DNA of 64,000 bases, from contig NZ_CP041070.1 of NCBI RefSeq assembly GCF_006459125.1, positions 124,001-188,000 of the forward strand, given 5' to 3'. A program made the position numbers and the translations under genes. How positions within the stretch are numbered: the stretch's first letter is position 1; each line of letters opens with the position of its first letter. The notes beneath the pieces are model-generated. The model saw nothing but the letters and a program-made list of their open reading frames with translations. It searched no databases and was not told where the DNA came from. This stretch comes from Halarcobacter anaerophilus. GTDB taxonomy: Bacteria > Campylobacterota > Campylobacteria > Campylobacterales > Arcobacteraceae. Positions 1 through 64,000 of this stretch are shown here, in pieces.

Positions 1-117
1 TTTTTCAAAAATAATTTTTCCTAAAAAATATCCTATTAATTTAACGCAGTTACTATTTAGCTGACTTTCAACAATACCTCTGATATCATACTCTCTAAAA
101 ATTGAATTATCTATCAT
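1..117 (-). CDS. Phosphomannomutase/phosphoglucomutase, N-terminal 39 codons only
   Basis: A minus-strand reading frame opens with ATG at 115-117 and stays open for exactly 39 codons to the window edge. The N-terminus reads IFREYDIRGIV and continues with VKLIGYFLGK, the opening signature of the alpha-D-phosphohexomutase family (ManB/AlgC type). These enzymes interconvert hexose 6- and 1-phosphates for cell-surface sugar synthesis. The catalytic serine and later domains lie outside the window. It sits 18 bases downstream of the methyltransferase gene on the same strand, so co-transcription is likely. The family is well supported by the motif; substrate preference cannot be judged from this fragment. 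Confidence 0.75.
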   Translation of the reverse strand, partial: MIDNSIFREYDIRGIVESQLNSNCVKLIGYFLGKIIFEK

Positions 118-135
118 TCACATTCCGAAAAATTT

Positions 136-690
136 TTAAGCAATTATATCATAAGAGTAGCTGTTTTCAAGTTTTAAAAGTTCAATTTTTTTATCAATTC
201 CCGAAGAGTATCCGCCAATTTTACCCCCGCTTGCTATAACTCTGTGACAAGGAATAATAATTGAAATGGGATTTCTTCCATTGGCATTTGCCACTGCTCT
301 TACGGCTTTTTCATTTTTTAATAATTTTGCTTCATCTAAATAAGATATGGTTTCTCCGTAAGGAATAAGTTGAAGAATTTTCCAAACACTTTGTTGAAAA
401 GGAGTTCCTACAAGCTGTAAAGGAACTGTAAAATTTTCTCTTTTTTTTTCAAAATACTCTTTTAACTCTTTTTGCAAGACTTCAAAATATTTGTTATGGG
501 CGGGGATTATATCCGCATTAAAGAATTTTTTCATCTTTTCTAACTCTTTTTGAGTCTTCTCTTTTCTTTGATCGTAATAGTTTAACATACATATTCCGTT
601 TTTTGTGGATGCTGCAAACATATCTCCCAGAGGAGTTTGAATAACTGTCGTAGCTATAATATTTTTTTTGTTGCTTTTATACTCTCTCAT
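136..690 (-). CDS. ogt: Methylated-DNA--[protein]-cysteine S-methyltransferase
   Basis: This is a suicide DNA-repair protein that moves the methyl group of O6-methylguanine onto its own cysteine. The active-site motif IPCHRV is present at about residues 147-152, with the acceptor Cys in PCHR, and is preceded by RAVANANGRNP, the usual helix-turn-helix and arginine-finger region. GTPFQQSVWKIL and IPYGETISY are typical of the C-terminal ATase domain. At 184 residues it matches Ogt rather than the longer Ada. A divergent LysE-type gene begins about 60 bases away, so the short gap must hold both promoters. I am confident of the family; the symbol ogt is by length and lack of an Ada regulatory domain. 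Confidence 0.9.
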   Translation of the reverse strand: MREYKSNKKNIIATTVIQTPLGDMFAASTKNGICMLNYYDQRKEKTQKELEKMKKFFNADIIPAHNKYFEVLQKELKEYFEKKRENFTVPLQLVGTPFQQSVWKILQLIPYGETISYLDEAKLLKNEKAVRAVANANGRNPISIIIPCHRVIASGGKIGGYSSGIDKKIELLKLENSYSYDIIA

Positions 691-750
691 ACTTTTCCTT
701 ATTTACTTGAAATTATAACTAAGATATAATTATTTTTTCAAAGGATAAAT

Positions 751-1380
751 ATGATTGAACTTCCAAATCTTTATATGTTTATAATAGCTTCGTTTCTTTT
801 ATGTCTTGCTCCCGGACCTGATAATATATATGTATTGACTCAAGGTATGACAAAAAGTAAAAAAGCCGCTATTGTTACGACTCTTGGTTTATGCAGCGGA
901 CTTATTATTCATACAAGTGCAGCTGCTTTTGGTATATCTATTATTTTTAAAACTTCTGAAATAGCTTTTAATATAGTAAAATTTTTAGGGGCTGCTTACC
1001 TTTTGTATATTGCTTATCAAGTATTTAAGCATAGAAATGAACCTCTTGATTTAAGTGGACAAAATAGTAAGGTTGAGTTAAAGAAACTTTATGTAAAAGG
1101 ATTTTTTATGAATGTTCTAAATCCGAAAGTATCTATATTCTTTTTAGCTTTTCTGCCTCAGTTTGTTTCACCTCAAAACGGTAATGTACCTTTACAAATG
1201 ATTCTTTTGGGAGTTGTTTTTATGGTTTTAACTATTTTGGTTTTCTCTTTAATCGGAGTAGCAGCAAATATCTTAAGTGCAAAGCTGATTGAAAATACGA
1301 AAATCGTTAAGTATATGAATATTTGTACTTCATTTATCTTAGGCGGTTTGGCTTTAAAACTCGCACTTTCTCAAAGATAA
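751..1380 (+). CDS. LysE/RhtB-family amino acid exporter
   Basis: This is an inner-membrane exporter of the LysE/RhtB superfamily, which expels amino acids or their analogues. At 209 residues it has about six hydrophobic segments. The family signature LAPGPDNIYVLTQG occurs near residues 19-32, followed by a glycine-rich second helix and the mid-protein motif GFFMNVLNPKVSIFF. The SD sequence AAAGGA lies 7 bases before the ATG. The gene is divergent from the Ogt-type gene and convergent with proA, with which it shares a hairpin terminator. The exported substrate cannot be told from sequence. Confidence 0.88.
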   Translation: MIELPNLYMFIIASFLLCLAPGPDNIYVLTQGMTKSKKAAIVTTLGLCSGLIIHTSAAAFGISIIFKTSEIAFNIVKFLGAAYLLYIAYQVFKHRNEPLDLSGQNSKVELKKLYVKGFFMNVLNPKVSIFFLAFLPQFVSPQNGNVPLQMILLGVVFMVLTILVFSLIGVAANILSAKLIENTKIVKYMNICTSFILGGLALKLALSQR

Positions 1381-1401
1381 AGAAGGATTCTTCTTTATCT
1401 T
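1374..1401. terminator. Bidirectional hairpin between lysE-type gene and proA
   Basis: Two perfect 12-base arms (AAGATAAAGAAG at 1374-1385 and its complement at 1390-1401) flank the loop GATT. The arms run into the stop codons of both convergent genes, so one hairpin probably ends both transcripts. The run of T within and after the arm fits an intrinsic terminator. Confidence 0.65.
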
Positions 1402-2627
1402 ATTTGTCCGTTTCCGTAAATTTTGTATTTAAATGTTGTTAAATCATTTATTCCCATTGGACCTCTTGAATGAAGTTTGTTAGTTGAAATACCGACTTCA
1501 GCTCCTAATCCAAAAGCTCCTCCGTCAGTGAATCTTGTACTTGCATTGGCATAAACGCAAGCAGCATCGACTTCATTTAAAAATTTGGTTACCATTGAAT
1601 AGTTTTCACTTATAATCGATTCTGAATGTCCCGAACCGTATTTTGCAATATGTGCTATTGCTTCATCTACATCTTTGACTACTTTTATATTTAAAATATT
1701 TGCTAAATATTCAGTATCGTAATCTTCTTGCGTAGCGCATTGAATATCAATATACTCTCTTGTTAGTTCACAACCTTTAAGTTGCGTATTATTCGCCGTA
1801 AAGGCTTCGTATAAAGGAGGAAGAATATATCTTGCCACATCTTGATGAACAAGAAGTGTTTCCATTGCATTACATACTCCCGGTCTTTGACATTTTGCAT
1901 TAATTGCTATTTTTATAGCTTTTGAATGATTCGCATCTTTGTCAATAAAGATATGGCATAAACCTTTATCGTGTTTTACAACTGGAATTGTCGAGTTTTG
2001 ACTTATATATCTAATAAGTGCTTCTCCGCCTCGCGGTACAATTAAATCTACGTATTTATCTTGTTTGATAAGCTGTGCTACCCCTTCTCTGCTTGAATCA
2101 GGCAGAAGTGATATTGCTTGTTCAGGAAGTTTGTTTTTTGCCAATACATGTTTTAATACGTTTGCAATAGCATTATTTGAGTGCTCAGCCTCTTTTCCGC
2201 CTTTTAAAACACAGACATTTCCGCTTTTAAAACATAAAGCCGCCGTATCTGAAGTTACATTGGGTCTACTTTCATAGATAATACCGATAACACCTATAGG
2301 AACCGATACTTTTTGTATATTTAAACCGTTTGGAGTTACCCAGCCTTCAAGTGTTCTTCCTACAGGCTCTTTTAGGGCAGCTATTTCTCTAATAGCTTGT
2401 GCCATAGCTTCAACTCTTTGACCTGTTAGTAAGAGTCTGTCTAATAAGGCATCTGAGAGTCCGTTTAGGGTTGCTTCACTCATATCTTTGTCATTTTTAC
2501 TTATAATAAAATCACAATGTTCTATTAAAGCATCAGCCATTTCATTTAAAACTTTTGTTTTTGTCTCACCGCTTAAAGTGGCAATTTCTTGACTTATTTT
2601 TTTTGATTCTTCTAAAAATTGTTGCAT
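1395..2627 (-). CDS. proA: Gamma-glutamyl phosphate reductase
   Basis: ProA catalyses the second step of proline synthesis, NADPH-dependent reduction of glutamyl 5-phosphate to glutamate semialdehyde in the cytosol. At 410 residues it is the normal length. The catalytic cysteine lies in CQRPGVCNAMETLLV, and the family motifs YESRPNVTSD, GSGHSESI and the C-terminal RGPMGINDLTTFKY are all present. It is an aldehyde-dehydrogenase fold without a fused kinase, so proB must be elsewhere. The gene is alone on this strand, 126 bases from trxA. Confidence 0.95.
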   Translation of the reverse strand: MQQFLEESKKISQEIATLSGETKTKVLNEMADALIEHCDFIISKNDKDMSEATLNGLSDALLDRLLLTGQRVEAMAQAIREIAALKEPVGRTLEGWVTPNGLNIQKVSVPIGVIGIIYESRPNVTSDTAALCFKSGNVCVLKGGKEAEHSNNAIANVLKHVLAKNKLPEQAISLLPDSSREGVAQLIKQDKYVDLIVPRGGEALIRYISQNSTIPVVKHDKGLCHIFIDKDANHSKAIKIAINAKCQRPGVCNAMETLLVHQDVARYILPPLYEAFTANNTQLKGCELTREYIDIQCATQEDYDTEYLANILNIKVVKDVDEAIAHIAKYGSGHSESIISENYSMVTKFLNEVDAACVYANASTRFTDGGAFGLGAEVGISTNKLHSRGPMGINDLTTFKYKIYGNGQIR

Positions 2628-2715
2628 GTTCTGTCCTAGTTAAATTACAATTTTTTGATAATTTTATCTAAAATTTTCTTTTTTTAAACTAGAAAGAGAA
2701 GTTTGTAAGTTTAAC

Positions 2716-2735
2716 GGCAGTAAAAAGTTACTGCC
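2716..2735 (-). terminator. Probable trxA terminator hairpin
   Basis: GGCAGTAA and TTACTGCC form a perfect 8-bp stem with a 4-base loop, 18 bases past the trxA stop. There is no clear T run after it on the minus strand, so termination would be modest. Confidence 0.45.
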
Positions 2736-2753
2736 TAAATATTTCGTAATTTA

Positions 2754-3071
2754 TTATAATAATGAGTCGATTTTTTCTGCCAAAGCTTGTTTTGAATGTG
2801 CTCCGACAACTTGTTCAACAATTTCACCATCTTTCATAAATAGAATAGTTGGTATAGATCTTACTCCATATTTAACAGATAAATCTTGTTGTTCATCTGT
2901 ATTTACTTTACAAATATTCGCTTTCCCCTCAAATTCTTTTGCTAAGTCGTCAATAACGGGGGCAAGCATTCTACAAGGTCCGCACCATGGTGCCCAAAAG
3001 TCTACTAAAGATACACCTTTTCCTACAACCGAGTCAAAATTTTCTTGAGTTAATTCAGTATAACCTGCCAT
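2754..3071 (-). CDS. trxA: Thioredoxin
   Basis: This small cytosolic dithiol-disulfide oxidoreductase is 105 residues long, the standard TrxA size. The redox motif WCGPC sits at about residues 29-33 inside DFWAPWCGPCRM. The cis-proline of RSIPTILFM and the C-terminal GAHSKQAL region are also typical. It has a good SD sequence (AAAGGAGA) before the ATG. The gene is divergent from an HxlR-type regulator, many of which sense thiol or electrophile stress, so shared control is possible but unproven. Confidence 0.95.
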   Translation of the reverse strand: MAGYTELTQENFDSVVGKGVSLVDFWAPWCGPCRMLAPVIDDLAKEFEGKANICKVNTDEQQDLSVKYGVRSIPTILFMKDGEIVEQVVGAHSKQALAEKIDSLL

Positions 3072-3139
3072 AAAATCTCCTTTTTTATTTTTTGTGAAGT
3101 GATGTTATCCTAAAATTTTACAAATGTCAAGTATATACT

Positions 3140-3173
3140 AAATAGTTTTATAGGCACTTTTAAGTAACTATTT
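3140..3173. promoter_or_regulatory. Inverted repeat in the trxA/HxlR divergent promoter region
   Basis: The arms AAATAGTT (3140-3147) and AACTATTT (3166-3173) are perfect complements separated by 18 bases, between the divergent trxA and the first HxlR gene. HxlR proteins bind as winged-helix dimers to inverted repeats, often before their own gene. Spacing and position fit an operator, but the site is AT-rich and could be chance. Confidence 0.4.
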
Positions 3174-3214
3174 ATCTGCTTTGATTTACAATAAAAAAAT
3201 ATTAGGAGCTTGTT

Positions 3215-3571
3215 ATGGAATCTAGAAGTTATAACTGTTTTTTTCAACTTGCAACGGATATTATCGGTGGAAAATGGAAAAGTATGGTTCTTTGGGCGTT
3301 GAAAAAAGATGTAAAAAGAAACGGGGAGCTAAAAAAACTAATTCCTAATATCAGCCAAAAAATGTTGACTCAGCAGTTAAGAGAGTTAGAGGGTGCAGGA
3401 ATAGTTGAAAGGATTGTTTATCCCGTAATACCTCCGAAAGTTGAATATAAACTTACAAAAAGCGGAGAAAAATTAATCCCTATTTTAGAGCAACTTCATG
3501 ATTGGGGAAAAGAGTATGCCAAAAATCATGATATAAAAATAGTAAAAGATGCAAATTGTATTATAGAATAA
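3215..3571 (+). CDS. HxlR-family winged-helix transcription regulator
   Basis: This 118-residue DNA-binding protein is of the HxlR type. The family core GGKWKSMVLWAL, the recognition-helix region ISQKMLTQQLRELE and the wing VYPVIPPKVEYKLT are all clear. One cysteine near the N-terminus (NCFFQ, residue 8) is at the position used for redox or electrophile sensing in some HxlR proteins such as YodB and HypR; that role is inference. SD TTAGGAGC lies 7 bases upstream. It converges on the quinone oxidoreductase-like gene. A paralogue lies at 4661-5008 on the other side of that gene. Confidence 0.9.
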   Translation: MESRSYNCFFQLATDIIGGKWKSMVLWALKKDVKRNGELKKLIPNISQKMLTQQLRELEGAGIVERIVYPVIPPKVEYKLTKSGEKLIPILEQLHDWGKEYAKNHDIKIVKDANCIIE

Positions 3572-3573
3572 AA

Positions 3574-3604
3574 GAAGATATTTAGATTTTAACTAAATAT
3601 CTTC
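3574..3604. terminator. Bidirectional hairpin between HxlR gene and oxidoreductase
   Basis: GAAGATATTTAG (3574-3585) and its exact complement (3593-3604) form a 12-bp stem with a 7-base loop. The hairpin begins just after the HxlR stop and overlaps the last codons of the convergent oxidoreductase gene. Confidence 0.6.
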
Positions 3605-4553
3605 CTACTGCTTTACCTTCCAAAAGTGTTTTATATGCTTCTTGTATCTCTTCAAGGTTTATCTCGTTTGTCAATTTTTCCAAAGAGTCAATTTTAAACT
3701 CTTTTGCCAGTTTCTCCCATGCTGCTTCTTTTTTCTTTATTGAACACTCAACGGAATCAATACCTATTAGTCTTACACCTCTTAAAATAAAAGGAAATAC
3801 ATTTGTATTAAGTTCAAAAGAGGAGGTTAAACCGCAACAAGTAACCACTCCGTCATATTTCACTATTTTCAAAGCTTCAGCTAAAATATTGCCTCCTACA
3901 GTATCAACAACACCGTCATATTTTTCACTTTCAAGGGGACGTTTATTTTCAATATCAAAATCTTTTCTTAGAATTATCTCTTTTGCACCAAGGGCTTTTA
4001 AAAAATCAATCTTATCCTCTTTCCCGCTTATTGCCGTAACATTAAAACCTAATTTACTTAATACGGCAACTGCAATAGAACCTACTCCTCCTGTTGCTCC
4101 CGTAACTAAAATCTCCCCTTGTGTGATATTATTGTTAAGAAGTTCATTTATGCTTAATGCAGCCGTTAAGCCCGCTGTTCCGTATGTCATTATCTCTTTA
4201 TTTGTTAAGCCTTTAGGTATTTTTATAGCCCATGAAGCAGGTACTTTTACAAACTCTGTGTGCCCTCCGTTTGTATTCATTCCTAAATCATATCCCGTAA
4301 CGACTACTTTATCGCCTTTTTGAAAATCTTTTGAATTTGAGTTTTCAACTACTCCTGCAACATCTACTCCCGTAATATGAGGGAATACTCTTGTTACTCC
4401 TTTGTTCCCTATTGAACTTAAGGCATCTTTATAGTTTAAAGAGGAGTAAGTCGCTTTTATAAGTATTTCATTCTCTTCTATTGTAGGAGTTTCAATATCT
4501 TGCACTCCTGATACAAATTTATCTTCTATTTTTTCTACAACATAAGCTTTCAT
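3582..4553 (-). CDS. YhdH/YhfP-type NADPH-dependent oxidoreductase
   Basis: This is a medium-chain dehydrogenase/reductase of 323 residues, matching the YhdH/YhfP (acrylyl-CoA reductase AcuI, quinone oxidoreductase-like) group. SSLNYKDALSSIGNKGVTR and PHITGVDVAGVVE mark the catalytic domain, and GATGGVGSIAVAVL at about residues 152-165 is the NADPH-binding glycine motif. No zinc-binding cysteines are seen, as expected for this group. HxlR regulators flank it on both sides, one convergent and one divergent, like electrophile-responsive quinone or aldehyde reductase loci elsewhere. That suggests a detoxification role. The substrate is unknown. Confidence 0.85.
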   Translation of the reverse strand: MKAYVVEKIEDKFVSGVQDIETPTIEENEILIKATYSSLNYKDALSSIGNKGVTRVFPHITGVDVAGVVENSNSKDFQKGDKVVVTGYDLGMNTNGGHTEFVKVPASWAIKIPKGLTNKEIMTYGTAGLTAALSINELLNNNITQGEILVTGATGGVGSIAVAVLSKLGFNVTAISGKEDKIDFLKALGAKEIILRKDFDIENKRPLESEKYDGVVDTVGGNILAEALKIVKYDGVVTCCGLTSSFELNTNVFPFILRGVRLIGIDSVECSIKKKEAAWEKLAKEFKIDSLEKLTNEINLEEIQEAYKTLLEGKAVGRYLVKI

Positions 4554-4622
4554 ACATATCCTTTTTTGCTTTATCTTAAAACTTTAGCTAAAATATATCA
4601 AAAGAGCAAGAACTTACAAAAA

Positions 4623-4637
4623 AGATAGGTACTATCT
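4623..4637. promoter_or_regulatory. Palindromic operator candidate between oxidoreductase and second HxlR gene
   Basis: AGATAG-GTA-CTATCT is a perfect 6+6 palindrome with a 3-base spacer, in the 107-base divergent gap before the second HxlR gene. A possible -10 box (TACTAT) overlaps it. Position and symmetry fit an HxlR repressor site controlling both genes. Confidence 0.5.
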
Positions 4638-4660
4638 AAAAAGATACTATGGGATTAGTT

Positions 4661-5008
4661 ATGACAAAAAAAATAGATATAGATAAAATTGAAGATAATG
4701 AGAAGTGTCCCGTTGAAACAGCTATTGATGTCTTAGCAGGAAAGTGGAAAATACTTATATTATGGTATTTGCGAAGAGATACAAAAAGATTTAGCGAATT
4801 AAAGAAGTTATTGCCTAAAACTACACAAAAAATGTTAATACAGAAATTAAGAGAGTTAGAGAAAGACGGAATAGTTCATAGAGAAGTTTATCCTGTGGTT
4901 CCGCCTAAAGTAGAGTATTCATTAACTGAATATGGACAAACTTTAAAACCTATAATAAAACAGTTGTATTTATGGGGTGAAATTCACAAGCAGAAGCTTA
5001 ACAAGTAG
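4661..5008 (+). CDS. HxlR-family winged-helix transcription regulator (paralogue)
   Basis: This is a second HxlR protein, about 115 residues from the chosen start. The family core [15 protein letters not shown], the helix [18 protein letters not shown] and the wing [14 protein letters not shown] closely match the gene at 3215. Its cysteine (KCPVE) sits in the family's common N-terminal position. I prefer the ATG at 4661 because GGGA lies 6-7 bases before it; an in-frame ATG at 4649 would add MGLV with no good SD. It is divergent from the oxidoreductase across a palindrome and overlaps the convergent FetB-like gene by 11 bases. Confidence 0.85.
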
Positions 5009-5699
5009 TATTAAAACTTCTCTGTTTTAATGTAAAGTAGATAATTGAACTAAGTCCTGCACTTGAAAGAGTCATCGTCATAATCATTATTTGATATCTT
5101 ACGGCAATTAAAGGGTCTATCCCTGAAAGTATTTGTCCTGTCATCATTCCCGGAAGTGAAACAAGCCCTACGGCTAAAAAAGCATTTACTTGGGGTATCA
5201 GACAGGCTTTAAAAGAGATTTCTCGTGCTTTTTCAAAACTTTCAGCTCTTAATATCTCTTTTTCAAATCTTTCTATTGCCAAAGACAGAGCATTCATAGT
5301 ATTTGCAAATACCATCCCCGCCAAAGGGATAATATATCTTGGTTCATAATTGTATTCCAGATCTAATACAAGCATTATAACAATCAGGTTTACGACTCCT
5401 GCTATCATAATGGAGAGAAAAATTTCAAAAAAATGTTTTTTTGTTTTCTCTTTTGTATTTCTTATGGTAATAAAAGAGGATACTACAATCATAAAACCGA
5501 CTATAAAGATTCCAAGATAGATATGTTTGTTTTCAAATATAAAGATTAAAAGGTAACCTATTAGCAATAATTGGATAACCATTCTTAAAGTGGAGACTAT
5601 TATCTCTTTTGAGTTATTTGTCCACTTTTTATAATAATACCATACTATAATCAAAGGTATTAAAGTAATACAAAGATTATAAAATGATATGCTCTGCAT
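4998..5699 (-). CDS. FetB/YbbM-type ABC permease without its ATPase
   Basis: This inner-membrane protein has about seven hydrophobic segments and belongs to the FetB (YbbM, formerly UPF0014) family. In E. coli, FetB with the ATPase FetA forms an exporter linked to iron homeostasis. Family motifs seen here are [35 protein letters not shown] and [16 protein letters not shown]. At 233 residues it is slightly shorter than E. coli FetB. No ABC ATPase gene lies next to it. It follows gpsA by one base, so the two are probably co-transcribed, although the link is unlikely to be functional. Confidence 0.82.
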
Positions 5700-5700
5700 T

Positions 5701-6594
5701 TTATCCTCTTAACAGATCTTTAAGGCTGTCTTTAGGATGTTTCCCGTCTAAAATAAGTTTAACTTCTCTTGCTATTGGAGAGTAGATTGAGTACTCTTCT
5801 GAGAGTTTGTAAATTGCTTCGGCAGTTTTGACTCCTTCTGCAACTTCTCCTAGTTCATCGAGTATATCTTCTAGTTTTTTATTTTGTGCCAAACCTAGTC
5901 CGACTCTATAATTTCTACTTAAAGTACTGCTTGCTGTTAAAAAGAGATCCCCTGCTCCGCTAAGTCCTATAAAAGAGGATTTTTTCGCACCGAATTTTTT
6001 CCCGAATCTTTTCATCTCTACCAAACCTCTTGAGATAAGAGAAGCTCTTGCATTATTTCCTAATTGAAGTCCGTCGCAAATACCGCTTGCAATTGCCAAA
6101 ACATTTTTATATGCTCCTGCAATCTCTGCACCTACAACGTCGGAACTATAATAGACTTTTATAAAATCAGGGAAAAAAGGTTTGAATTTATCATATACTT
6201 TTTTTGATGTTGAATTTAAAACTAAAGCACAAGGCAAACCTTTTATTACCTCTGCCGCAAAAGAGGGGCCGGAGATAAATCCTATTGAATCTTCGGGTAC
6301 GTATTTTGAGTATATTTCATTTAAAAATTCTCCCGTTGAAGCCTCTATACCTTTTGAAGCTACCAAAATTTTTTGTCCCTCTTTATATTTAAAATTGTTT
6401 TTTAACCACTCTCTTATTTGTTGGGCAGGTATTGCTATTACGAGGTATGGACAGTTTAATGCTTCTTCTAAAGTAACGAAGTTTTTAATATCTCTTTTTG
6501 TTCTTGAAGTTATTAGGCATTCTTGTTTTTGACTTAGGGCAAAATGAAGGGCCTGTCCCCATTTCCCAGCACCGATTACTGCTATTTTTGCCAT
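5701..6594 (-). CDS. gpsA: Glycerol-3-phosphate dehydrogenase [NAD(P)+]
   Basis: GpsA reduces dihydroxyacetone phosphate to sn-glycerol 3-phosphate, the backbone for phospholipids. The protein of 297 residues starts with the Rossmann motif IGAGKWGQALH. GFISGPSFAAEV and the catalytic-lysine region AGAYKNVLAIASGICDG are intact, and the C-terminal domain has GLSGAGDLFLT. It is a little shorter than the E. coli enzyme (about 340) but typical for Campylobacterota. It lies between gatB and the FetB-like gene on one strand. Confidence 0.95.
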   Translation of the reverse strand: MAKIAVIGAGKWGQALHFALSQKQECLITSRTKRDIKNFVTLEEALNCPYLVIAIPAQQIREWLKNNFKYKEGQKILVASKGIEASTGEFLNEIYSKYVPEDSIGFISGPSFAAEVIKGLPCALVLNSTSKKVYDKFKPFFPDFIKVYYSSDVVGAEIAGAYKNVLAIASGICDGLQLGNNARASLISRGLVEMKRFGKKFGAKKSSFIGLSGAGDLFLTASSTLSRNYRVGLGLAQNKKLEDILDELGEVAEGVKTAEAIYKLSEEYSIYSPIAREVKLILDGKHPKDSLKDLLRG

Positions 6595-6659
6595 TAAAAA
6601 CCTTTTAAGTAAATCTATATATGATATTATCTAAATCTCTATTTAGATGTTTTGAAGTG

Positions 6660-6688
6660 AAAAAGCAAAGTAGAGAGTCTCTACTTGC
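6660..6688 (-). terminator. gatB intrinsic terminator
   Basis: On the minus strand, GCAAGTAGA pairs with TCTACTTTGC (one bulged base) and is followed by TTTTT. The hairpin begins at the gatB stop and lies before gpsA, so it may separate the two transcripts or attenuate read-through. Confidence 0.6.
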
Positions 6689-8125
6689 TTATGCTAATCT
6701 TTGTTTTAAAAGTTGATTGACTTTTTGCGGGTTTGCAGTTCCTTTTGAAGCTTTCATTGTTTGTCCTACAAAGAAACCGAATATTTTCTCTTTACCGCCT
6801 TTGTATTCAGCTATTTTATCTTCATTTGCCGCAAGTATTTTATCTATTATTTCCAATAAAGCGTTATCATCCGAAACTTGTTTTAATCCAAGTTTTTCAA
6901 TTACAGCTTCAACTTTCTCCTCAGGATTTTCCATTAAATAGTCTAAAACTTCTTTTGCTGCTTTTCCTGAGATTGTACTGTTTTCAATATTTTTTATGAT
7001 TTGTGCTAATTTATGAGGTTGTACAGGCGAGTTTTCAATCTCTACACCCTCTTTTAATCTTCCTTGTAACTCTACTGTTAACCATGTAACCGCATTTTTT
7101 CCCGAGATCTCTTCTTTCATCATCTCATCAAAGAAATTAGCCATTTCAACAGATGAAGTTATAACAGAAGCATCATACTCTTTAATTTTATATTCATTTA
7201 CAAATCTCTCTTTTTTTTCATCGGGAAGTTCAGGGATTTTTGAATATTTCTCTATCATTTCATCGGTGATAATTAGAGGTAAAAGATCAGGATCGGGAAA
7301 ATATCTGTAATCAGCAGCATCTTCTTTACCTCTCATTGATCTTGTTTCTCCCGCGTCTACGTCAAAAAGTCTTGTTTCTTGTACAACCTCTTCTTCGTAA
7401 ACTCCGTCTTCCCAAGCTTCGATTTGTCTTTCAACTTCATACTTGATAGCTTTTTCAATAAACTTAAATGAGTTCATATTTTTGATTTCACATCTTGTAT
7501 AAAGTTTTGTATCTCCTTTAGGTCTGATTGAAACATTTACGTCACATCTAAAAGAACCTTCTTGCATATTTGCATCACTAATACCCAGATATCTTACTAT
7601 TGAGTGAAGTTTTTTAAGATATAAGATCGCTTCTTGCGCACTTCTTAAATCAGGTTCCGAAACAATTTCCAAAAGAGGTGTTCCTGCTCTGTTTAGATCC
7701 ACATGAGAAACTGAACCTGCATGAATATTTTTACCTGCATCATTTTCTAAGTGTGCTCTTGTAACACCTATTTTTTTACTGCTTCCGTCTTCAAAATCTA
7801 TTGTTAGCTCACCAAGTCCCACTACGGGAACTTCAAATTGAGAAATTTGGTATCCGCTCGGTAAATCAGGATAGAAGTAGTTTTTTCTATTAAAAATTGA
7901 TTTTTTGTTTATTTTTGATTTTAGTGCCGTTCCTAGCATAATTGCTTTGTGAACAGCTTCTTTATTTAATACGGGAAGCGCTCCTGGAAGTCCTAAGCAT
8001 GTAGGGCATACGTTTGTATTAGGCTCTTCTCCGAAACTTGTTGCACAAGAGCAAAAAAGTTTTGAGTTTGTATTTAATTGTGTATGAACTTCAAGACCGA
8101 TAATTGTTTCAAACATTTCTGACAT
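6689..8125 (-). CDS. gatB: Asp-tRNA(Asn)/Glu-tRNA(Gln) amidotransferase subunit B
   Basis: GatB is the kinase and tRNA-binding subunit of GatCAB, which amidates mischarged Glu-tRNA(Gln) and Asp-tRNA(Asn). All diagnostic stretches are present over 478 residues: [43 protein letters not shown] and the [12 protein letters not shown] active-site loop. The C-terminal YqeY-like tail ends [13 protein letters not shown] SurA-like gene lies 10 bases upstream on the same strand. gatA and gatC are not in the window. Confidence 0.97.
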
Positions 8126-8135
8126 CTATTTCCTT

Positions 8136-8960
8136 TTATCTCACTATTGTTATATTTGCAGATAGTTTTAGTTTTTCAAAATAATCTTTTAAATATTTTT
8201 GTTCTCTATCTTGCATAATAATATTAAAAATTCTATCTTTTACATCATCAAACGGGATTGTTTGTTCATTCTCTTTTTGTAAAATCATCAAGGTAACATA
8301 CTCTTTACCCGTAGAAAAGATTGGTGTAAATTGATTTAGGTTTGTTTCGTTTATCATATATCTAAGTTGAGGATTTATATTTCTTTGATCTAGATTTACC
8401 GAACTTTTTTCTACATCAGGAAGAGTCATATACGGATTTTGAACAATTGTATTTAGACTGTTTTTATTTGTTGAAGCGTATTGTACTGCTTTTACGTTTG
8501 TAGCCATAGTAAACATTGACGGATTATTTTCATAATAGATTTCTAAGTCCTCTTCTGTGGCAATTTTAATATTACCTCTTACTAATTTATCTGTTAATTT
8601 TTGTCTTATTATTAACTGTTTAGTTTGCTCTTCGTATTTGCTGTAGTCTTTATATTTTTGTCTGATTATTGATTTAAATTCATACAGACTCATACCGTTT
8701 GAAGCTGCAACTTTTTCTAAATAATTATTTACATCAAAAAGATCTGCCGTGATATTGTATTTTTTTATTAATTGTTCATATAGAGTTTCATCAACTAACT
8801 GGGCAACGGCTTTTTCTCTCGGTATATTATTTTCAAGTTCTCTCTTTTTTATATCATATAGAGTAATCGGGTCATCATTTACCGTTAAAGCAACACCGTT
8901 TATAATATCCGCAGATGATATAGAAACCAACATAAAAAGGGCAAGTAATATCTTTCTCAT
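8136..8960 (-). CDS. SurA-like periplasmic chaperone / peptidyl-prolyl isomerase relative
   Basis: This is a probable periplasmic protein of 274 residues. The start is set at the ATG at 8960, which has SD AAAGGA 5 bases before it and opens with the signal peptide MRKILLALFMLVSISSAD. An upstream in-frame ATG would bury that signal behind 12 extra residues. The mature part begins GVALTVNDDPITLYDIKKR, as in the SurA N-terminal domain, with long helices to about residue 150. The C-terminal part resembles a degenerate parvulin domain, so isomerase activity is doubtful. The role is probably outer-membrane protein folding. It lies just upstream of gatB. Confidence 0.75.
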   Translation of the reverse strand: MRKILLALFMLVSISSADIINGVALTVNDDPITLYDIKKRELENNIPREKAVAQLVDETLYEQLIKKYNITADLFDVNNYLEKVAASNGMSLYEFKSIIRQKYKDYSKYEEQTKQLIIRQKLTDKLVRGNIKIATEEDLEIYYENNPSMFTMATNVKAVQYASTNKNSLNTIVQNPYMTLPDVEKSSVNLDQRNINPQLRYMINETNLNQFTPIFSTGKEYVTLMILQKENEQTIPFDDVKDRIFNIIMQDREQKYLKDYFEKLKLSANITIVR

Positions 8961-9031
8961 TTTAATCCTTTGTCTTAAAAACAAATATTTTACCAAAAAA
9001 ATGGTAAATATCTGTTTTTATATGAAAAAGA

Positions 9032-11872
9032 TTAACTATTTTTTGCCACAGTGACCTTGTCAATTAGGTAAAATATTGAGTTGTAATCTAAATTTGAGTG
9101 TTCGCTTAAACCTATTTCACAGGTTTTGGATGTGCTAAAAGCGTATTTTGCTTCTTTTGTCTCTTCTTTTAAAAATCTTAATGCCGAGTCGTTTAATTCA
9201 GGATAGGTAAAACCTCTGTCTCCTGCAAAACCGCAGCATTTTACGTTTTGGGGAATTATAACTTTTGTTGAGCACATATTTGCAAGCTCTATAAATTTTT
9301 CATGAAGCCCCATTTTTCTTGAACTACAAGTTGTATGAATAGTAATGGGTTCATCAATTTTTGTAAACTCTAGTTCTTTTGTCAAGTGTTCAAGTGCAAA
9401 CTCAATTGGCTCATAGATTTTTAATCTTGAACCGAAGTTTCCAATCATTGTTTTTGTACATGGACTCATATCACATAAAATAGGGTAAGCTCCTTGTTTG
9501 CTAGCTTCTCTTAAAGCCTCTTCCAACTCATCAGATTTTAATTTTCCTTGCTCTTTATACCCTTTTGATGAAAATGGCATACCACAGCAAAGTTTATCCA
9601 TCTCTTCTGGGAAAATTATTTGAAATCCTGCTTTTTTTAGAAGTTTTACTGTTAAATCAAAAAGTTCTTCGTCAACAGTAGATTTACTATTTCTTCCCAT
9701 ACTTCTATTTATACATGAAGGAAAATAGACAACTTTTTTCTCTAATACTTGCTGCTCAAATCTAGTATTGATGTTTATACCTTTTGGTAAATATGGAGTC
9801 CATTTTGGAAGTGTTCCTTTTGACCAAGCTCTAAAAGTAGAAGAAATAGCTTCTAAACTAGAAGTACCAAGTATTTTATGAACTAAATTCACCCCTTTTA
9901 AACCTACTCTCATACCTTGTAGAGTTGCTTTGTAGTTATTTGCAATGGCACTTGCTATTTTATCTGCTCTTGGAGATATTTGTTCTGCCCTTAGATGTTT
10001 TGTTAAACTTCCCGTATCTATTTTAACTGGACAAGCAGTAGAACATAAAGAACAAGCGGCGCAAGTCTCTAGTCCGTCATATTTATAAAGTTCCAGATAC
10101 TCTTGTGCCTCTTTTTTATTCCCCTCTTTTTGAAGTCTTGAAATTTCCCTGTTGATTACGATTCTTTGTCTAGGAGTTAATGTTAAATCATTTGAAGGAC
10201 AAGTAGGTTCACAAAAACCGCACTCAATACAAGTATCTACTAAATCATTTGTTTGAGGCATTGCTTTAAGATTTTTTAAGTGAGCTTCTTTGTCCTCATT
10301 TATAATAACTCCAGGATTTAAAAGGTTTTTAGGGTCAAAAAGCATTTTTATTTTTTTCATCATATTATAAGCAGTTTTACCCCACTCTACTTCTATAAAA
10401 GCTGCCATATTTCTTCCTGTTCCATGTTCTGCTTTTAAACTCCCTTCATATTTCCCTGCAACTTGATTTACCACATCTTTCATAAATTCATCATATCTTT
10501 TTACCTCCTCTTTTGAAGAAAAATCCTGGGTAAATACAAAGTGAAAATTTCCGTCTAATGCGTGACCGAAAATAAGTGCTTCATGGTAACCATGTTTCTT
10601 AAAAAGTTTTTGAAGTTCTAAAGTTGCAGGGGCAAGTTTTTCAATGGGATAAGCTACATCTTCTATAATAACCGTTGTTCCCGTTTCTCTTACTGCACCT
10701 ACGGCAGGGAAAAGACCTTTTCTTATTTTCCAGTACATTGTGTACTCTTTTTCATCGGTTGTAAAATAAAAATCTCTTACTACTTTAAACTCTTGAAGCA
10801 GCTTCTCAATCTCTTTAATTTGAATTTGAAGTTTTTTTGCATTTTTTGCTCTTGTCTCAATTAAAAGTGCCGTTACGTCTTCATCAAACTCTTTGATAAA
10901 TTCAGGCATTGCAGGGTCGTTTTCTATACTTCTAAGCCCTGCTCTATCCATAAGTTCGACTGCATCTACTATAATCTCTTTTTTATCTCTTGCAAGTTTT
11001 AATTTTGTAACCGCACTACAGGCTTCATTTACGTTTTTAAAGTAGATTAGGGCACTTGCTTTATCTTTTAAATCTTCAACTGTTTTATATGTTATCTCTT
11101 CAATAAAAGCTAAGGTTCCTTCACTTCCTATTATTAGATGTTGTAAAATCTCAAACACATCTTCAAAATCAATAAGGGCATTTAAAGAGTAACCGCAGGT
11201 ATTTTTGATTTTATATTTTTTTTGGATTCTCTTTTTTAGCTCTTTATTGTTTTTAGTCTCTTGTGAAAGATTTTGAAGCTCTTCTAAAAACTTCTTATGG
11301 GTTTTTCTGAAATTCTCTTTGCTTTTTTCATCTGCGGTGTCAAGTTTTGTTCCGTCTGAAAATATCAATTTCATTGATTTTAGAGTTTTATAAGAGTTTT
11401 GTGAAATTCCGCAACACATTCCTGAAGCATTGTTAGCTGCAATTCCTCCGATCATTGCAGCATTTATACTTGCCGGATCGGGACCTATTTTTTTAGAAAA
11501 GGGTGCTAAGATATTATTTACTTCCTGCCCTGTTAAGGCAGGTTGAAGAGAGATTAACGATTTATCTTTTGAAACACTAAAAGCTCTAAAATTTCTTGAA
11601 GTTACAACTAAAATAGAATCGCTTATTGCTTGTCCGGAAAGAGAAGTTCCCGCTGCTCTGAAAGTCACGCTTAATTGCAGATTATTGCTAAGTTTTAATA
11701 TTTCTTCAACTTCTTTAGGCGTATCTGTTTTTATAACTATTTTAGGAATAAGTCTGTAAAAAGAGGCATCCGTACCGTAGGCTAAAGTATGTAATTTATC
11801 CGTAAAAATCTTTTTTTCGTCAATAGTTTTAGATATTTGTTCATAAAAACTTTTGTAGTTTTCTTCTAACAT
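9032..11872 (-). CDS. FAD- and Fe-S-containing D-lactate dehydrogenase (Dld-II type)
   Basis: This is a 946-residue fusion of a GlcD-type FAD-binding oxidase (about residues 40-500), two 4Fe-4S motifs (CIECGFCEPTCP near 557 and CAACSLCSTACPV near 604) and a CCG domain pair (CCGMPFSS near 760, CCGFAGDRGF near 880). This order matches respiratory D-lactate dehydrogenases of the Dld-II type, which feed electrons to quinone. The enzyme probably oxidises D-lactate to pyruvate; glycolate or other 2-hydroxyacids are alternatives. It is the last gene of a minus-strand locus that also carries lutABC, a TRAP transporter and a two-component system, which supports the lactate assignment. SD AAAAAGGA precedes the ATG. 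Confidence 0.82.
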   Translation of the reverse strand: MLEENYKSFYEQISKTIDEKKIFTDKLHTLAYGTDASFYRLIPKIVIKTDTPKEVEEILKLSNNLQLSVTFRAAGTSLSGQAISDSILVVTSRNFRAFSVSKDKSLISLQPALTGQEVNNILAPFSKKIGPDPASINAAMIGGIAANNASGMCCGISQNSYKTLKSMKLIFSDGTKLDTADEKSKENFRKTHKKFLEELQNLSQETKNNKELKKRIQKKYKIKNTCGYSLNALIDFEDVFEILQHLIIGSEGTLAFIEEITYKTVEDLKDKASALIYFKNVNEACSAVTKLKLARDKKEIIVDAVELMDRAGLRSIENDPAMPEFIKEFDEDVTALLIETRAKNAKKLQIQIKEIEKLLQEFKVVRDFYFTTDEKEYTMYWKIRKGLFPAVGAVRETGTTVIIEDVAYPIEKLAPATLELQKLFKKHGYHEALIFGHALDGNFHFVFTQDFSSKEEVKRYDEFMKDVVNQVAGKYEGSLKAEHGTGRNMAAFIEVEWGKTAYNMMKKIKMLFDPKNLLNPGVIINEDKEAHLKNLKAMPQTNDLVDTCIECGFCEPTCPSNDLTLTPRQRIVINREISRLQKEGNKKEAQEYLELYKYDGLETCAACSLCSTACPVKIDTGSLTKHLRAEQISPRADKIASAIANNYKATLQGMRVGLKGVNLVHKILGTSSLEAISSTFRAWSKGTLPKWTPYLPKGININTRFEQQVLEKKVVYFPSCINRSMGRNSKSTVDEELFDLTVKLLKKAGFQIIFPEEMDKLCCGMPFSSKGYKEQGKLKSDELEEALREASKQGAYPILCDMSPCTKTMIGNFGSRLKIYEPIEFALEHLTKELEFTKIDEPITIHTTCSSRKMGLHEKFIELANMCSTKVIIPQNVKCCGFAGDRGFTYPELNDSALRFLKEETKEAKYAFSTSKTCEIGLSEHSNLDYNSIFYLIDKVTVAKNS

Positions 11873-11978
11873 TTTAAATCCTTTTTAATTTTTATATTAT
11901 GAATTTAAAATTTCTACTATTCAAGTCTTGGAACTGTATATATTCTTTGTTGGGGATCGTTTATAAATGAGAACATTT

Positions 11979-12029
11979 TGTCACACTGTTTTAATATTAT
12001 ATTTAAGATCAGATTTAAACAGTGTGACA
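11979..12029. repeat. 13-bp inverted repeat between the TRAP genes and the D-lactate dehydrogenase gene
   Basis: TGTCACACTGTTT (11979-11991) has a perfect inverted copy at 12017-12029, with 25 bases between. It lies after dctM and before the Dld-type gene. As RNA it could end the dctM transcript, but the long loop and the lack of a T run on the minus side also allow a paired operator for the Dld-type promoter. Confidence 0.55.
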
Positions 12030-12039
12030 TTTTTAATTC

Positions 12040-13413
12040 TTACATTTGGGCTGTCATACCGAAAATTTCCGGATAAAAAGCTACAATTCCTAATATTATC
12101 ACTTGAATAAGAATAAAAGGAACAACTCCTCTATAAATGTGTCCTGTTGTTACACCTGCCGGTGAACATCCCTTTAAATAGAATAAAGAGAAACCAAAAG
12201 GAGGGGTTAGAAATGAGGTTTGAAGATTCATTGCAATTAATATTGCAAACCATACGGGATTTATTCCCAACGTTTCTGCCACAGGTAAAAGAATAGGAAT
12301 AATAATATATGAGATTTCAATAAAATCGATAAAAAATCCTAATAATAATATAGCTATCATCGTAAAAATAATAAATCCCCATTTATCGTCTCCCGGAAGA
12401 CTTAACATAAGTTTTTCTACGATTTCATCTCCCCCTGTATATGAAAATACCATAGAAAATGCCGTTGCTCCGATTAAAATGGCAAAAACCATAGATGTGA
12501 TCTTAACAGCTTCAAGTGACGCCTCTTTTATTATTTTTATTGAAAAAGTTTTATACATCAAAGCCAATCCCACTGCTCCAAAACATCCTACCGCAGCAGA
12601 TTCCGTAGGTGTAGCGATTCCTTCAAAGATTGAACCTAATACAAGTATAATAAGAGTTAGTGATGGAATAATATCAATTAAGGCTCTTATAACCTGTTTC
12701 TTTTTGGTTCCTCTGCTTGGATCTGAAGGGATTGAAGGTGCAATATCTTTATTTAAGTATGCCAAAATCAAAATATAAAGAATATAAGCTCCAACAAGGG
12801 TTAATCCCGGAACCAATGCAGCTTTAAACAGATCTCCAACGGGAACTTGGAAAACATCTCCTAAAATGATTAATACAATAGAAGGAGGAATAATTTGTCC
12901 TAAAGTACCTGAAGCACAAATCGTACCTGTTGCAAGCTCTTTATTATACTTATACTTAAGCATAACAGGAAGAGAAATAACTCCCATAGCTACAACCGAA
13001 GCTCCTACTACACCTGTTGAAGCTGCAAGTAAAGTACCTACAAGGACTGTTGAAATAGCAACTCCTCCTCTAATCTCTCCGAATAAAAATCCCATAGATT
13101 CAAGAAGTTTTTCCGCAAGTCCTGTTTTTTGCAGAATAATTCCCATAAAAATAAACATAGGAATTGCCATTAAAATCGTACTTTGCTGAATTGCAAAAAT
13201 TCTAAAAGGCATATAATCAAACATAGAGATACCTTCGACCCATCCGTCATGGATTAAAGATAACAAAGTCTGTCCTTGTTCGGCATAAGATAAAATTTCT
13301 ACAAAACCTGCAATAATACCGAAAAGCACTGAAACGGCTGCAAAAGTAAAAGCAACGGGGAAACCTATGATAAGCATAAATAAAGCCGTAAAAAACATTA
13401 TAATACCGATCAT
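12040..13413 (-). CDS. dctM: TRAP transporter large permease (DctM type)
   Basis: This is the main membrane subunit of a tripartite ATP-independent periplasmic transporter, which uses the sodium or proton gradient. The 457-residue protein has about 12-13 hydrophobic segments. FMGIILQKTGLAEKLLESM, GTICASGTLGQIIPPSIVLI and NLQTSFLTPPFGFSLFYLK are family hallmarks. It resembles the mannitol/chloroaromatic (TakP-associated) cluster, whose known substrates are small oxo- or hydroxy-acids. The ATG overlaps the dctQ stop (ATGA), so the two are translationally coupled. Confidence 0.93.
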   Translation of the reverse strand: MIGIIMFFTALFMLIIGFPVAFTFAAVSVLFGIIAGFVEILSYAEQGQTLLSLIHDGWVEGISMFDYMPFRIFAIQQSTILMAIPMFIFMGIILQKTGLAEKLLESMGFLFGEIRGGVAISTVLVGTLLAASTGVVGASVVAMGVISLPVMLKYKYNKELATGTICASGTLGQIIPPSIVLIILGDVFQVPVGDLFKAALVPGLTLVGAYILYILILAYLNKDIAPSIPSDPSRGTKKKQVIRALIDIIPSLTLIILVLGSIFEGIATPTESAAVGCFGAVGLALMYKTFSIKIIKEASLEAVKITSMVFAILIGATAFSMVFSYTGGDEIVEKLMLSLPGDDKWGFIIFTMIAILLLGFFIDFIEISYIIIPILLPVAETLGINPVWFAILIAMNLQTSFLTPPFGFSLFYLKGCSPAGVTTGHIYRGVVPFILIQVIILGIVAFYPEIFGMTAQM

Positions 13414-14027
13414 TTATTGTCTCCTTTATCTTCTTTCCCATCAATATTTACAACATGGAATTTATGTTCTTCTAAATCACATTTTAGACTGTCAATCTCA
13501 TTTTTTATAAAGTTATCATCAAAATCTTTATACCCTTTGTAGATATTCAGATTTTTGATAAAAAATCCTATAGTCGTAATTATTAAAAGAAAAAATGAAA
13601 GGGGTATTAATGATTTTACAATCCATCTATAAGGTAACCCTCCCGGATCACCACTTTGTTCCATTGATCTAAAAGCTTCAACAGCATTATCTATTGAGCT
13701 AAGACCTACTAAAATTGCAATAGGTAAAATAAATAATATAGAACCTACCATATTGATCATTGCCTTTTTTTTGGAAGGTAATCTATCATAAACCAAATCA
13801 ACTCTAACATGACCGTCCTCTTTTAAGGTATAGGCAATACCAAGTAATATAATAACAGAGAATAGATGCCACTCCATCTCTTGCATTGCAATGGATCCTG
13901 TTCTGAAAAAGTATCTCATTATTACATCATAAAATACGTTTAATATCATAAGTACCATTGCTACAGCAGTGATTGCTCCGATAATATTTGCAAACTTATC
14001 GAAACCACGCTCTAACTTTAACAACAT
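13410..14027 (-). CDS. dctQ: TRAP transporter small permease (DctQ type)
   Basis: This is the small membrane partner of DctM, 205 residues, with four hydrophobic segments starting at about residues 15, 50, 90 and 135. The motif MQEMEWHLFSVIILLGIAY is typical of the DctQ family, as is HVRVDLVYDRLPSKKKA. The last 40 or so residues are charged and longer than usual. It lies after a strong hairpin that separates it from dctP, and its stop overlaps the dctM start by four bases. Confidence 0.92.
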   Translation of the reverse strand: MLLKLERGFDKFANIIGAITAVAMVLMILNVFYDVIMRYFFRTGSIAMQEMEWHLFSVIILLGIAYTLKEDGHVRVDLVYDRLPSKKKAMINMVGSILFILPIAILVGLSSIDNAVEAFRSMEQSGDPGGLPYRWIVKSLIPLSFFLLIITTIGFFIKNLNIYKGYKDFDDNFIKNEIDSLKCDLEEHKFHVVNIDGKEDKGDNK

Positions 14028-14104
14028 AAAAGTTCCTTTGGGTAATTTTAAAAGTTAAGATAAATATAAATAACTTATATCTATATTAACTGTTAGTATA
14101 ATGC

Positions 14105-14126
14105 AAACCCCCTTAAGAGGGGGTTT
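14105..14126 (-). terminator. GC-rich hairpin between dctP and dctQ
   Basis: AAACCCCC (14105-14112) and GGGGGTTT (14119-14126) form a perfect 8-bp stem with a 6-base loop, six bases past the dctP stop. The T run on the minus strand is short. In this AT-rich genome the run of five G-C pairs is striking. It probably stabilises or partly ends the dctP message, so that binding protein exceeds permease. Confidence 0.7.
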
Positions 14127-14131
14127 AATCA

Positions 14132-15202
14132 CTATAAATTGTCTTTTAGATAAAGATAATCCGACATTTCAGTCCATGCTCTAACTCTTTTTAAGTAGGC
14201 ATCTTGAGAATTTAAGATCTCTTTTAATTCAGGAGATTTTTCCGACATTTCGGCTCTTAACTCTTTATTAGCTTTTTTCATAGCATCCATTACTGATTTT
14301 GGAAGAGTTTTAACTTTGATATTTGGATACTCTTTTTTCATCTCTTCCCAAGCAGTCGCATTCATATGGTAGTTTTGAATATACATATCATAAGCAGTAA
14401 CTCTCATTGCAATTATTAATATCTCTTGCAAATCTTTCGGTAATTTTTTTAATGCTTTTTGATTTACTAAATACTGTAATTCTGTTGCAGGCTCATGCCA
14501 TCCTGTATAATAATAGGGTGCAATTTTATGAAATCCCATTTTAATATCCATACTAGGACTTACCCACTCTAAAGAGTCTATTGTTCCTCTTTCAAGTGCC
14601 GTATAAAGTTCTCCGGGAGCTATATTTGTAACTTGGACACCCAGTTTTGCCAGAACTTCTCCCGCAAAACCGGGAATTCTCATTTTTAGTCCCTTTAAAT
14701 CATCAAGTGAATTAATCTCTTTTCTAAACCAACCACCCATTTGGTTCCCTGAGTTTCCTCCGGGATATGATAAAATTCTATGTCTTTTATATGCTTTTTC
14801 CATTAGTTCCATTCCTCCGCCGTAATAGAACCAAGAATACTGTTCAGGTGCAGTCATACCAAAAGGCATTGTTGTAAAAGGAAGAAGGTTTATATCTTTA
14901 CCTTTCCAATAATAAGAGGCTGTATGAGCCATCTCGTACTGTCCACCTTTTACCATATCTAAAACCCCTAAAGGCGATTTATGTTTATTTGCAGCATCAA
15001 CTCTTATAATAAGTCTGCCGTCAGACATCTCTTCTACTATTTTTGCAAGGTTTTTAGGTGCATCGATAAATGGAGATAACGTAGGTCCCCAAGTAGTAGC
15101 TAATTTCCATTTATAGACTTTTTTTGCCATTGCTGAAGTTCCCATCCCTGTAACTAGGGCAGCAGCAACTAAAAGTTTAGTTGTTTTACCAAACATTTTC
15201 AT
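14132..15202 (-). CDS. dctP: TRAP transporter periplasmic binding protein (DctP/TakP type), probable lactate binding
   Basis: This periplasmic solute receptor of 356 residues has a signal peptide ending near SAMAKKV. The mature part opens YKWKLATTWGP and contains HKSPLGVLDMVKGGQYEM, RIPGFAGEVLAKLG and SLEWVSPSMDIKMGF followed by GWHEP. These resemble the TakP/TTHA0766 group, whose studied members bind alpha-keto acids or lactate. Its neighbours, lutABC and a Dld-type enzyme, point to lactate; that is inference. SD AAAGGAGA lies before the ATG. A close paralogue stands alone at 31920-32972. Confidence 0.9.
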   Translation of the reverse strand: MKMFGKTTKLLVAAALVTGMGTSAMAKKVYKWKLATTWGPTLSPFIDAPKNLAKIVEEMSDGRLIIRVDAANKHKSPLGVLDMVKGGQYEMAHTASYYWKGKDINLLPFTTMPFGMTAPEQYSWFYYGGGMELMEKAYKRHRILSYPGGNSGNQMGGWFRKEINSLDDLKGLKMRIPGFAGEVLAKLGVQVTNIAPGELYTALERGTIDSLEWVSPSMDIKMGFHKIAPYYYTGWHEPATELQYLVNQKALKKLPKDLQEILIIAMRVTAYDMYIQNYHMNATAWEEMKKEYPNIKVKTLPKSVMDAMKKANKELRAEMSEKSPELKEILNSQDAYLKRVRAWTEMSDYLYLKDNL

Positions 15203-15218
15203 TGTGATCTCCTTTAAA

Positions 15219-15295
15219 TTGTCTCTCAGACAAGATTGTAACCATACAAAATGAAAAAGATATGATATTTTAAAGTTTTATGTATAGGTTATGTA
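15219..15295 (-). promoter_or_regulatory. dctP promoter with possible response-regulator site
   Basis: On the minus strand TACAAT (15240-15235) can serve as a -10 box. TTGTCT-CTC-AGACAA (15219-15233) is a perfect palindrome at the likely start of the transcript. Further upstream the plus-strand hexamer TATGTA occurs at 15279-15284 and again at 15290-15295, an 11-base period, as in direct-repeat sites of OmpR-type regulators. The regulator gene itself ends at 15298. All functional roles here are inferred from position. Confidence 0.4.
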
Positions 15296-15297
15296 GC

Positions 15298-15942
15298 TTA
15301 CGGGACTTTAAATATATAACCTGTATCGACTACCGTTTGGATATACTCTTTTTTTAATATTTTTCTTAATCTTCGAACAAGGCTTCTAATTGAATCAATT
15401 GAGGCAAAAGAGCCTTCCCATACATAATTTTCAATAATTGAGTAGGTCAAAACTTCATCTTTTTTAGTTATAAAAAGATTTATTAAAAGTCTCTCTTTTT
15501 TTGTGAGTCTTATTTTCTCATTATTTATTATCAAAGTAGAGGATTTATAATCAAAAAAAGAGTCATTATCAAACTCTATTTTTTCATCTTTTATTTTACA
15601 GAGCTTTTCTATTTTTATTTCCAGCTCATCTATAAAAAAGGGTTTTTTTAGATAATCGTTGCATCCAAAATCATAAGACTTTTTGATTATATCTAGTTCA
15701 ACGGTCGCACTTATAATAATAACGGGTACATCTTTGTAATATTCACGAATTTTCTTTAAAATTTTTATTCCGTCTATGTTGGGAACATTTATATCAAGTA
15801 CAAAGCAGCTAAAGCCTTCGGTTATATTTTCATATGCCTCTTTCCCGTCTTCAAAATTGTAAACCTTGTGACCTTTAAGTTCCAACCTTTTTTTTATTGC
15901 GGCATTTAGTTTTTTATTGTCTTCTAAAAGAAGTATTTTCAT
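15298..15942 (-). CDS. OmpR-type response regulator of the lactate locus
   Basis: This is a two-component response regulator of 214 residues. The receiver domain covers about 1-115, with phospho-acceptor Asp near residue 50 (CFVLDINVPNIDG), VIIISATVE and the conserved lysine in YLKKPF. The C-terminal half is a winged helix with LTKKERLLINLF and SIRSLVRRLRKIL. Its start overlaps the kinase stop by four bases, so the pair is coupled. It lies directly before dctP, the most likely target. Confidence 0.9.
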   Translation of the reverse strand: MKILLLEDNKKLNAAIKKRLELKGHKVYNFEDGKEAYENITEGFSCFVLDINVPNIDGIKILKKIREYYKDVPVIIISATVELDIIKKSYDFGCNDYLKKPFFIDELEIKIEKLCKIKDEKIEFDNDSFFDYKSSTLIINNEKIRLTKKERLLINLFITKKDEVLTYSIIENYVWEGSFASIDSIRSLVRRLRKILKKEYIQTVVDTGYIFKVP

Positions 15943-18128
15943 TGGGCTCCTTTATGGTGGGGAAGTTTTAAGGTAAATACAACATTTTTATCTCTGTTTT
16001 TTACGCTTATTAAACCGTTCATTTTATCTTCAATTATTACTTTTGCCATATACAGACCAAATCCCGTACCGCTTTTTTTAGTCGTAAAATAGGGCTCAAA
16101 TATTTTATCTAAAATATCTTCTTCTATATTTCCTCCGTCGTCTATTATTTCAATAGTCGTATAATTTTCATCGTAAAAAATATTAATAATTAGATTGTAT
16201 TTGTTTTGGGAATCTTTTTCTATAATTTTATTTTTTGCATTATTAATTAAATTTAATAAAACTTGCTTAAATTCATTTTCATAACCGTAAATTAAAAGCT
16301 CCCCTTTATCGTACTCGTAATTAAGTTTAAGATCTATATTTGAGTAATATATCTGTTTTCCTAAAATTTCAAATATCTCCTCAAAAGCTTTTCTAATAGA
16401 AAAAAGAGTTTTTTTTGTAGAGGGTTTTAAGAAGTTTCTAAAATCACTTAAGGTTTTTGACATATATTGCAGTTGAATCATTGAATCCGTTACAAACTCT
16501 TCAACTTGAGTATCTTTTAGTTCATTTAAAATAAATGACGTTTGTATGTCCTGTACTTGTGCGGAGAGTTCTACTAAAGGTTCATTCCATTGATGTGCAA
16601 TTGCTGCAATCATATCTCCCATTTCAGCCAATTTTGCTTGTTGAATCAAAAACTGTTTTTGTTGTATTCTTTCTGTTATATCATCCATTACACATACGAT
16701 TCCTCCTATAGAGCCGTCATTATTTAAATATACGGCTTTATTGATTATTATATGTTTCATCTGATTGTTTAAAGTATGAAGAGTCATTTCAGAAGTATTC
16801 GTTCCTAAAGTCTGCATTAACTGTTTATCTATCTTGCCGTTTTTTTCGGCAATCTCAGGAGGGAAAAAGTCTTTTGCCGTTTTTCCTATCACTTCTGTTT
16901 TTGATATGTTTAAAAGTTCTGAAAAGGCTTTGTTGCAACCTAAAAATTTCCCCTCTTTGTTTTTATAATAAATGGGATTGGGAAAGGTGTCGATTAATAC
17001 CTTATCGAATTTTATTCTGTCTTGAAGAGCTTTTTCTACAAGTTTTCTTCTTTGAATATTTGCTCTCATTGCCAAAACTAAAATAAGCAAAGTTGCAATT
17101 ATAGTAATAGTTATTACTACAAGTTTTGTATATTTTTGCAAAAAAGTGTGAGGTTTGTTTATAATTTCATATTTGTTTACGACTTTTTCAACATCTAAAT
17201 TAAATCTTTTAAGTTCATCATAATCAAAAAGGTATCTGTTTGGAGATTTTTTTAAAATAGGAATCTCTTCTATTTTTTTACCGTTTAAGACTTTTATTGC
17301 CATTTTAGAAACTGCTTCTCCTTGGGCAAGAGCTGAGGTTACAAGCCCTCCTACTATCCCGTAATCCAAATAAAAATCCCATAAGCCGTATATAGGCACT
17401 TCACTTGCTTTTCTTATCTGTTTTACACTCTGCTTATAAGTGAAAAATTTTCCGGTACTATCTTTAAACAGCAATACAAGAAGAATTGCCGTATCGTTTT
17501 TTAGCTTTTCAACTTTTCTTTTTAGATGTTTTATATCCATATTATCTATATATTCGATATCTATTTTTTTTGAATACTTTTTTATAATAGGATCCAAATC
17601 TTTTTTCATAGCAAGCCCGGTTTTTGATTTGTCATTAATAATAAGCAGTTTTTTAAGTTCGGGTTGAAGATTTAAAATAAGTCTAAAGTTTTTTTCTAAA
17701 TCAACTTGTTCAATTACACCGCTTACATATTGCGAAAGATTGTTCTTTTTTAAAATATCTTTATCAAAGTTATTAATTCCGCAAAAAAGTACAGGAGTAT
17801 CTTTAAAGAGAATTTTATGATATTTTACTGCAAAATCAAAGGCATTATTATCGCTTGAAATAACCAAATCAAATTTTCTGTTTTCCAACTGCTCTTTGTA
17901 AAGTTTTGCCAAATGTTCCAAATATGTAGGACTGCCGACTCTTTTTGTATCCATATATAAAACCGTAAGTTCGATATTATCGTGATTTTTAAACTCTTTT
18001 TCTACGGCATTAATAATATCGTCACTCCATTTATATCCCCTGTGATAGGAGTTTAAAAAAAGAACCTCTTTGCTTTGGGCATATAAAAAGTTTATAAAAA
18101 AAAGAATAGTGATTAAAAATTTTTTCAT
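15939..18128 (-). CDS. Sensor histidine kinase with periplasmic ABC-type substrate-binding domain
   Basis: This 729-residue membrane kinase has a signal peptide (MKKFLITILFFINFLYAQ) and a periplasmic region to about residue 330. That region resembles the ABC substrate-binding (PF04392-like) fold, with VLFLNSYHRGYKWSDDI and LPF-type VPVLFCGIN features. A single transmembrane helix follows near 341-360. A PAS domain (PNPIYYKNKEGKFLGCNKAF) spans about 370-490. The histidine box AAIAHQWNEPL has its His near residue 510, and the ATPase domain ends with GTGFGLYMAKVI. HQW boxes are common in Campylobacterota kinases. The signal may be lactate or a binding-protein complex; this is inferred from the neighbours. 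Confidence 0.85.
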   Translation of the reverse strand: MKKFLITILFFINFLYAQSKEVLFLNSYHRGYKWSDDIINAVEKEFKNHDNIELTVLYMDTKRVGSPTYLEHLAKLYKEQLENRKFDLVISSDNNAFDFAVKYHKILFKDTPVLFCGINNFDKDILKKNNLSQYVSGVIEQVDLEKNFRLILNLQPELKKLLIINDKSKTGLAMKKDLDPIIKKYSKKIDIEYIDNMDIKHLKRKVEKLKNDTAILLVLLFKDSTGKFFTYKQSVKQIRKASEVPIYGLWDFYLDYGIVGGLVTSALAQGEAVSKMAIKVLNGKKIEEIPILKKSPNRYLFDYDELKRFNLDVEKVVNKYEIINKPHTFLQKYTKLVVITITIIATLLILVLAMRANIQRRKLVEKALQDRIKFDKVLIDTFPNPIYYKNKEGKFLGCNKAFSELLNISKTEVIGKTAKDFFPPEIAEKNGKIDKQLMQTLGTNTSEMTLHTLNNQMKHIIINKAVYLNNDGSIGGIVCVMDDITERIQQKQFLIQQAKLAEMGDMIAAIAHQWNEPLVELSAQVQDIQTSFILNELKDTQVEEFVTDSMIQLQYMSKTLSDFRNFLKPSTKKTLFSIRKAFEEIFEILGKQIYYSNIDLKLNYEYDKGELLIYGYENEFKQVLLNLINNAKNKIIEKDSQNKYNLIINIFYDENYTTIEIIDDGGNIEEDILDKIFEPYFTTKKSGTGFGLYMAKVIIEDKMNGLISVKNRDKNVVFTLKLPHHKGAQ

Positions 18129-18156
18129 TTAAACCTCAATATAAAAAATTATATCA

Positions 18157-18741
18157 TTATTCTATGAAAATAACATATCCGGATTTTGGTCCGTGTGCCC
18201 CTATAACTAAAGATTGTTCAATATCAGCAGTTTTTGAAGGTCCGCTTATAAAAGTGCCGTAAGATATATTCTCAAAAGATATTTTTTCATAAGCCTCATG
18301 CATATTATGTACTATGTCTTTTTTATCTACCAAAATCACGATATTTTGGGCTATAAAGTAAAGAGTTCGGTGTCTGTTGTTTTTATTGCTTACCCATACC
18401 GCTGCATTTTCTGCAACTGCAAAATTTCCATCTACTACAGCTACGTCAATATTTTTTAAAAGGTGGGCATCTTCTTGTTCATTGGGGAAGAAATTACCTT
18501 TCTTGAAATAGAGACTGTTACTTGCAATCTCTTTCTCTTTTGAAAATAGATTAAAAATAGTATCTTCTATCTCTTCTTTTTTTATAAACAGTGTCTTTCC
18601 TCCTACACTTTCAAGCATCTGGTTAAATTTTGAGTAGGGGTCGTCAAATTTTATTCCAAAATTGGAATAACTAGGAAGTCCCAAATCTTTTACAAGATTG
18701 TTTTTTCTAATATTTTGAAGAATAATTTCTTTGCTAGTCAT
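18157..18741 (-). CDS. lutC: LutC/LldG-type lactate utilisation protein
   Basis: This is the small LUD-domain subunit of the LutABC (LldEFG) L-lactate oxidation complex, about 194 residues. I set the start at the ATG at 18741 (MTSKEIILQNIRKNN), which overlaps the lutB stop by eight bases as usual for coupled genes. A longer frame reaching 18873 would lie inside lutB and has no family support. NAAVWVSNKNNRHRTLYFIA, FISGPSKTADIEQSLVIGAHGP and the C-terminal hydrophobic end match the family. It is a cytoplasmic protein with no cofactor motif of its own. Confidence 0.88.
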   Translation of the reverse strand: MTSKEIILQNIRKNNLVKDLGLPSYSNFGIKFDDPYSKFNQMLESVGGKTLFIKKEEIEDTIFNLFSKEKEIASNSLYFKKGNFFPNEQEDAHLLKNIDVAVVDGNFAVAENAAVWVSNKNNRHRTLYFIAQNIVILVDKKDIVHNMHEAYEKISFENISYGTFISGPSKTADIEQSLVIGAHGPKSGYVIFIE

Positions 18742-20110
18742 TTTTAAACTCCTCTTTATAAATCTCTTTAAAACTTTTAGCGGGCATTTGTGGAATATCT
18801 CTGTGTTTTCCCCAAATATTATATTTGTTGTATATAACTGCTTTTGGAAGAAGAGGAATTGTTTTTCTTGCAAGTTTACTTATAAAAGAGAAAAGAAGAG
18901 GTCTGTTCATCAGCCAGACGGCAAATTGCATAGTAACTCTTTTTTTATTTGAAATTATATTTTTTTCTCTTAAATCTTGTCTGTGTGTATAAAGCTGTGA
19001 ATCCAAATCAATTTTCACGGGACAAACATTTGAACAAGAACCGCATAAAGAGCAGGCAAAAGATAAAGTTTTATAAATCTTTGGATCTCTAAAACTTCCA
19101 AGCGTCGAACCTATGGGTCCAGGTATTACATAATCGTATGAATGTCCGCCGCTTCTTCTATAAACGGGGCAGGTATTCATACAAGCACCGCAGCGAATAC
19201 AGTTTAAGGCATTTTTATATGAATTTGATTGTAAAAAGGGTGTTCTTTTATTATCAACTATTACAATATGCATCTCTCCATTTTCAACACTTGAGTGAAA
19301 ATGTGAAGTATAAGAGGTTATTGGCTGACCTGTTGCACTTCTTGCTAGTAGTCTTGTAAAAACACCCAAATCTTCTGCTCTTGGAATAATTTTTTCAATT
19401 CCCATGCAAGCAATATGAAGTTTTGGAAGAGTTGCTCCCATATCTGCATTCCCTTCATTTGTGCAAACTACCACTCCTCCTGTTTTAGCAACGGCAAAAT
19501 TTACGCCTGTAATACCTGCTTGGGCATTTAAAAACTTCTGTCTTAAATTCTCTCTTGCAGCATTTGTAAGATAACTTGGGTCGCTGTTATCCTCATCTGT
19601 ACCTATTTTTTCATGAAATGTTTTTGCAACATCTTCTTTTTTTAGGTGAATTGCAGGAAGAACGATATGCGAAGGTGTCTCTTTTCTAAGTTGAACAATT
19701 CTTTCTCCTAAATCCGTATCTACTACTTCAATACCTCTTTTTTCCAAAAAAGGATTTAAACGGCACTCTTCTGTTAACATTGATTTGGATTTAACTACTT
19801 TTTCTACGCGGTTTTCTTTTAATATTTTATAAACAATCTCATTATGCTCTTTTGCATCTTTTGCAAAATGTACTTTTATTCCTCTTTTTTTAGCATTGGC
19901 TTCAAACTCTAAAAGATATTTATCCAAATTTGCCATAGTATGGGATTTTATTTGAGCTGCATAAGTTCTTAGTTTTTCCCATTCAGGAATTGATTTTGAG
20001 GCCAAATCTCTTTTCTCTCTTACAAACCATAAGGCTTTGTCATGCCAGTGCATTCTTTCATCGTTTCTTACAAACTCTTTTGCTTTTAAAGGGTGATTAT
20101 AAAGACTCAT
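18734..20110 (-). CDS. lutB: LutB/LldF-type iron-sulfur lactate utilisation protein
   Basis: This is the central subunit of the L-lactate oxidation complex, 458 residues. It has an N-terminal LUD domain (about 60-290) with GITGVNFAVAKTGGVVVCTNE. Two 4Fe-4S motifs follow: CIRCGACMNTCPVYRR near residue 310 and CSLCGSCSNVCPVKIDL near 357. The complex passes electrons from L-lactate to the quinone pool. Its start follows the lutA stop by one base, so lutA, lutB and lutC form one operon. Confidence 0.93.
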   Translation of the reverse strand: MSLYNHPLKAKEFVRNDERMHWHDKALWFVREKRDLASKSIPEWEKLRTYAAQIKSHTMANLDKYLLEFEANAKKRGIKVHFAKDAKEHNEIVYKILKENRVEKVVKSKSMLTEECRLNPFLEKRGIEVVDTDLGERIVQLRKETPSHIVLPAIHLKKEDVAKTFHEKIGTDEDNSDPSYLTNAARENLRQKFLNAQAGITGVNFAVAKTGGVVVCTNEGNADMGATLPKLHIACMGIEKIIPRAEDLGVFTRLLARSATGQPITSYTSHFHSSVENGEMHIVIVDNKRTPFLQSNSYKNALNCIRCGACMNTCPVYRRSGGHSYDYVIPGPIGSTLGSFRDPKIYKTLSFACSLCGSCSNVCPVKIDLDSQLYTHRQDLREKNIISNKKRVTMQFAVWLMNRPLLFSFISKLARKTIPLLPKAVIYNKYNIWGKHRDIPQMPAKSFKEIYKEEFKND

Positions 20111-20111
20111 T

Positions 20112-20852
20112 TTAAAACTCCCCTGCTAAAATTTCAGTAATATGCATAACTCTTAAAGGTTTTTTATCCCTTTTTATAATTCCTTCCATATGCATCAAGC
20201 AAGACATATCCGCTCCTGTGATAACTTCTGCTTTAGAATTTAGATGATCGGCAATTCTATCTTTTCCCATTGCAATAGAGATATCCTCTTCACTTACGCT
20301 GAAAGTTCCTCCGAAACCGCAACATTCATCCTCTCTTTGAAGCTCTATAATTTCGATTTCCTCTACTAAATTAAGAAGGTTTTTGAGTTTATTGTTATAA
20401 GGAATATTAAGTTCGCTTGCACTTCCTAATCTTAGAGTTCTATGCCCGTGGCAAGAGTTGTGCAGTCCTACTTTATAGGGAAATTTTACATTAAGTTTTT
20501 CAATTTTTAATACATCATGCAGAAATTCGCAAACTTCATAAATAGAGACTTTTACTTTATTATAATCTTCATTATAATGGAAAAAAGGTTCATAATGCTC
20601 TTTTACCATTGTTACGCAAGAAGCGGAAGGAGCAACTATATAATCATATTTTTTAAAAGTATCTACAAATTTGTAAGCCAAGCTTTTCATATCTTTTGAA
20701 CAGCCTGAATTTGCCATAGCTTGTCCGCAGCAGGTCTGCTGCATGGGATACTCGACATCCAAATCAAATTTTTTCAGTAATTTTAATGTGGCAACACAAC
20801 TTTTAGGATAGAGTTCATTCATAAAACAGGGAATAAATAGTCCTACTTTCAT
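20112..20852 (-). CDS. lutA: LutA/LldE-type CCG-domain lactate utilisation protein
   Basis: The first gene of the lut operon encodes 246 residues with two CCG (heterodisulfide-reductase-like) cysteine motifs. The first is CCGQAMANSGC near residue 41, and the second is CCGFGGTFSVSEEDIS near 181. GLFIPCFMNELYP at the N-terminus and LHNSCHGHR before the second motif are typical. In LutABC this subunit carries an Fe-S site on the route from lactate to quinone. No lctP-type permease accompanies the operon; the TRAP genes downstream probably supply transport. Confidence 0.92.
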   Translation of the reverse strand: MKVGLFIPCFMNELYPKSCVATLKLLKKFDLDVEYPMQQTCCGQAMANSGCSKDMKSLAYKFVDTFKKYDYIVAPSASCVTMVKEHYEPFFHYNEDYNKVKVSIYEVCEFLHDVLKIEKLNVKFPYKVGLHNSCHGHRTLRLGSASELNIPYNNKLKNLLNLVEEIEIIELQREDECCGFGGTFSVSEEDISIAMGKDRIADHLNSKAEVITGADMSCLMHMEGIIKRDKKPLRVMHITEILAGEF

Positions 20853-20932
20853 ATATCTTCCTTAGAAATATTTTAGGACTAATTTTATATTGTAGATATG
20901 AAAAAGTTATGATATTTATTTTTATAAAATCT

Positions 20933-21370
20933 TTATCTTTTAACTTGTTCTATTGTTACCCCGTTATCTTTTATAAATCTTGAAACTATTTCAGAGTTGG
21001 TATGTTCATATGCAATATCATAAACAATTCTTTTTATTCCTGCTGCAATCAAGTTTTTAGAACATTCACTGCAAGGCTCCAATGTTACATAAATTGTACC
21101 TCCTTCAATAGAGATTCCTTTTCTTGCCGCCCAGATTAGTGCATTCATTTCTGCATGAATTTCATAAGTTTTTGACCACTCATGATGATCTTTTGTATAC
21201 TCTTCATTCCAATAACTGCTACAGTTTATATACCCCGCAGGTGTTCCGTTATACCCTGTAGATAAAATTCTGCCGTCTTTTACAATTACCGCACCTACTT
21301 GTTTTGATACACATTTTGAAGCGCTTGCTATTTCGTGTGCAATATTTATAAAGTTTAAATCGCTTATCAT
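20933..21370 (-). CDS. Deoxycytidylate (dCMP) deaminase family protein, ComEB-like
   Basis: This is a zinc-dependent cytidine/deoxycytidylate deaminase of 145 residues. The zinc ligands are HAEMNALIWAA and LEPCSECSKNLIAAGI, the HAE...PCxxC signature, and GAVIVKDGRILSTGYNGTP is typical of dCMP deaminases. It probably makes dUMP for thymidylate synthesis. The name ComEB comes from homology to a competence-operon protein and does not prove a role in DNA uptake. It is divergent from accB, separated by 222 AT-rich bases in which I see promoters but no further gene. Confidence 0.88.
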   Translation of the reverse strand: MISDLNFINIAHEIASASKCVSKQVGAVIVKDGRILSTGYNGTPAGYINCSSYWNEEYTKDHHEWSKTYEIHAEMNALIWAARKGISIEGGTIYVTLEPCSECSKNLIAAGIKRIVYDIAYEHTNSEIVSRFIKDNGVTIEQVKR

Positions 21371-21592
21371 CGAATTTTCCTTGTTTTATTTATATAAATT
21401 GTATATAAATTGTTTAAAAGTTGTAAAAAATGAAAAATCTAAATTTTATTAAATTTTTGCCAATTTTACTCAAATAATTAGTAATTTTTGATAAAAAATG
21501 GTTGGGAACGGCAAATTTGTTAAATTTGATAAAAGAATTTATAACAAATATTATGGTAGGATTCCACTTAAATTAACAAAAAGAGGTTAACA

Positions 21593-22057
21593 ATGGATTT
21601 TAAAGAAATAAAAGAATTGATAAGAGTATTTGATAAAAGTGAATTAAATAAATTAAAAGTAAAAGAGGGTGAGTTTGAAGTATCTATGCAAAAAGGCTTT
21701 GAAGGGAACACTGTAGTAACTACTGCAGCACCTGTTGCCGCTCCTGTTGCCGCTGCACCTGTACCTGTTGCAACTGCAAGTGCTGCTCCTGCTGCGGAAG
21801 CTGCACCTGCAATTAGCGGAGATACAATTAATTCTCCTATGGTAGGAACTTACTATTCGTCGCCTTCTCCTGAATCGCAACCTTTCGTAAAAGAGGGAGA
21901 TACAATTAAACAAGGTCAAACTCTTTGTATTTTGGAAGCAATGAAAATTATGAATGAGGTTGAAGCTGAGTTTGATTGTAAAATCTTAAAAATTTTAGTT
22001 GATAACGCATCTCCTGTTGAATACGATATGCCACTTTTCGTAGTAGAAAAACTGTAA
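21593..22057 (+). CDS. accB: Biotin carboxyl carrier protein of acetyl-CoA carboxylase
   Basis: AccB carries the biotin that moves CO2 between the carboxylase subunits at the start of fatty acid synthesis. It has 154 residues. An N-terminal helix region is followed by a flexible Ala/Pro/Val-rich linker at about 45-75. The C-terminal biotinyl domain starts at SPMVGTYYSSPSPES and carries the biotin attachment motif EAMKIMNE near residue 118. SD AGAGG lies 6 bases before the ATG. accC follows after 12 bases. Confidence 0.96.
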   Translation: MDFKEIKELIRVFDKSELNKLKVKEGEFEVSMQKGFEGNTVVTTAAPVAAPVAAAPVPVATASAAPAAEAAPAISGDTINSPMVGTYYSSPSPESQPFVKEGDTIKQGQTLCILEAMKIMNEVEAEFDCKILKILVDNASPVEYDMPLFVVEKL

Positions 22058-22069
22058 GAAGAACTGATT

Positions 22070-23422
22070 ATGGCAGAAATAAAAAAAATACTAATTGCTA
22101 ATAGGGGTGAAATAGTTCAAAGAGCTATCAGAACTATTAGAGAAATGGGTAAAAAATCTGTTGCAGTTTATTCTACAGGAGATAGAAATGCTGCATATTT
22201 AAAACATGCAGATGAGGCTATTTGTATAGGTGATGTTAAATCAATAGATTCATATTTGAATATCCCTGCAATTATCACAGCAGCGGAAATTACGGGAAGT
22301 GATGCTATTTTCCCGGGATACGGTTTCCTTTCTGAAAATCAGGATTTTGTTGAAATCTGTAAACTTCACGGTTTTAAATTTATAGGACCTTCTGTTGAAG
22401 TTATGGAAAAAATGGCTGACAAATCTAAAGCAAAAGAAGAGATGATTAGAGCGGGTGTACCTGTTGTTCCAGGATCAGACGGTTCAGTAGGAACAGTAGA
22501 AGAGGGTAGAAAAATAGCAAAAGAGATTGGTTATCCTATTATGGCAAAAGCTGCTGCCGGAGGCGGTGGAAGAGGAATGAGACTTATAAAAGGTGAAGAA
22601 GAGTTCGATCATCTTTTTATGGCTGCATCTTCTGAAGCTTTAGCTGCATTTGGTGACGGAACTATGTATTTAGAGAGATTTATTTCAAATCCTAGACACG
22701 TTGAAGTGCAAGTTTTAGGGGATTCTCACGGAAATGCAATTCATATCGGAGAAAGAGACTGCTCTTTACAAAGAAGACACCAAAAAGTATTAGAAGAGTC
22801 GCCTGCTATTATTTTAAATGATGAAACAAGAAAAAAACTTCATAACGTAGCCGTAAAAGCAACAAAATATTTAAAATATGAAGGTGCGGGAACTTTTGAA
22901 TTTTTAGCAGACGATAAACAAAACATTTATTTTATGGAGATGAATACAAGACTTCAAGTTGAACATCCTGTTTCGGAAATGGTTTCGGGACTTGATATTA
23001 TTGAATGGATGATAAAAGTGGCTGAAGGTGAAGAGTTACCTCCTCAAGAGAGTATCCAATTTAACGGTCACGCTATTGAAGTTAGGATAACAGCGGAAAA
23101 TCCTGAAAACTTCCTGCCTTGCCCCGGAAAAGTTGAACAATGGTTTGTTCCAGGCGGTAGAAATGTAAGAGTTGATTCTCATGTTTATGCAGGATATGTG
23201 GTACCTCCGTATTATGATTCAATGATCGGAAAATTAATTGTTTGGGGAAGAGATAGAAACAAAGCAATTAATATTATGAAAAGAGCTTTAAACGAGTTTG
23301 AAGTAGAAGGGATTAAAACAACAATTCCTTTCCATCAAAAAATGATGGAAAATGAAGATTTTGTTTCAAACAATTATGATACTAAATATTTAGAAGATTA
23401 TAAAGGTTTAGACAGTATCTAA
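22070..23422 (+). CDS. accC: Biotin carboxylase subunit of acetyl-CoA carboxylase
   Basis: AccC uses ATP and bicarbonate to carboxylate biotin on AccB. At 450 residues it is the standard length for the stand-alone subunit. KILIANRGEIVQRAIRT opens the N-terminal domain. The ATP-grasp glycine loop KAAAGGGGRGM lies near residue 163, and ERDCSLQRRHQKVLEESPA and EMNTRLQVEHPV are diagnostic. A terminator follows directly, so accBC is a two-gene operon; accA and accD are elsewhere. Confidence 0.97.
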   Translation: MAEIKKILIANRGEIVQRAIRTIREMGKKSVAVYSTGDRNAAYLKHADEAICIGDVKSIDSYLNIPAIITAAEITGSDAIFPGYGFLSENQDFVEICKLHGFKFIGPSVEVMEKMADKSKAKEEMIRAGVPVVPGSDGSVGTVEEGRKIAKEIGYPIMAKAAAGGGGRGMRLIKGEEEFDHLFMAASSEALAAFGDGTMYLERFISNPRHVEVQVLGDSHGNAIHIGERDCSLQRRHQKVLEESPAIILNDETRKKLHNVAVKATKYLKYEGAGTFEFLADDKQNIYFMEMNTRLQVEHPVSEMVSGLDIIEWMIKVAEGEELPPQESIQFNGHAIEVRITAENPENFLPCPGKVEQWFVPGGRNVRVDSHVYAGYVVPPYYDSMIGKLIVWGRDRNKAINIMKRALNEFEVEGIKTTIPFHQKMMENEDFVSNNYDTKYLEDYKGLDSI

Positions 23423-23432
23423 TAAAATCAAA

Positions 23433-23459
23433 GAAAGTAGGGCACTTGCCCCGCTTTTT
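23433..23459 (+). terminator. accBC intrinsic terminator
   Basis: GGGC-ACTT-GCCC (23440-23451), extended by AAAG and CTTT arms around a small internal loop, is followed by TTTTT ending at 23459. It lies 18 bases past the accC stop. This is a good rho-independent terminator. Confidence 0.72.
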
Positions 23460-23646
23460 CTCAAAGCTTAAATTTATCTAAATTAGGATAAAATCCGCCA
23501 AACTATACACAAATATACTGTAACTACTTTGAGTATCGAATTTCAAAGCCTTGTTTTATCATTTTAAAATCAGTTGTAATTTTCTACTTTTGAAAAACTG
23601 CAAGTTTATTAGTGTATATTTTGTTATATAAATATTAAGGAAACTA

Positions 23647-25095
23647 ATGACTTTTAAAGATTTTGATTTCAAAGAGAAATTACAAAAATCGATTGAGGAT
23701 GCAGGTTTTAAAGAACCAAGTCCTATACAAGTAGATGCAATACCAGTTATCTTATCGGGAAAAGATATGGTAGGGCAAGCACATACAGGAACAGGTAAAA
23801 CAGCGGCTTTTGGACTGCCTCTTATAAATATGATGAAAGGAAACAACGGAGTAGAAGCGGTTGTAATCGTACCTACAAGAGAACTTGCAATGCAAGTATC
23901 CGATGAATTATTCAGATTCGGGAAAAGCTTGTCTATAAATACAGCAACCGTTTACGGTGGACAATCTTACTCTAGACAGCTAAAACATATAAGTACAGCA
24001 GGAATAATAGTAGCAACTCCGGGAAGATTTTTAGATCTTTTAAGAGATCATAAAATTGATATAAATCCCTCTTTTGTAGTATTAGATGAAGCAGATGAAA
24101 TGCTTGATATGGGATTTTTAGATGATATCAAAGAGATTTTTACTTTTATGCCTTCAAACAGACAAACTCTGCTTTTCTCTGCAACAATGCCTAATGCAAT
24201 AAAGTCTTTGGCAAAATCGATTTTAGTAGAACCTGAGTTTATAACAATTACTCAATCAGAGATTACAAACTCAAGAATTACGCAAACTTATTATGTGGTG
24301 GATGATTATGAAAGGGATGATGCTTTAATCAGATTATATGATTTTAAAAACCCTGAAAAATCAATAATCTTCTGTCGCACTAAAAAGGAGGTTGATAGAT
24401 TGTCAACTTTCCTAGTATCACAAGGCTTTTCAGCAAAAGGCCTACACGGTGATATGGAACAAAAACAAAGAGAAGAGGCTATAAACTCTTTTAAAAAAGG
24501 GAAACTCGAAGTTCTAATAGCAACAGACGTTGCAGCAAGAGGACTTGACGTAAATGATGTTTCTCATGTCTTTAACTACCATCTACCTTTTGATTCAGAA
24601 AGTTATGTTCACAGAATAGGAAGAACAGGTAGAGCAGGAAAAGATGGTACTGCCATATCAATTGTAACTCCTCATGAATTTAAAATGTTACAAAAAATAC
24701 AAAAAGATACAGGGGGAAAACTTGAAGCAAAAGTTATTCCTAATATTGAGTCTGTAAAAGAGAAAAAAACTGACAGTTTAAAAAATAAAATCAGAGATCA
24801 AAAAGTTTATGATTCTGGTGTCTCTTTGGTTGAATCTTTAAAAGAAGAGTATGATTTATCTACAATTGCTCATAAACTTGCTTCTGTATTAACAAATGAC
24901 ACTTATATAAAAGGTAATAACTATATAGGTAAATCAAAACTTGATATAGAAAGACTTTTAAAAAGAAGTAGTGAAGATAATAGAAGAAACAGAAACCCAA
25001 GAAGAAGAGACGGTAGAAGAGGGAATAATAGTTTTAATAACAATAGAAAAAGAAGAGACAGTAAAAGAGGAAGCAGAAATACAAGCAGATCATAA
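23647..25095 (+). CDS. DEAD-box RNA helicase
   Basis: This 482-residue ATP-dependent RNA helicase has every core motif in order: the Q motif (PSPIQVDAIP), motif I AHTGTGKT, Ia PTRELA, Ib TPGR, DEAD, SAT, HGDMEQKQRE, ATDVAARGLDV and HRIGRTGRAG. The C-terminal 40 residues are rich in Arg and Asn (RNRNPRRRDGRRG), an RNA-binding tail seen in cold-shock helicases. Roles in ribosome assembly or mRNA decay with RNase J are likely but not shown. The start at MTFKDFDFKEKL has SD AAGGAAA. About 187 bases of gene-free AT-rich sequence lie between the accC terminator and the start, enough for a long 5' leader. Confidence 0.92.
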   Translation: MTFKDFDFKEKLQKSIEDAGFKEPSPIQVDAIPVILSGKDMVGQAHTGTGKTAAFGLPLINMMKGNNGVEAVVIVPTRELAMQVSDELFRFGKSLSINTATVYGGQSYSRQLKHISTAGIIVATPGRFLDLLRDHKIDINPSFVVLDEADEMLDMGFLDDIKEIFTFMPSNRQTLLFSATMPNAIKSLAKSILVEPEFITITQSEITNSRITQTYYVVDDYERDDALIRLYDFKNPEKSIIFCRTKKEVDRLSTFLVSQGFSAKGLHGDMEQKQREEAINSFKKGKLEVLIATDVAARGLDVNDVSHVFNYHLPFDSESYVHRIGRTGRAGKDGTAISIVTPHEFKMLQKIQKDTGGKLEAKVIPNIESVKEKKTDSLKNKIRDQKVYDSGVSLVESLKEEYDLSTIAHKLASVLTNDTYIKGNNYIGKSKLDIERLLKRSSEDNRRNRNPRRRDGRRGNNSFNNNRKRRDSKRGSRNTSRS

Positions 25096-25208
25096 TTTCT
25101 GCTTTCTATAGCTTATAAAACAAAGACTTTAAGATTCTAGAATTCGGCGTTATTTTAAACAATTAATGTTATTATTAGCAAAAACATTAAAAATAAAAAG
25201 GTTTTAAA

Positions 25209-26414
25209 ATGCCTTCTAGAAGTCTAAAGTTCATTTTTTTATTGTTTATTATTTTTATACAGGTTCTTAATGCCCAAGGGCTTGACTACAATTTTTATAA
25301 TCTAAAACTAACAACTTCCAATGATAAAAATGCAGAGGTAAAAGTACAGAAAAAAAGAGACTTCTTTGAGTATTCACTAAAATATAAACTAAGTAAAGAC
25401 GGATATGAATATATACAGACTCCCTATTACGACTTTAGCAATGTTGAAAATGAAAATTTCTCTAATTTGGTATTTGATAATCACTTCTATTTTGATGATA
25501 ATATCTGGTTAGATATTAATATGAACTATGAAAATTCAAAAGGTAAAACTATTAGCGGTTTTGGTAACCTTTTATATAGAAAAAACAGTATCTCCCAAAA
25601 TTCTAAAGTTGAATTTTTTTTTAAACCCAACTCTATTGTTACGACAAATATAAAGTTTGAAAATACAGATTTGGGTACCTCTTCTTATGACCGTTTTAAA
25701 AATAATGAAAATAAAAAATTAACTTTGAGTTTAAAAGGCGAATTTGATCTATTTACAATAAAAAGTTCTGTTTACCAGTTAAGCAGTGATTCTAACTATT
25801 TTTACAAAAGACTTGACTCTTACAGCTATTATCAACTTACAAATAAAAATTACAAAGGAGTAGAGCTTAATCTCTCAAAACAGATTGATGATACTTCTTT
25901 TGTTTCTAGCTCTTTTTTTAATGTAGATAGAAATTATAACTATTTTTATGAAGAGGAGGGGGAAGATAACTCTTCAAAACTAATAAATGAAGTTTATAAG
26001 GGAGTAGAACTCTTCTTTTCCAAAGAATTCTTAGAAAATTTAAAACTTATTGCCAGCGGGAAAATAACTGATGTGGAGATAATAAACAGTAATAAAGATT
26101 ATTTAATCGGTAAAAAACCTAAATACTCGCCTGAAAAAAAAGCAGAACTTCGTTTGGAGTATGCTTTGAAAAATATGGAAATCTCCGCAAATATTTCCCA
26201 TACAGGATCTAGGTATACCAACAGTTCAAATAGCAATGAATTGGATTCTTATACTTTAGGAGGTTTAGGGGCGACTTTTTATACGCAACTAATTAATAAA
26301 GATATAAAAATAAATCTTAATATTGAGAATCTTTTTGACAAAGAGTATTTTTTGTATTCTGATACTTTAGGCAGACCAAGAACACTCTTTTTTAATATTT
26401 CAATGGAGTTATAA
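25209..26414 (+). CDS. Outer-membrane beta-barrel protein like the C-terminal part of TonB-dependent receptors
   Basis: This is a probable outer-membrane protein of 401 residues, with signal peptide ending near FIQVLNAQG. The rest is a run of alternating polar and hydrophobic strands. The C-terminal 100 residues match TonB-dependent receptor barrels: PEKKAELRLEYALKN, ANISHTGSRYTNS and LNIENLFDKEYFLYSDTLG-RPRT. No TonB box or plug domain is visible, and it is roughly half the usual receptor length. It is either a plugless barrel or a shortened receptor that kept an intact frame, signal and SD (AAAAGG). No iron-uptake genes adjoin it. Confidence 0.6.
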   Translation: MPSRSLKFIFLLFIIFIQVLNAQGLDYNFYNLKLTTSNDKNAEVKVQKKRDFFEYSLKYKLSKDGYEYIQTPYYDFSNVENENFSNLVFDNHFYFDDNIWLDINMNYENSKGKTISGFGNLLYRKNSISQNSKVEFFFKPNSIVTTNIKFENTDLGTSSYDRFKNNENKKLTLSLKGEFDLFTIKSSVYQLSSDSNYFYKRLDSYSYYQLTNKNYKGVELNLSKQIDDTSFVSSSFFNVDRNYNYFYEEEGEDNSSKLINEVYKGVELFFSKEFLENLKLIASGKITDVEIINSNKDYLIGKKPKYSPEKKAELRLEYALKNMEISANISHTGSRYTNSSNSNELDSYTLGGLGATFYTQLINKDIKINLNIENLFDKEYFLYSDTLGRPRTLFFNISMEL

Positions 26415-26444
26415 AGAAGAGGTGAAATTCACCTCTTCTTTTTA
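26413..26444. terminator. Strong bidirectional terminator
   Basis: AAGAAGAGGTGAA and TTCACCTCTTCTT pair almost to the centre, with T runs on both strands. The hairpin lies between the convergent barrel gene and the 69-residue gene and touches both stop codons. Confidence 0.85.
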
Positions 26445-26651
26445 TTTATAGTAGTTTTTTAAAGCTTTTTTTGCTCTTTTATAAGCAGCTTTTGTATCTC
26501 TTCCAAATCCTCTGAAAGCGCCGTCTTTGTTGAAGAATTCAATTATATTTAAGTTACCTTTTTTCATTGAGATAACTCTAAAAATATCAAACTCTTTTTT
26601 CACTTTAGAGATTTTAGGAGAGCTTTTATCTGTAAGTATTGTAATACTCAT
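26442..26651 (-). CDS. Small basic protein of unknown function (69 aa)
   Basis: I do not recognise this protein. It has 69 residues, no signal peptide or membrane segment, and a Lys/Arg-rich C-terminal helix (GRDTKAAYKRAKKALKNYYK). The pattern is a short beta-rich half followed by a basic helix, as in small nucleic-acid or ribosome-associated proteins, but that is only a shape comparison. A good SD (AAAGGAGA) precedes the ATG, and a strong terminator follows, which supports real expression. It is divergent from the phosphate transporter gene across 256 bases of very AT-rich sequence with no other feature I can support. Confidence 0.65.
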   Translation of the reverse strand: MSITILTDKSSPKISKVKKEFDIFRVISMKKGNLNIIEFFNKDGAFRGFGRDTKAAYKRAKKALKNYYK

Positions 26652-26907
26652 TTTATCTCCTTTATTATTTATAAACTCTATATTTTATTACTATTCTAAT
26701 GAAAAAAGTATTTTTTGTCAAGAATTTTTAATGTAATTATATAATAATTTGTGAAAATTGATATATTTTTTGGAATATTATATAGAGAATAAAGATAAAT
26801 TAACTATTTTAGTAATAAATATTTTAAGTTTATTTAAAGGTTAAGTAAATAAAAACCCAATATAATCATAAAAAATTTTAATTACATTACGGTTACAAAG
26901 GAAAAAT

Positions 26908-28491
26908 TTGGATATTCAAACATTAGACAGGATTGATAGAGCTACGGAAAAAACTCTACCTTCATTTGCCAAATTCTCATTGGCGCTACTTTTTGTAGTG
27001 ATAGTGTTTCTTTGGAGTTATGCTTCACATGGAGATATTCATAACAATACGTTTCTAGTAATAGGCGCAGTTTTTGGAGCCTATATGGCTATGAATATCG
27101 GTGCAAATGATGTTGCAAACAATGTCGGTCCTGCTGTTGGTTCAAAAGCAATGACTCTTATGTGGGCAATTATTATTGCTGCGGTTTTTGAAGCATTGGG
27201 AGCCTTGATTGCCGGAGGGGATGTTGTAAAAACTATAAAAAAAGGTATTATTGACCCTGCTTTAATTGAAAATCCGGAAGTTTTTATTTGGGCTATGACG
27301 GCTGCTTTATTATCTGCTGCAATATGGTTAAATTTCGCTACTTCAATCGGTGCACCTGTTTCAACGACACACTCTATCGTAGGTGGAGTTATGGGTGCAG
27401 GTACGGCTGCGGCAGGTTTTTCTATAGTTTCATGGAGTACAATGGGTAAAATTGCCGCTTCTTGGGTTATCTCACCTATTTTAGGAGGTATTATTGCAGC
27501 AGCATTTTTATTTTTTATTAAAAAGAATATTATCTTCAAAAAAGATTTGAAAGAGTCGGCAAGCAAGTTTGTACCTCTTTTGGTTGCAATTATGGCTTGG
27601 GCTTTTTCTACCTATCTTATTTTAAAAGGTTTAAAAAAGCTTATTAAAATAGATTTTTTCTGGGCTTCCGTTATAGGTATAATTTTTGCTCTTATTGTTT
27701 ATATTTTGATAAAACCCATAATAATAAAGGCTTCTAAAAAGATTCAAAATGATAGAGATGGAATAAATAAACTTTTTACTATTCCTTTAATCTTTGCTGC
27801 TGCTTTGTTATCTTTTGCCCACGGAGCAAATGACGTAGCAAACGCTATTGGACCACTGGCGGCTATAAATGATGCTGTTATGAGTCATGAAATATCTTCA
27901 AATGTAGGTATTCCTTTATGGGTTATGGCTGTAGGTGCTATAGGTTTGGCTATAGGTTTGGCTTTATACGGTCCAAAATTGATAAAAACCGTAGGTTCTG
28001 AAATTACGGAGCTAGATCAGATAAGAGCTTTTTCTATTGCAATGGCAGCTGCAGTTACCGTAATTGTAGCAAGTCAGTTGGGGCTTCCCGTCTCTTCAAC
28101 TCATATTGCTGTAGGCGGGGTCTTTGGTGTAGGATTTTTAAGAGAGTGGTTAGACTCAAGTGAAGCAAAATTTATAAGAGATACTAGAAGAAAATTTAAA
28201 AAAGATAAAAAACTTTTGGAATCATATGAAGAAGAACTTGTAAAACTTGAAGCTTTAGAGAAAAAAGGCAAATCAGATTATGTAAAAATTGCGGGATTAT
28301 ATAAATCAATTGATGAAAAAATCGAGCAAGTAAAAAAAGAGAAAAGAGAGTTTAAAATCGCAAAAAGAGTTAAATACGTAAAAAGAGATGCCGTTAAAAA
28401 AATTATCGCCGCTTGGTTGATTACTGTACCTGCAGCTGCACTTCTTTCTGCTTGCATCTTTTTTATGATTAAAGGTTTTATGGCTTCTTAA
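26908..28491 (+). CDS. PiT-family inorganic phosphate transporter
   Basis: This is a membrane phosphate transporter of the PiT type, 527 residues. The duplicated signature occurs twice: GANDVANNVGPAVGS near residue 65 and GANDVANAIGPLAA near 306, each in an inverted-repeat half of the fold. The start codon is TTG, chosen because AAAGGA lies 6 bases before it and no ATG fits. A long charged, helical stretch (about 430-500) is inserted before the last membrane segment; it looks like a coiled coil and is unusual for short PiT proteins. Divalent metal-phosphate complexes are the usual substrate. Confidence 0.92.
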   Translation: MDIQTLDRIDRATEKTLPSFAKFSLALLFVVIVFLWSYASHGDIHNNTFLVIGAVFGAYMAMNIGANDVANNVGPAVGSKAMTLMWAIIIAAVFEALGALIAGGDVVKTIKKGIIDPALIENPEVFIWAMTAALLSAAIWLNFATSIGAPVSTTHSIVGGVMGAGTAAAGFSIVSWSTMGKIAASWVISPILGGIIAAAFLFFIKKNIIFKKDLKESASKFVPLLVAIMAWAFSTYLILKGLKKLIKIDFFWASVIGIIFALIVYILIKPIIIKASKKIQNDRDGINKLFTIPLIFAAALLSFAHGANDVANAIGPLAAINDAVMSHEISSNVGIPLWVMAVGAIGLAIGLALYGPKLIKTVGSEITELDQIRAFSIAMAAAVTVIVASQLGLPVSSTHIAVGGVFGVGFLREWLDSSEAKFIRDTRRKFKKDKKLLESYEEELVKLEALEKKGKSDYVKIAGLYKSIDEKIEQVKKEKREFKIAKRVKYVKRDAVKKIIAAWLITVPAAALLSACIFFMIKGFMAS

Positions 28492-28546
28492 AAGCAAAGA
28501 GACTACTACTATATGATAAAATATCCTTTTTTTAAAGGAATATTTT

Positions 28547-29464
28547 ATCGAAGCGTTAATTTCAGTTGCTACAATCTATCTTTTTATTATTATTGGTTTT
28601 ATCTACAAAAGAGCTTTTAAAAATCAGGTAAATGAGAGAAGTTTTGTTCTTCTAAATCTCTATTTTCTACAACCTATACTTATTTTTTGGGGATTAACAA
28701 GAGCAAAAATCGATGCGAGTTTTATTACTACGCCTTTTGTCTATTTTACGGCTGTTTTTATTACTTTAATTTTCTCTTTGCTTTATGCAAAAAAAATTTT
28801 TAGACATGATTTTCAGGATAAATCGGTTTTTCTTGCCGCTTCATTAGTGGGGAATACGGGAAATCTTGGAATTCCTCTTGGAATTGCACTTTTCGGTGAG
28901 GCAAGTGTTCCTTATACCTCTATTTTAAATATTGCAAATACTTTTTTTATCTATATTTTCTCAGTCTATTTTTTTGCAGGAGATAAATTTAAATTTTTTG
29001 ATGCTTTAAAAGAGGTAATCAAAATACCGGCTATTCATGCCTCTTTTATTGCTTTAGCTTTTAATTATTACGGGTTTGAACTAAGTTCTGATTTTGATAA
29101 ACTTTTTACTATGGGGGCTTATTCTGCAATTGTTATGCAGTTGCTTGTTTTCGGTATTTTTATTTCACAAGTAAAAATCAAAAGCGCAAATTGGAAATTG
29201 ACTTTTAATACCGTTCTTTTTAAACATATTGTTCTTCCTTTAGTAGGAATTTTTGTAATACTTAATTTTGATATTGATCCTTTTATCGGGGCAATTATTT
29301 TTTTAGAGTTGATTGTTCCTCTTGCTGTTAATAACGTAAATCTTTCATCTTTATATAACTGTAAACCTGTAGATACCACTTTTGCAATTTTAATAAGCAG
29401 TGCTACTTTTGTACTTCTTATATATTTTTATATTCTTATAATTCATAATCTTCTTGGAGTTTAA
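28547..29464 (+). CDS. Auxin efflux carrier (AEC) family transporter with apparent ATC start
   Basis: This inner-membrane carrier of the AEC (bile/auxin-type) family has about ten hydrophobic segments. LVGNTGNLGIPLGIALFGE and the C-terminal LIVPLAVNNVNLS are family features. A TTG at 28778 is the only conventional start in frame, but it would remove about 77 residues that clearly belong to the family, beginning EALISVATIYLFIIIGFIYK. The frame is open from 28520. I place the start at ATC 28547, which follows SD AAAGGA by seven bases and gives 305 residues, normal for the family. A sequence error at the start codon is the alternative. asnB follows after one base. Confidence 0.7.
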   Translation: MEALISVATIYLFIIIGFIYKRAFKNQVNERSFVLLNLYFLQPILIFWGLTRAKIDASFITTPFVYFTAVFITLIFSLLYAKKIFRHDFQDKSVFLAASLVGNTGNLGIPLGIALFGEASVPYTSILNIANTFFIYIFSVYFFAGDKFKFFDALKEVIKIPAIHASFIALAFNYYGFELSSDFDKLFTMGAYSAIVMQLLVFGIFISQVKIKSANWKLTFNTVLFKHIVLPLVGIFVILNFDIDPFIGAIIFLELIVPLAVNNVNLSSLYNCKPVDTTFAILISSATFVLLIYFYILIIHNLLGV

Positions 29465-29465
29465 A

Positions 29466-31244
29466 ATGTGTGGAATTTTAGGAACGAATTTTATCAGCGG
29501 TAACTTTGACGAGGCATTAAAAAACTTAAATAATAGAGGTCCCGATTTTAATAAAAAAGTTCATATTGATGAAAAAATGTTCGGCCATACAAGATTATCT
29601 ATTATAGATTTAGATGATGAAGCCAACCAGCCTATGGTTTTTGATGATATTTTGATAGTTTTTAACGGAGAAATCTATAACTATAAAGAGCTTATAGAAA
29701 ATGAAGATTTGGAGTGTAAAACTTCTTCTGATACGGAAGTTTTAATAAGACTTTATCAAAAATACGGTTATTCGTTTTTAAATAAATTAAACGGTATGTT
29801 CTCTTTTTGTATATATGATATTAAAAAACAAAAGTTTTTTTGTGCTAGAGACAGGTATGGGAAAAAACCGTTTTTTTATTATCTAAAAGAGAATAAATTT
29901 ATATTTTCAAGTTCAATCAACTCCATAATAGATATTTTAGGAACAACTCCTTGTTTAAATAAAGTTGCATTGTCTCAATATATACAATATTTTGTTCCTT
30001 TGGAAGATAACACTTTTTATAAAGATATAAAAGCACTTGAGTCCTCAACTTTTCTTGTTTATGACCAAAAAGAGTTTATAAAAAAAAGATATTACAAAAT
30101 AAATACCTATAAAAAAGTAAAAGATGAAAAAGAGGCTTTGGAAAATATTGAAGAGCTTCTTATAAAAAGTATTCAAGCAAGATTGGTTTCGGATGTTGAA
30201 GTAGGCTCTTTACTTAGCGGAGGTATAGACAGCTCCTTAATCTCGGCTTTATATTCAAAGATTTCCAATAAAAAGATTAATACCTTTTCAATAGGTTATA
30301 ATGAGCATAAAAACTATTGCGAACTTGATTTTGCCCATATTGCTGCAAAACATATAAATTCAAATCATACTCCAATAGAGATTGGTAAAAATGATTTTAT
30401 AGAGTATTTAGAAGATACGATTACGGCTTTAGAACAGCCTCACGGTGACAGTGCGGCAATTCCTCTTAATATTTTGACTAATAAAATCCATAAAGCAGGA
30501 ATAAAAACCGTATTAAGCGGTGAAGGGAGTGATGAACTCTTTTTAGGTTACGATAATTACTCAAAATTTTTAAAATATTATAAGTTTGAAAAGAGTCTCT
30601 CGTCTGAACAAAATTCTTTTTTGGATTCTATAATAGGTGCTTTGCAGAATAATACGAAAGAGAGTGAATATTTAAGAAGAATTATAAAAAAAGAGAACCT
30701 TTATAACTCTTTTGGAGAAATTTTTACGGATATTCAAAAAAGAAAACTTTTTAAAAAAGTTCCCTTTTTCAAAAGAGATACTCCTAAAAAAGACCCTGTT
30801 GACTGGATGAGTTATATTGATTTAAAAACCTGGCTGGGTGAATCTTTGTTAAGCAAAGTAGATAGAATCTCTATGAGAAACTCTTTGGAAGTTAGAACAC
30901 CGTTTTTGGATTACAGATTAGTTGATTATCTTTTTTCAGTCAATTCCGATATAAAAGTGGGAAATACAAATAAATATCTTCTAAAAAAGATTGCTTCTAA
31001 ATATATTCCGAATGTAATCGTAAACAGAACAAAAAAAGGGTTTAATTCTCCTTTTAACGAGTGGCTTCATAAAGAGTACAAAGATTCTGTTATTACGACT
31101 ATTTTAGAAGTAAATGCAAATACAAGACTTTTTAACGAAGAGTATTTAATTCATATTTACGAACTTTCAAAATCAAGGAAGTTTAAACAGCATTTGTGGT
31201 CTTTATTTATCTTTTCAAAATGGTATAAAAAGAGTTATTTATAA
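29466..31244 (+). CDS. asnB: Asparagine synthetase (glutamine-hydrolysing)
   Basis: AsnB makes asparagine from aspartate, ATP and glutamine. The start is the ATG at 29466 so that the nucleophile Cys is residue 2 (MCGILGT); a frame extension upstream to 29454 would destroy the active site. The glutaminase half contains NNRGPDF, HTRLSIIDL and FNGEIYNY. The synthetase half has the pyrophosphate loop LLSGGIDSSL near residue 250 and LSGEGSDELFLGYD. At 592 residues it is complete. It begins one base after the AEC carrier stop, so the two share a transcript. Confidence 0.94.
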   Translation: MCGILGTNFISGNFDEALKNLNNRGPDFNKKVHIDEKMFGHTRLSIIDLDDEANQPMVFDDILIVFNGEIYNYKELIENEDLECKTSSDTEVLIRLYQKYGYSFLNKLNGMFSFCIYDIKKQKFFCARDRYGKKPFFYYLKENKFIFSSSINSIIDILGTTPCLNKVALSQYIQYFVPLEDNTFYKDIKALESSTFLVYDQKEFIKKRYYKINTYKKVKDEKEALENIEELLIKSIQARLVSDVEVGSLLSGGIDSSLISALYSKISNKKINTFSIGYNEHKNYCELDFAHIAAKHINSNHTPIEIGKNDFIEYLEDTITALEQPHGDSAAIPLNILTNKIHKAGIKTVLSGEGSDELFLGYDNYSKFLKYYKFEKSLSSEQNSFLDSIIGALQNNTKESEYLRRIIKKENLYNSFGEIFTDIQKRKLFKKVPFFKRDTPKKDPVDWMSYIDLKTWLGESLLSKVDRISMRNSLEVRTPFLDYRLVDYLFSVNSDIKVGNTNKYLLKKIASKYIPNVIVNRTKKGFNSPFNEWLHKEYKDSVITTILEVNANTRLFNEEYLIHIYELSKSRKFKQHLWSLFIFSKWYKKSYL

Positions 31245-31361
31245 AAATTCTCCTTTTATAATATTTTAATAAGGAGTAAAAATATATAATAATCTCTCAT
31301 TTTTAAAGATTCTCAAAGACAAAATTGATAATATTCTTAAAAGTGAAATAGAAGGAATGGC

Positions 31362-31664
31362 ATGAACTTACTTATACCTGTAGATTGCAACAAAAGACAC
31401 GAAGCTCTATTGACAACGTTGGATACTTCAAAATATTGGGCTTTTGTTGAATTGGATGAAGGTCAAATAGTAAATTGTAAATTTTATAAAGATAGAAATG
31501 ATATTGAAGCTTGGGTTGAAAATGTTATCGTAATCAACGATCAAGAGTATACTTGGCAATTTTTAGAAGAGAATATCTCTGTTTTCGTTGCTCCTACACA
31601 AAGAAGTATAGATGAAATCGTTGAGGCTTTTTTACTCAAAAATCTTAAAGTTCTAACAAAATAA
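31362..31664 (+). CDS. Conserved-looking protein of unknown function (100 aa)
   Basis: I do not recognise this protein with confidence. It has 100 residues, no signal or membrane segment, and an alternating strand/helix pattern. The C-terminal half (FVAPTQRSIDEIVEAFLLKN) recalls the RNase-H-like fold of NifX/NafY-type proteins, but only weakly. SD AAGGAA lies 7 bases before the ATG. Its stop is three bases before the tRNA-Val gene, so the two are probably transcribed together. The preceding gap after asnB contains a short inverted repeat (CTCCTT/AAGGAG) that could be a weak terminator. Confidence 0.6.
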   Translation: MNLLIPVDCNKRHEALLTTLDTSKYWAFVELDEGQIVNCKFYKDRNDIEAWVENVIVINDQEYTWQFLEENISVFVAPTQRSIDEIVEAFLLKNLKVLTK

Positions 31665-31667
31665 TCA

Positions 31668-31742
31668 GGTCGTATAACTCAGTGGTAGAGTGGCACCTTG
31701 ACATGGTGTTGGTCACTGGTTCAAGTCCAGTTACGACCACCA
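31668..31742 (+). tRNA. tRNA-Val (anticodon GAC)
   Basis: A full cloverleaf can be drawn. The acceptor stem is GGTCGTA paired with TACGACC. The D loop holds AGTGGTAGAG, and the anticodon loop TTGACAT reads GAC in its centre. The T arm contains GGTTCAAGTCC. CCA is encoded, giving 75 bases. GAC reads the valine codons GUC and GUU. Confidence 0.95.
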
Positions 31743-31919
31743 CATTTATTAAATGCTGTCCTAAAATCTTATATATAAATAATACTTTTATAACTTTTGA
31801 TTATACTCTTTAAAAATTCTTTTAAATGCAATTATGGTAAAATCTCGTCCTCTTTGATGGAATAGGACCTTTCTTTCTTCTTTTTTATCAAACTAATCAA
31901 TCTTTATAAAAGGATAATA

Positions 31920-32972
31920 ATGAGAAATTTTCTTAAAATTATACTATTTCTTTCTCTGTTTTTTAGTTTCTCTTATGCTCAAAAAGTATACAGACTAAAA
32001 ATGGCAACAACTTGGACTTCAACTCAGTCTCCTTTGTTTGACACGGCGCTTCATATGGCAAAATTGGCGCAAGAGCTTTCAAACGGGGAATTAAAAATAA
32101 GAGTTGACGCTTCAAACAAACATAAAGCGCCTTTTGGTGTTTTGGATATGGTAAAAGGAGGGCAGTATGATTTGGCTCATACAGCTTCGTATTATTGGAA
32201 AGGGAAAGATATCGCTACTTTGCCTTTCACTTCAATGCCTTTTGGTTTAACTGCACCTGAACAATACGCTTGGTTCTACGAAGGCGGCGGTTTGGAACTA
32301 ATGCAAAAAATCTATGCAAAACATAAAATACTATCTTTCCCCGGAGGTAATACGGGAGTTCAAATGGGTGGATGGTTTAGAAAAGAGATTAAATCTCTTG
32401 ATGACCTAAAAGGATTAAAAATGAGAATCCCAGGTTTTGCAGGAGAGATTATGGCAAAATTAGGGGTTCAAGTTACAAATATTGCAGGGGGAGAATTATA
32501 TACCTCTTTAGAAAGACATACAATAGATGCTTTAGAGTGGGTAGGACCTTCAATGGATATTAATATGGGATTCCATAAAGTTGCTCCTTATTATTATACA
32601 GGATGGCACGAACCGGCTTCTGAAATGCAGTTTATCGTAAATAAAAGAGTATTTGACAAACTGCCTAAACATTTGCAGATCGTACTTACTTCTGCCATGA
32701 AATTAGCTGCTTATGATATGTATATTCAAAATTATGATATGAATGCAACAGCCTGGCAAAAAATGAAAAAAGAGTATCCTAATATTCAGGTAAAAACTTT
32801 TCCTAAAAAAGTAATGGATGCAATGAAAAAAGCGAATAAAGAGTTAAGAGCCGAAATGTCGGCAAAATCTCCTGAAATAAAAGAGGTTTTAGATTCACAA
32901 GATGCTTATATGAAAAAAATAAGAGAGTGGTCTAAAATGTCGGATTATCTTTATTTAAAAGATAATATCTAA
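31920..32972 (+). CDS. Orphan TRAP periplasmic binding protein, close paralogue of the lactate-locus DctP
   Basis: This periplasmic TRAP receptor of 350 residues has signal peptide MRNFLKIILFLSLFFSFSYA. It shares long identical stretches with the binding protein at 14132-15202, including VLDMVKGGQY, AHTASYYWKGKDI, GGWFRKEI, LKGLKMRIPGFAGE and YYYTGWHEPA. By eye about two thirds of the positions are the same. No dctQ or dctM gene adjoins it, so it may work with the permease at 12-14 kb or act only in sensing. It is alone on its strand between tRNA-Val and the convergent frdB-like gene. Confidence 0.9.
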   Translation: MRNFLKIILFLSLFFSFSYAQKVYRLKMATTWTSTQSPLFDTALHMAKLAQELSNGELKIRVDASNKHKAPFGVLDMVKGGQYDLAHTASYYWKGKDIATLPFTSMPFGLTAPEQYAWFYEGGGLELMQKIYAKHKILSFPGGNTGVQMGGWFRKEIKSLDDLKGLKMRIPGFAGEIMAKLGVQVTNIAGGELYTSLERHTIDALEWVGPSMDINMGFHKVAPYYYTGWHEPASEMQFIVNKRVFDKLPKHLQIVLTSAMKLAAYDMYIQNYDMNATAWQKMKKEYPNIQVKTFPKKVMDAMKKANKELRAEMSAKSPEIKEVLDSQDAYMKKIREWSKMSDYLYLKDNI

Positions 32973-32991
32973 AAGGTTTAAAACCTTTTAG
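32969..32991. terminator. Bidirectional hairpin between orphan dctP and frdB-like gene
   Basis: CTAAAAGGTT (32969-32978) and its exact complement (32982-32991) enclose a 3-base loop. The hairpin covers both stop codons of the convergent genes, with T/A runs on either side. Confidence 0.6.
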
Positions 32992-33725
32992 AATCCATTC
33001 GGGTTAAATCCTCCAAAAGAATCAAAACCAGTATCAAAGCCGCTGTTAAAAGATGCTATTGATTTATCTTCATACCCTTTTTGTACGGATTTCATTCTTA
33101 AATTCATAATATCACTTTTGGGATCAATAAATTGAGGACAGACAAGAGTACAGTTACCGCATAAAGTACAGTCCCAAATTCCGTTATTTTGGATTTTTTC
33201 TAGGATAGGAGCGCTATTTGACTCTTTTTTATCATTTACATATCTCAATGCTCTTGTAAGAGAATAAGGACCTAGAAAATCTTTATTTACTTCATAAACA
33301 GGACAAGAGCTGAAACAGCTTTGACAAAGAATACAATTACTTTGGGTATCAATAAGTTTTTCATCACTTTTTGTAATTTGCCCGCTGCTTGCTTTATGTA
33401 AAAAAGTTTCGCTGTTTTCTAAAAGTTTATATTCATGTTCCAAATCTACTATTAGATCTTTGATTACCTTTGCGTTATTTAAAGGTTCAACTAAATCATT
33501 ATCTTTAAAATGCGTTTTACAGGCTAATCTTTCAGTTCCGTTCACTCTTACGGCACAGCTTCCGCAAACTCCTGTTTTACAACCGCATCTAAAAGCAAAA
33601 GAGTTGTCTTTTTTCTCTTTTACTTCTATTAGAGCATTAAGTATTGTTTCTTCCTTATCTATTTCAAACTCTTCTATATAAGGCTTTTTTTCTTTACTTT
33701 TTTCTCTTTTTATTCTAATTTTCAT
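32988..33725 (-). CDS. Iron-sulfur subunit of a succinate dehydrogenase/fumarate reductase-like enzyme
   Basis: This is a 245-residue electron-transfer subunit. The 2Fe-2S motif lies near residues 42-70 (CGCKTGVCGSCAVRVNG, then a fourth Cys in RLACKT). The next cluster is CILCQSCFSSCPVYE. The third motif, CTLCGNCTLVCPQ, has four cysteines where classical SdhB/FrdB have three and a 3Fe-4S cluster. Its ATG overlaps the flavoprotein stop by four bases, so the two subunits are coupled. No gene for a haem- or quinone-binding membrane anchor follows. The electron partner is therefore unknown. Confidence 0.85.
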   Translation of the reverse strand: MKIRIKREKSKEKKPYIEEFEIDKEETILNALIEVKEKKDNSFAFRCGCKTGVCGSCAVRVNGTERLACKTHFKDNDLVEPLNNAKVIKDLIVDLEHEYKLLENSETFLHKASSGQITKSDEKLIDTQSNCILCQSCFSSCPVYEVNKDFLGPYSLTRALRYVNDKKESNSAPILEKIQNNGIWDCTLCGNCTLVCPQFIDPKSDIMNLRMKSVQKGYEDKSIASFNSGFDTGFDSFGGFNPNGF

Positions 33726-35326
33726 TTGATTTCCTCAAATGTAGTGATTATATCAGAGTTTTCAAGTTTGCAAATAGATATTTTGTCGAATTTTTTATCT
33801 TCTTTTATAAAATCCGTTCTAAAATGTGCCCCACGGCTCTCTTCTCTTTTATATGCGCAGTTTGTTACTATTTGGCAAAGAAGTAAAATATTTTCAAATT
33901 CAAGATATTCAACTAGGTTTTTATTATACTCTTTACTTTTATCTTCTATTCCCATACTTTTAATTTTGTTTTTTTCCTCTTCCAAATACTTTAATGCCTC
34001 TTCTAAAGTATTTTTTTCTCTAAATAAACCTACTTTATTAAATAAAAGCTCTCCAATTATATTTTTTGATTTGTAAAAGTCTTCATTTTTCTCTTTTTTT
34101 AAGATTTTGGCTACTCTTTTTTTCTCTGTTTCCAGATTATTTTCATTTTTTTCTTCACACTTAACTTCTTTTGCCTTTTTAGCCGCATTTTTAGCCGCTA
34201 ATCTGCCGAATGTAACTATTTCCAATAAAGAGTTTCCTCCAAGTCTATTTGCTCCGTGAATACCGCTTTGGGCACATTCTCCGCAGGCAAAAAGATTTTC
34301 TATATTAGTTTGGGCATACTCATCTGTTAATATTCCTCCCATACTGTAATGAGCCGATGGAGTTATAGGTATTACCTCTTCTTCCATCTTTATTTTTAAA
34401 AAGTCTAAAACCAATCTTCTTTCTTGGGGAATAACTTCTTCTATTTTCTCTTTTCCCAAATGAGTAAGATCTAGATATACTTTGTCACCCTCTTCATATT
34501 TCTTATATATTGCTCTTGCAACTTCATCTCTAGGTTTTAGTTCATCAATAAAACGCTTGCCTTTTGAATCTATTAAATATCCACCTTCTCCTCTTGCACT
34601 TTCACTAATTAATATATTTTTGTTTAGTAGTGAAGTAGGGTGAAATTGAATAAACTCCATATTAGAAAGCTTTGCACCTGCTTTAAAAGCAACTGCAATA
34701 CCGTCTCCTGTCGTGGCGTAAGAGTTTGTAGTAAAGTTATGGTAGATTCCTCCATATCCTCCTGTTGCCAAAATTACCGTTTTTGCATCTATTTGTACAA
34801 TTTCTCCTGTTTTTATATCAAGAAACAGGGCACTTGTTACGGTATTGTTTTTTGTAAGTAGTTTTAAAAGAAGATGCTCATTTTTAAAATCGATACTATT
34901 TTTAATGCATTGGTCATAAAGCGTATGAAGAATTTTGTGTCCTGTATAATCAGAACTGTAGCAAGTTCTTTTGGCTTTTGTTCCTCCGAACTTTCTTTGT
35001 GCTATATTATTGTTCTCATCTCTGCTAAAAGGAACTCCGATTGAGTCTAACCAATTTATTGTTTGTTTGGAGTTTTCACAAAAATATTTGAGACTCTTTT
35101 TATTTGCAAGTTTATGGGAGGCTTTATAGGTATCTTTTTCATAATTCTCAATAGAATCATTTTCTGTTGTTTCTAATACTGCATTTATGCCGCCTTGGGC
35201 TTGGCAGGTTTGAGAGTGAGTAGTGTGAGTTTTTGATACTACTAAAACAGAAGCATTCTCCTCTTTAGCTTTTAATGCTGCACTTAATCCTGCTCCTCCC
35301 GAGCCTATGATAAGTATATCAATCAT
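33722..35326 (-). CDS. Flavoprotein subunit of a succinate dehydrogenase/fumarate reductase-like enzyme, without the FAD-linking histidine
   Basis: This is an FAD protein of 534 residues with N-terminal Rossmann motif IGSGGAGLSAAL and no Tat or Sec signal, so it is cytoplasmic. Catalytic stretches typical of SdhA/FrdA are present: FIQFHPTSL, ARGEGGYLID, RDEVARAI, AHYSMGGI, HGANRLGGNSL and ESRGAHFRTD. The site that normally reads RSHT, where His binds FAD covalently, reads HSQT here, so FAD is probably non-covalent. It lies with the Fe-S subunit and behind an antitoxin-like gene. Fumarate is the likeliest substrate; NadB-type aspartate oxidase is less likely because of the paired FrdB-like gene. 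Confidence 0.82.
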   Translation of the reverse strand: MIDILIIGSGGAGLSAALKAKEENASVLVVSKTHTTHSQTCQAQGGINAVLETTENDSIENYEKDTYKASHKLANKKSLKYFCENSKQTINWLDSIGVPFSRDENNNIAQRKFGGTKAKRTCYSSDYTGHKILHTLYDQCIKNSIDFKNEHLLLKLLTKNNTVTSALFLDIKTGEIVQIDAKTVILATGGYGGIYHNFTTNSYATTGDGIAVAFKAGAKLSNMEFIQFHPTSLLNKNILISESARGEGGYLIDSKGKRFIDELKPRDEVARAIYKKYEEGDKVYLDLTHLGKEKIEEVIPQERRLVLDFLKIKMEEEVIPITPSAHYSMGGILTDEYAQTNIENLFACGECAQSGIHGANRLGGNSLLEIVTFGRLAAKNAAKKAKEVKCEEKNENNLETEKKRVAKILKKEKNEDFYKSKNIIGELLFNKVGLFREKNTLEEALKYLEEEKNKIKSMGIEDKSKEYNKNLVEYLEFENILLLCQIVTNCAYKREESRGAHFRTDFIKEDKKFDKISICKLENSDIITTFEEIK

Positions 35327-35329
35327 TGT

Positions 35330-35746
35330 TTATTCCCAAAACTCTTTTAGAGGCTCTTTTTTCTCTTCTGCTTCCTTTTGAACATCTTTATCTTCAATTT
35401 CAAGCTTTTCAATTTCTTCTAAGGCTTTTTTGTACTCCTCTTCATCTATTTCCTCTTGTGTATGTTCTGATTCGATGATTTTTATATTATCCTCATATTC
35501 ATATACTTTTTTAACGGGTTTTTTTATTACAGTAGAATTCTTATTTGTATTTTTCAACTTTAAATACTCTGTCATCAATTCCTCATACTTTGAGAACTCC
35601 AATAACATAAAACTAGGTTTACCGTCTCTTAGTATTACGGCTTTGTCTATCTCCTCTTTAGTAAGCTTGTCAAAGATTTTTTTATTCTTTCTTATAAGCT
35701 CTGTTGATGAAAACATCTCTTTTGATGTATATTGTAAAGGCTCCAT
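35330..35746 (-). CDS. Phd/YefM-like N-terminus with acidic tail, function unknown
   Basis: This is a cytoplasmic protein of 138 residues. The start at 35746 (MEPLQYTSKEMF) has SD AGGAG just before it; an upstream ATG lacks one. Residues 1-60 resemble Phd/YefM-type antitoxin or prevent-host-death DNA-binding domains: FSSTELIRKNKKIFDKL followed by AVILRDGKPSFMLLEFSKYEEL. The remaining part is a Glu/Lys-rich helical tail, probably a coiled coil. No toxin gene adjoins it. It ends three bases before the flavoprotein start, so it may regulate or accompany the frdAB-like genes. The assignment is tentative. Confidence 0.55.
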   Translation of the reverse strand: MEPLQYTSKEMFSSTELIRKNKKIFDKLTKEEIDKAVILRDGKPSFMLLEFSKYEELMTEYLKLKNTNKNSTVIKKPVKKVYEYEDNIKIIESEHTQEEIDEEEYKKALEEIEKLEIEDKDVQKEAEEKKEPLKEFWE

Positions 35747-35775
35747 TCTAACTCCTATATGTATTTTAATTTGTA

Positions 35776-36705
35776 TCAAAATTTGTAATCAATTATATTT
35801 TTATAAACTAAATCTATCAATCTTCTTCTTGCTTCAACAGAAGCCCAGGCAACATGAGGTGTAATTATAAGTTTGTTGTTATCTAATACTTTATTTAAAG
35901 GATTCGATTCTTCTATAGGCTCTTTTTCTAGAACATCAAGCCCACAATATAGACTTTTTTCAGTTTTTAATATTTCCGCTAAATCTTTTTCATTTATAAT
36001 TCCGCCTCTTCCTACATTGATTAAAATTGCTCCATCTTTCATCATATTTAAATATGTTTTATTAATCAAATTATATGTTGTTTCATTTAAAGGAGCATGT
36101 ATTGTAATAATATCAGAAGTTTTAACAAGTTCTTCTAGTGATATTGAATTAAAATTTGAATTAAAATTCTTTTTAGAAGTTGAATAATAATTTACATTAC
36201 ATCCAAAAGATTTTGCGATATTTGCAACTTTTTCTCCAATTGCTCCTAATCCTATTATTCCCCAGTTTTTGTTTTCTAATTCACAAAAGGGTACATCTAA
36301 GTGGGTAAATGTTTCAGAGTTTTGCCATTTTTTATTCTTTACGTAATTGCTGTAATAGTCTAACTTTTGTACAAAATGAAGGACTAATGAAATTGTATGC
36401 TGTGCTACGCTTGAAGTTGAGTATCCTGCAACGTTTTTAACTTCAATTCCTTTTAGTTTTGCGTATTCTAGGTCTACATTGTTAGTTCCTGTTGCTGCAA
36501 TACATATTAATTTAATTTTTGAGTTATCCATTATCTCTTTGTCTATTACCACTTTATTTGTTATAACGACATCAGCATCTTTAACTCTTTGTAAGCGTTG
36601 ATTTTCATCTGTTATTTCATATATAGTTACATCACCTAAAGTTTTGAATTTTTCTAGCGATATATCTTTTCCTAAAGTTTCACGATCTAAAAATACGATT
36701 TTCAT
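35776..36705 (-). CDS. D-2-hydroxyacid dehydrogenase (hydroxypyruvate/glycerate type)
   Basis: This NAD-dependent enzyme of 309 residues reduces 2-oxoacids to D-2-hydroxyacids. The nucleotide-binding motif GLGAIGEKVANIA lies near residue 150, the catalytic Arg in INVGRGGIINE, and the Glu/His pair in GLDVLEKEP and ITPHVAWAS. SVAQHTISLVLHF is also family-typical. It resembles hydroxypyruvate or glycerate dehydrogenases. A production route to D-lactate is possible but is not shown. An inverted repeat just upstream covers its SD. It is followed by the antitoxin-like gene and the frdAB-like pair. Confidence 0.9.
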   Translation of the reverse strand: MKIVFLDRETLGKDISLEKFKTLGDVTIYEITDENQRLQRVKDADVVITNKVVIDKEIMDNSKIKLICIAATGTNNVDLEYAKLKGIEVKNVAGYSTSSVAQHTISLVLHFVQKLDYYSNYVKNKKWQNSETFTHLDVPFCELENKNWGIIGLGAIGEKVANIAKSFGCNVNYYSTSKKNFNSNFNSISLEELVKTSDIITIHAPLNETTYNLINKTYLNMMKDGAILINVGRGGIINEKDLAEILKTEKSLYCGLDVLEKEPIEESNPLNKVLDNNKLIITPHVAWASVEARRRLIDLVYKNIIDYKF

Positions 36706-36710
36706 TTTGT

Positions 36711-36742
36711 ATACCTTTACAAAGTTTAATATGTAAAGGTAT
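36711..36742 (-). promoter_or_regulatory. Hairpin covering the ribosome binding site of the hydroxyacid dehydrogenase
   Basis: ATACCTTTACA (36711-36721) and TGTAAAGGTAT (36732-36742) are perfect 11-base arms around a 10-base loop. On the minus-strand RNA the downstream arm holds AAAGGT, the likely SD, six bases before the ATG. The hairpin could end the phoH transcript, hide the SD, or both. Confidence 0.55.
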
Positions 36743-36764
36743 CAAAATTTTAATAAATAGCTAA

Positions 36765-38183
36765 TTATTTGTTTTTTGTTGTGAATATTTTTTCAGCCCA
36801 TTCAGTAATTGGACCTCTTAAAACTTTTTGCAGTTTAATAGCGAATATTTCAACTAGTTCACTTCTGTTTTTTGTAGATTTAAGTAGAGTTGTAAGTGCA
36901 TTTGTATGTTTATTTACATAAAAGTTGTCAATTTGTTTATTACTTCCTAAAACAACGACTTTGCAGGTGCTGTCTATTCTTGAAAGTACCATTTGCATAG
37001 TTTTATTTGACATATTTTGCGCTTCATCTATTATAACAAATGAGTTAGAGAGTGTTCTACCTCTCATTTCTCCTACCCACATTGTTTCAATACCGTAGTT
37101 TTGTATCATCTGTTCTACTCTTTGATTAACCTCTTGATCGTCAAGCTCCGGTATGTTTTCATTATTCTTTCTGTTTGCTCTTTTTTTCTTATATTCACTT
37201 CTGATAATATAATCCAAACTATCCATTAAAGGGTGATTATATATTTTAAATTTTTCTTCGTATCCTGGTAGATAACCTACATCTTCACCTTTGTCCAAAG
37301 ATTCAATAGAGTTTCTTATATAAATGATTTTTTGGAAATGTTTTTGTCTAACAAGTTTTAAAGCTCCGCTTAATGCCAACAAAGTCTTTCCTGAACCCGC
37401 TTTTGCTTCTATAATTAATACATTATAAAAGTGGGAAAGAATTGCATTTGAGAAAAAAAGCTGCTCTTTATTTAAAGGAGTGATTACTTGATCTCTTATT
37501 TGCGTTTCATCAAGCAAATAGACTCTTTTGTTTTTTATTGCCGCTAAAATCACTTGATCGGAACTTTTTACTTTAAAACAGTATGAAAAGTTATAAGGCT
37601 GATAGTTTTCATCAAAATCCGTTATGAGTGCATTGTCCAAAAATTCAGTTTTTTCAAAAGGTATTTCAACAGTTTTAATAAACTCATAATTAAATTCATC
37701 TTTATATGAGCCAATTAGAGAATCTGTTTTTATATCCAAACTTACAGCTCTTGTTCTAGCCATAATATCAAGAGAAAGAAATGTTGTTTCACTGCTTTTA
37801 TAATATTCATCGCAAAAAGATGCAATTTCAAGTATTTTTCGGTCATTTATTATATTTAGAGCTACGTTTTTGGTACTTATAGAGTACTCTTCTTTTGAAA
37901 TAACATCAATTATTGCACTTTTGGGTTCAAATATTTTTAACCTTATAATTTTATATGAACCGACTTTTTTAGATTCGATAATTTGCGAGTTTTCTAAGAT
38001 TCTTGCAAATTCCCTTGCTTGGAAGTTTATTTCATCAAAACCGCTTTTTTTAGTATCTATTTCATCTAAAACCGTTTCAGGAAGAACTATTAAGTTTTTA
38101 TTTTCATCACTTATTTTAAAAATATTTGATGCATCTTCAAGTAATATATTCGTATCTAAAACATAAACTTTTTCGAAACTCAT
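36765..38183 (-). CDS. PhoH-like protein with N-terminal PIN domain
   Basis: This 472-residue cytoplasmic protein has two parts. A PIN nuclease-like domain covers about residues 1-140, with acidic residues in VYVLDTNILLED and ETVLDEIDTKK. A PhoH-type P-loop ATPase follows, with EAKAGSGKTLLALSGAL near 261 and FVIIDEAQNMSNKTMQ as Walker B. PIN-PhoH proteins are linked to RNA unwinding and cleavage, although targets are not settled. It is the last gene of the run from rsmA, two bases after hemJ. Confidence 0.9.
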   Translation of the reverse strand: MSFEKVYVLDTNILLEDASNIFKISDENKNLIVLPETVLDEIDTKKSGFDEINFQAREFARILENSQIIESKKVGSYKIIRLKIFEPKSAIIDVISKEEYSISTKNVALNIINDRKILEIASFCDEYYKSSETTFLSLDIMARTRAVSLDIKTDSLIGSYKDEFNYEFIKTVEIPFEKTEFLDNALITDFDENYQPYNFSYCFKVKSSDQVILAAIKNKRVYLLDETQIRDQVITPLNKEQLFFSNAILSHFYNVLIIEAKAGSGKTLLALSGALKLVRQKHFQKIIYIRNSIESLDKGEDVGYLPGYEEKFKIYNHPLMDSLDYIIRSEYKKKRANRKNNENIPELDDQEVNQRVEQMIQNYGIETMWVGEMRGRTLSNSFVIIDEAQNMSNKTMQMVLSRIDSTCKVVVLGSNKQIDNFYVNKHTNALTTLLKSTKNRSELVEIFAIKLQKVLRGPITEWAEKIFTTKNK

Positions 38184-38184
38184 A

Positions 38185-38709
38185 TTACTCTTCTTTCTTT
38201 TTTTGTTTATAGACTTTATAAATCAAATAAGCTGCAAAAAGTATGGTTATAAATGTGAAAGCAAGGGAAAAAGTTTTAGTAATCACGTATCCAACGATTA
38301 AAATAGATAAAAATGTCGGAACTTCATTGTATGCTCTAAAAAAATTTCCGCTTTTTGAGTAATCATTATTTTCCAATTTTTTTCTATAATAACCCAAAGA
38401 AAAAGAGTAGGCAATAAGAAGTAGGGCAAAAAATATTTTTGCATGCATCCAACCGTCGCCTTTAAGTAAATCAGGTCTTAAGTAAAGCATTAGAACTCCG
38501 CTTATTATTGTTGCCCACATTGCAGGAAGACCGATATATTTGTACATTTTGTACTCTTGAATCTTTACGACTTCTACAAACTCTTTTTTATCTTTATGCT
38601 CTGTATGATATACATATAGTCTTGGTTGATAAAAAAGCATTGCCATCCATGACATTACAGCCATTATGTGAAACACAACAATCCAGAGATAGTAATCCAT
38701 TATATTCAT
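38185..38709 (-). CDS. hemJ: Protoporphyrinogen oxidase HemJ
   Basis: HemJ oxidises protoporphyrinogen IX to protoporphyrin IX in the membrane, the penultimate step of haem synthesis in many bacteria. The 174-residue protein has four hydrophobic segments. WIVVFHIMAVMSWMAMLFYQPRLYVYH carries the conserved histidine and the FYxPRLxVYH stretch in segment one (given here for recognition as two joined motifs), and GDGWMHAKIFFALLL carries another His and Lys pair. SD AAAGGAAAAG precedes MNIMDYY. It fits no soluble HemG/HemY type. Confidence 0.9.
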   Translation of the reverse strand: MNIMDYYLWIVVFHIMAVMSWMAMLFYQPRLYVYHTEHKDKKEFVEVVKIQEYKMYKYIGLPAMWATIISGVLMLYLRPDLLKGDGWMHAKIFFALLLIAYSFSLGYYRKKLENNDYSKSGNFFRAYNEVPTFLSILIVGYVITKTFSLAFTFITILFAAYLIYKVYKQKKKEE

Positions 38710-38732
38710 TCTTTTCCTTTATGATTATTTAT

Positions 38733-39917
38733 CTAATTTTGCCCTTTGATTTTTTTTAACCATTCACTTAGTGTTTTTTCATAAGCGATATTTTTAGGTT
38801 CATAAAATTTAAGGTCCTCTTTTAAATACTCTTGTTCAACCCAACCTCCGTAATCATGAGGATACTTATATCCTATATGTTTATTATCTAGATGTTTGGG
38901 AATATTTAAAATTTTACCATTTTTTACTTCACTAAGTGCTTTATTAATTGCACTGTAAGCACTATTTGATTTTGGGCTAGAGGCTAAATAAATAATACAT
39001 TGACCTAAAAGTATTCTGCTTTCGGGATATCCGATTTTTGAAGTAGCCTGCATAATACTTACGGCAAGATTTATTGCATTTGGATTTGCATTTCCTATAT
39101 CTTCACTGGCAAAAATCACAAGTCTTCTTGTGATAAATTCGACGCTCTCTCCTCCGTCAATTAATCTTGCCATATAATATAAAGCGGCATCAACGTCGGA
39201 ACCTCGAATTGATTTTATCATTGCACTTGCCAAATCATAATGGCTGTCTTTTGAACTAACACCGTCTCCGATTGGATTATTTCTTAACTCTTTTAGAAGT
39301 TCAATAGATATATTAGAATCAATTTTAAGGGCAAAATTAAGAAGATTGAGCATAGCCCTTGCATCACCACTGCTTGATAGGATTAGATACTCTCTAGCCT
39401 CTTTATCAAGCTTAAAATCTATATCTTCGTTGGCTTTATTCAAAACCTCTTCTAACTCCTCTTTTGTAAAAGGATTAAATTTAAAAAGAAAAGATCTTGA
39501 CCTAATAGCATTTGTTAAGGTGAAAAAAGGGTTTTCCGTACTTGCTCCTATTATAACGGCTTCATAATTTTCCATTATGGGAAGCAGCACTTCTTGTTGA
39601 TTTTTTGATAATCTGTGAACTTCGTCAATAAAGACTATAGGTTTTATCAAAGAGTTTTTGTATCTTGAAAAGACTTTTCTTAACTCTTCGACTTTTATTG
39701 TTGTTGCATTAAAATAGTAGTAATCGCTATCTATCTCTTTTGCTATAATTTTTGCTAAAGAGGTTTTTCCTGTTCCGGGTTTACCGTAAAAAAAGAGATG
39801 AGGAATCTCTTTTTTTTTGATTAGTTTGTATAGAGCAGAATTTTTGCCGATAATATGTTTTTGACCTATAAATTCATTTAGAGTTTTAGGTCTCAATATA
39901 TTTGATAAATCATTCAT
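38733..39917 (-). CDS. rarA: Replication-associated recombination protein A (AAA+ ATPase)
   Basis: RarA (MgsA) is a clamp-loader-like ATPase that acts at stalled replication forks. At 394 residues it begins with RPKTLNEFIGQKHIIG. The Walker A motif FYGKPGTGKTSLAK lies near residue 45, Walker B is FIDEVHR, and sensor 1 is IIGASTENPFF. The C-terminal tetramer domain has SAMIKSIRGSDVDAALYYMAR and PHDYGGWVEQEYL. It overlaps rluB by eight bases. Confidence 0.95.
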   Translation of the reverse strand: MNDLSNILRPKTLNEFIGQKHIIGKNSALYKLIKKKEIPHLFFYGKPGTGKTSLAKIIAKEIDSDYYYFNATTIKVEELRKVFSRYKNSLIKPIVFIDEVHRLSKNQQEVLLPIMENYEAVIIGASTENPFFTLTNAIRSRSFLFKFNPFTKEELEEVLNKANEDIDFKLDKEAREYLILSSSGDARAMLNLLNFALKIDSNISIELLKELRNNPIGDGVSSKDSHYDLASAMIKSIRGSDVDAALYYMARLIDGGESVEFITRRLVIFASEDIGNANPNAINLAVSIMQATSKIGYPESRILLGQCIIYLASSPKSNSAYSAINKALSEVKNGKILNIPKHLDNKHIGYKYPHDYGGWVEQEYLKEDLKFYEPKNIAYEKTLSEWLKKIKGQN

Positions 39918-40710
39918 CGCCGTTTAAAAATAGCCTTAAATCTTTATATTCATCTTTTGTAAGATATCTTGATTTCCCTGTAGGAAGATTGTTTAATGAT
40001 ATCCCGCCGAACTCAAATCTTTTTAGATCTAGTATATCAAGACCGAAGTGTCCGAAGAATCTTCTTAATTCTCTATTCTTCCCTTCACTTATTGCAACTT
40101 TGATTTTTGAAAAATTTTTATTGTTTGATATTATTTGATATGCGATAAAAGGTTCAAAATTCATTGCTTTGATTTTTGATTTTTCATGACCTCCTACTCT
40201 TGCATCTTTAAGTTCAAGACCGTTTAACATTGCTTCTTCTACTTTGGAAGTTACGGGACCGTTTACTTTTAATTTATAGATTCTTTCTAAATTTGAATGC
40301 ATAAGTTTATTTGCAACATCTACGGAATCTGTTAAAAGAATCAAACCCTCACTTGCATAGTCTAATCTTCCGATGGGAATAAAATGTTTATATTTTTTAT
40401 CTAAAGAATCATATATAACTTTTCTTCCTTGGGGATCGTTTTTTGTTACAAGTTCACCTTTGGGTTTGTTATAGATAATCACAGTATACATTTTGTTCTT
40501 ATCTTCTTTTATTACTTTTTTGCCGATTCTTACGATATCTTTATTAGAAACTTTTGTTGCAAGATCTTTAACGGGCTTGTTATTTACCGTAATTCTTCCT
40601 TCTTCAATTAGTTTATCGGCTTCTCTTCTTGAGTAATTGCTGTTATGAGAAATAAATTTATTAAGCCTTGTCAGACTCTCTTCTTGCTCTTCTTCTATCT
40701 CTTTTTTCAT
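39910..40710 (-). CDS. RsuA/RluB-family pseudouridine synthase
   Basis: This RNA-modifying enzyme of 266 residues has an S4 RNA-binding domain (RLNKFISHNSNYSRREADKL, about residues 13-70) and a catalytic domain. The catalytic Asp is in PIGRLDYASEGLILLT near residue 120. KLKVNGPV and REGKNRELRRFFGHFG-type features fit the RluB/RsuA family, which modifies 23S or 16S rRNA; RluB is the likelier match. It overlaps kdsD by four bases and rarA by eight. Confidence 0.88.
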   Translation of the reverse strand: MKKEIEEEQEESLTRLNKFISHNSNYSRREADKLIEEGRITVNNKPVKDLATKVSNKDIVRIGKKVIKEDKNKMYTVIIYNKPKGELVTKNDPQGRKVIYDSLDKKYKHFIPIGRLDYASEGLILLTDSVDVANKLMHSNLERIYKLKVNGPVTSKVEEAMLNGLELKDARVGGHEKSKIKAMNFEPFIAYQIISNNKNFSKIKVAISEGKNRELRRFFGHFGLDILDLKRFEFGGISLNNLPTGKSRYLTKDEYKDLRLFLNGDE

Positions 40711-41672
40711 TTTATTCCCGCTTCTATTAGGTCATGGATATGTAATACACCAATTATCTCATTATTTTCATTAGTTACAATTAAAAGCTGGATTTTATAC
40801 TCTTCTATTATTTTAAGTGCATCACTTGCCAATAAATTTTTATCTTTTATTGTTCTAGGGTTTTTTGTTGCAATCTCTTCTACACTTTTTTCAATAGAGA
40901 AGTCAGGATTCATTAAGGCTCTTCTTAAATCTCCGTCACTTAATATTGAAGTTAAATGATTTTTTTCATCGATTATGAGTACGTTTCCCAATCTTCCTTC
41001 ACTCATAGTTACAATAGCATCTTTAATTTTTGTTTCACGTGAAACAATAGGGAGATTTTCTTTTCTAAGAAGATCATCGACTTTTACAAAAAGTTTTTTA
41101 CCTAAAGTTCCTCCGGGATGAAAAGAAGCAAAATCCTCTTTTTTAAAATCTCTTTTTCTCATTAGGCAAACTGCCAAGACATCACCCATAGCCAAGGTTA
41201 ATGTAGTTGATGACGTAGGTGCGGCATCTAATGGACATGCCTCTTTTGTAACGCTTATATTTATAAAAATATCCGAATATTTTGCCAATGTAGAGTTTTC
41301 ATTTTTAGCCATGGCAATTAAAGGAATATCAAATCTTTTAATATGGGGAAGAAGTTGGATTAACTCCTCACTCTCTCCGCTATATGAAATGCCAAGAACA
41401 ATATCATCTTTACCTATCATTCCAAGATCTCCGTGCATTGCTTCTGTAGGATGTAAAAAGAATGATGAAGTTCCCGTACTTGCAAAAGTAGCAGCAATTT
41501 TTGCTCCTATAAGACCTGATTTGCCTACACCTGTAACTATAACTTTGCCTTTGCAGTTATATATTAACTCTACCGCGTCTTTTATATTAAAAGAGTCTAT
41601 ATTTTTTGAAGCAAGATTTAACTCTTTTGCTTCAATATCCAAGACCTCTTTTGCTATTTCATTAAAATCCAT
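40707..41672 (-). CDS. kdsD: Arabinose-5-phosphate isomerase (KdsD/KpsF)
   Basis: KdsD converts ribulose 5-phosphate to arabinose 5-phosphate, the precursor of the KDO sugar in lipopolysaccharide. The start is the ATG at 41672 (MDFNEIAKEVLD), with SD AAAGGA upstream; a longer frame to 41711 would overlap rnj without support. The SIS domain has VTGVGKSGLIGAKIAATFAS and LHPTEAMHGDLGMI. Two CBS domains fill the C-terminal half, with VLIIDEKNHLTSILSDGDLR. The codons for VSRET contain a perfect parS-like 16-mer at 41031-41046. Confidence 0.93.
   Translation of the reverse strand: MDFNEIAKEVLDIEAKELNLASKNIDSFNIKDAVELIYNCKGKVIVTGVGKSGLIGAKIAATFASTGTSSFFLHPTEAMHGDLGMIGKDDIVLGISYSGESEELIQLLPHIKRFDIPLIAMAKNENSTLAKYSDIFINISVTKEACPLDAAPTSSTTLTLAMGDVLAVCLMRKRDFKKEDFASFHPGGTLGKKLFVKVDDLLRKENLPIVSRETKIKDAIVTMSEGRLGNVLIIDEKNHLTSILSDGDLRRALMNPDFSIEKSVEEIATKNPRTIKDKNLLASDALKIIEEYKIQLLIVTNENNEIIGVLHIHDLIEAGIK
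41031..41046. promoter_or_regulatory. parS: parS-like centromere site inside kdsD
   Basis: TGTTTCACGTGAAACA is a perfect 16-base palindrome and matches the ParB binding consensus TGTTNCACGTGAAACA exactly. It lies in the kdsD coding sequence. ParB-parS sites usually cluster near the replication origin, so this suggests an origin-proximal position. parA and parB are not in the window. Confidence 0.8.
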
Positions 41673-41685
41673 TTTTCTTTTTCCT

Positions 41686-43626
41686 TTATTGTACAAAAAG
41701 TGTAGGTACAATCATAGGGTATTTTTTATATTTTCTAATACAATGTTTTCTTACAGTTTTTCTTATTTCATCTTCTAAGATTCTATTATTTTTAAAGATA
41801 CCTTCTTTTGCATTTTTCAAGAAAGTCTCTAATAACTCTTCAATCTCTTTTGCAAAATGTTTGTCATATCTATCCGAAACTAATCCAAAAGATGTAACTT
41901 TAGGTCTATCTACGATTGTTCTGTCGTTTGCATTAATATGTGCAACAATAATAACTACACCTTCATTTGCCATTGTTTGTCTATCTATTACTATATCATC
42001 CGATATTTTATGATTTAGTTGATTATCTATATAAACTTTCCCTGTTTTAACTGTTTTTACTTTTTTAAGATATTTCGGGCTTACTTCTATTTGCTCACCG
42101 TCACTCATAATATAAGTATTTCTTTCTAAAACTCCGCATGCAATACCTGTTTTTGCATGTTTTACAGCATGATTATACTCTCCGTGAATAGGCATAAAGA
42201 ATTTAGGTTTAACTAATCGAAGCATCAATTTTTGTTCTTCTTGGGCTGCGTGACCTGAAACATGAATTTCGCTGAAATCTTGATAAGCAACAGTTGCTCC
42301 TGCTTTAAGAAGATGATTAATAATTCCTGAAACACTAGCTTCATTTCCGGGGATTGCTTTTGCTGAAAGAATAATTTGATCTCCCGGTTTTATTTTTACA
42401 TGTCTGTGTTCATGAATTGACATTCTATATAAGGCACTCATTGATTCACCTTGACTTCCAGTAGTTACGATTAAAACTTCTTTATCATTGTATTTATTTA
42501 CTTCATGAGCTTCAATAAATTGATCTCTTGGAAATTTTATATATCCCAAGTTCATGGCAATTTCAAGGTTTTTTTCCATTGATCTTCCGATTACGCAAAC
42601 TTTTCTTCCGTATTTCAAGCCATATTCAATTGCTTGTGAGACTCTGTGAATATTTGAAGAGAAAGTAGACATAATAACTCTACCTTTTGCAGATGAGAAT
42701 ATTCTATCAAAAGTAGGAGCAACGGCTCTTTCTGATTTTGTAAATCCCGGTGAATGAGAGTTTGTTGAATCGGACATCAACAATAATACACCTTGTTCCC
42801 CATAATATGCAAGTCTATGAAGATCTGTAGGGAATCCGTCAATTGGAGTATGGTCGATTTTAAAGTCACCTGTATGAATAATAGTACCGGCTTCGGTTTT
42901 TATTGCCAAAGAAGATGAATCAATAATAGAGTGGGTAATATGAATCCATTCTATTTCAAAATCGCCTATTTTTATAGGAACTCTTTTCTCAATAGGTCTA
43001 AAAAGTTTTCTATGTTCTCTCATTTTATGTTCATCAAATTTTGAACCAATCATTTCAAGGGGTAATGAAGTTCCGTAAATAGGGAATTGCATCTCTTTAA
43101 AAAGATAAGGCATTGCACCTATATGATCTTCATGACCATGTGTAATAATTACAGCCGCAATTTTATCTTTTATTTGTCTTAGATATGTAAAATCCGGGAT
43201 TAAAATATCAACACCGTGCATATCTTCATCAGGGAAACTCATCCCAACATCAACGATAATTGCAGATTTTTCTGTCTCTATTACCATCATATTCCCACCG
43301 ATTTCACCTAATCCTCCTAATGGAGTGATTCTTACTTTTGCATTAGTTGAGAGGTTTAATTTATTATGGGGATTTAATCTATCTTTATGAGATTTTTCAT
43401 TTATACTGTGAGCTTTTCTTAAATCATTAATCCAAGAGTTGTTTGCTTTTGAATTATTTGTTTTTGCTCTGTTGTTTGGGTTTCTTCTTCGTCTGTTAGG
43501 ACTTGGTTTTTTCTCGCTTGTCTCTTTTTTAGGAGAAGGTTTTCTTTTTTCTGTTTGATTACCTTCTGGCTTCGTAGTTTTTTTAGCTATCTCGTTTTCT
43601 TGATTATTAGCTTTGTTGTTTTCCAT
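41686..43626 (-). CDS. rnj: Ribonuclease J
   Basis: RNase J is a zinc metallo-beta-lactamase ribonuclease with 5' exonuclease and endonuclease activity, central to mRNA decay in Campylobacterota, which lack RNase E. It has 646 residues. The N-terminal 85 or so are Lys/Asn/Pro-rich and disordered, as in the H. pylori enzyme. The metal motif THGHEDHIGA lies near residue 160, and the beta-CASP region contains SGHAAQEEQKLML and PIHGEYNHAVKHA. It overlaps rsmA by 20 bases. The DEAD-box helicase at 23.6 kb is a candidate partner by analogy with RhpA of H. pylori. Confidence 0.95.
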   Translation of the reverse strand: MENNKANNQENEIAKKTTKPEGNQTEKRKPSPKKETSEKKPSPNRRRRNPNNRAKTNNSKANNSWINDLRKAHSINEKSHKDRLNPHNKLNLSTNAKVRITPLGGLGEIGGNMMVIETEKSAIIVDVGMSFPDEDMHGVDILIPDFTYLRQIKDKIAAVIITHGHEDHIGAMPYLFKEMQFPIYGTSLPLEMIGSKFDEHKMREHRKLFRPIEKRVPIKIGDFEIEWIHITHSIIDSSSLAIKTEAGTIIHTGDFKIDHTPIDGFPTDLHRLAYYGEQGVLLLMSDSTNSHSPGFTKSERAVAPTFDRIFSSAKGRVIMSTFSSNIHRVSQAIEYGLKYGRKVCVIGRSMEKNLEIAMNLGYIKFPRDQFIEAHEVNKYNDKEVLIVTTGSQGESMSALYRMSIHEHRHVKIKPGDQIILSAKAIPGNEASVSGIINHLLKAGATVAYQDFSEIHVSGHAAQEEQKLMLRLVKPKFFMPIHGEYNHAVKHAKTGIACGVLERNTYIMSDGEQIEVSPKYLKKVKTVKTGKVYIDNQLNHKISDDIVIDRQTMANEGVVIIVAHINANDRTIVDRPKVTSFGLVSDRYDKHFAKEIEELLETFLKNAKEGIFKNNRILEDEIRKTVRKHCIRKYKKYPMIVPTLFVQ

Positions 43627-44410
43627 TTTTTACCTTTGTATACATTTGGCTATACAAAGATACGTCAACTTCATGAGGTCTTAAAGTCTCTTTTATATTA
43701 AGTTCATTATAGATATTAGATAAAAACTCTTTTTTATAAAGACCTGATAAATTTTTAAAGAGTTTTTTCCTCGGTTGAGAAAAACAGACTTTTAAAAATT
43801 TTAAAAAATCTTTATCTAATTCCACTTTTTCTTTTTTTGAAATATAAAGAATTGATGAGACCACTTTGGGTGGCGGATCAAAAGATTCAGGCGGAACATC
43901 AAACAGTATTCTTGCCTCTTTTGACACTAATTCAGTAATTATTGAAAGTGAAGAGTACTCTTTATTATTTACTTTTGCAGTAAATTTTTGAGCAACTTCT
44001 CTTTGTATCATTACTATTATATTCTCACAATTTATATCTTCAAATGCTCTTAATATAATATTTGTTGCAATATAGTAAGGCAGATTTGCTATTAAATCGT
44101 ATTTACTTTTATACAAACTACCTTTTTCATCCCAAGCTTTCAAAACATCTGTGTGGATTAGTTCAAAACGCTTGTTTTCAATTTCAATTGCAAATTTTGA
44201 CTTTAAAACAGCTATTAAATCTGTGTCGACTTCATAAGCTGTTGTATCTTTGTACTTGACTAAATTTTCCGTCAAATCACCTAATCCAGGCCCAATTTCT
44301 ACAATATGATTACTGTTTTTGGGCATCGATTGGATGATCATTGATAAAATGTTTTTGTCTTTTAAGAAATTTTGTCCGAATTTCTTTTTTGCAATTATAC
44401 TCTTTTTCAT
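43607..44410 (-). CDS. rsmA: 16S rRNA dimethyladenosine transferase
   Basis: RsmA (KsgA) dimethylates two adjacent adenines in the 3' helix of 16S rRNA and checks small-subunit assembly. The 267-residue protein opens with KKFGQNFLKDKNIL and has the SAM-binding motif VEIGPGLGDLTENL. The catalytic NLPYYIATNIIL follows, with the C-terminal ESFDPPPKVVSSI. It is complete. It heads the minus-strand run and is divergent from hisF across 74 bases. Confidence 0.96.
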   Translation of the reverse strand: MKKSIIAKKKFGQNFLKDKNILSMIIQSMPKNSNHIVEIGPGLGDLTENLVKYKDTTAYEVDTDLIAVLKSKFAIEIENKRFELIHTDVLKAWDEKGSLYKSKYDLIANLPYYIATNIILRAFEDINCENIIVMIQREVAQKFTAKVNNKEYSSLSIITELVSKEARILFDVPPESFDPPPKVVSSILYISKKEKVELDKDFLKFLKVCFSQPRKKLFKNLSGLYKKEFLSNIYNELNIKETLRPHEVDVSLYSQMYTKVKNGKQQS

Positions 44411-44484
44411 TAGAATAAAAAGTATATCTGCTTTTAACTTACAATTAGATAAGATTATTTTCTATTAAAATTAAGGAATAAATT

Positions 44485-45246
44485 TTGAGTAATTTTGCAA
44501 AAAGAATTATCCCTTGCTTAGATGTAAAAGACGGAAGAGTTGTAAAAGGCGTAAACTTTGTAGGTCTTAGGGATGCCGGAGATCCTGTCGAAGTAGCAAA
44601 AAGATACAACAATGAAGGTGCAGACGAACTAGCATTTCTTGATATTACTGCAAGCCACGAAAACAGGGATACGATTGTAGATATCGTAAGAGATGTAGCT
44701 AAAGAGGTTTTTATCCCTTTAACAGTCGGTGGAGGGATTAGAAAACTAGAAGATATCTATAAATTACTAAATGTCGGATGTGATAAAGTATCAATAAACT
44801 CTTCAGCTGTTTCAAATCCTGATTTTATAAATCAAGGGGCAAAAAGATTCGGTAGTCAATGTATTGTTGTTGCGATTGACGTAAAAAAAGTGGAAGATGG
44901 CTCTTATCATGTTTTTGTAAAAGGCGGTAGAGAAGATACCGGACTTGATGCAGAACAATGGGCAAAAGAGGTTTATGACAGAGGTGCAGGAGAAATTCTT
45001 TTAACCTCAATGGATACAGACGGAGCAAAATCCGGATTTGAATTAAATATTACAGAAAAAATATCATCTTTGGTGGATATCCCCGTAATTGCAAGCGGTG
45101 GAGCAGGAACTATGGAGCATATAAAAGAGGCTTTTGAACATGGTGCAAGTGCAGCTTTAGCCGCTTCAATTTTTCACTTTAAAGAGATAGATATAATGGA
45201 ACTAAAACATTACCTAAGAGAGAATAATATACCCGTAAGGATATAA
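44485..45246 (+). CDS. hisF: Imidazole glycerol phosphate synthase subunit HisF
   Basis: HisF is the cyclase half of the HisHF enzyme of histidine synthesis. The 253-residue TIM barrel has the catalytic Asp residues in [16 protein letters not shown] and [13 protein letters not shown], and phosphate loops in GGGIRKLED and [10 protein letters not shown]. The start codon is TTG, set by SD AAGGA seven bases before and by the family's [13 protein letters not shown] opening. hisH is not adjacent. The SIMPL gene follows after one base. Confidence 0.97.
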
Positions 45247-45247
45247 T

Positions 45248-45916
45248 ATGAAATTTTTAAACCTACTATTAATACCGGCTTCTTTGTTCTCTTTTGAACT
45301 GGAATTTTCAAAAGAGTTTACACACCAGCTTCCCCATGACACTTTAAGTGCAAAGTTATTAATTACAATTGAAGATGAAACAGAGAGTATCGTTAATAAT
45401 AGGTTTAAAGTTTTTAGTAAAAAAATAAACTCCTTTGATAAAGTAGAAAAGAAACTTGAAAAGTTTAATATCAAGCCAAGATATAGACACCTTGACAGTA
45501 CACCAAGAATTATTGGATATAAAGGTGAATTAAAATATGAATTAAATTCATATAAAGCAAGAGATATGCATGATTTTATATCTGAGGTTACAGAATTAAA
45601 AAAATATAGAGATACAAACGTATCTGTAAGTAATCTAGCTTGGAGTGTAAGAGAAGATACCTATAATGTTACTTTAGATTTGTTAAGGCTTGAAGCTATT
45701 AATTGGGCAGATAGATATGCAAACAATTTGTCAAATGACTTAAATAAAAATTGTGTGGTTAGGAAAATTGTGATAGACAAAGATATTATCAATGATGCTA
45801 AAAATAAAAATATTTTATATAGCAGTAGTTTTACAGGTTCAAAAGGTTTTGATGTTCCCGATGCAAAAGAGGAGAGGGTAACTGTTTACTCAAAATATTT
45901 TATGGAGTGCAAATGA
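45248..45916 (+). CDS. SIMPL (DUF541)-like exported protein
   Basis: This is a probably exported protein of 222 residues with a short signal MKFLNLLLIPASLFS. The body resembles SIMPL/DUF541 proteins: repeated beta strands and helices with KVEKKLEKFNIKPRY, RIIGYKGELKYELNS and NVSVSNLAWSVREDTYN. The function of the family is poorly known; some members are periplasmic. It is one base after hisF and its stop overlaps the next ATG (ATGA), so three genes are read together. Confidence 0.65.
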   Translation: MKFLNLLLIPASLFSFELEFSKEFTHQLPHDTLSAKLLITIEDETESIVNNRFKVFSKKINSFDKVEKKLEKFNIKPRYRHLDSTPRIIGYKGELKYELNSYKARDMHDFISEVTELKKYRDTNVSVSNLAWSVREDTYNVTLDLLRLEAINWADRYANNLSNDLNKNCVVRKIVIDKDIINDAKNKNILYSSSFTGSKGFDVPDAKEERVTVYSKYFMECK

Positions 45917-46449
45917 TTGTATGTGCAGGAAGAAACGAAACTTTTAATTTTGCTCAGCCTATAGGAGTAGGATTAATAGAGAGTTCTATCAACTTAACAA
46001 GAATTGCTCTTTTTGATAAACCTGATTTTTTATTGTTTATCGGAACTGCAGGAAGTTACGGAAACTATAATATTTTTGATATTGTAGAGTCTAAAAGAGC
46101 AGCTAATTTAGAACTTTCATTTTTGAGCAATGATTCATATACTCCTTTAGATAATGTATTAGAATCGGATAATAAGATGGTAAAAAATGATACCATAGTT
46201 AATAGTTCAAATTATATAACAACAAATTTTGAATTGTCTAAACATTATAATGAGTATGGAATAGGAATAGAAAATATGGAATTTTTTTCTGTATTACAAG
46301 TAGCAAAAGAGTTTGAAATACCTGTTGCGGGAATATTTATCGTAACAAATTATACAAAAAAAGATGCACACAAAGAGTTCCTTTCTAATCATGATGAAGC
46401 AATGAAACGTTTAACTAAATATCTAATAGAGAAGCAAATAATAAAATAG
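45913..46449 (+). CDS. Short PNP/MTAN-like nucleosidase or phosphorylase family protein
   Basis: This 178-residue protein resembles the purine nucleoside phosphorylase / MTA-SAH nucleosidase superfamily. GTAGSYGNYNI matches the GTAG ribose/phosphate loop, and GIGIENMEFFSVLQVAK matches the conserved ME motif. The position of the catalytic Asp in MTAN (ISD) reads VTNY, so it has Asn, as trimeric phosphorylases do. It is about 50 residues shorter than usual. The ATG at 45913 overlaps the SIMPL stop; a GTG at 45907 is possible. The substrate is uncertain. Confidence 0.6.
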   Translation: MIVCAGRNETFNFAQPIGVGLIESSINLTRIALFDKPDFLLFIGTAGSYGNYNIFDIVESKRAANLELSFLSNDSYTPLDNVLESDNKMVKNDTIVNSSNYITTNFELSKHYNEYGIGIENMEFFSVLQVAKEFEIPVAGIFIVTNYTKKDAHKEFLSNHDEAMKRLTKYLIEKQIIK

Positions 46450-46462
46450 TTTCACGTGAAAC
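46449..46462. promoter_or_regulatory. parS: Second parS-like site
   Basis: GTTTCACGTGAAAC is a perfect 14-base core of the ParB site; the outer pair differs from the consensus (A and G flank it). It starts at the stop codon of the nucleosidase-like gene, 5.4 kb from the kdsD site. Confidence 0.72.
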
Positions 46463-46470
46463 GTCGTATA

Positions 46471-46496
46471 AAAAACGTGAACTGCTTCACGTTTTT
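46471..46496. terminator. Perfect hairpin 1 of the repeat element
   Basis: AAAAACGTGAA (46471-46481), loop CTGC, and the exact complement (46486-46496) give an 11-bp stem ending in TTTTT. It lies just after the nucleosidase-like gene and would work as a terminator for the hisF transcript. Confidence 0.7.
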
Positions 46497-46607
46497 AGAC
46501 GTTGAAAACGAAGTGGTATGCAGAGCATCCACGAAGTTCGGGAAACGCCAGTATTGAAAGTGAGGGATATAATAACTTGTTCATAGAACTTGAGAAACAC
46601 CGTTAAG

Positions 46608-46631
46608 AAAATGTGAACTGCTTCACATTTT
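46608..46631. terminator. Perfect hairpin 2 of the repeat element
   Basis: AAAATGTGAA (46608-46617), loop CTGC, and its complement (46622-46631). Compared with hairpin 1, the C-G pair has become T-A on both sides, so pairing is kept. A T run follows. Confidence 0.6.
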
Positions 46632-46790
46632 TAGGTGTTGAAAACGAAGTGGTATGCAGAGCATCCACGAAGTTCGGGAAACATCAGTGTTGAAAACGAA
46701 GTGATCTGCAAAGCAGACATGAAGTTCAAAAAACAACAATATTAAAAACAAAATAAAAATATTTAAAGCAGATAAATAAAAAGGAAAATA

Positions 46791-47858
46791 TTGAATTCAA
46801 TATATGATTACACATTAGATGAATTAAAAGAAAAGTTAAAACCTAGCTTTAGAGCAAAGCAGGTTTATAATTGGTTATATAAAAAATACGTAACTTCATA
46901 TGAACAGATGAAGAATCTTCCTAAAGAGTTGATTGATGATTTAAAAGAGAATTATCCGATTAATATTATGGAAATAGTAAAAAGAGAGAAGAGTCTTGAC
47001 GGAAGTATAAAATATCTTTTTAAATTAAGAGACGGTCATACGGTAGAAGCTGTTTTATTACTAATGAAGAAGAAGATTACAAATGATAAAGGTGAAGTTG
47101 AACAAAGCGAAAAATTTACCGTATGTATCTCAACACAAGTTGGATGTAAAGTCGGATGCAGCTTTTGTCTTACTGCAAAAGGTGGCTTTGTAAGAAATCT
47201 TACCGTAGGTGAAATAGTAAATCAAATAGTTCAAGTAAAAAGAGATAATCAAATAGCCCAAAACAAATCTTTAAATATTGTTTTTATGGGAATGGGTGAA
47301 CCTTTAGACAATTATGATAACTTTGTTCATTCTGTTAAAGTCTTTTCTGAACTTGAGGGATTGGCAATTAGTAGAAGAAGACAAACTGTTTCAACTTCAG
47401 GATTATCGACAAAAATAGAAAAACTAGGAAATGAAGATTTAGGAATTCAACTTGCAATATCTTTACACGCTGTTGATGATGAATTAAGAAGCGAATTGAT
47501 TCCTATGAATAAAGCATATAATATAAAATCAATTATTGATGCCGTTAAAAAATTTCCGGTTGATACAAGAAAAAAAGTAATGTTTGAATATTTGGTTATT
47601 AAAAACAAAAATGATGATATTGAATCTGCAAAAAAACTTTTAAAACTTTTAGACGGAATAAAAGCAAAAGTAAATTTAATATATTTTAATCCATATCCAG
47701 GTACATCATATCAAAGACCACAAAGGGATGATATGCTAAAATTCCAAGAATATTTAATAAGCAAAGGTCTACTTTGTACTATTAGAGAATCAAAAGGTCT
47801 TGATATCTCGGCTGCATGTGGACAACTTAAAGAGAAGGAAGCCAATGGGAGCGCTTGA
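46791..47858 (+). CDS. rlmN: Dual-specificity 23S rRNA/tRNA adenine-C2 methyltransferase
   Basis: RlmN is a radical-SAM enzyme that methylates A2503 of 23S rRNA and A37 of some tRNAs. The CxxxCxxC iron-sulfur motif is CKVGCSFC near residue 119. The two reactive cysteines are that region's partner Cys and the C-terminal one in SAACGQLKE. VFMGMGEPLDNYDN and SRRRQTVSTSG are diagnostic. The start codon is TTG with SD AAGGAAA seven bases before it. The last codons overlap a small membrane-protein gene. Confidence 0.95.
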   Translation: MNSIYDYTLDELKEKLKPSFRAKQVYNWLYKKYVTSYEQMKNLPKELIDDLKENYPINIMEIVKREKSLDGSIKYLFKLRDGHTVEAVLLLMKKKITNDKGEVEQSEKFTVCISTQVGCKVGCSFCLTAKGGFVRNLTVGEIVNQIVQVKRDNQIAQNKSLNIVFMGMGEPLDNYDNFVHSVKVFSELEGLAISRRRQTVSTSGLSTKIEKLGNEDLGIQLAISLHAVDDELRSELIPMNKAYNIKSIIDAVKKFPVDTRKKVMFEYLVIKNKNDDIESAKKLLKLLDGIKAKVNLIYFNPYPGTSYQRPQRDDMLKFQEYLISKGLLCTIRESKGLDISAACGQLKEKEANGSA

Positions 47859-47952
47859 TTATGCAATGTTGATTTTTATTGCAGCTGTTGCAATATTTTC
47901 TGCAATAGGATTTTTTATTAATAATAGAGATACAAAAGACAAAAAAGAATAA
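47845..47952 (+). CDS. 35-residue single-span membrane protein
   Basis: A short frame begins with ATG inside the last codons of rlmN (14-base overlap) after SD AAGGAAG. It encodes a 35-residue peptide: an N-terminal MGALDYAML, a hydrophobic helix of about 18 residues (IFIAAVAIFSAIGFF region), then a charged tail NNRDTKDKKE. The pattern of a good SD, an overlap, a membrane span and a positive-inside tail supports a real gene. gltX starts eight bases after its stop. Function unknown; it is small enough to be missed by standard gene finding. Confidence 0.65.
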   Translation: MGALDYAMLIFIAAVAIFSAIGFFINNRDTKDKKE

Positions 47953-47960
47953 GGAAGATT

Positions 47961-49373
47961 ATGGCTGTTACTAGATTTGCTCCAAGTCCTACGGGATATT
48001 TACATATTGGAGGATTAAGAACTGCACTTTATAGCTATTTATGGGCTAGAAAAACAAAAGGTCAATTCAGATTAAGAATTGAAGATACGGATACTCAAAG
48101 AAATAATGAAGATGCTATGAAAGCAATTCTTGAAGCCTTTGAGTGGGTAGGTATGGATTTCGACGGTGAAGTTGAATATCAATCAAAAAGATTGGATATT
48201 TATAAAGAGTATATTCAAAAACTTTTAGATGAAGGAAATGCATACTACTGTTATATGACAAAAGAGGAGCTTGATGCTTTAAGAGAAAAGCAAATGGCAA
48301 ATAAGCAGACACCTAGATATGACGGAACATGGAGACCTGAAGAGGGGAAAACTCTTCCTTTAATTCCTGAAGGTGTAGAACCTGTAGTTAGAATAAAAGC
48401 TCCAAAAGAGGGAATGATTACATTTATAGACGGAGTTAAGTCTATTATGAATTTTAACTGTTCTGAAGTTGATGATTTTGTAATTGCAAGATCAAACGGA
48501 ATGCCTACATACAATTTTGTTGTTACTATTGATGATGCTTTAATGGGAATAACAGATGTAATAAGAGGTGATGACCATTTAACAAATACTGCAAAACAAA
48601 TTATTATTTATGAAGCATTGGGATTTAATATTCCTAAATTTTATCATGTGCCTATGATAAATAATCCCCAAGGTAAAAAGCTTTCAAAAAGAGACGGTGC
48701 TTTAGATGTGATGGAGTATAAAAGACAAGGTTTCCTTCCTGAAACACTTTTAAACTTTTTAGTAAGATTAGGATGGTCTCACGGAGATCAAGAAATTTTT
48801 TCTATGGAAGAGATGTTAGAATTATTTGATCCTTCAAATATTAACAAATCAGCTTCTTCATATAATGAGGAAAAACTTTTATGGCTAAACTCTCATTATA
48901 TAAAAAATGTTTCAAATGAAAGATTGGCAAATGAGCTGGAATATTTTGACTGTCATATAAAAGGACATGATAAAAAAGAGATAATTTTAGATCTTTGCAA
49001 AGAGAGAGCTCAAACTCTGATTGAACTAAAAGAGGCAATTAATAAAATTATTCTTAGACCGACTTCATATGAAGCTAAAGGAACAAAAAAATTTATTAAA
49101 GAAGATACTATAAAATTTTTAGAAGTCTATTTACAAACATTGGAAGAGAATAAAGAGTCTTTGCATTTAGCTTGTGATTATGAAGTAATAACAAAACCTT
49201 TTATAGAAAAATTTGAGCTTAAATTTCCTCAACTTTTTCAACCTATAAGAATTTCATTGACAGGTGGAACACAAGCACCGTCAGTTTATGATATTATGGC
49301 AGTATTAGGTTTTGAAGAGGTAAAAAGTAGAATTTTAACTGCAATTGAGAGAAATTTTGGTAAAGAAGCGTAA
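47961..49373 (+). CDS. gltX: Glutamate--tRNA ligase
   Basis: This class I aminoacyl-tRNA synthetase has 470 residues. The HIGH motif is in RFAPSPTGYLHIGGL (residues 5-19) and the KMSKS-like loop is GKKLSKRDGA near residue 240. RIEDTDTQRN and GDDHLTNTAKQI are also conserved. Bacteria with GatCAB, as here, often have a non-discriminating or duplicated GltX, so this copy may charge tRNA-Glu, tRNA-Gln or both. It follows the 35-residue gene closely. Confidence 0.96.
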   Translation: MAVTRFAPSPTGYLHIGGLRTALYSYLWARKTKGQFRLRIEDTDTQRNNEDAMKAILEAFEWVGMDFDGEVEYQSKRLDIYKEYIQKLLDEGNAYYCYMTKEELDALREKQMANKQTPRYDGTWRPEEGKTLPLIPEGVEPVVRIKAPKEGMITFIDGVKSIMNFNCSEVDDFVIARSNGMPTYNFVVTIDDALMGITDVIRGDDHLTNTAKQIIIYEALGFNIPKFYHVPMINNPQGKKLSKRDGALDVMEYKRQGFLPETLLNFLVRLGWSHGDQEIFSMEEMLELFDPSNINKSASSYNEEKLLWLNSHYIKNVSNERLANELEYFDCHIKGHDKKEIILDLCKERAQTLIELKEAINKIILRPTSYEAKGTKKFIKEDTIKFLEVYLQTLEENKESLHLACDYEVITKPFIEKFELKFPQLFQPIRISLTGGTQAPSVYDIMAVLGFEEVKSRILTAIERNFGKEA

Positions 49374-49441
49374 AAAGACTTGCCAAAAATAAATTAAAAA
49401 GGCATAATATTCATACTTATATGAAAGGAAGAAAAATAAGA

Positions 49442-49708
49442 ATGAATATTTATGTTGGTAATTTGTCGTATAACGTTGATGACAATGGTTTAAAAGATGC
49501 TTTTGAAAAGTTTGGTGAAGTAAAAAGTGCAAAAGTTATTACTGATAGAGAAACAGGAAGATCAAAAGGATTCGGTTTCGTTGAGATGATGACTGAAGTA
49601 AGTGGAAGTCAAGCAATTGAGGAACTAAACGGATCTGAACTTGACGGTAGAACTTTAAGAGTAAACGAAGCTAGACCTAGAGAACAAAGACCTAGAAGAC
49701 AATACTAA
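49442..49708 (+). CDS. RRM-domain RNA-binding protein
   Basis: This single RNA-recognition-motif protein has 88 residues. RNP2 is IYVGNL (residues 3-8) and RNP1 is RSKGFGFVEM near residue 42. A short Arg-rich tail (RPREQRPRRQY) follows. Such proteins resemble the cold-induced Rbp family of cyanobacteria and occur in Campylobacterota. The start is the ATG at 49442, with AAGGAAG before it; an in-frame ATG at 49421 would place that SD inside the gene. Confidence 0.9.
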   Translation: MNIYVGNLSYNVDDNGLKDAFEKFGEVKSAKVITDRETGRSKGFGFVEMMTEVSGSQAIEELNGSELDGRTLRVNEARPREQRPRRQY

Positions 49709-49752
49709 TCATTTAAAAACTAATCAACAATCTAAAATCAAGATTTTTTAAA

Positions 49753-49835
49753 AATATAATGAAACTTGCAAAAGGAGAAAAATCTTGTAGGTTGTTGGTT
49801 TTAGTCATTAGTTAGTCAACAAGTTTCATTATATT
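49753..49835. repeat. 83-bp element bounded by 16-bp perfect inverted repeats
   Basis: The arms at 49753-49768 and 49820-49835 (containing ATAATGAAACTTG and its complement) are perfect over 16 bases and enclose 51 bases. The core contains AAAAGGAG, an SD-like stretch, but no frame of note. It lies between the convergent RRM gene and cusA. It could be a long-stem terminator, a small RNA or a remnant of a miniature mobile element. Confidence 0.6.
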
Positions 49836-49910
49836 AATTGTTTAGCTGTAAGAGAATTATACTAATTAATTGTGGAGTAATTGTGTGCTTTTATTTATTC
49901 CTACTAAAAA

Positions 49911-52900
49911 TTAGTAGGATAAATCATTGTTGATAATTTTCTCTTTTTTTCTCAAAGCTAAAATATAAAATATTGTAGGAATAATGATAAGCGTTAAGAA
50001 TGCAGATGAAGTCATTCCTCCAATCATCGGTGCAGCTATTCTTTGCATAACCTCACTTCCCACACCGTTTATATACATAATAGGAATTAGCCCTCCTAAA
50101 ATTGCAAAAAGAGTCATTAGTTTTGGTCTAAGTCTTAGAACAGCCCCTTTATAAATTGCTTGCGCAATACTTTTTTTATCAAAAGTTCCATTAGATCTTT
50201 TTAATTCAAGCATAGCTTCATGAAGATACACAATCATCACAATAGAGGTTTCAGCAGCAACTCCTAAGAGTGCCAAGAAGCCAACTATAACGGCAATGGA
50301 GATATTAAAGTTTAGATAATCAAGATAAAATAAACCTCCTGAAAGTGCAAAGGGAAGCGTAAAAAATATAATCATAGTATAGGTAATATTTTTAAGTGCA
50401 AAATATATCAAAATAAATATAATCATAAATGTCAAAGGAATTATATATATAAGTCTATTCATTGCTGATTCCAAATATTCACTTTGACCTGCCCACTCAT
50501 AATAGAAGCCTTCGGGAAGTTTTAAATCTTTTAAAAGTTTTTGGGCACTATCTTTATACTCTTTTGTAGAAACACTGTTTTTAGGAGTAATATATATAAA
50601 GTTTACGTTTAAAGCTTTTTCAGATTTTATAACAGAAGGTCCCTCTTCATAATAAAGATTTGCAAACATTGATATTGGTTGAAATCCAAGTTTTGTTTTA
50701 ACTTGAAGATTATTAAGTTTTGTAATATCTTCTCTTTGTTCAGCTTTAAATCTTAGAGAAATAGGGTATCTCTCCAAACCTTTATAAAGAGTTGATATCT
50801 TACTTCCAGCAACACCTAAAGAGATAGTTGATAAAATATCATTTTTATTAATACCGTATCTATCAAGCATACTCTCTTTTATATCTATATTTAAATAATA
50901 TCCTGAATTGATTTTATCTGTTGATACTGATAGAGTTTTATCATATTTTTTTAAAATCTGTTCAATTTTGTTTGCCGTATCTTCCAAAAGTTGATGATCG
51001 TTTCCATATAGTTTTATACCAAGAGGAGTTCTAATACCTGTTAGAAGCATGTCTATTCTTCCTCTAATAGGATAAGTCCAAGAGTTGATTAAACCTGCAA
51101 CTTGAAGTTTTTTATCCATCTGCTCCATTAACTTTTTATAGGTCATTCCTTCTCTCCATTGCTCTTGTGGTTTAAAAGTCACAATGGTTTCTATCATGGC
51201 CAATGGTGCAGGATCTGTTGCTGTATCTGCACGTCCTGCTTTACCGAATACCGTAGCAACTTCAGGAAAAGATTTAAGTATTCTATCTGTTTTTTGGGTA
51301 AGTTCTTTTGCCAAATCAATACCTATACCGTATGGAGTGACCGGCATATACATAAAGGTTTGTTCATTCATCATTGGCATAAACTCCCAATTTAGTTTTT
51401 TATATGCGGGATAAACTGCTATTAAAGTTGCCAAGAAAATAAAAACGATAAGGTATCTAAATTTTAAAGAGGCTTTTAATAAAGGAGAGTATAAAGCTAT
51501 AAAAAATCTATTTAGATAGTTTCTCTTCTCATCTAAAATTTTACCTTTTATAAAAAAGACCATAAGAATAGGCACTAAGGTAATAGAAAGAATTGCTCCT
51601 GAAATCATTGCAAAAGATTTTGTAAAAGCAAGGGGAGAAAAGAGTCTTCCCTCTTGCCCGCTTAAAGCAAAAATAGGTAAAAAAGAGACAACAACTAAAA
51701 TCAAAGCAAAAAAGATAGGACGTCCCACTTGTTTAGCTGATTTTACAATAATCTCAACTCTCTTTTTATTTGAGATATCATTTTTACCTTGCAGATATTT
51801 ATGGGCATTTTCTACCATTACGATTGTTGCGTCAACCATAGCTCCGATTGCAATGGCAATTCCTCCAAGACTCATAATATTTGAACCTAAACCAAAAGCT
51901 TTCATCAAAAGAAAAGTAAATAGTACGGTAATAGGTAGAGTAATAATTATAATCAAAGCACTTCTAAGGTGAAATAAAAACAGTGCAGATACAATCATTA
52001 CAATTATCGACTCCTCAACTAAAGTATGTTTTAGAGTATAGATTGCTTTATCTATTAAAGAGCTTCTATCATAAGTTTCTACAACTTTGACATCATCAAC
52101 TTTTAGTGTTTTGATTTTCTCTTTAACTCTTTTTATAACATCATAAGGATTTTCACCGTATCTAACAACGATAATTCCCCCGACTGTTTCTCCTTGACCG
52201 TTTAAATCTGCCATTCCTCTTCTATTTGTAGAAGTAACATTAACTTCGGCAATATCTTTTATGGTAAGGGGAATAGAACCGTTTGTTTTAATAGTAATGT
52301 TTTCTATATCATTTACATTTTTTAGAAAACCTTTTGCTTGAATCATATGTTCAAAACCGTTTTCTAAGATGATTCTTCCGCCTTTTTCATCATTGTTTTT
52401 TGTTAATGCCTTTTTTACATCATTGATACTAAGATTGTATTGAACTAATTTATCCTGGTCTAAAGTGATTTCATAATTTTTTATAAATCCACCCACAGAA
52501 GCTACTTCACTAACTCCGTCAACTCCAAGAAGTGCAAATTTATAATAGTAATCTTGAAGTGTTTTTAACTCATCCAATGATTTTGTATCAGATTTTAGTG
52601 CATACTCGTAAGCCCATCCAACTCCTGTAGCATCGGGACCTATTGCTACATCTACGCCTGTGGGAAAACTTCCTTGCAGCTGCGATAATTGCTCTAATAT
52701 TCTGTTTCTTGCATCATAAAGATCTGTTCCATCTTTGAAAATAACATATATTAAAGCATTTTGAAAAGAGCTCATAGCTCTAACTGTTTCAATATTTGGA
52801 AGACTCATAAGATTTGAAATCAAAGGATAAGAGACTTGGTCTTCTATAGTTTTCGGACTTTGTCCGGGCCATTTTACCTGTACGATAACTTGTGGAGGTG

Positions 52901-53027
52901 AAAGGTCTGGAAGCGCATCCAGACTACTTTTTTTTACTGCCCAAAATGAGGCAACAATTAATATAAAGGTACTAATAAGAATTAAAAATTTATTTTTTAT
53001 ACTATATGAGATAATTGATTCTACCAT
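49911..53027 (-). CDS. cusA: Heavy-metal efflux RND pump (CusA/CzcA type)
   Basis: This is the proton-driven inner-membrane pump of a tripartite metal exporter, 1038 residues with 12 membrane spans. GGIAIAIGAMVDATIVMVEN and RPKLMTLFAILGGLIPIMY are family motifs. Two methionines match those that bind copper in E. coli CusA: PLAMIETIVT and RIDMLLTGI. I could not place the third with certainty. The ATPLA-type and YGI features favour Cu(I)/Ag(I) over zinc or cobalt, but the metal is inference. Gene order is cusC, cusB, cusA on the minus strand. Confidence 0.9.
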   Translation of the reverse strand: MVESIISYSIKNKFLILISTFILIVASFWAVKKSSLDALPDLSPPQVIVQVKWPGQSPKTIEDQVSYPLISNLMSLPNIETVRAMSSFQNALIYVIFKDGTDLYDARNRILEQLSQLQGSFPTGVDVAIGPDATGVGWAYEYALKSDTKSLDELKTLQDYYYKFALLGVDGVSEVASVGGFIKNYEITLDQDKLVQYNLSINDVKKALTKNNDEKGGRIILENGFEHMIQAKGFLKNVNDIENITIKTNGSIPLTIKDIAEVNVTSTNRRGMADLNGQGETVGGIIVVRYGENPYDVIKRVKEKIKTLKVDDVKVVETYDRSSLIDKAIYTLKHTLVEESIIVMIVSALFLFHLRSALIIIITLPITVLFTFLLMKAFGLGSNIMSLGGIAIAIGAMVDATIVMVENAHKYLQGKNDISNKKRVEIIVKSAKQVGRPIFFALILVVVSFLPIFALSGQEGRLFSPLAFTKSFAMISGAILSITLVPILMVFFIKGKILDEKRNYLNRFFIALYSPLLKASLKFRYLIVFIFLATLIAVYPAYKKLNWEFMPMMNEQTFMYMPVTPYGIGIDLAKELTQKTDRILKSFPEVATVFGKAGRADTATDPAPLAMIETIVTFKPQEQWREGMTYKKLMEQMDKKLQVAGLINSWTYPIRGRIDMLLTGIRTPLGIKLYGNDHQLLEDTANKIEQILKKYDKTLSVSTDKINSGYYLNIDIKESMLDRYGINKNDILSTISLGVAGSKISTLYKGLERYPISLRFKAEQREDITKLNNLQVKTKLGFQPISMFANLYYEEGPSVIKSEKALNVNFIYITPKNSVSTKEYKDSAQKLLKDLKLPEGFYYEWAGQSEYLESAMNRLIYIIPLTFMIIFILIYFALKNITYTMIIFFTLPFALSGGLFYLDYLNFNISIAVIVGFLALLGVAAETSIVMIVYLHEAMLELKRSNGTFDKKSIAQAIYKGAVLRLRPKLMTLFAILGGLIPIMYINGVGSEVMQRIAAPMIGGMTSSAFLTLIIIPTIFYILALRKKEKIINNDLSY

Positions 53028-53035
53028 AACTAATC

Positions 53036-54037
53036 CTACCAGTCTCCGTCATCAGAACTATAAAGACCGTTTGTAACGGCATCTGAATCAAGTAGAAAAA
53101 GGGCATTGTTAATTACCTCTTCCCCTTCATTTACTCCTTCAAGTATTTTATATTTGTTTGAAGAGACTCTTTTTGCTTCAATCTCTATTGGTTCAATTTC
53201 TGTTTTAGATAGAAGTTTAAAGACATATTTTTTATCACCTTTTAAAAGAACGGCTGTTTTTGGAAGAGTTAAAGCCTCTTTAGTTTTTTCTTGCAGCAGC
53301 ACTTTTCCAAACATATTAGGAAAATATTTTAAATCGCTGTTTTTTAATACAAATCTTACATCTACACTTTTTGTATCACTGCTTACTATTGGGTAGATCT
53401 TGTCAACTTTAGTTTTAACGGGATTTTTAAATCCGTCCAAAAAAACATTTGCTTCCATATTGTTTTTTATAAAAGATAGATCTTTTTGATAAATAGAAGC
53501 TATAAACCAAATACTGTCCAAAGATGCAAGTTGAAGAAGAAGTTTTCCTTTTTTTACAAAACTTCCTTGATTTATCTCTTTTTTTAAAACTATTGAATTA
53601 GATGGTGAATAAAAAGGGATATCTTTTAAAACAGTTTTTGAATTTTTTATTCTGTTTATTACTTTAGTATTTATATCCAAAGCTTTTAGTTTATTAAGAC
53701 TGCTTCTAACTAATTGTTTATTTAGATTTTTTGCAATCTGAATCTCTTGTTGAATAGATAAAACTTCATCAGAGTAAAGTGAGAATAGTTTTTCTCCTTT
53801 TTTCAAAGTTTGATATTGTTCTTTTGCATCTAAATTTGTGACAAAACCGTCAAATCTGCTTACAATATCATAAATTTTTGTTTCATCAAAAGTTAGACGT
53901 CCATAAAAGCTTTTTAAGGTGCCTATTTGCTCTTTTTTTACTTTGACAAGCTTTTTATTGAACAACTGCTCAACTTCAAGAATCTGAGCATTTAGTATTG
54001 TAACGCCCAATATTAGGGCACTTAAAATAAATTTCAC
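53036..54037 (-). CDS. cusB: RND efflux periplasmic adaptor (CusB type)
   Basis: This membrane-fusion protein links the pump to the outer-membrane channel. It has 333 residues, a signal peptide MKFILSALILGVTILNAQ, a lipoyl-like and helical hairpin region (about 60-150, KKGEKLFSLYSDEVLS) and a beta-barrel domain with GNMFGKVLL-type strands (KYFPNMFGKVLLQ). The C-terminus ends EEVINNALFLLDSD, as in CusB. It is shorter than E. coli CusB and lacks an obvious N-terminal methionine cluster. It overlaps cusC by four bases. Confidence 0.88.
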   Translation of the reverse strand: MKFILSALILGVTILNAQILEVEQLFNKKLVKVKKEQIGTLKSFYGRLTFDETKIYDIVSRFDGFVTNLDAKEQYQTLKKGEKLFSLYSDEVLSIQQEIQIAKNLNKQLVRSSLNKLKALDINTKVINRIKNSKTVLKDIPFYSPSNSIVLKKEINQGSFVKKGKLLLQLASLDSIWFIASIYQKDLSFIKNNMEANVFLDGFKNPVKTKVDKIYPIVSSDTKSVDVRFVLKNSDLKYFPNMFGKVLLQEKTKEALTLPKTAVLLKGDKKYVFKLLSKTEIEPIEIEAKRVSSNKYKILEGVNEGEEVINNALFLLDSDAVTNGLYSSDDGDW

Positions 54038-55233
54038 TTGATATTCCTTGTAAAATAGTGTGATTTTGCCAAAGCAGTAAAATATTTCTCTTTTTCATCT
54101 ACTGCTTTGAGTTTGTATTTGATAATCTCATTTTCATTTTTTATCAATGATGAGGTATCGATATTTGATTTTAGATAACTGTTGTCGTTTTCTAAAATTT
54201 TTTGAAGTTGGGAATATTTTGGAAGAATTCTTTTTTCTATTATATTATATGTGGTGATTGAATCATCTATATTTTTTTGTAAAGTATCTATTGAACTAAG
54301 AAACTTCACTTTTAAATCTTCCAATTGATTCTTAACTTGTTGTGATTGATATTTTGCTTTTGTAGCTTTGATATTCTCTTTTCCGTATATTGCAAGGGGG
54401 AAAGAGAAACTTACGTTCATATAATCTTCAAAATTAGAACTTCTTTCAAAATAGCTGACACTCATCTTTAAATCAGGGATTTTTTTCTCTTTTTCCAAAT
54501 CTGAGACATTTAAGTATTTTTTGCTGTTTTGAGAGAACGATAAAACTTTAGGATGTTTTGAAATATCTTTAGAAAGAACTACTTTTTTTATCTTTGTATC
54601 AATATCAAGATTTTCAAACTTTTCATAAGTCAGCTCTTGAAGTTTTAGATAACTTGTATCCAAAAAAGTTTTTAACTGTTGAGATTTTAAATCTAGTTCA
54701 TTATAAAGAATTTGTGCATTTAGTATATCTTTTTGTTTAGCTTTGCCGTATTTATAAAAGTTTGTAAGAAGTGATTCTATCTTTTTTACGTTTTTTTTAA
54801 ATTTGTTATAAAGAGAGAGCCTCTCTTCTAAAAGTTTTATTTTATAAGAGTATTCATATATATTTGAAGTTAGTTCCAGTTTGCTGTTTTCTAAATTGTA
54901 TTTTGAGATTGAGTAGTCATCTTTGGCAACTTTTTTTGCAATATCAAGTCTGTCTCCTAGGGGAATATTTTGACTTACTCCTATAAACTGAGCTTGCATT
55001 GCCTCTTTATCTCTTACATAATAGTCATTAAATTGAACATCATTTGCTCCAAAGCTGATAACGGGATTATCCCATTTTGAAGCTAGTGCTATTTCTTGTT
55101 TTGCAATATCTATAGAACTCTCCAGTGCTTTTAGAGAGCTGTTTTTCTCTAAAGCATTGGATACGATATTTTCTATTGATTGGGCATTTAAATAAAAAGG
55201 AAGAAACCCAAGTAGAAGATATTTTTTCAGCAT
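54034..55233 (-). CDS. cusC: TolC-family outer-membrane efflux protein
   Basis: This outer-membrane channel of the CusCBA pump has 399 residues, with signal MLKKYLLLGFLPFYLNAQ. The repeated long helices and the FxxDYMNVSFSFPL and GDRLDIAKKVAKD motifs match the TolC/CzcC group. No lipobox cysteine is seen, unlike E. coli CusC, which is lipidated. Its ATG overlaps the stop of the YtkA-like gene by one base. Confidence 0.85.
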   Translation of the reverse strand: MLKKYLLLGFLPFYLNAQSIENIVSNALEKNSSLKALESSIDIAKQEIALASKWDNPVISFGANDVQFNDYYVRDKEAMQAQFIGVSQNIPLGDRLDIAKKVAKDDYSISKYNLENSKLELTSNIYEYSYKIKLLEERLSLYNKFKKNVKKIESLLTNFYKYGKAKQKDILNAQILYNELDLKSQQLKTFLDTSYLKLQELTYEKFENLDIDTKIKKVVLSKDISKHPKVLSFSQNSKKYLNVSDLEKEKKIPDLKMSVSYFERSSNFEDYMNVSFSFPLAIYGKENIKATKAKYQSQQVKNQLEDLKVKFLSSIDTLQKNIDDSITTYNIIEKRILPKYSQLQKILENDNSYLKSNIDTSSLIKNENEIIKYKLKAVDEKEKYFTALAKSHYFTRNIK

Positions 55234-55613
55234 TATAAGTTTACGCTTGCTCTTATTTTATGAACTTTACCGTCGGCAGTTTTAAACATTAGATGATATT
55301 GCCAAGTTCCACCCATAGAGAAGTTGATAAGAAATTTGTATTTTCCGTCAACGAATTTTGCTTTTGCCTCTTGTTCCATATATGGCATACCGGGCATTTC
55401 AGGCATAAAAAACTTTGCTTTTACTTTAGCATCATTTAAAACTTTTCCCTCTTTTTGAAGTGTTACAATAAAAGTATTGTTACCCATAACCAACGATTTT
55501 TCAGATTGAAGTTGTACTTCATATCCATCTTTTTTACTTTTCACATCAAGGGGTTGAGCATTTAAGATAATGCAAGAGAAAAGCAAGATTGAAACTACTT
55601 TTAATAATTTCAT
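55233..55613 (-). CDS. YtkA/FixH-like periplasmic protein, first gene of the metal efflux operon
   Basis: This small exported protein of 126 residues has signal MKLLKVVSILLFSCIILNAQ. The mature part is a YtkA-like beta-sandwich: NTFIVTLQKEGK, VKAKFFMPEMPGMPYM and GGTWQYHLMFKTADGK. The methionine-rich turn PEMPGMPYM is a possible Cu(I) ligand and resembles the role of CusF, although the fold family differs. It leads cusCBA with no gaps, so all four genes are one operon. Confidence 0.78.
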   Translation of the reverse strand: MKLLKVVSILLFSCIILNAQPLDVKSKKDGYEVQLQSEKSLVMGNNTFIVTLQKEGKVLNDAKVKAKFFMPEMPGMPYMEQEAKAKFVDGKYKFLINFSMGGTWQYHLMFKTADGKVHKIRASVNL

Positions 55614-55673
55614 ATAGACTCCTTTAAAAAATTTCGTGAAGTCTATTTATTTAATATGGAAAGAGTGTGGAAA

Positions 55674-56825
55674 TTAAAACTTTAGAATAAAGCTTGTTCC
55701 TTTTTTTAAAGTAGAGTCAACAACTATTTTTATAGAATATTTTTCGCAAATATTTTTAACGATATTTAATCCGATACCGAAACCTCCGCTATAATCCGTT
55801 GCTCTATAGTATCTGCTGAATATATCATTTATTTTATCTTTTTCAATACCGATACCGCTGTCGCTTATGGTTAAAGTATGATTTTTAAGTTCTATTTCTA
55901 TTTTTCCTTTTTGTTTGTTGTATTTTATTGCATTTGATAGAATATTGTTAAAAAGTCTAATAAAATCATTTTCATCAATAGTAAAAAAAGTATCTTCTAA
56001 AAAGGTATCTATAGATATTTTTTTCTTTTGCGCCAAGGCTTCAAAATATTTGATTTGGGTATTTATTAACTCTTTTAGATTGTGTTCTTTAGGTTCACTG
56101 AGAACTCTTTTATCTTCTAGAAAAATATAGGTTAAATCCTTATATACTTCCGATATCCTTTGGGCAGCTAGTTTTATTCTTTTTATCTGTTTTGAGCTTA
56201 AATGCTCTTCTTCTGCCGACATTAAAATAGCACTTATGGGAGTATTTAATTCATGGGTTGTATCTTTTATAAAATTGTTTAATCTCTTTCTTTCATCTTT
56301 TATAGGTTTTAAAAATAGTTTGGCAAGAAAAAATCCAAGGACTGAGACCATAAAGTAGATGATTAGAAATAAGATGATTATCTCATTTTTAAGTTTGGCA
56401 ACTCTATTAAAAAAAAGATTCTCTTCTATAGCAATATAATAAATACCTAAGTGCCCATATGTAGAATCATTAACTAAAATAAAGTTTTTTTCTTTTTCTA
56501 TTATTTTCTTAGAAAAATCTATAGTGTCATTTAGATTACCGAAAATTTTTCTTCTATTCTCATCATAAAAAGAGATTTTATAAATATCGGTTTTTAAAAA
56601 CTGGGAAAGTTCCAGCCCATGACCGTTCATATGGGAGTGGGTAATTTGTGAAGAGATATTTGAAGCTATATTTTGCATTTTTGTTTTTGCCAAATCAAAA
56701 TAAAGTTTTTTTTCATTTTGATAATAAAGCAGGGCAATTAGAAGCATTAGAATAAAAGAACCGCCTAAATAAAGGGTAAAAAATCTTATAAAAGTTCTTT
56801 TTTCACTATAAGTTAAATCTTTGAT
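55674..56825 (-). CDS. CusS-like sensor histidine kinase, apparent ATC start
   Basis: This membrane kinase of about 383 residues has two hydrophobic segments around a short periplasmic loop, a histidine box DTTHELNTPISAI and an ATPase domain ending SGGFGIGLNIVKNI. The loop contains THSHMNGHG, whose His and Met residues could bind copper. The only ATG near the N-terminus (56747) cuts into the first membrane segment. Upstream the frame is open and reads KDLTYSEKRTFIRFF. An ATC at 56825 follows SD AAAGGA by five bases, so I place the start there. It is divergent from the regulator at 56903, its probable partner. Confidence 0.75.
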   Translation of the reverse strand: MKDLTYSEKRTFIRFFTLYLGGSFILMLLIALLYYQNEKKLYFDLAKTKMQNIASNISSQITHSHMNGHGLELSQFLKTDIYKISFYDENRRKIFGNLNDTIDFSKKIIEKEKNFILVNDSTYGHLGIYYIAIEENLFFNRVAKLKNEIIILFLIIYFMVSVLGFFLAKLFLKPIKDERKRLNNFIKDTTHELNTPISAILMSAEEEHLSSKQIKRIKLAAQRISEVYKDLTYIFLEDKRVLSEPKEHNLKELINTQIKYFEALAQKKKISIDTFLEDTFFTIDENDFIRLFNNILSNAIKYNKQKGKIEIELKNHTLTISDSGIGIEKDKINDIFSRYYRATDYSGGFGIGLNIVKNICEKYSIKIVVDSTLKKGTSFILKF

Positions 56826-56902
56826 ATAAATCCTTTTTTATTTGGATTATATCATAAAATTTTTCCATAGATTTTACACAAAGTTATACTATACTTAAGA
56901 TT

Positions 56903-57562
56903 ATGAAAATATTACTTTTAGAAGACGACACTTTATTAAATGAAATTATTGTAGAGTTTTTAGAAGAGCTTGATTATGAAGTTATAACGACTTTTGACGG
57001 TCAAGAGGCTTTGGAAACAATTTACGAAGATAAGTTCGATTTGCTTATTTTAGATGTAAATGTACCTAGTCTAAACGGTTTTGAGCTTTTAAAAGAACTT
57101 AAGTCAAACTCTATAAATATTCCTTGTATTTATATTACCTCTTTGCATACTTCAAAAGATATGGAAGACGGATTTAAAGCAGGGGCTGATGATTATATTA
57201 AAAAACCTTTTCATTTAAGTGAGTTAAAACTAAGAATAAACAATATAAAAAGATTAAGACAGATAGAAGCAAACGGTATAATAAAACTTGCCGATGCAAT
57301 TTTTTACGATAATGATGAAAAAATTTTAAAAGTTAATGATAAAGAGAGTCATCTTTCAAAAACAGAGGCAAAAGTCTTTGAGTATTTTATAAAAAACAGA
57401 AATAAATCTATATCTATAGAAGAGATCTCTTTAAATAACTGGCTTTATGATGAAGTTCCTACTGCAACAACTATTAGAACATATATAAAAAATTTACGAA
57501 AAATTTTGGGCAAAGACAGGATTATTACTTCTAAAGGAATAGGTTACAGGCTTAATCTTTAA
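56903..57562 (+). CDS. OmpR-type response regulator (metal locus, first)
   Basis: This is a 219-residue response regulator. The receiver domain opens MKILLLEDDTLLNEI and has its phospho-acceptor Asp near residue 51 (LLILDVNVPSLNG) and Lys in YIKKPF. The winged-helix domain has TIRTYIKNLRKIL and SKGIGYRL. Its closest relative is the regulator at 58690-59349. There is no clear SD, and TATACT lies close to the ATG, so the leader may be very short. It overlaps the 3' end of the second kinase by 11 bases. Confidence 0.9.
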   Translation: MKILLLEDDTLLNEIIVEFLEELDYEVITTFDGQEALETIYEDKFDLLILDVNVPSLNGFELLKELKSNSINIPCIYITSLHTSKDMEDGFKAGADDYIKKPFHLSELKLRINNIKRLRQIEANGIIKLADAIFYDNDEKILKVNDKESHLSKTEAKVFEYFIKNRNKSISIEEISLNNWLYDEVPTATTIRTYIKNLRKILGKDRIITSKGIGYRLNL

Positions 57563-58709
57563 ATTTTAGTTTAAAAGTTGTTCCTTTTGTCTCTTGGGAT
57601 TCTACTTCTATTTCTATATTATAAGTTTTGCAAATATGATATACGATATTAAGACCTATACCGAATCCTCCTTGCTCTTTTGTTCCTCTATAGTATCGAT
57701 TAAAGATATCTTTTAATCTATCTTTTTTTATTCCTATTCCTCCATCTTCAATTATAAGTGTGGAGTCTTTTAGCGTTATATTGATAAAACCTCCGATTTT
57801 ATTATATTTTATAGCATTTGATATTAGATTGTTAAAGAGTCTTGAAAAATTTTCTTTATCTATTTTAAAAGTAGTAGGTTCCAGCTTTGAGTTGATTGTT
57901 AATCTCTTTTTTTGTGAAAAAGATTGAAAATATTCAAGTTGTTGTTCTATTATCTTATCAAGCTGCAGTTCTTCGATATGGGGTTTATTATTGCTGTCTT
58001 GTAAAAAAAGATAGACTAAATCTTTGTAAATTTCCGAAATTCTTTTTGCGCTTAAATTAATTCTTTGAAGATTTTTTTGAGTTAAAGGTGCATCTTTTCC
58101 CGTACTCATTAAAATAGCCGTTATGGGAGTATTTAACTCATGGGTAGTATCTTTTATAAAGTTATTGAGTTTTTTTCTTTCATTTATAATAGGGCTTATA
58201 AAAAGACTTGCCAGATAGTAACCTATTACTGCAATAGTAGAATAAATCAAAAAGAAATAGAAAATGAGTTTTTCCGTTAGTTTTGTGATTATATCATGGT
58301 AGATATTCTCTTTTATTACAATATGATATACTCCTAAATGCCCCCTTGGCGTACTGTCTACTAGAACAAAACTGTCATCTATCTTTTGCAGTTTTTTTGA
58401 CAAATCAATTCTATTTTTTATATTTCCTATTAATTTTCTATGCTCTTTATCAAATAAAGCATAATCATATTTTATAAAATTTGCCATTTTTGCAGTATTT
58501 ATTGAAAGCCCTGCCATATGAGCGTAAATTATTGCAGAAGAGACTTTTGAAGCCACATTTTGCATATTTGAGGTTATTAACTCATATTGTGATCTTGATT
58601 CCATTTTATAAAAAAGAAGAAATATTATGGTTAATAAAATAAAAGAAGAACCTAAATAGAGTCCTAAAAATTTGCTAAAGGTGATTCTCTCACTTCTTGT
58701 TAAATCGAT
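57552..58709 (-). CDS. CusS-like sensor histidine kinase (paralogue), apparent ATC start
   Basis: This is a paralogue of the kinase at 55674, with box DTTHELNTPITAI and ATPase motif GGFGIGLNIVYHI. Its periplasmic loop has IYAHMAGLSINTAKM, again with His and Met. The first ATG in frame (58604) lies after the first membrane segment. Upstream the frame reads DLTRSERITFSKFLGLYLG without ATG, GTG or TTG. An ATC at 58709 follows SD AAGGAG by six bases and lies inside the last codons of the regulator gene (20-base overlap), which would give coupled translation of about 385 residues. Confidence 0.75.
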   Translation of the reverse strand: MDLTRSERITFSKFLGLYLGSSFILLTIIFLLFYKMESRSQYELITSNMQNVASKVSSAIIYAHMAGLSINTAKMANFIKYDYALFDKEHRKLIGNIKNRIDLSKKLQKIDDSFVLVDSTPRGHLGVYHIVIKENIYHDIITKLTEKLIFYFFLIYSTIAVIGYYLASLFISPIINERKKLNNFIKDTTHELNTPITAILMSTGKDAPLTQKNLQRINLSAKRISEIYKDLVYLFLQDSNNKPHIEELQLDKIIEQQLEYFQSFSQKKRLTINSKLEPTTFKIDKENFSRLFNNLISNAIKYNKIGGFINITLKDSTLIIEDGGIGIKKDRLKDIFNRYYRGTKEQGGFGIGLNIVYHICKTYNIEIEVESQETKGTTFKLKFKD

Positions 58710-59349
58710 AACCGACTCCTTTTATAGTTTCAATAAACTCTTCTCCTAAAACTTTTCTGATATTTTTTATATAAGTTCTAATAGTAGATGAGGTAGGCGA
58801 AGTCTCATAACTCCAGATATTTGAGCTTAGTTCATCTTGGGAAATACATCTGTTTGCATTGTTTATAAGATATTTGAGAATCTGAGCCTCTTTTAAAGGA
58901 AGTTTTGTTTTTATTGAATTATTGTTTATATAATTGAGTTTTGAATTAAATTTTATATCTTTTGAAATCTCTATCTCTTCATCTTCTAAATGAAGAAGTC
59001 TTTTTATATTGTTTATTCTAAGTTCTAACTCTTTTAATTCAAAAGGTTTTTTCAAATAATCATCTGCTCCGCTTTTAAAGCCCTCTTCAACATCTTCAAC
59101 CGAGTTTAAAGAGGTAATAAAAATAGCAGGAGTGGTTATCTCATTATCCCTTAGATTTTTTAAAAATTCAAAACCCGTAAGTGTAGGTACGTTTACGTCT
59201 AAAATCAGCAAATCAAAAGGGTTTTCATATATAATCTCACTTGCCTGCATTCCGTCAAATACGCAGGTGACCTCATATCCTAGTTCTTGAAGGAACTCTT
59301 CAATTATCTCATTTAGTATTAAATCATCTTCTAAAAGCAATATTTTCAT
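58690..59349 (-). CDS. OmpR-type response regulator (metal locus, second)
   Basis: This 219-residue receiver plus winged-helix regulator has receiver motifs LLLEDDLILNEI, LLILDVNVPTLTG and YLKKPFEL, and an output domain with TIRTYIKNIRKVLG and KGVGYRF. The start is the ATG at 59349, which matches the start of its paralogue; a longer frame to 59391 adds a non-conserved hydrophobic stretch. It lies before its kinase and is divergent from the YceI-type gene, a possible target along with the efflux operon. Confidence 0.9.
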   Translation of the reverse strand: MKILLLEDDLILNEIIEEFLQELGYEVTCVFDGMQASEIIYENPFDLLILDVNVPTLTGFEFLKNLRDNEITTPAIFITSLNSVEDVEEGFKSGADDYLKKPFELKELELRINNIKRLLHLEDEEIEISKDIKFNSKLNYINNNSIKTKLPLKEAQILKYLINNANRCISQDELSSNIWSYETSPTSSTIRTYIKNIRKVLGEEFIETIKGVGYRFNKK

Positions 59350-59459
59350 AAAAGTAAGTATATCACACAAAAGAATAAATAGTCCCCACAAACGCTACAC
59401 AAAAACTTAACAAAAGATTATTAGAATAAAGGTACAAAAATAATCAAAAGGAGTATTAA

Positions 59460-60041
59460 ATGAAGCTATTTGGAAAAATGCTTTTAACAACGATTTTAGG
59501 GGCTGGTTTAGCTTATGCGGCACCTTATAAACTGGATAATTCACACACTGAGGTAGGTTTTTCGGTAAAACACCTGATGATATCAAACGTAAAAGGTAAA
59601 TTCAAAGATTTTGGTGCAACTATAGATTTTGATGCGAAAACAAACACTTTTAAAACTTTTGAGGCTACTGTGGATGCAAAAACCATTGATACTGCAAATG
59701 TAAAAAGAGATGACCATTTAAAATCTGCAGACTTTTTTTATGCAGAAAAGTTTCCTACAATAACATTTAAAATGAAATCTTATAAAGCTGACGATGATGA
59801 CGAAGGCGTTATGATCGGTGATTTAACTATGAGAGGGGTTACAAAAGAGGTAAAACTTGAAGTAGAAGATTTAGCAAAAGGAAAAGGTTTTAAAGGAGAA
59901 AACAGAGTAGGGTTCTCTTTAGAAGGAAAAGTAAATAGAATGGATTACGGTTTGAAATGGAACAAAGCTTTAGAGTTCGGTGGAGTTGCCGTAGGTGAAG
60001 AGGTTAAACTGCTTATTGAAGTTGAAGCTATAGAGCAGTAA
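59460..60041 (+). CDS. YceI-family periplasmic lipocalin-like protein
   Basis: This is an exported protein of 193 residues with signal peptide ending AGLAYAAPY. The YceI fold is clear: LDNSHTEVGFSVKHLMISNVKG at the front, DHLKSADFFYAEKFPTITF in the middle and NRMDYGLKWNKALE at the end. The family binds isoprenoid-like or quinone-like lipids in known structures. In Campylobacterota its role is uncertain. SD AAAGGAG precedes the ATG. It is divergent from the second regulator gene of the metal locus. Confidence 0.92.
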   Translation: MKLFGKMLLTTILGAGLAYAAPYKLDNSHTEVGFSVKHLMISNVKGKFKDFGATIDFDAKTNTFKTFEATVDAKTIDTANVKRDDHLKSADFFYAEKFPTITFKMKSYKADDDDEGVMIGDLTMRGVTKEVKLEVEDLAKGKGFKGENRVGFSLEGKVNRMDYGLKWNKALEFGGVAVGEEVKLLIEVEAIEQ

Positions 60042-60049
60042 AACTTACT

Positions 60050-61423
60050 TTATAACAGATTTTTCCCGCAAGATTTCTGTAGCAGGTTTTTTGTATAAAA
60101 GTGTGCAAAAACTGCTGCAGAGTAGATCATAATCAAAACTCCGACCCAAAGATAGATATAATCCAACTTGAAAATTACTACAATAGTATAAGCAATAATA
60201 AATTTGGCTATAATCTGCCGATAAAGAGCAATATATAAAATCATTTTTGGTTTTTTTATTCCTTGCAGAGTTGAAACTGAGATAAATAAAACAACATAAG
60301 CATAGAAAATCCAAACTTCAACAAGAATATAATTAAATCCGTAGTTAATAACTTCTACGTCATTATCAAACTGCTCAACAAGAAGTTTTCCAAAAACATA
60401 TAAAAAGATAATCCCAAAAGTTGAGATAATAAAGCCGTATTTTAAAGCTTTGCTAACTGTTTGTATAACCCTGTCATATCTTTTTGCTCCGAAATTGTTT
60501 GAAACAATAGATAAAACAGCGGAACTAAGTCCCAAAGTAGGTAGAAGCATTAATTGTTCAACTCTAAATCCAATACCGTAACCCGCAACTGCCTTAACTC
60601 CGTAAAGAGATACGAAATACATTAAAAAAAGTGATCCTATAGACATAATAAGCATATTTAAACTAGAAGGAATTCCTTGGGAGATTAAATCTTTATATAT
60701 TTTTTTATGGGGTAAAAAATATCTGAAATTTTGAAAATGTATAAGTTTTGTCTGCAAAACTTTATAAAGCAGATAAAAATTGTTTATTATCTGAATAAGT
60801 ACGGTCGCAAAAGCAATTCCGGATATTCCCATTGCAGGAATAAACCAAAATCCATAGATAAAAAGAGGGTTCAAAGCCAAGTTTGCAAAAAAACCGAAAA
60901 TTAAACTATTTCTATATGATTTTGTATCCCCTCTTGAGACTAAAACAGCGTTTAATGCAAAATTTGTCATAAAAAATATTGTACCGGCTAAAATAATATT
61001 TATATAATCAAGTGCAGTCTGTAAATACTCTCCGCTTGCTCCTAAGATTTTGAATAAATAAGGAGAAAACCAGAAACCAAGAAGAGTTAACAAAATAGCC
61101 AATAACTGCATAAAAAGAATTCCCTTGTGGGCATACAAAGAGGCTAGAAAGAATTTGTTTTTTCCGCTTGCATTTCCTATTAAAGCAGTTATTGCAGTAG
61201 AAAATCCGTATCCAAGTCCGATTACCGTAAAAAAAATCATAAAAGATAAAGACAGTGCTGAAATAGCTTGAGTGGAAATCAGTCCTGCATAAAAAGTATC
61301 TACGACATTATATAAAGTATTAAAAAGCATACCCGTACTTGCAGGGATTGCTATTTGTTTTATTAGACTTGGTATATTGTCGTTTAGAAGGTGGTTTTTC
61401 TCATTTTTCACAGGGATTTCCAA
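60050..61423 (-). CDS. MATE-family multidrug/cation exporter
   Basis: This inner-membrane exporter of 457 residues has twelve hydrophobic segments. IAIPASTGMLFNTLYNVVDTFYAG is the first-helix MATE signature, and the duplicated half begins at about residue 235. SRGDTKSYRNSLIFGF and GYGIGFRVEQLMLLP are family-typical. It drives export by sodium or proton gradients; the substrate is unknown. It converges with the YceI gene, with eight bases between the stops. Confidence 0.9.
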   Translation of the reverse strand: MEIPVKNEKNHLLNDNIPSLIKQIAIPASTGMLFNTLYNVVDTFYAGLISTQAISALSLSFMIFFTVIGLGYGFSTAITALIGNASGKNKFFLASLYAHKGILFMQLLAILLTLLGFWFSPYLFKILGASGEYLQTALDYINIILAGTIFFMTNFALNAVLVSRGDTKSYRNSLIFGFFANLALNPLFIYGFWFIPAMGISGIAFATVLIQIINNFYLLYKVLQTKLIHFQNFRYFLPHKKIYKDLISQGIPSSLNMLIMSIGSLFLMYFVSLYGVKAVAGYGIGFRVEQLMLLPTLGLSSAVLSIVSNNFGAKRYDRVIQTVSKALKYGFIISTFGIIFLYVFGKLLVEQFDNDVEVINYGFNYILVEVWIFYAYVVLFISVSTLQGIKKPKMILYIALYRQIIAKFIIAYTIVVIFKLDYIYLWVGVLIMIYSAAVFAHFYTKNLLQKSCGKNLL

Positions 61424-61463
61424 TTATTTTTTGTGAAATAGTAGCGTTTTAATACTTTAGGAA

Positions 61464-61497
61464 GATTAGAGTTAAGGATTAATCCTCAATTCTAATC
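61464..61497 (-). terminator. hom 3' palindrome
   Basis: A near-perfect inverted repeat with 17-base arms (a few mismatches) centred on GGATT-AATCC spans the hom stop codon. It probably ends or stabilises the hom transcript. Confidence 0.5.
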
Positions 61498-62738
61498 ATA
61501 GCAGGTTTAGCTGTAACTACTCCTGCTTCTTCTATTGTTTTAAGTGCTTCGATAATATCTTTTTCAACTGAAGTATGAGTTGATAATAGAATATGAGAAC
61601 ATGTTCTGTTTAGAGGTTTTTGAATCATTTTTTCTATAGAGATGTTTCTTTCCCCTAAAATTGTTGCAATTTTAGCTAAAACGCCTGCTTTATCTTCAAC
61701 TCTAAATCTTAGATAATATTTTGTTCTAATATCATCTTTTGACATAAGTCTTATATCTTCTCCGTGAGGTTTTTCAAACCCAAGCATCGGAGAACCTTTA
61801 CCTCGACGTGCTATATCAATAATATTTGCAATAACTGCTGAAGCAGTTGCGTCTCCTCCGGCTCCGGCACCGTAATACATAGTCTCTCCGACTTTATCAC
61901 CTACTACGGATACTCCGTTCATAACTCCGTCAACTTTTGAAATCATTTCAGTTGTTGGAATAAGTGAAGGGTGAACTCTAAGTTCTATCTCTTTTCCTAC
62001 TTTTTTTGCAATAGTTAAAAGTTTGATTGAGTAGTTAAACTCATTTGCAAAATCTATATCTTCATGGGAAATATTCTGGATTCCTTCTATTAAAATATCT
62101 TCAGGTTTTGCATCTATTCCGTAAGCAATAGAACCCAAAATCAAAAGCTTATGAGCAGCATCAAAACCACCCACGTCAAAAGTAGGATCTGCTTCTGCGT
62201 AACCTAACTCTTGCGCCTCTTTTAAAATAGTTTCGTAATCTACACCTTCATTTATCATTTTTGTAAGCATATAGTTACAAGTACCGTTCATAATTCCTCT
62301 GATAGATTCAATATGATTTGCAGTAAGACCGTCTCTTAGTGCATTAATAATTGGAATACCTCCTGCAACAGCAGCTTCGTATTCAAAAGCGGTATCTCCT
62401 GCAATTTCTTGAAGTTCGTATCTATGGTATGCAAGTAAAGCTTTGTTTGCCGTAACTACTGCTTTACCGTTTTTTAACGCTTTTTTTATAATCTCATAAG
62501 GTTTTTCTATTCCGCCCATTAGTTCTACGATTACATCAATAGATTCGTCGTTTAAAACTTTTTCAACATCGTCTGTAAGTTCTATCTCAACATCTCTTTT
62601 TTTGTTTAAATTGCTGACAACACCAATTGCAGGTATAATCTCACAACCAGCTCTTGCAGTAATAACATTTTTGTTATCTCTTAAAATATTTGCAACGCTA
62701 GCTCCTACTGTTCCTACTCCAATTATTCCTATTCTCAT
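61479..62738 (-). CDS. hom: Homoserine dehydrogenase
   Basis: This NAD(P)-dependent enzyme of 419 residues reduces aspartate semialdehyde to homoserine, the branch to threonine and methionine. The nucleotide motif IGVGTVGASVAN lies at the N-terminus. Catalytic-region motifs are AAVAGGIPIINALRDGL and GYAEADPTFDVGGFDAAHKL. A C-terminal ACT domain (about 345-415, LRFRVEDKAGVLAKIATIL) suggests feedback control by threonine. It follows the aminotransferase by eight bases, so the two share an operon. Confidence 0.96.
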   Translation of the reverse strand: MRIGIIGVGTVGASVANILRDNKNVITARAGCEIIPAIGVVSNLNKKRDVEIELTDDVEKVLNDESIDVIVELMGGIEKPYEIIKKALKNGKAVVTANKALLAYHRYELQEIAGDTAFEYEAAVAGGIPIINALRDGLTANHIESIRGIMNGTCNYMLTKMINEGVDYETILKEAQELGYAEADPTFDVGGFDAAHKLLILGSIAYGIDAKPEDILIEGIQNISHEDIDFANEFNYSIKLLTIAKKVGKEIELRVHPSLIPTTEMISKVDGVMNGVSVVGDKVGETMYYGAGAGGDATASAVIANIIDIARRGKGSPMLGFEKPHGEDIRLMSKDDIRTKYYLRFRVEDKAGVLAKIATILGERNISIEKMIQKPLNRTCSHILLSTHTSVEKDIIEALKTIEEAGVVTAKPAMIRIED

Positions 62739-62746
62739 AAACTATC

Positions 62747-63958
62747 CTATAAACTATTTAAATATTTCTTTATATTTTTTGCAGCTTGTCTAATTCTTTT
62801 TTCATTTTCAATTAATGCAATTCTTACGTATTGATCTCCGTAGTGACCGAATCCAATTCCCGGACTTACTGCAACTTTTGCTTCTGTTAAAAGCTGTTTA
62901 GAAAACTCCATACTTCCAAGATGTCTTGCTTTTTCCGGAATTTTAGCCCAGATAAACATTGAAGCATTCGGTACACTCATTTCCCAACCCGCATCTTTAA
63001 AGACTTCAACCATAAGGTCTCTTCTTTTTCTATATTTTTCAATATGCTCTGCCACACACTCTTGAGGTCCGTCAAGAGCAACTGTAGCTGCAACTTGAAT
63101 CGGAGTAAACATTCCGTAATCAAGCCAAGATTTAATTCTTTTCAAAGCTCCGATTAGTTTTTCATTTCCAACTATAAAACCTACTCTCCAACCTGCCATA
63201 TTATATGATTTTGACAAAGTAAATGATTCTACTGCCACATCAATAGCACCTTTAGCTTGGAAAATTGAAGGTGTTTTATAACCGTCAAAAGTTATATCCG
63301 CATAAGCAATATCCGAGATAATATAAAATCTCTCTTTTTTTGCCATATCAACAAGTCTTTGATAAAACTCAGGTGTAACCGTCGCACAAGACGGGTTGTG
63401 TGGAAAGTTTACCAATACGTATTTTACTTTTGGAATAGATTCTCTTAATGTTTTAGTTAATCTTTCAAAAAACAAATCTTCATCAACTTTAAAGTTCTCT
63501 TCATCAAAAGGTAGCTCAAAATTGTGAATTGCACCACCTGCTAACATAAAAGCGTATGAGTGAATAGGATAAGTAGGATCCGGAACAACTGCAACATCTC
63601 CTACATTTACGATTGCTTGGATTAAGTGAACGTAACCCTCTTTTGAACCCATTGTCGCAACTGCGTGTTTATTCGGATCAAGATAATCAACTCCGAATTT
63701 TCTTTTATACCAGTTACAAACGGCAAGTCTTAATTTATAGATCCCCGCACTTACACTGTATCCGTGATTTTTCGGTTTATCTGCCGCCTCTTTTAATTTA
63801 TCCGTGATATGTTGAGGTGCAGGACCGTCAGGATTACCCATTGAAAAATCTATAATATCTTCACCTGCTCTTCTTGCTTCCATTTTAATAGCATTAACTT
63901 CTGCAAAGACATAGTTTGGAAGTCTCTTCATTCTCTCAAATTCAATTTCTGGAAACAT
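62747..63958 (-). CDS. AlaC/DapL-like pyridoxal-phosphate aminotransferase
   Basis: This is a class I/II aminotransferase of 403 residues. It is closely similar to E. coli AlaC, with RLPNYVFAEVNAIKM, IIDFSMGNPDGPAPQHI and the PLP-lysine motif FTLSKSYNMAGWR near residue 248. The C-terminus has SPGIGFGHYGDQYVR. AlaC converts glutamate and pyruvate to alanine. In bacteria without other aminotransferases, relatives act in lysine synthesis as succinyl- or LL-diaminopimelate aminotransferases. Operon position before hom (aspartate family) makes that second role plausible here. The sequence does not decide between them. Confidence 0.85.
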   Translation of the reverse strand: MFPEIEFERMKRLPNYVFAEVNAIKMEARRAGEDIIDFSMGNPDGPAPQHITDKLKEAADKPKNHGYSVSAGIYKLRLAVCNWYKRKFGVDYLDPNKHAVATMGSKEGYVHLIQAIVNVGDVAVVPDPTYPIHSYAFMLAGGAIHNFELPFDEENFKVDEDLFFERLTKTLRESIPKVKYVLVNFPHNPSCATVTPEFYQRLVDMAKKERFYIISDIAYADITFDGYKTPSIFQAKGAIDVAVESFTLSKSYNMAGWRVGFIVGNEKLIGALKRIKSWLDYGMFTPIQVAATVALDGPQECVAEHIEKYRKRRDLMVEVFKDAGWEMSVPNASMFIWAKIPEKARHLGSMEFSKQLLTEAKVAVSPGIGFGHYGDQYVRIALIENEKRIRQAAKNIKKYLNSL

Positions 63959-64000
63959 TTTAAAATTACTCCTTAATTATTACACTTAGACCACGCTTTA

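What the first reader, a model, noticed from the sequence alone, without database searches (positions are those of the whole stretch)
56740..56837. First metal-locus kinase also fits an ATC start
Seen directly: upstream of the ATG at 56747 the frame reads KDLTYSEKRTFIRFF without a usual start and stops at 56838-56840. ATC at 56825 lies five bases after AAAGGA. It aligns with the ATC of the paralogous kinase at 58709 and precedes the same DLT-SE block. Two paralogues keeping the same odd start argue against random sequence error and for selected low-level initiation. Together with the AEC gene, this window has three such cases.
Basis: partly seen in the sequence, partly recalled or inferred. 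Interest (0 to 1): 0.68.

Follow-up and report, generated by a model that had tools for sequence, protein, structure and literature searches.

The report
Kinase genes with inherited weak starts
A family of bacterial sensor-kinase genes appears to begin translation at AUA, AUC or AUU instead of AUG, because the start signal arose inside the end of the partner gene, and the kinases keep this weak start even after moving away from that partner, which may hold kinase amounts low.

Summary
HK1 (56825-55674, -) and HK2 (58709-57552, -) have no ATG/GTG/TTG that could start a full-length protein; each has a good Shine-Dalgarno (SD) site 5-6 nt before ATC. Of 98 close family members whose N-terminus I could read in the same bacterial family, 98 have ATA, ATC or ATT at the aligned codon, none ATG. 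Codons of the RR's C-terminal motif K/R-G-V-G-Y-R-F (e.g. AAA GGA GTT GGT TAT AGA TTT), read one base on, give SD + AT(A/C); the RR's Arg/Lys codon puts A or C, not G, in third place. Where the RR has Val or Gly instead, the kinase has ATG at this very codon (5 of 80 named loci, at least 3 origins). HK1's clade lost the overlap (its RR is divergent), yet 20 of 20 keep AT(A/C/T). AUH initiation at this site is near certain by comparison. That AUG is selected against, to hold kinase below RR, is plausible but not proven: neutral drift of the third base is not excluded. No expression data were available.

The parts
55674..56825 (-). HK1, sensor histidine kinase (HisKA + HATPase_c), standalone; start ATC 56825-56823
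   Evidence: Pfam HATPase_c 79.2 bits, HisKA 27.9 bits
56823..56825 (-). ATC start codon of HK1
   Evidence: aligned codon is ATA/ATC/ATT in 98 of 98 rows, own two included
56831..56836 (-). Shine-Dalgarno AAAGGA of HK1, 5 nt before ATC
56846..56851 (-). TATAAT, -10-like box beginning 26 nt before ATC; implies a leader of roughly 15 nt (inferred, not mapped)
   Evidence: TATAAT or TATACT beginning within 45 nt in 16 of 20 standalone genes
56903..57562 (+). RR1, OmpR-type response regulator, divergent from HK1; no kinase overlaps its 3' end
57552..58709 (-). HK2, paralogous sensor kinase; start ATC 58709-58707 inside the RR2 gene
58716..58722 (-). AAAGGAG: Shine-Dalgarno of HK2 and at the same time codons of RR2's K-G-V motif
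58690..59349 (-). RR2, OmpR-type response regulator ending KGVGYRFNKK; its last codons hold the SD and start of HK2 (overlap 20 nt)
   Evidence: ATG 59349; the domain scan was given the protein from its second residue
49911..55613 (-). genes downstream of HK1: YtkA-like (55613-55233), OEP/TolC-like (55233-54034), HlyD/CusB-like (54037-53036), CusA/CzcA RND pump (53027-49911)
   Evidence: that they form one operon with HK1 is inferred

Best explanation
HK1 and HK2 start at AUC, read by initiator tRNA as methionine, behind a well-placed SD. The start arose inside the upstream RR gene: the codons of its C-terminal K/R-G-V-G-Y-R/K-F motif, read in the +1 frame, supply SD and AU(A/C), and the RR's Arg/Lys codon fixes the third base to A or C. 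The kinase could gain AUG there only if the RR changed that residue to one with a G-codon, which some lineages have. HK1's clade later separated from its RR, took its SD-AUH element along and kept it. Shown by comparison: place of the start, its conservation, its seat in the RR motif in the overlapped genes, ATG at the same site in the Val/Gly lineages. Inferred: direction of the change from overlapped to standalone; that AUH gives roughly a tenth of AUG-level initiation, as measured for other genes in S. aureus; and that this keeps the kinase well below the RR (HK2) or below a co-transcribed efflux pump (HK1). The 0.9 below is for the start site and its overlap origin, not for the adaptive use.
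For: 98 of 98 AUH, 0 AUG. SD in 98 of 98, spacing 6 nt in 76 of 98. pN/pS 0.28 between AUH and the first ATG. An in-frame stop within 3 codons upstream in 24 of 98. The first ATG lies at or after the computed start of TM1 in 98 of 98. Among 80 named loci (the best 80 of 569): ATG at exactly this codon in 5, with RR Val (4) or Gly (1), at least 3 origins, and there it is the only standard start near with an SD. RR codons are constrained where they carry the SD or start: Gly GGA/GGG 76 of 76 (elsewhere in the same RR frames GGT/GGC 236 of 476), Tyr TAT 76 of 76 (elsewhere TAC 84 of 669); in RR1, which has no overlapping kinase in 13 of 13, GGT/GGC stands in 5 of 13 and TAC in 2 of 13. Standalone genes are one clade (20 rows, SH-aLRT 98, quick tree) among overlapped ones, with at least 7 third-base changes, none to G. 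Leader fossils: SKGVYHRF in the old RR frame in 4 of 20, a fifth with a stop before GVYHRF. An own-genome gene (L292) has ATA where the 12 homologues read (of 23 other matches) have ATG, TTG or GTG.
Against: No expression, ribosome-profiling or N-terminal data. G is only 3.4% at four-fold third positions of these genes, so the absence of ATG in 20 standalone copies of one origin is compatible with drift. In the Val/Gly loci ATG follows by arithmetic from TAT plus a G-codon, and an RR without a kinase in the own genome also reads GYV (L097), so those loci show that ATG can stand at the site, not that the RR changed for the kinase's sake. 55 of 98 have TTG two codons upstream and 3 have TTG four codons upstream, but these lie against or across the SD. 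TAT at the RR tyrosine is only mildly unusual in AT-rich DNA (a nearby Tyr position: TAC 4 of 74). Rows are related by descent, so none of these counts are independent draws. More distant relatives use other starts: 41 of 80 named loci have a standard start codon two codons on or, with an SD, eight codons before.
Confidence: 0.9

Rival explanations
1. The AUH start is a neutral relic: fixed by the RR overlap, and after separation simply never replaced because kinase level matters little and G is rare at such positions. (It agrees with the best explanation on the start site and its origin and differs on adaptive use.)
For: One origin of the standalone clade; third-base G 77 of 2250 at four-fold sites and 327 of 2370 at A/G sites of the standalone set, so in 7 changes 0.2-1 G would be expected (by hand).
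Against: AUA/AUU and AUG differed about tenfold in S. aureus reporters (PMC13009471), so equivalence is unlikely; 236 of 273 SD-supported standard starts picked in a sample of this genome are ATG; SD and spacing are well kept while the codon stays weak.
Confidence: 0.4
2. Translation starts at a downstream ATG (56747 for HK1), as an ATG/GTG/TTG-only annotation would give.
For: It is the first standard start codon in frame.
Against: It would remove most of TM1 (computed residues 15-33; the ATG is codon 27 counted from the ATC); the stretch before it is under purifying selection; the first ATG's position differs between relatives (16 to 50 codons after AUH); ATG stands at the AUH site in the Val/Gly lineages.
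Confidence: 0.02
3. The kinase is made by +1 frameshifting from the RR (a fusion), or from the TTG two codons upstream.
For: The kinase frame is +1 to the RR over the 14-20 nt overlap; TTG at -2 in 55 of 98.
Against: 20 standalone genes show no RR1/RR2-like match upstream on their own strand in the stretch held; 40 of 98 have no standard start within 4 codons upstream; 17 of 76 overlapped genes have a stop just before the codon ahead of AUH; the TTG touches the SD (spacing 0).
Confidence: 0.05

Closest known systems
Conserved AUA/AUU starts of S. aureus ccpN, cvfC1 and infC (PMC13009471, passages read)
   Same: AUH codon with a good SD; two newly found and conserved (ccpN AUA, cvfC1 AUU); reporters gave about 10% of AUG in one medium, up to 30% for ccpN in another
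   Different: Not described, in the passages read, as lying inside an upstream gene's conserved motif; here all three AUH codons interchange and the origin in an overlap is visible
E. coli infC and pcnB (AUU starts; titles seen in the reference lists of PMC2268962 and PMC13009471, otherwise recalled)
   Same: Inefficient AUU start limiting synthesis; IF3 discrimination
   Different: Not sensor kinases, no overlap origin known to me; infC of this genome appears to start at TTG
Translationally coupled overlapping gene pairs (review PMC12548453, passages read)
   Same: HK2 starts inside its upstream partner gene on the same strand
   Different: The commonest pair overlaps by 4 nt (NTGA) with a standard start; here the overlap is 14-20 nt, the start lies in a protein-motif codon and is AUH

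Membership tests
Sensor histidine kinase (HisKA/HATPase_c) | HisKA and HATPase_c over Pfam gathering score | tested here: met
   HK1 27.9 and 79.2 bits, HK2 30.9 and 74.4 (cut-offs 26.9 and 26.4)
Heavy-metal sensor kinase CusS/CopS/SilS (TIGR01386) | Score over curated cut-off 292.55 | tested here: not met
   94.7 (HK1), 104.2 (HK2); a metal role rests on the neighbouring CusA/CzcA pump (TIGR00914, 1000.8 over 701.45)
Genes with functional AUH start codons (infC/pcnB/ccpN type) | SD at proper distance before AUH and no usable standard start | tested here: met
Genes with functional AUH start codons (infC/pcnB/ccpN type) | AUH conserved across species | tested here: met
   98 of 98 rows in 73 genomes of the family
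Genes with functional AUH start codons (infC/pcnB/ccpN type) | Measured initiation at AUH, below AUG and sensitive to IF3 | not testable with these tools
   no expression data
Translationally coupled overlapping pair (HK2 with RR2) | Same-strand overlap of the two genes | tested here: met
   20-nt overlap
Translationally coupled overlapping pair (HK1) | Same-strand overlap of the two genes | tested here: not met
   RR1 is divergent; no RR1/RR2-like match upstream on HK1's strand
Translationally coupled overlapping pair (HK2 with RR2) | Downstream translation depends on upstream translation | not testable with these tools
   needs reporters

The most novel reading that the evidence does not exclude
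The C-terminal DNA-binding motif of OmpR-type response regulators doubles as a portable initiation element (SD + AUH) for the partner kinase; AUH is kept because it sets a low kinase:regulator ratio, adjustable through IF3, and the element stays selected after the genes part, so start codons of a whole signalling family are set by a protein motif of another gene.
Probability: 0.4. Interest if true: 0.78.

Novelty: new variant of a known kind. Interest (0 to 1): 0.62.

Why it matters
My searches turned up only a handful of conserved AUH starts; this supplies a family-wide set with a visible cause: one gene's protein motif dictating its neighbour's start codon, lineages where the motif differs and ATG stands at the site, and copies released from the constraint. 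It makes directly testable whether weak start codons are used to fix kinase:regulator ratios. It also means that gene calling limited to ATG/GTG/TTG would cut off much or all of the first transmembrane segment of many of these kinases; the A. butzleri genome paper says its ORFs were predicted with those three codons (PMC2147049, passage read).

Tried and rejected
Frameshift fusion, TTG at -2 and downstream ATG: rejected or unlikely, see rivals. Third-base drift as proof of selection: tried and not conclusive. Naming HK1 a CusS-type metal sensor: not met. infC of the own genome as an AUH gene: appears to start at TTG. One search was a failed first table (minus-strand loci read on the wrong strand), redone; the row L032 was misplaced, corrected. 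Alignment A1 was used only as a query. Rows dropped: of 99 family matches at E 1e-90 or better, one (L253) begins at query residue 78 and its start was not read; weaker matches (paralogues HK3, HK4 and others) were left out of the 98 by that cut-off, and HK3/HK4 may start at TTG. Two of 22 rows counted as standalone (L251, L252) lie behind an RR whose similarity ends about 39-55 nt before the start, so 20 are called standalone. In one search an RR1 3' end was recognised for 13 of the 20. In one search one sampled stretch lies inside the window, so its genes are counted twice, and the standard starts counted there were picked by SD strength. Literature searches for this arrangement or its parts; none of the listings named it, in a library lacking most subscription journals and bioRxiv. 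The C. jejuni translatome paper (PMC11955535) has no occurrence of 'AUA', 'AUU', 'non-canonical' or 'histidine kinase' at a word start in its main text. No phylum outside Campylobacterota was tested.

Full report
What was checked. HK1 lies on the minus strand. TAA (56840-56838) closes its frame; AAAGGA, five bases and ATC (56825) follow, then K-D-L-T-Y-S-E; the first ATG is 56747.

Relatives. The window lies in a 3.02-Mb one-contig genome. Contigs of the same length and coordinates in named records (L106, L108, L110: Arcobacter sp., Poseidonibacter ostreae, Aliarcobacter vitoriensis) suggest that the family is Arcobacteraceae. A search of 104 genomes of the family gave 99 matches at E 1e-90 or better in 73 genomes. 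One begins at query residue 78 and was dropped. In the other 98 the codon before the [D/K/N..]LT..E block is ATA, ATC or ATT; none has ATG, GTG or TTG (table; counts: 22 without an overlapping RR: ATA 14, ATT 5, ATC 3; 76 with one: ATA 55, ATC 21). All 98 have at least 4 nt of AAGGAGG upstream, 76 with exactly 6 nt spacing. In 24 of 98 a stop codon lies in frame within three codons upstream. TTG occurs two codons upstream in 55 and four codons upstream in 3, against or across the SD; 40 have no standard start within four codons.

It is translated from there. Over 22 codons beginning at the L of D-L-T, all before the first ATG, the 20 standalone genes give pN/pS 0.28; the same stretch in the two other frames gives 1.07 and 1.74. 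The first ATG lies at or beyond the computed start of the first transmembrane segment in 98 of 98; for the first of ATG, GTG or TTG the margin is looser: it lies more than 5 residues past that start in 76 of 98.

Why AUH. In 76 loci the codon sits inside the RR gene, whose tail reads (K/R)GVGYRFN or similar; the overlap is 14, 17 or 20 nt (3, 29, 44 loci). RR codons GGT TAT AGA, read one base on, are GTT ATA GA.; the third base of the start comes from the next RR codon (Arg 62, Lys 6, Ser 5, Gln 2, Ile 1 of 76), so it is A or C. The SD is made by the K/R-G-V codons. RR synonymous sites agree: the Gly codon within the SD is GGA 61 or GGG 15 of 76, never GGT/GGC, while GGT/GGC make 236 of 476 other Gly codons in these RR frames; the Tyr codon is TAT 76 of 76 against TAC 84 of 669 elsewhere (a nearby Tyr position has TAC in only 4 of 74, so the Tyr evidence is the weaker). 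RR1, the regulator beside HK1, has no overlapping kinase in 13 of 13 recognised; there GGT/GGC stands in 5 of 13 and TAC in 2 of 13. These rows are related by descent, so such counts are not independent draws.

A natural comparison. A scan of named genomes kept the best 80 of 569 loci; their titles name Campylobacterota groups except L183, called only 'bacterium'. By fixed rules 23 have only AUH at the site; 5 have ATG at this very codon, with RR Val (4) or Gly (1); 13 have ATG two codons on, 15 TTG or GTG two codons on, 13 a standard start with SD eight codons before, 6 no RR overlap recognised, 5 other. ATG at the site needs at least 3 origins on the tree (one of the five, L177, is a long branch). 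That the codon is ATG follows from TAT plus a G-codon; what it adds is that in these five this ATG is the only standard start near that has an SD of 4 nt or more, so the start site of the family is here and the RR residue decides whether AUG is possible. Val after GY also occurs in an own-genome RR without a kinase (L097), so the RR need not have changed for the kinase's sake.

After separation. The 20 standalone genes form one clade (SH-aLRT 98, quick tree, root not inferred) among overlapped ones; at least 7 third-base changes occurred among these 20 and at least 20 over all 98 rows, none to G. 16 of 20 have TATAAT or TATACT beginning within 45 nt upstream, 14 have the divergent RR1 within 150 nt, and a YtkA-like gene follows in 16 (one stretch, L201, ends too soon to tell, and the contig of L032 ends near). 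Leaders of 4 of 20 still read SKGVYHRF in the old RR frame, a fifth has a stop before GVYHRF; RF and what follows are forced by the kinase codons themselves, the KGV part is not.

Selection or relic. At four-fold third positions of the standalone set G is 77 of 2250, at A/G positions 327 of 2370. Hence no G in about 7 changes is not surprising by mutation alone. What speaks for selection is indirect: 236 of 273 SD-supported standard starts picked in a 444-kb sample of the genome are ATG; AUA and AUU gave about 10% of AUG output in S. aureus reporters, up to 30% in one case (PMC13009471, passages read); and CpxA:CpxR stands at 1:10 in E. coli (PMC4985592, passages read), a ratio that such a start could set. 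That the ratio here is set so is inference.

Not alone. In the same sample two further SD-AUH-only genes appear besides HK1, HK2 and AEC: an oxidoreductase-like gene with ATA (12) or ATT (1) in 13 of 13 genus genomes searched, and an exported-looking protein whose ATA aligns with ATG (5), TTG (4) or GTG (3) in the 12 homologues read. So AUH starts may be about 1% of genes here; five candidates are few.

Verdict. A real, inherited, family-wide AUH start with an overlap origin: new variant of a known kind. Adaptive use is likely enough to test, not shown.

Noticed in passing
   Followed up: partly
L291:4416-5567 (+): FAD-dependent oxidoreductase-like gene (named by eye): ATA/ATT start in 13 of 13 genus genomes searched, 5 with a stop codon between SD and start; in the six relatives read outside the genus ATG or TTG stands near the place in five.
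   Followed up: partly
L292:15667-16329 (-): Exported-looking protein with ATA start in the own genome where the 12 homologues read, one of them an own-genome paralogue, have ATG, TTG or GTG: perhaps a recent switch to AUA.
   Followed up: partly
L003 and L004 (paralogous kinases HK3, HK4): Probably start at TTG supplied by other RR codons (LGKDRIV and GYKFE regions), so the RR tail offers several start positions (relatives).
   Followed up: partly
L251, L252 (5' region): RR similarity ends about 39-55 nt before the kinase, but a relic reading KGVSYNF* with SD and ATA is still in place.
   Followed up: no
L053, L074, L075, L076, L069: Other overlaps of an RR tail with a downstream frame that have AT(A/C) near the SD and TTG 2-3 codons on; which codon is used is open.
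   Followed up: no
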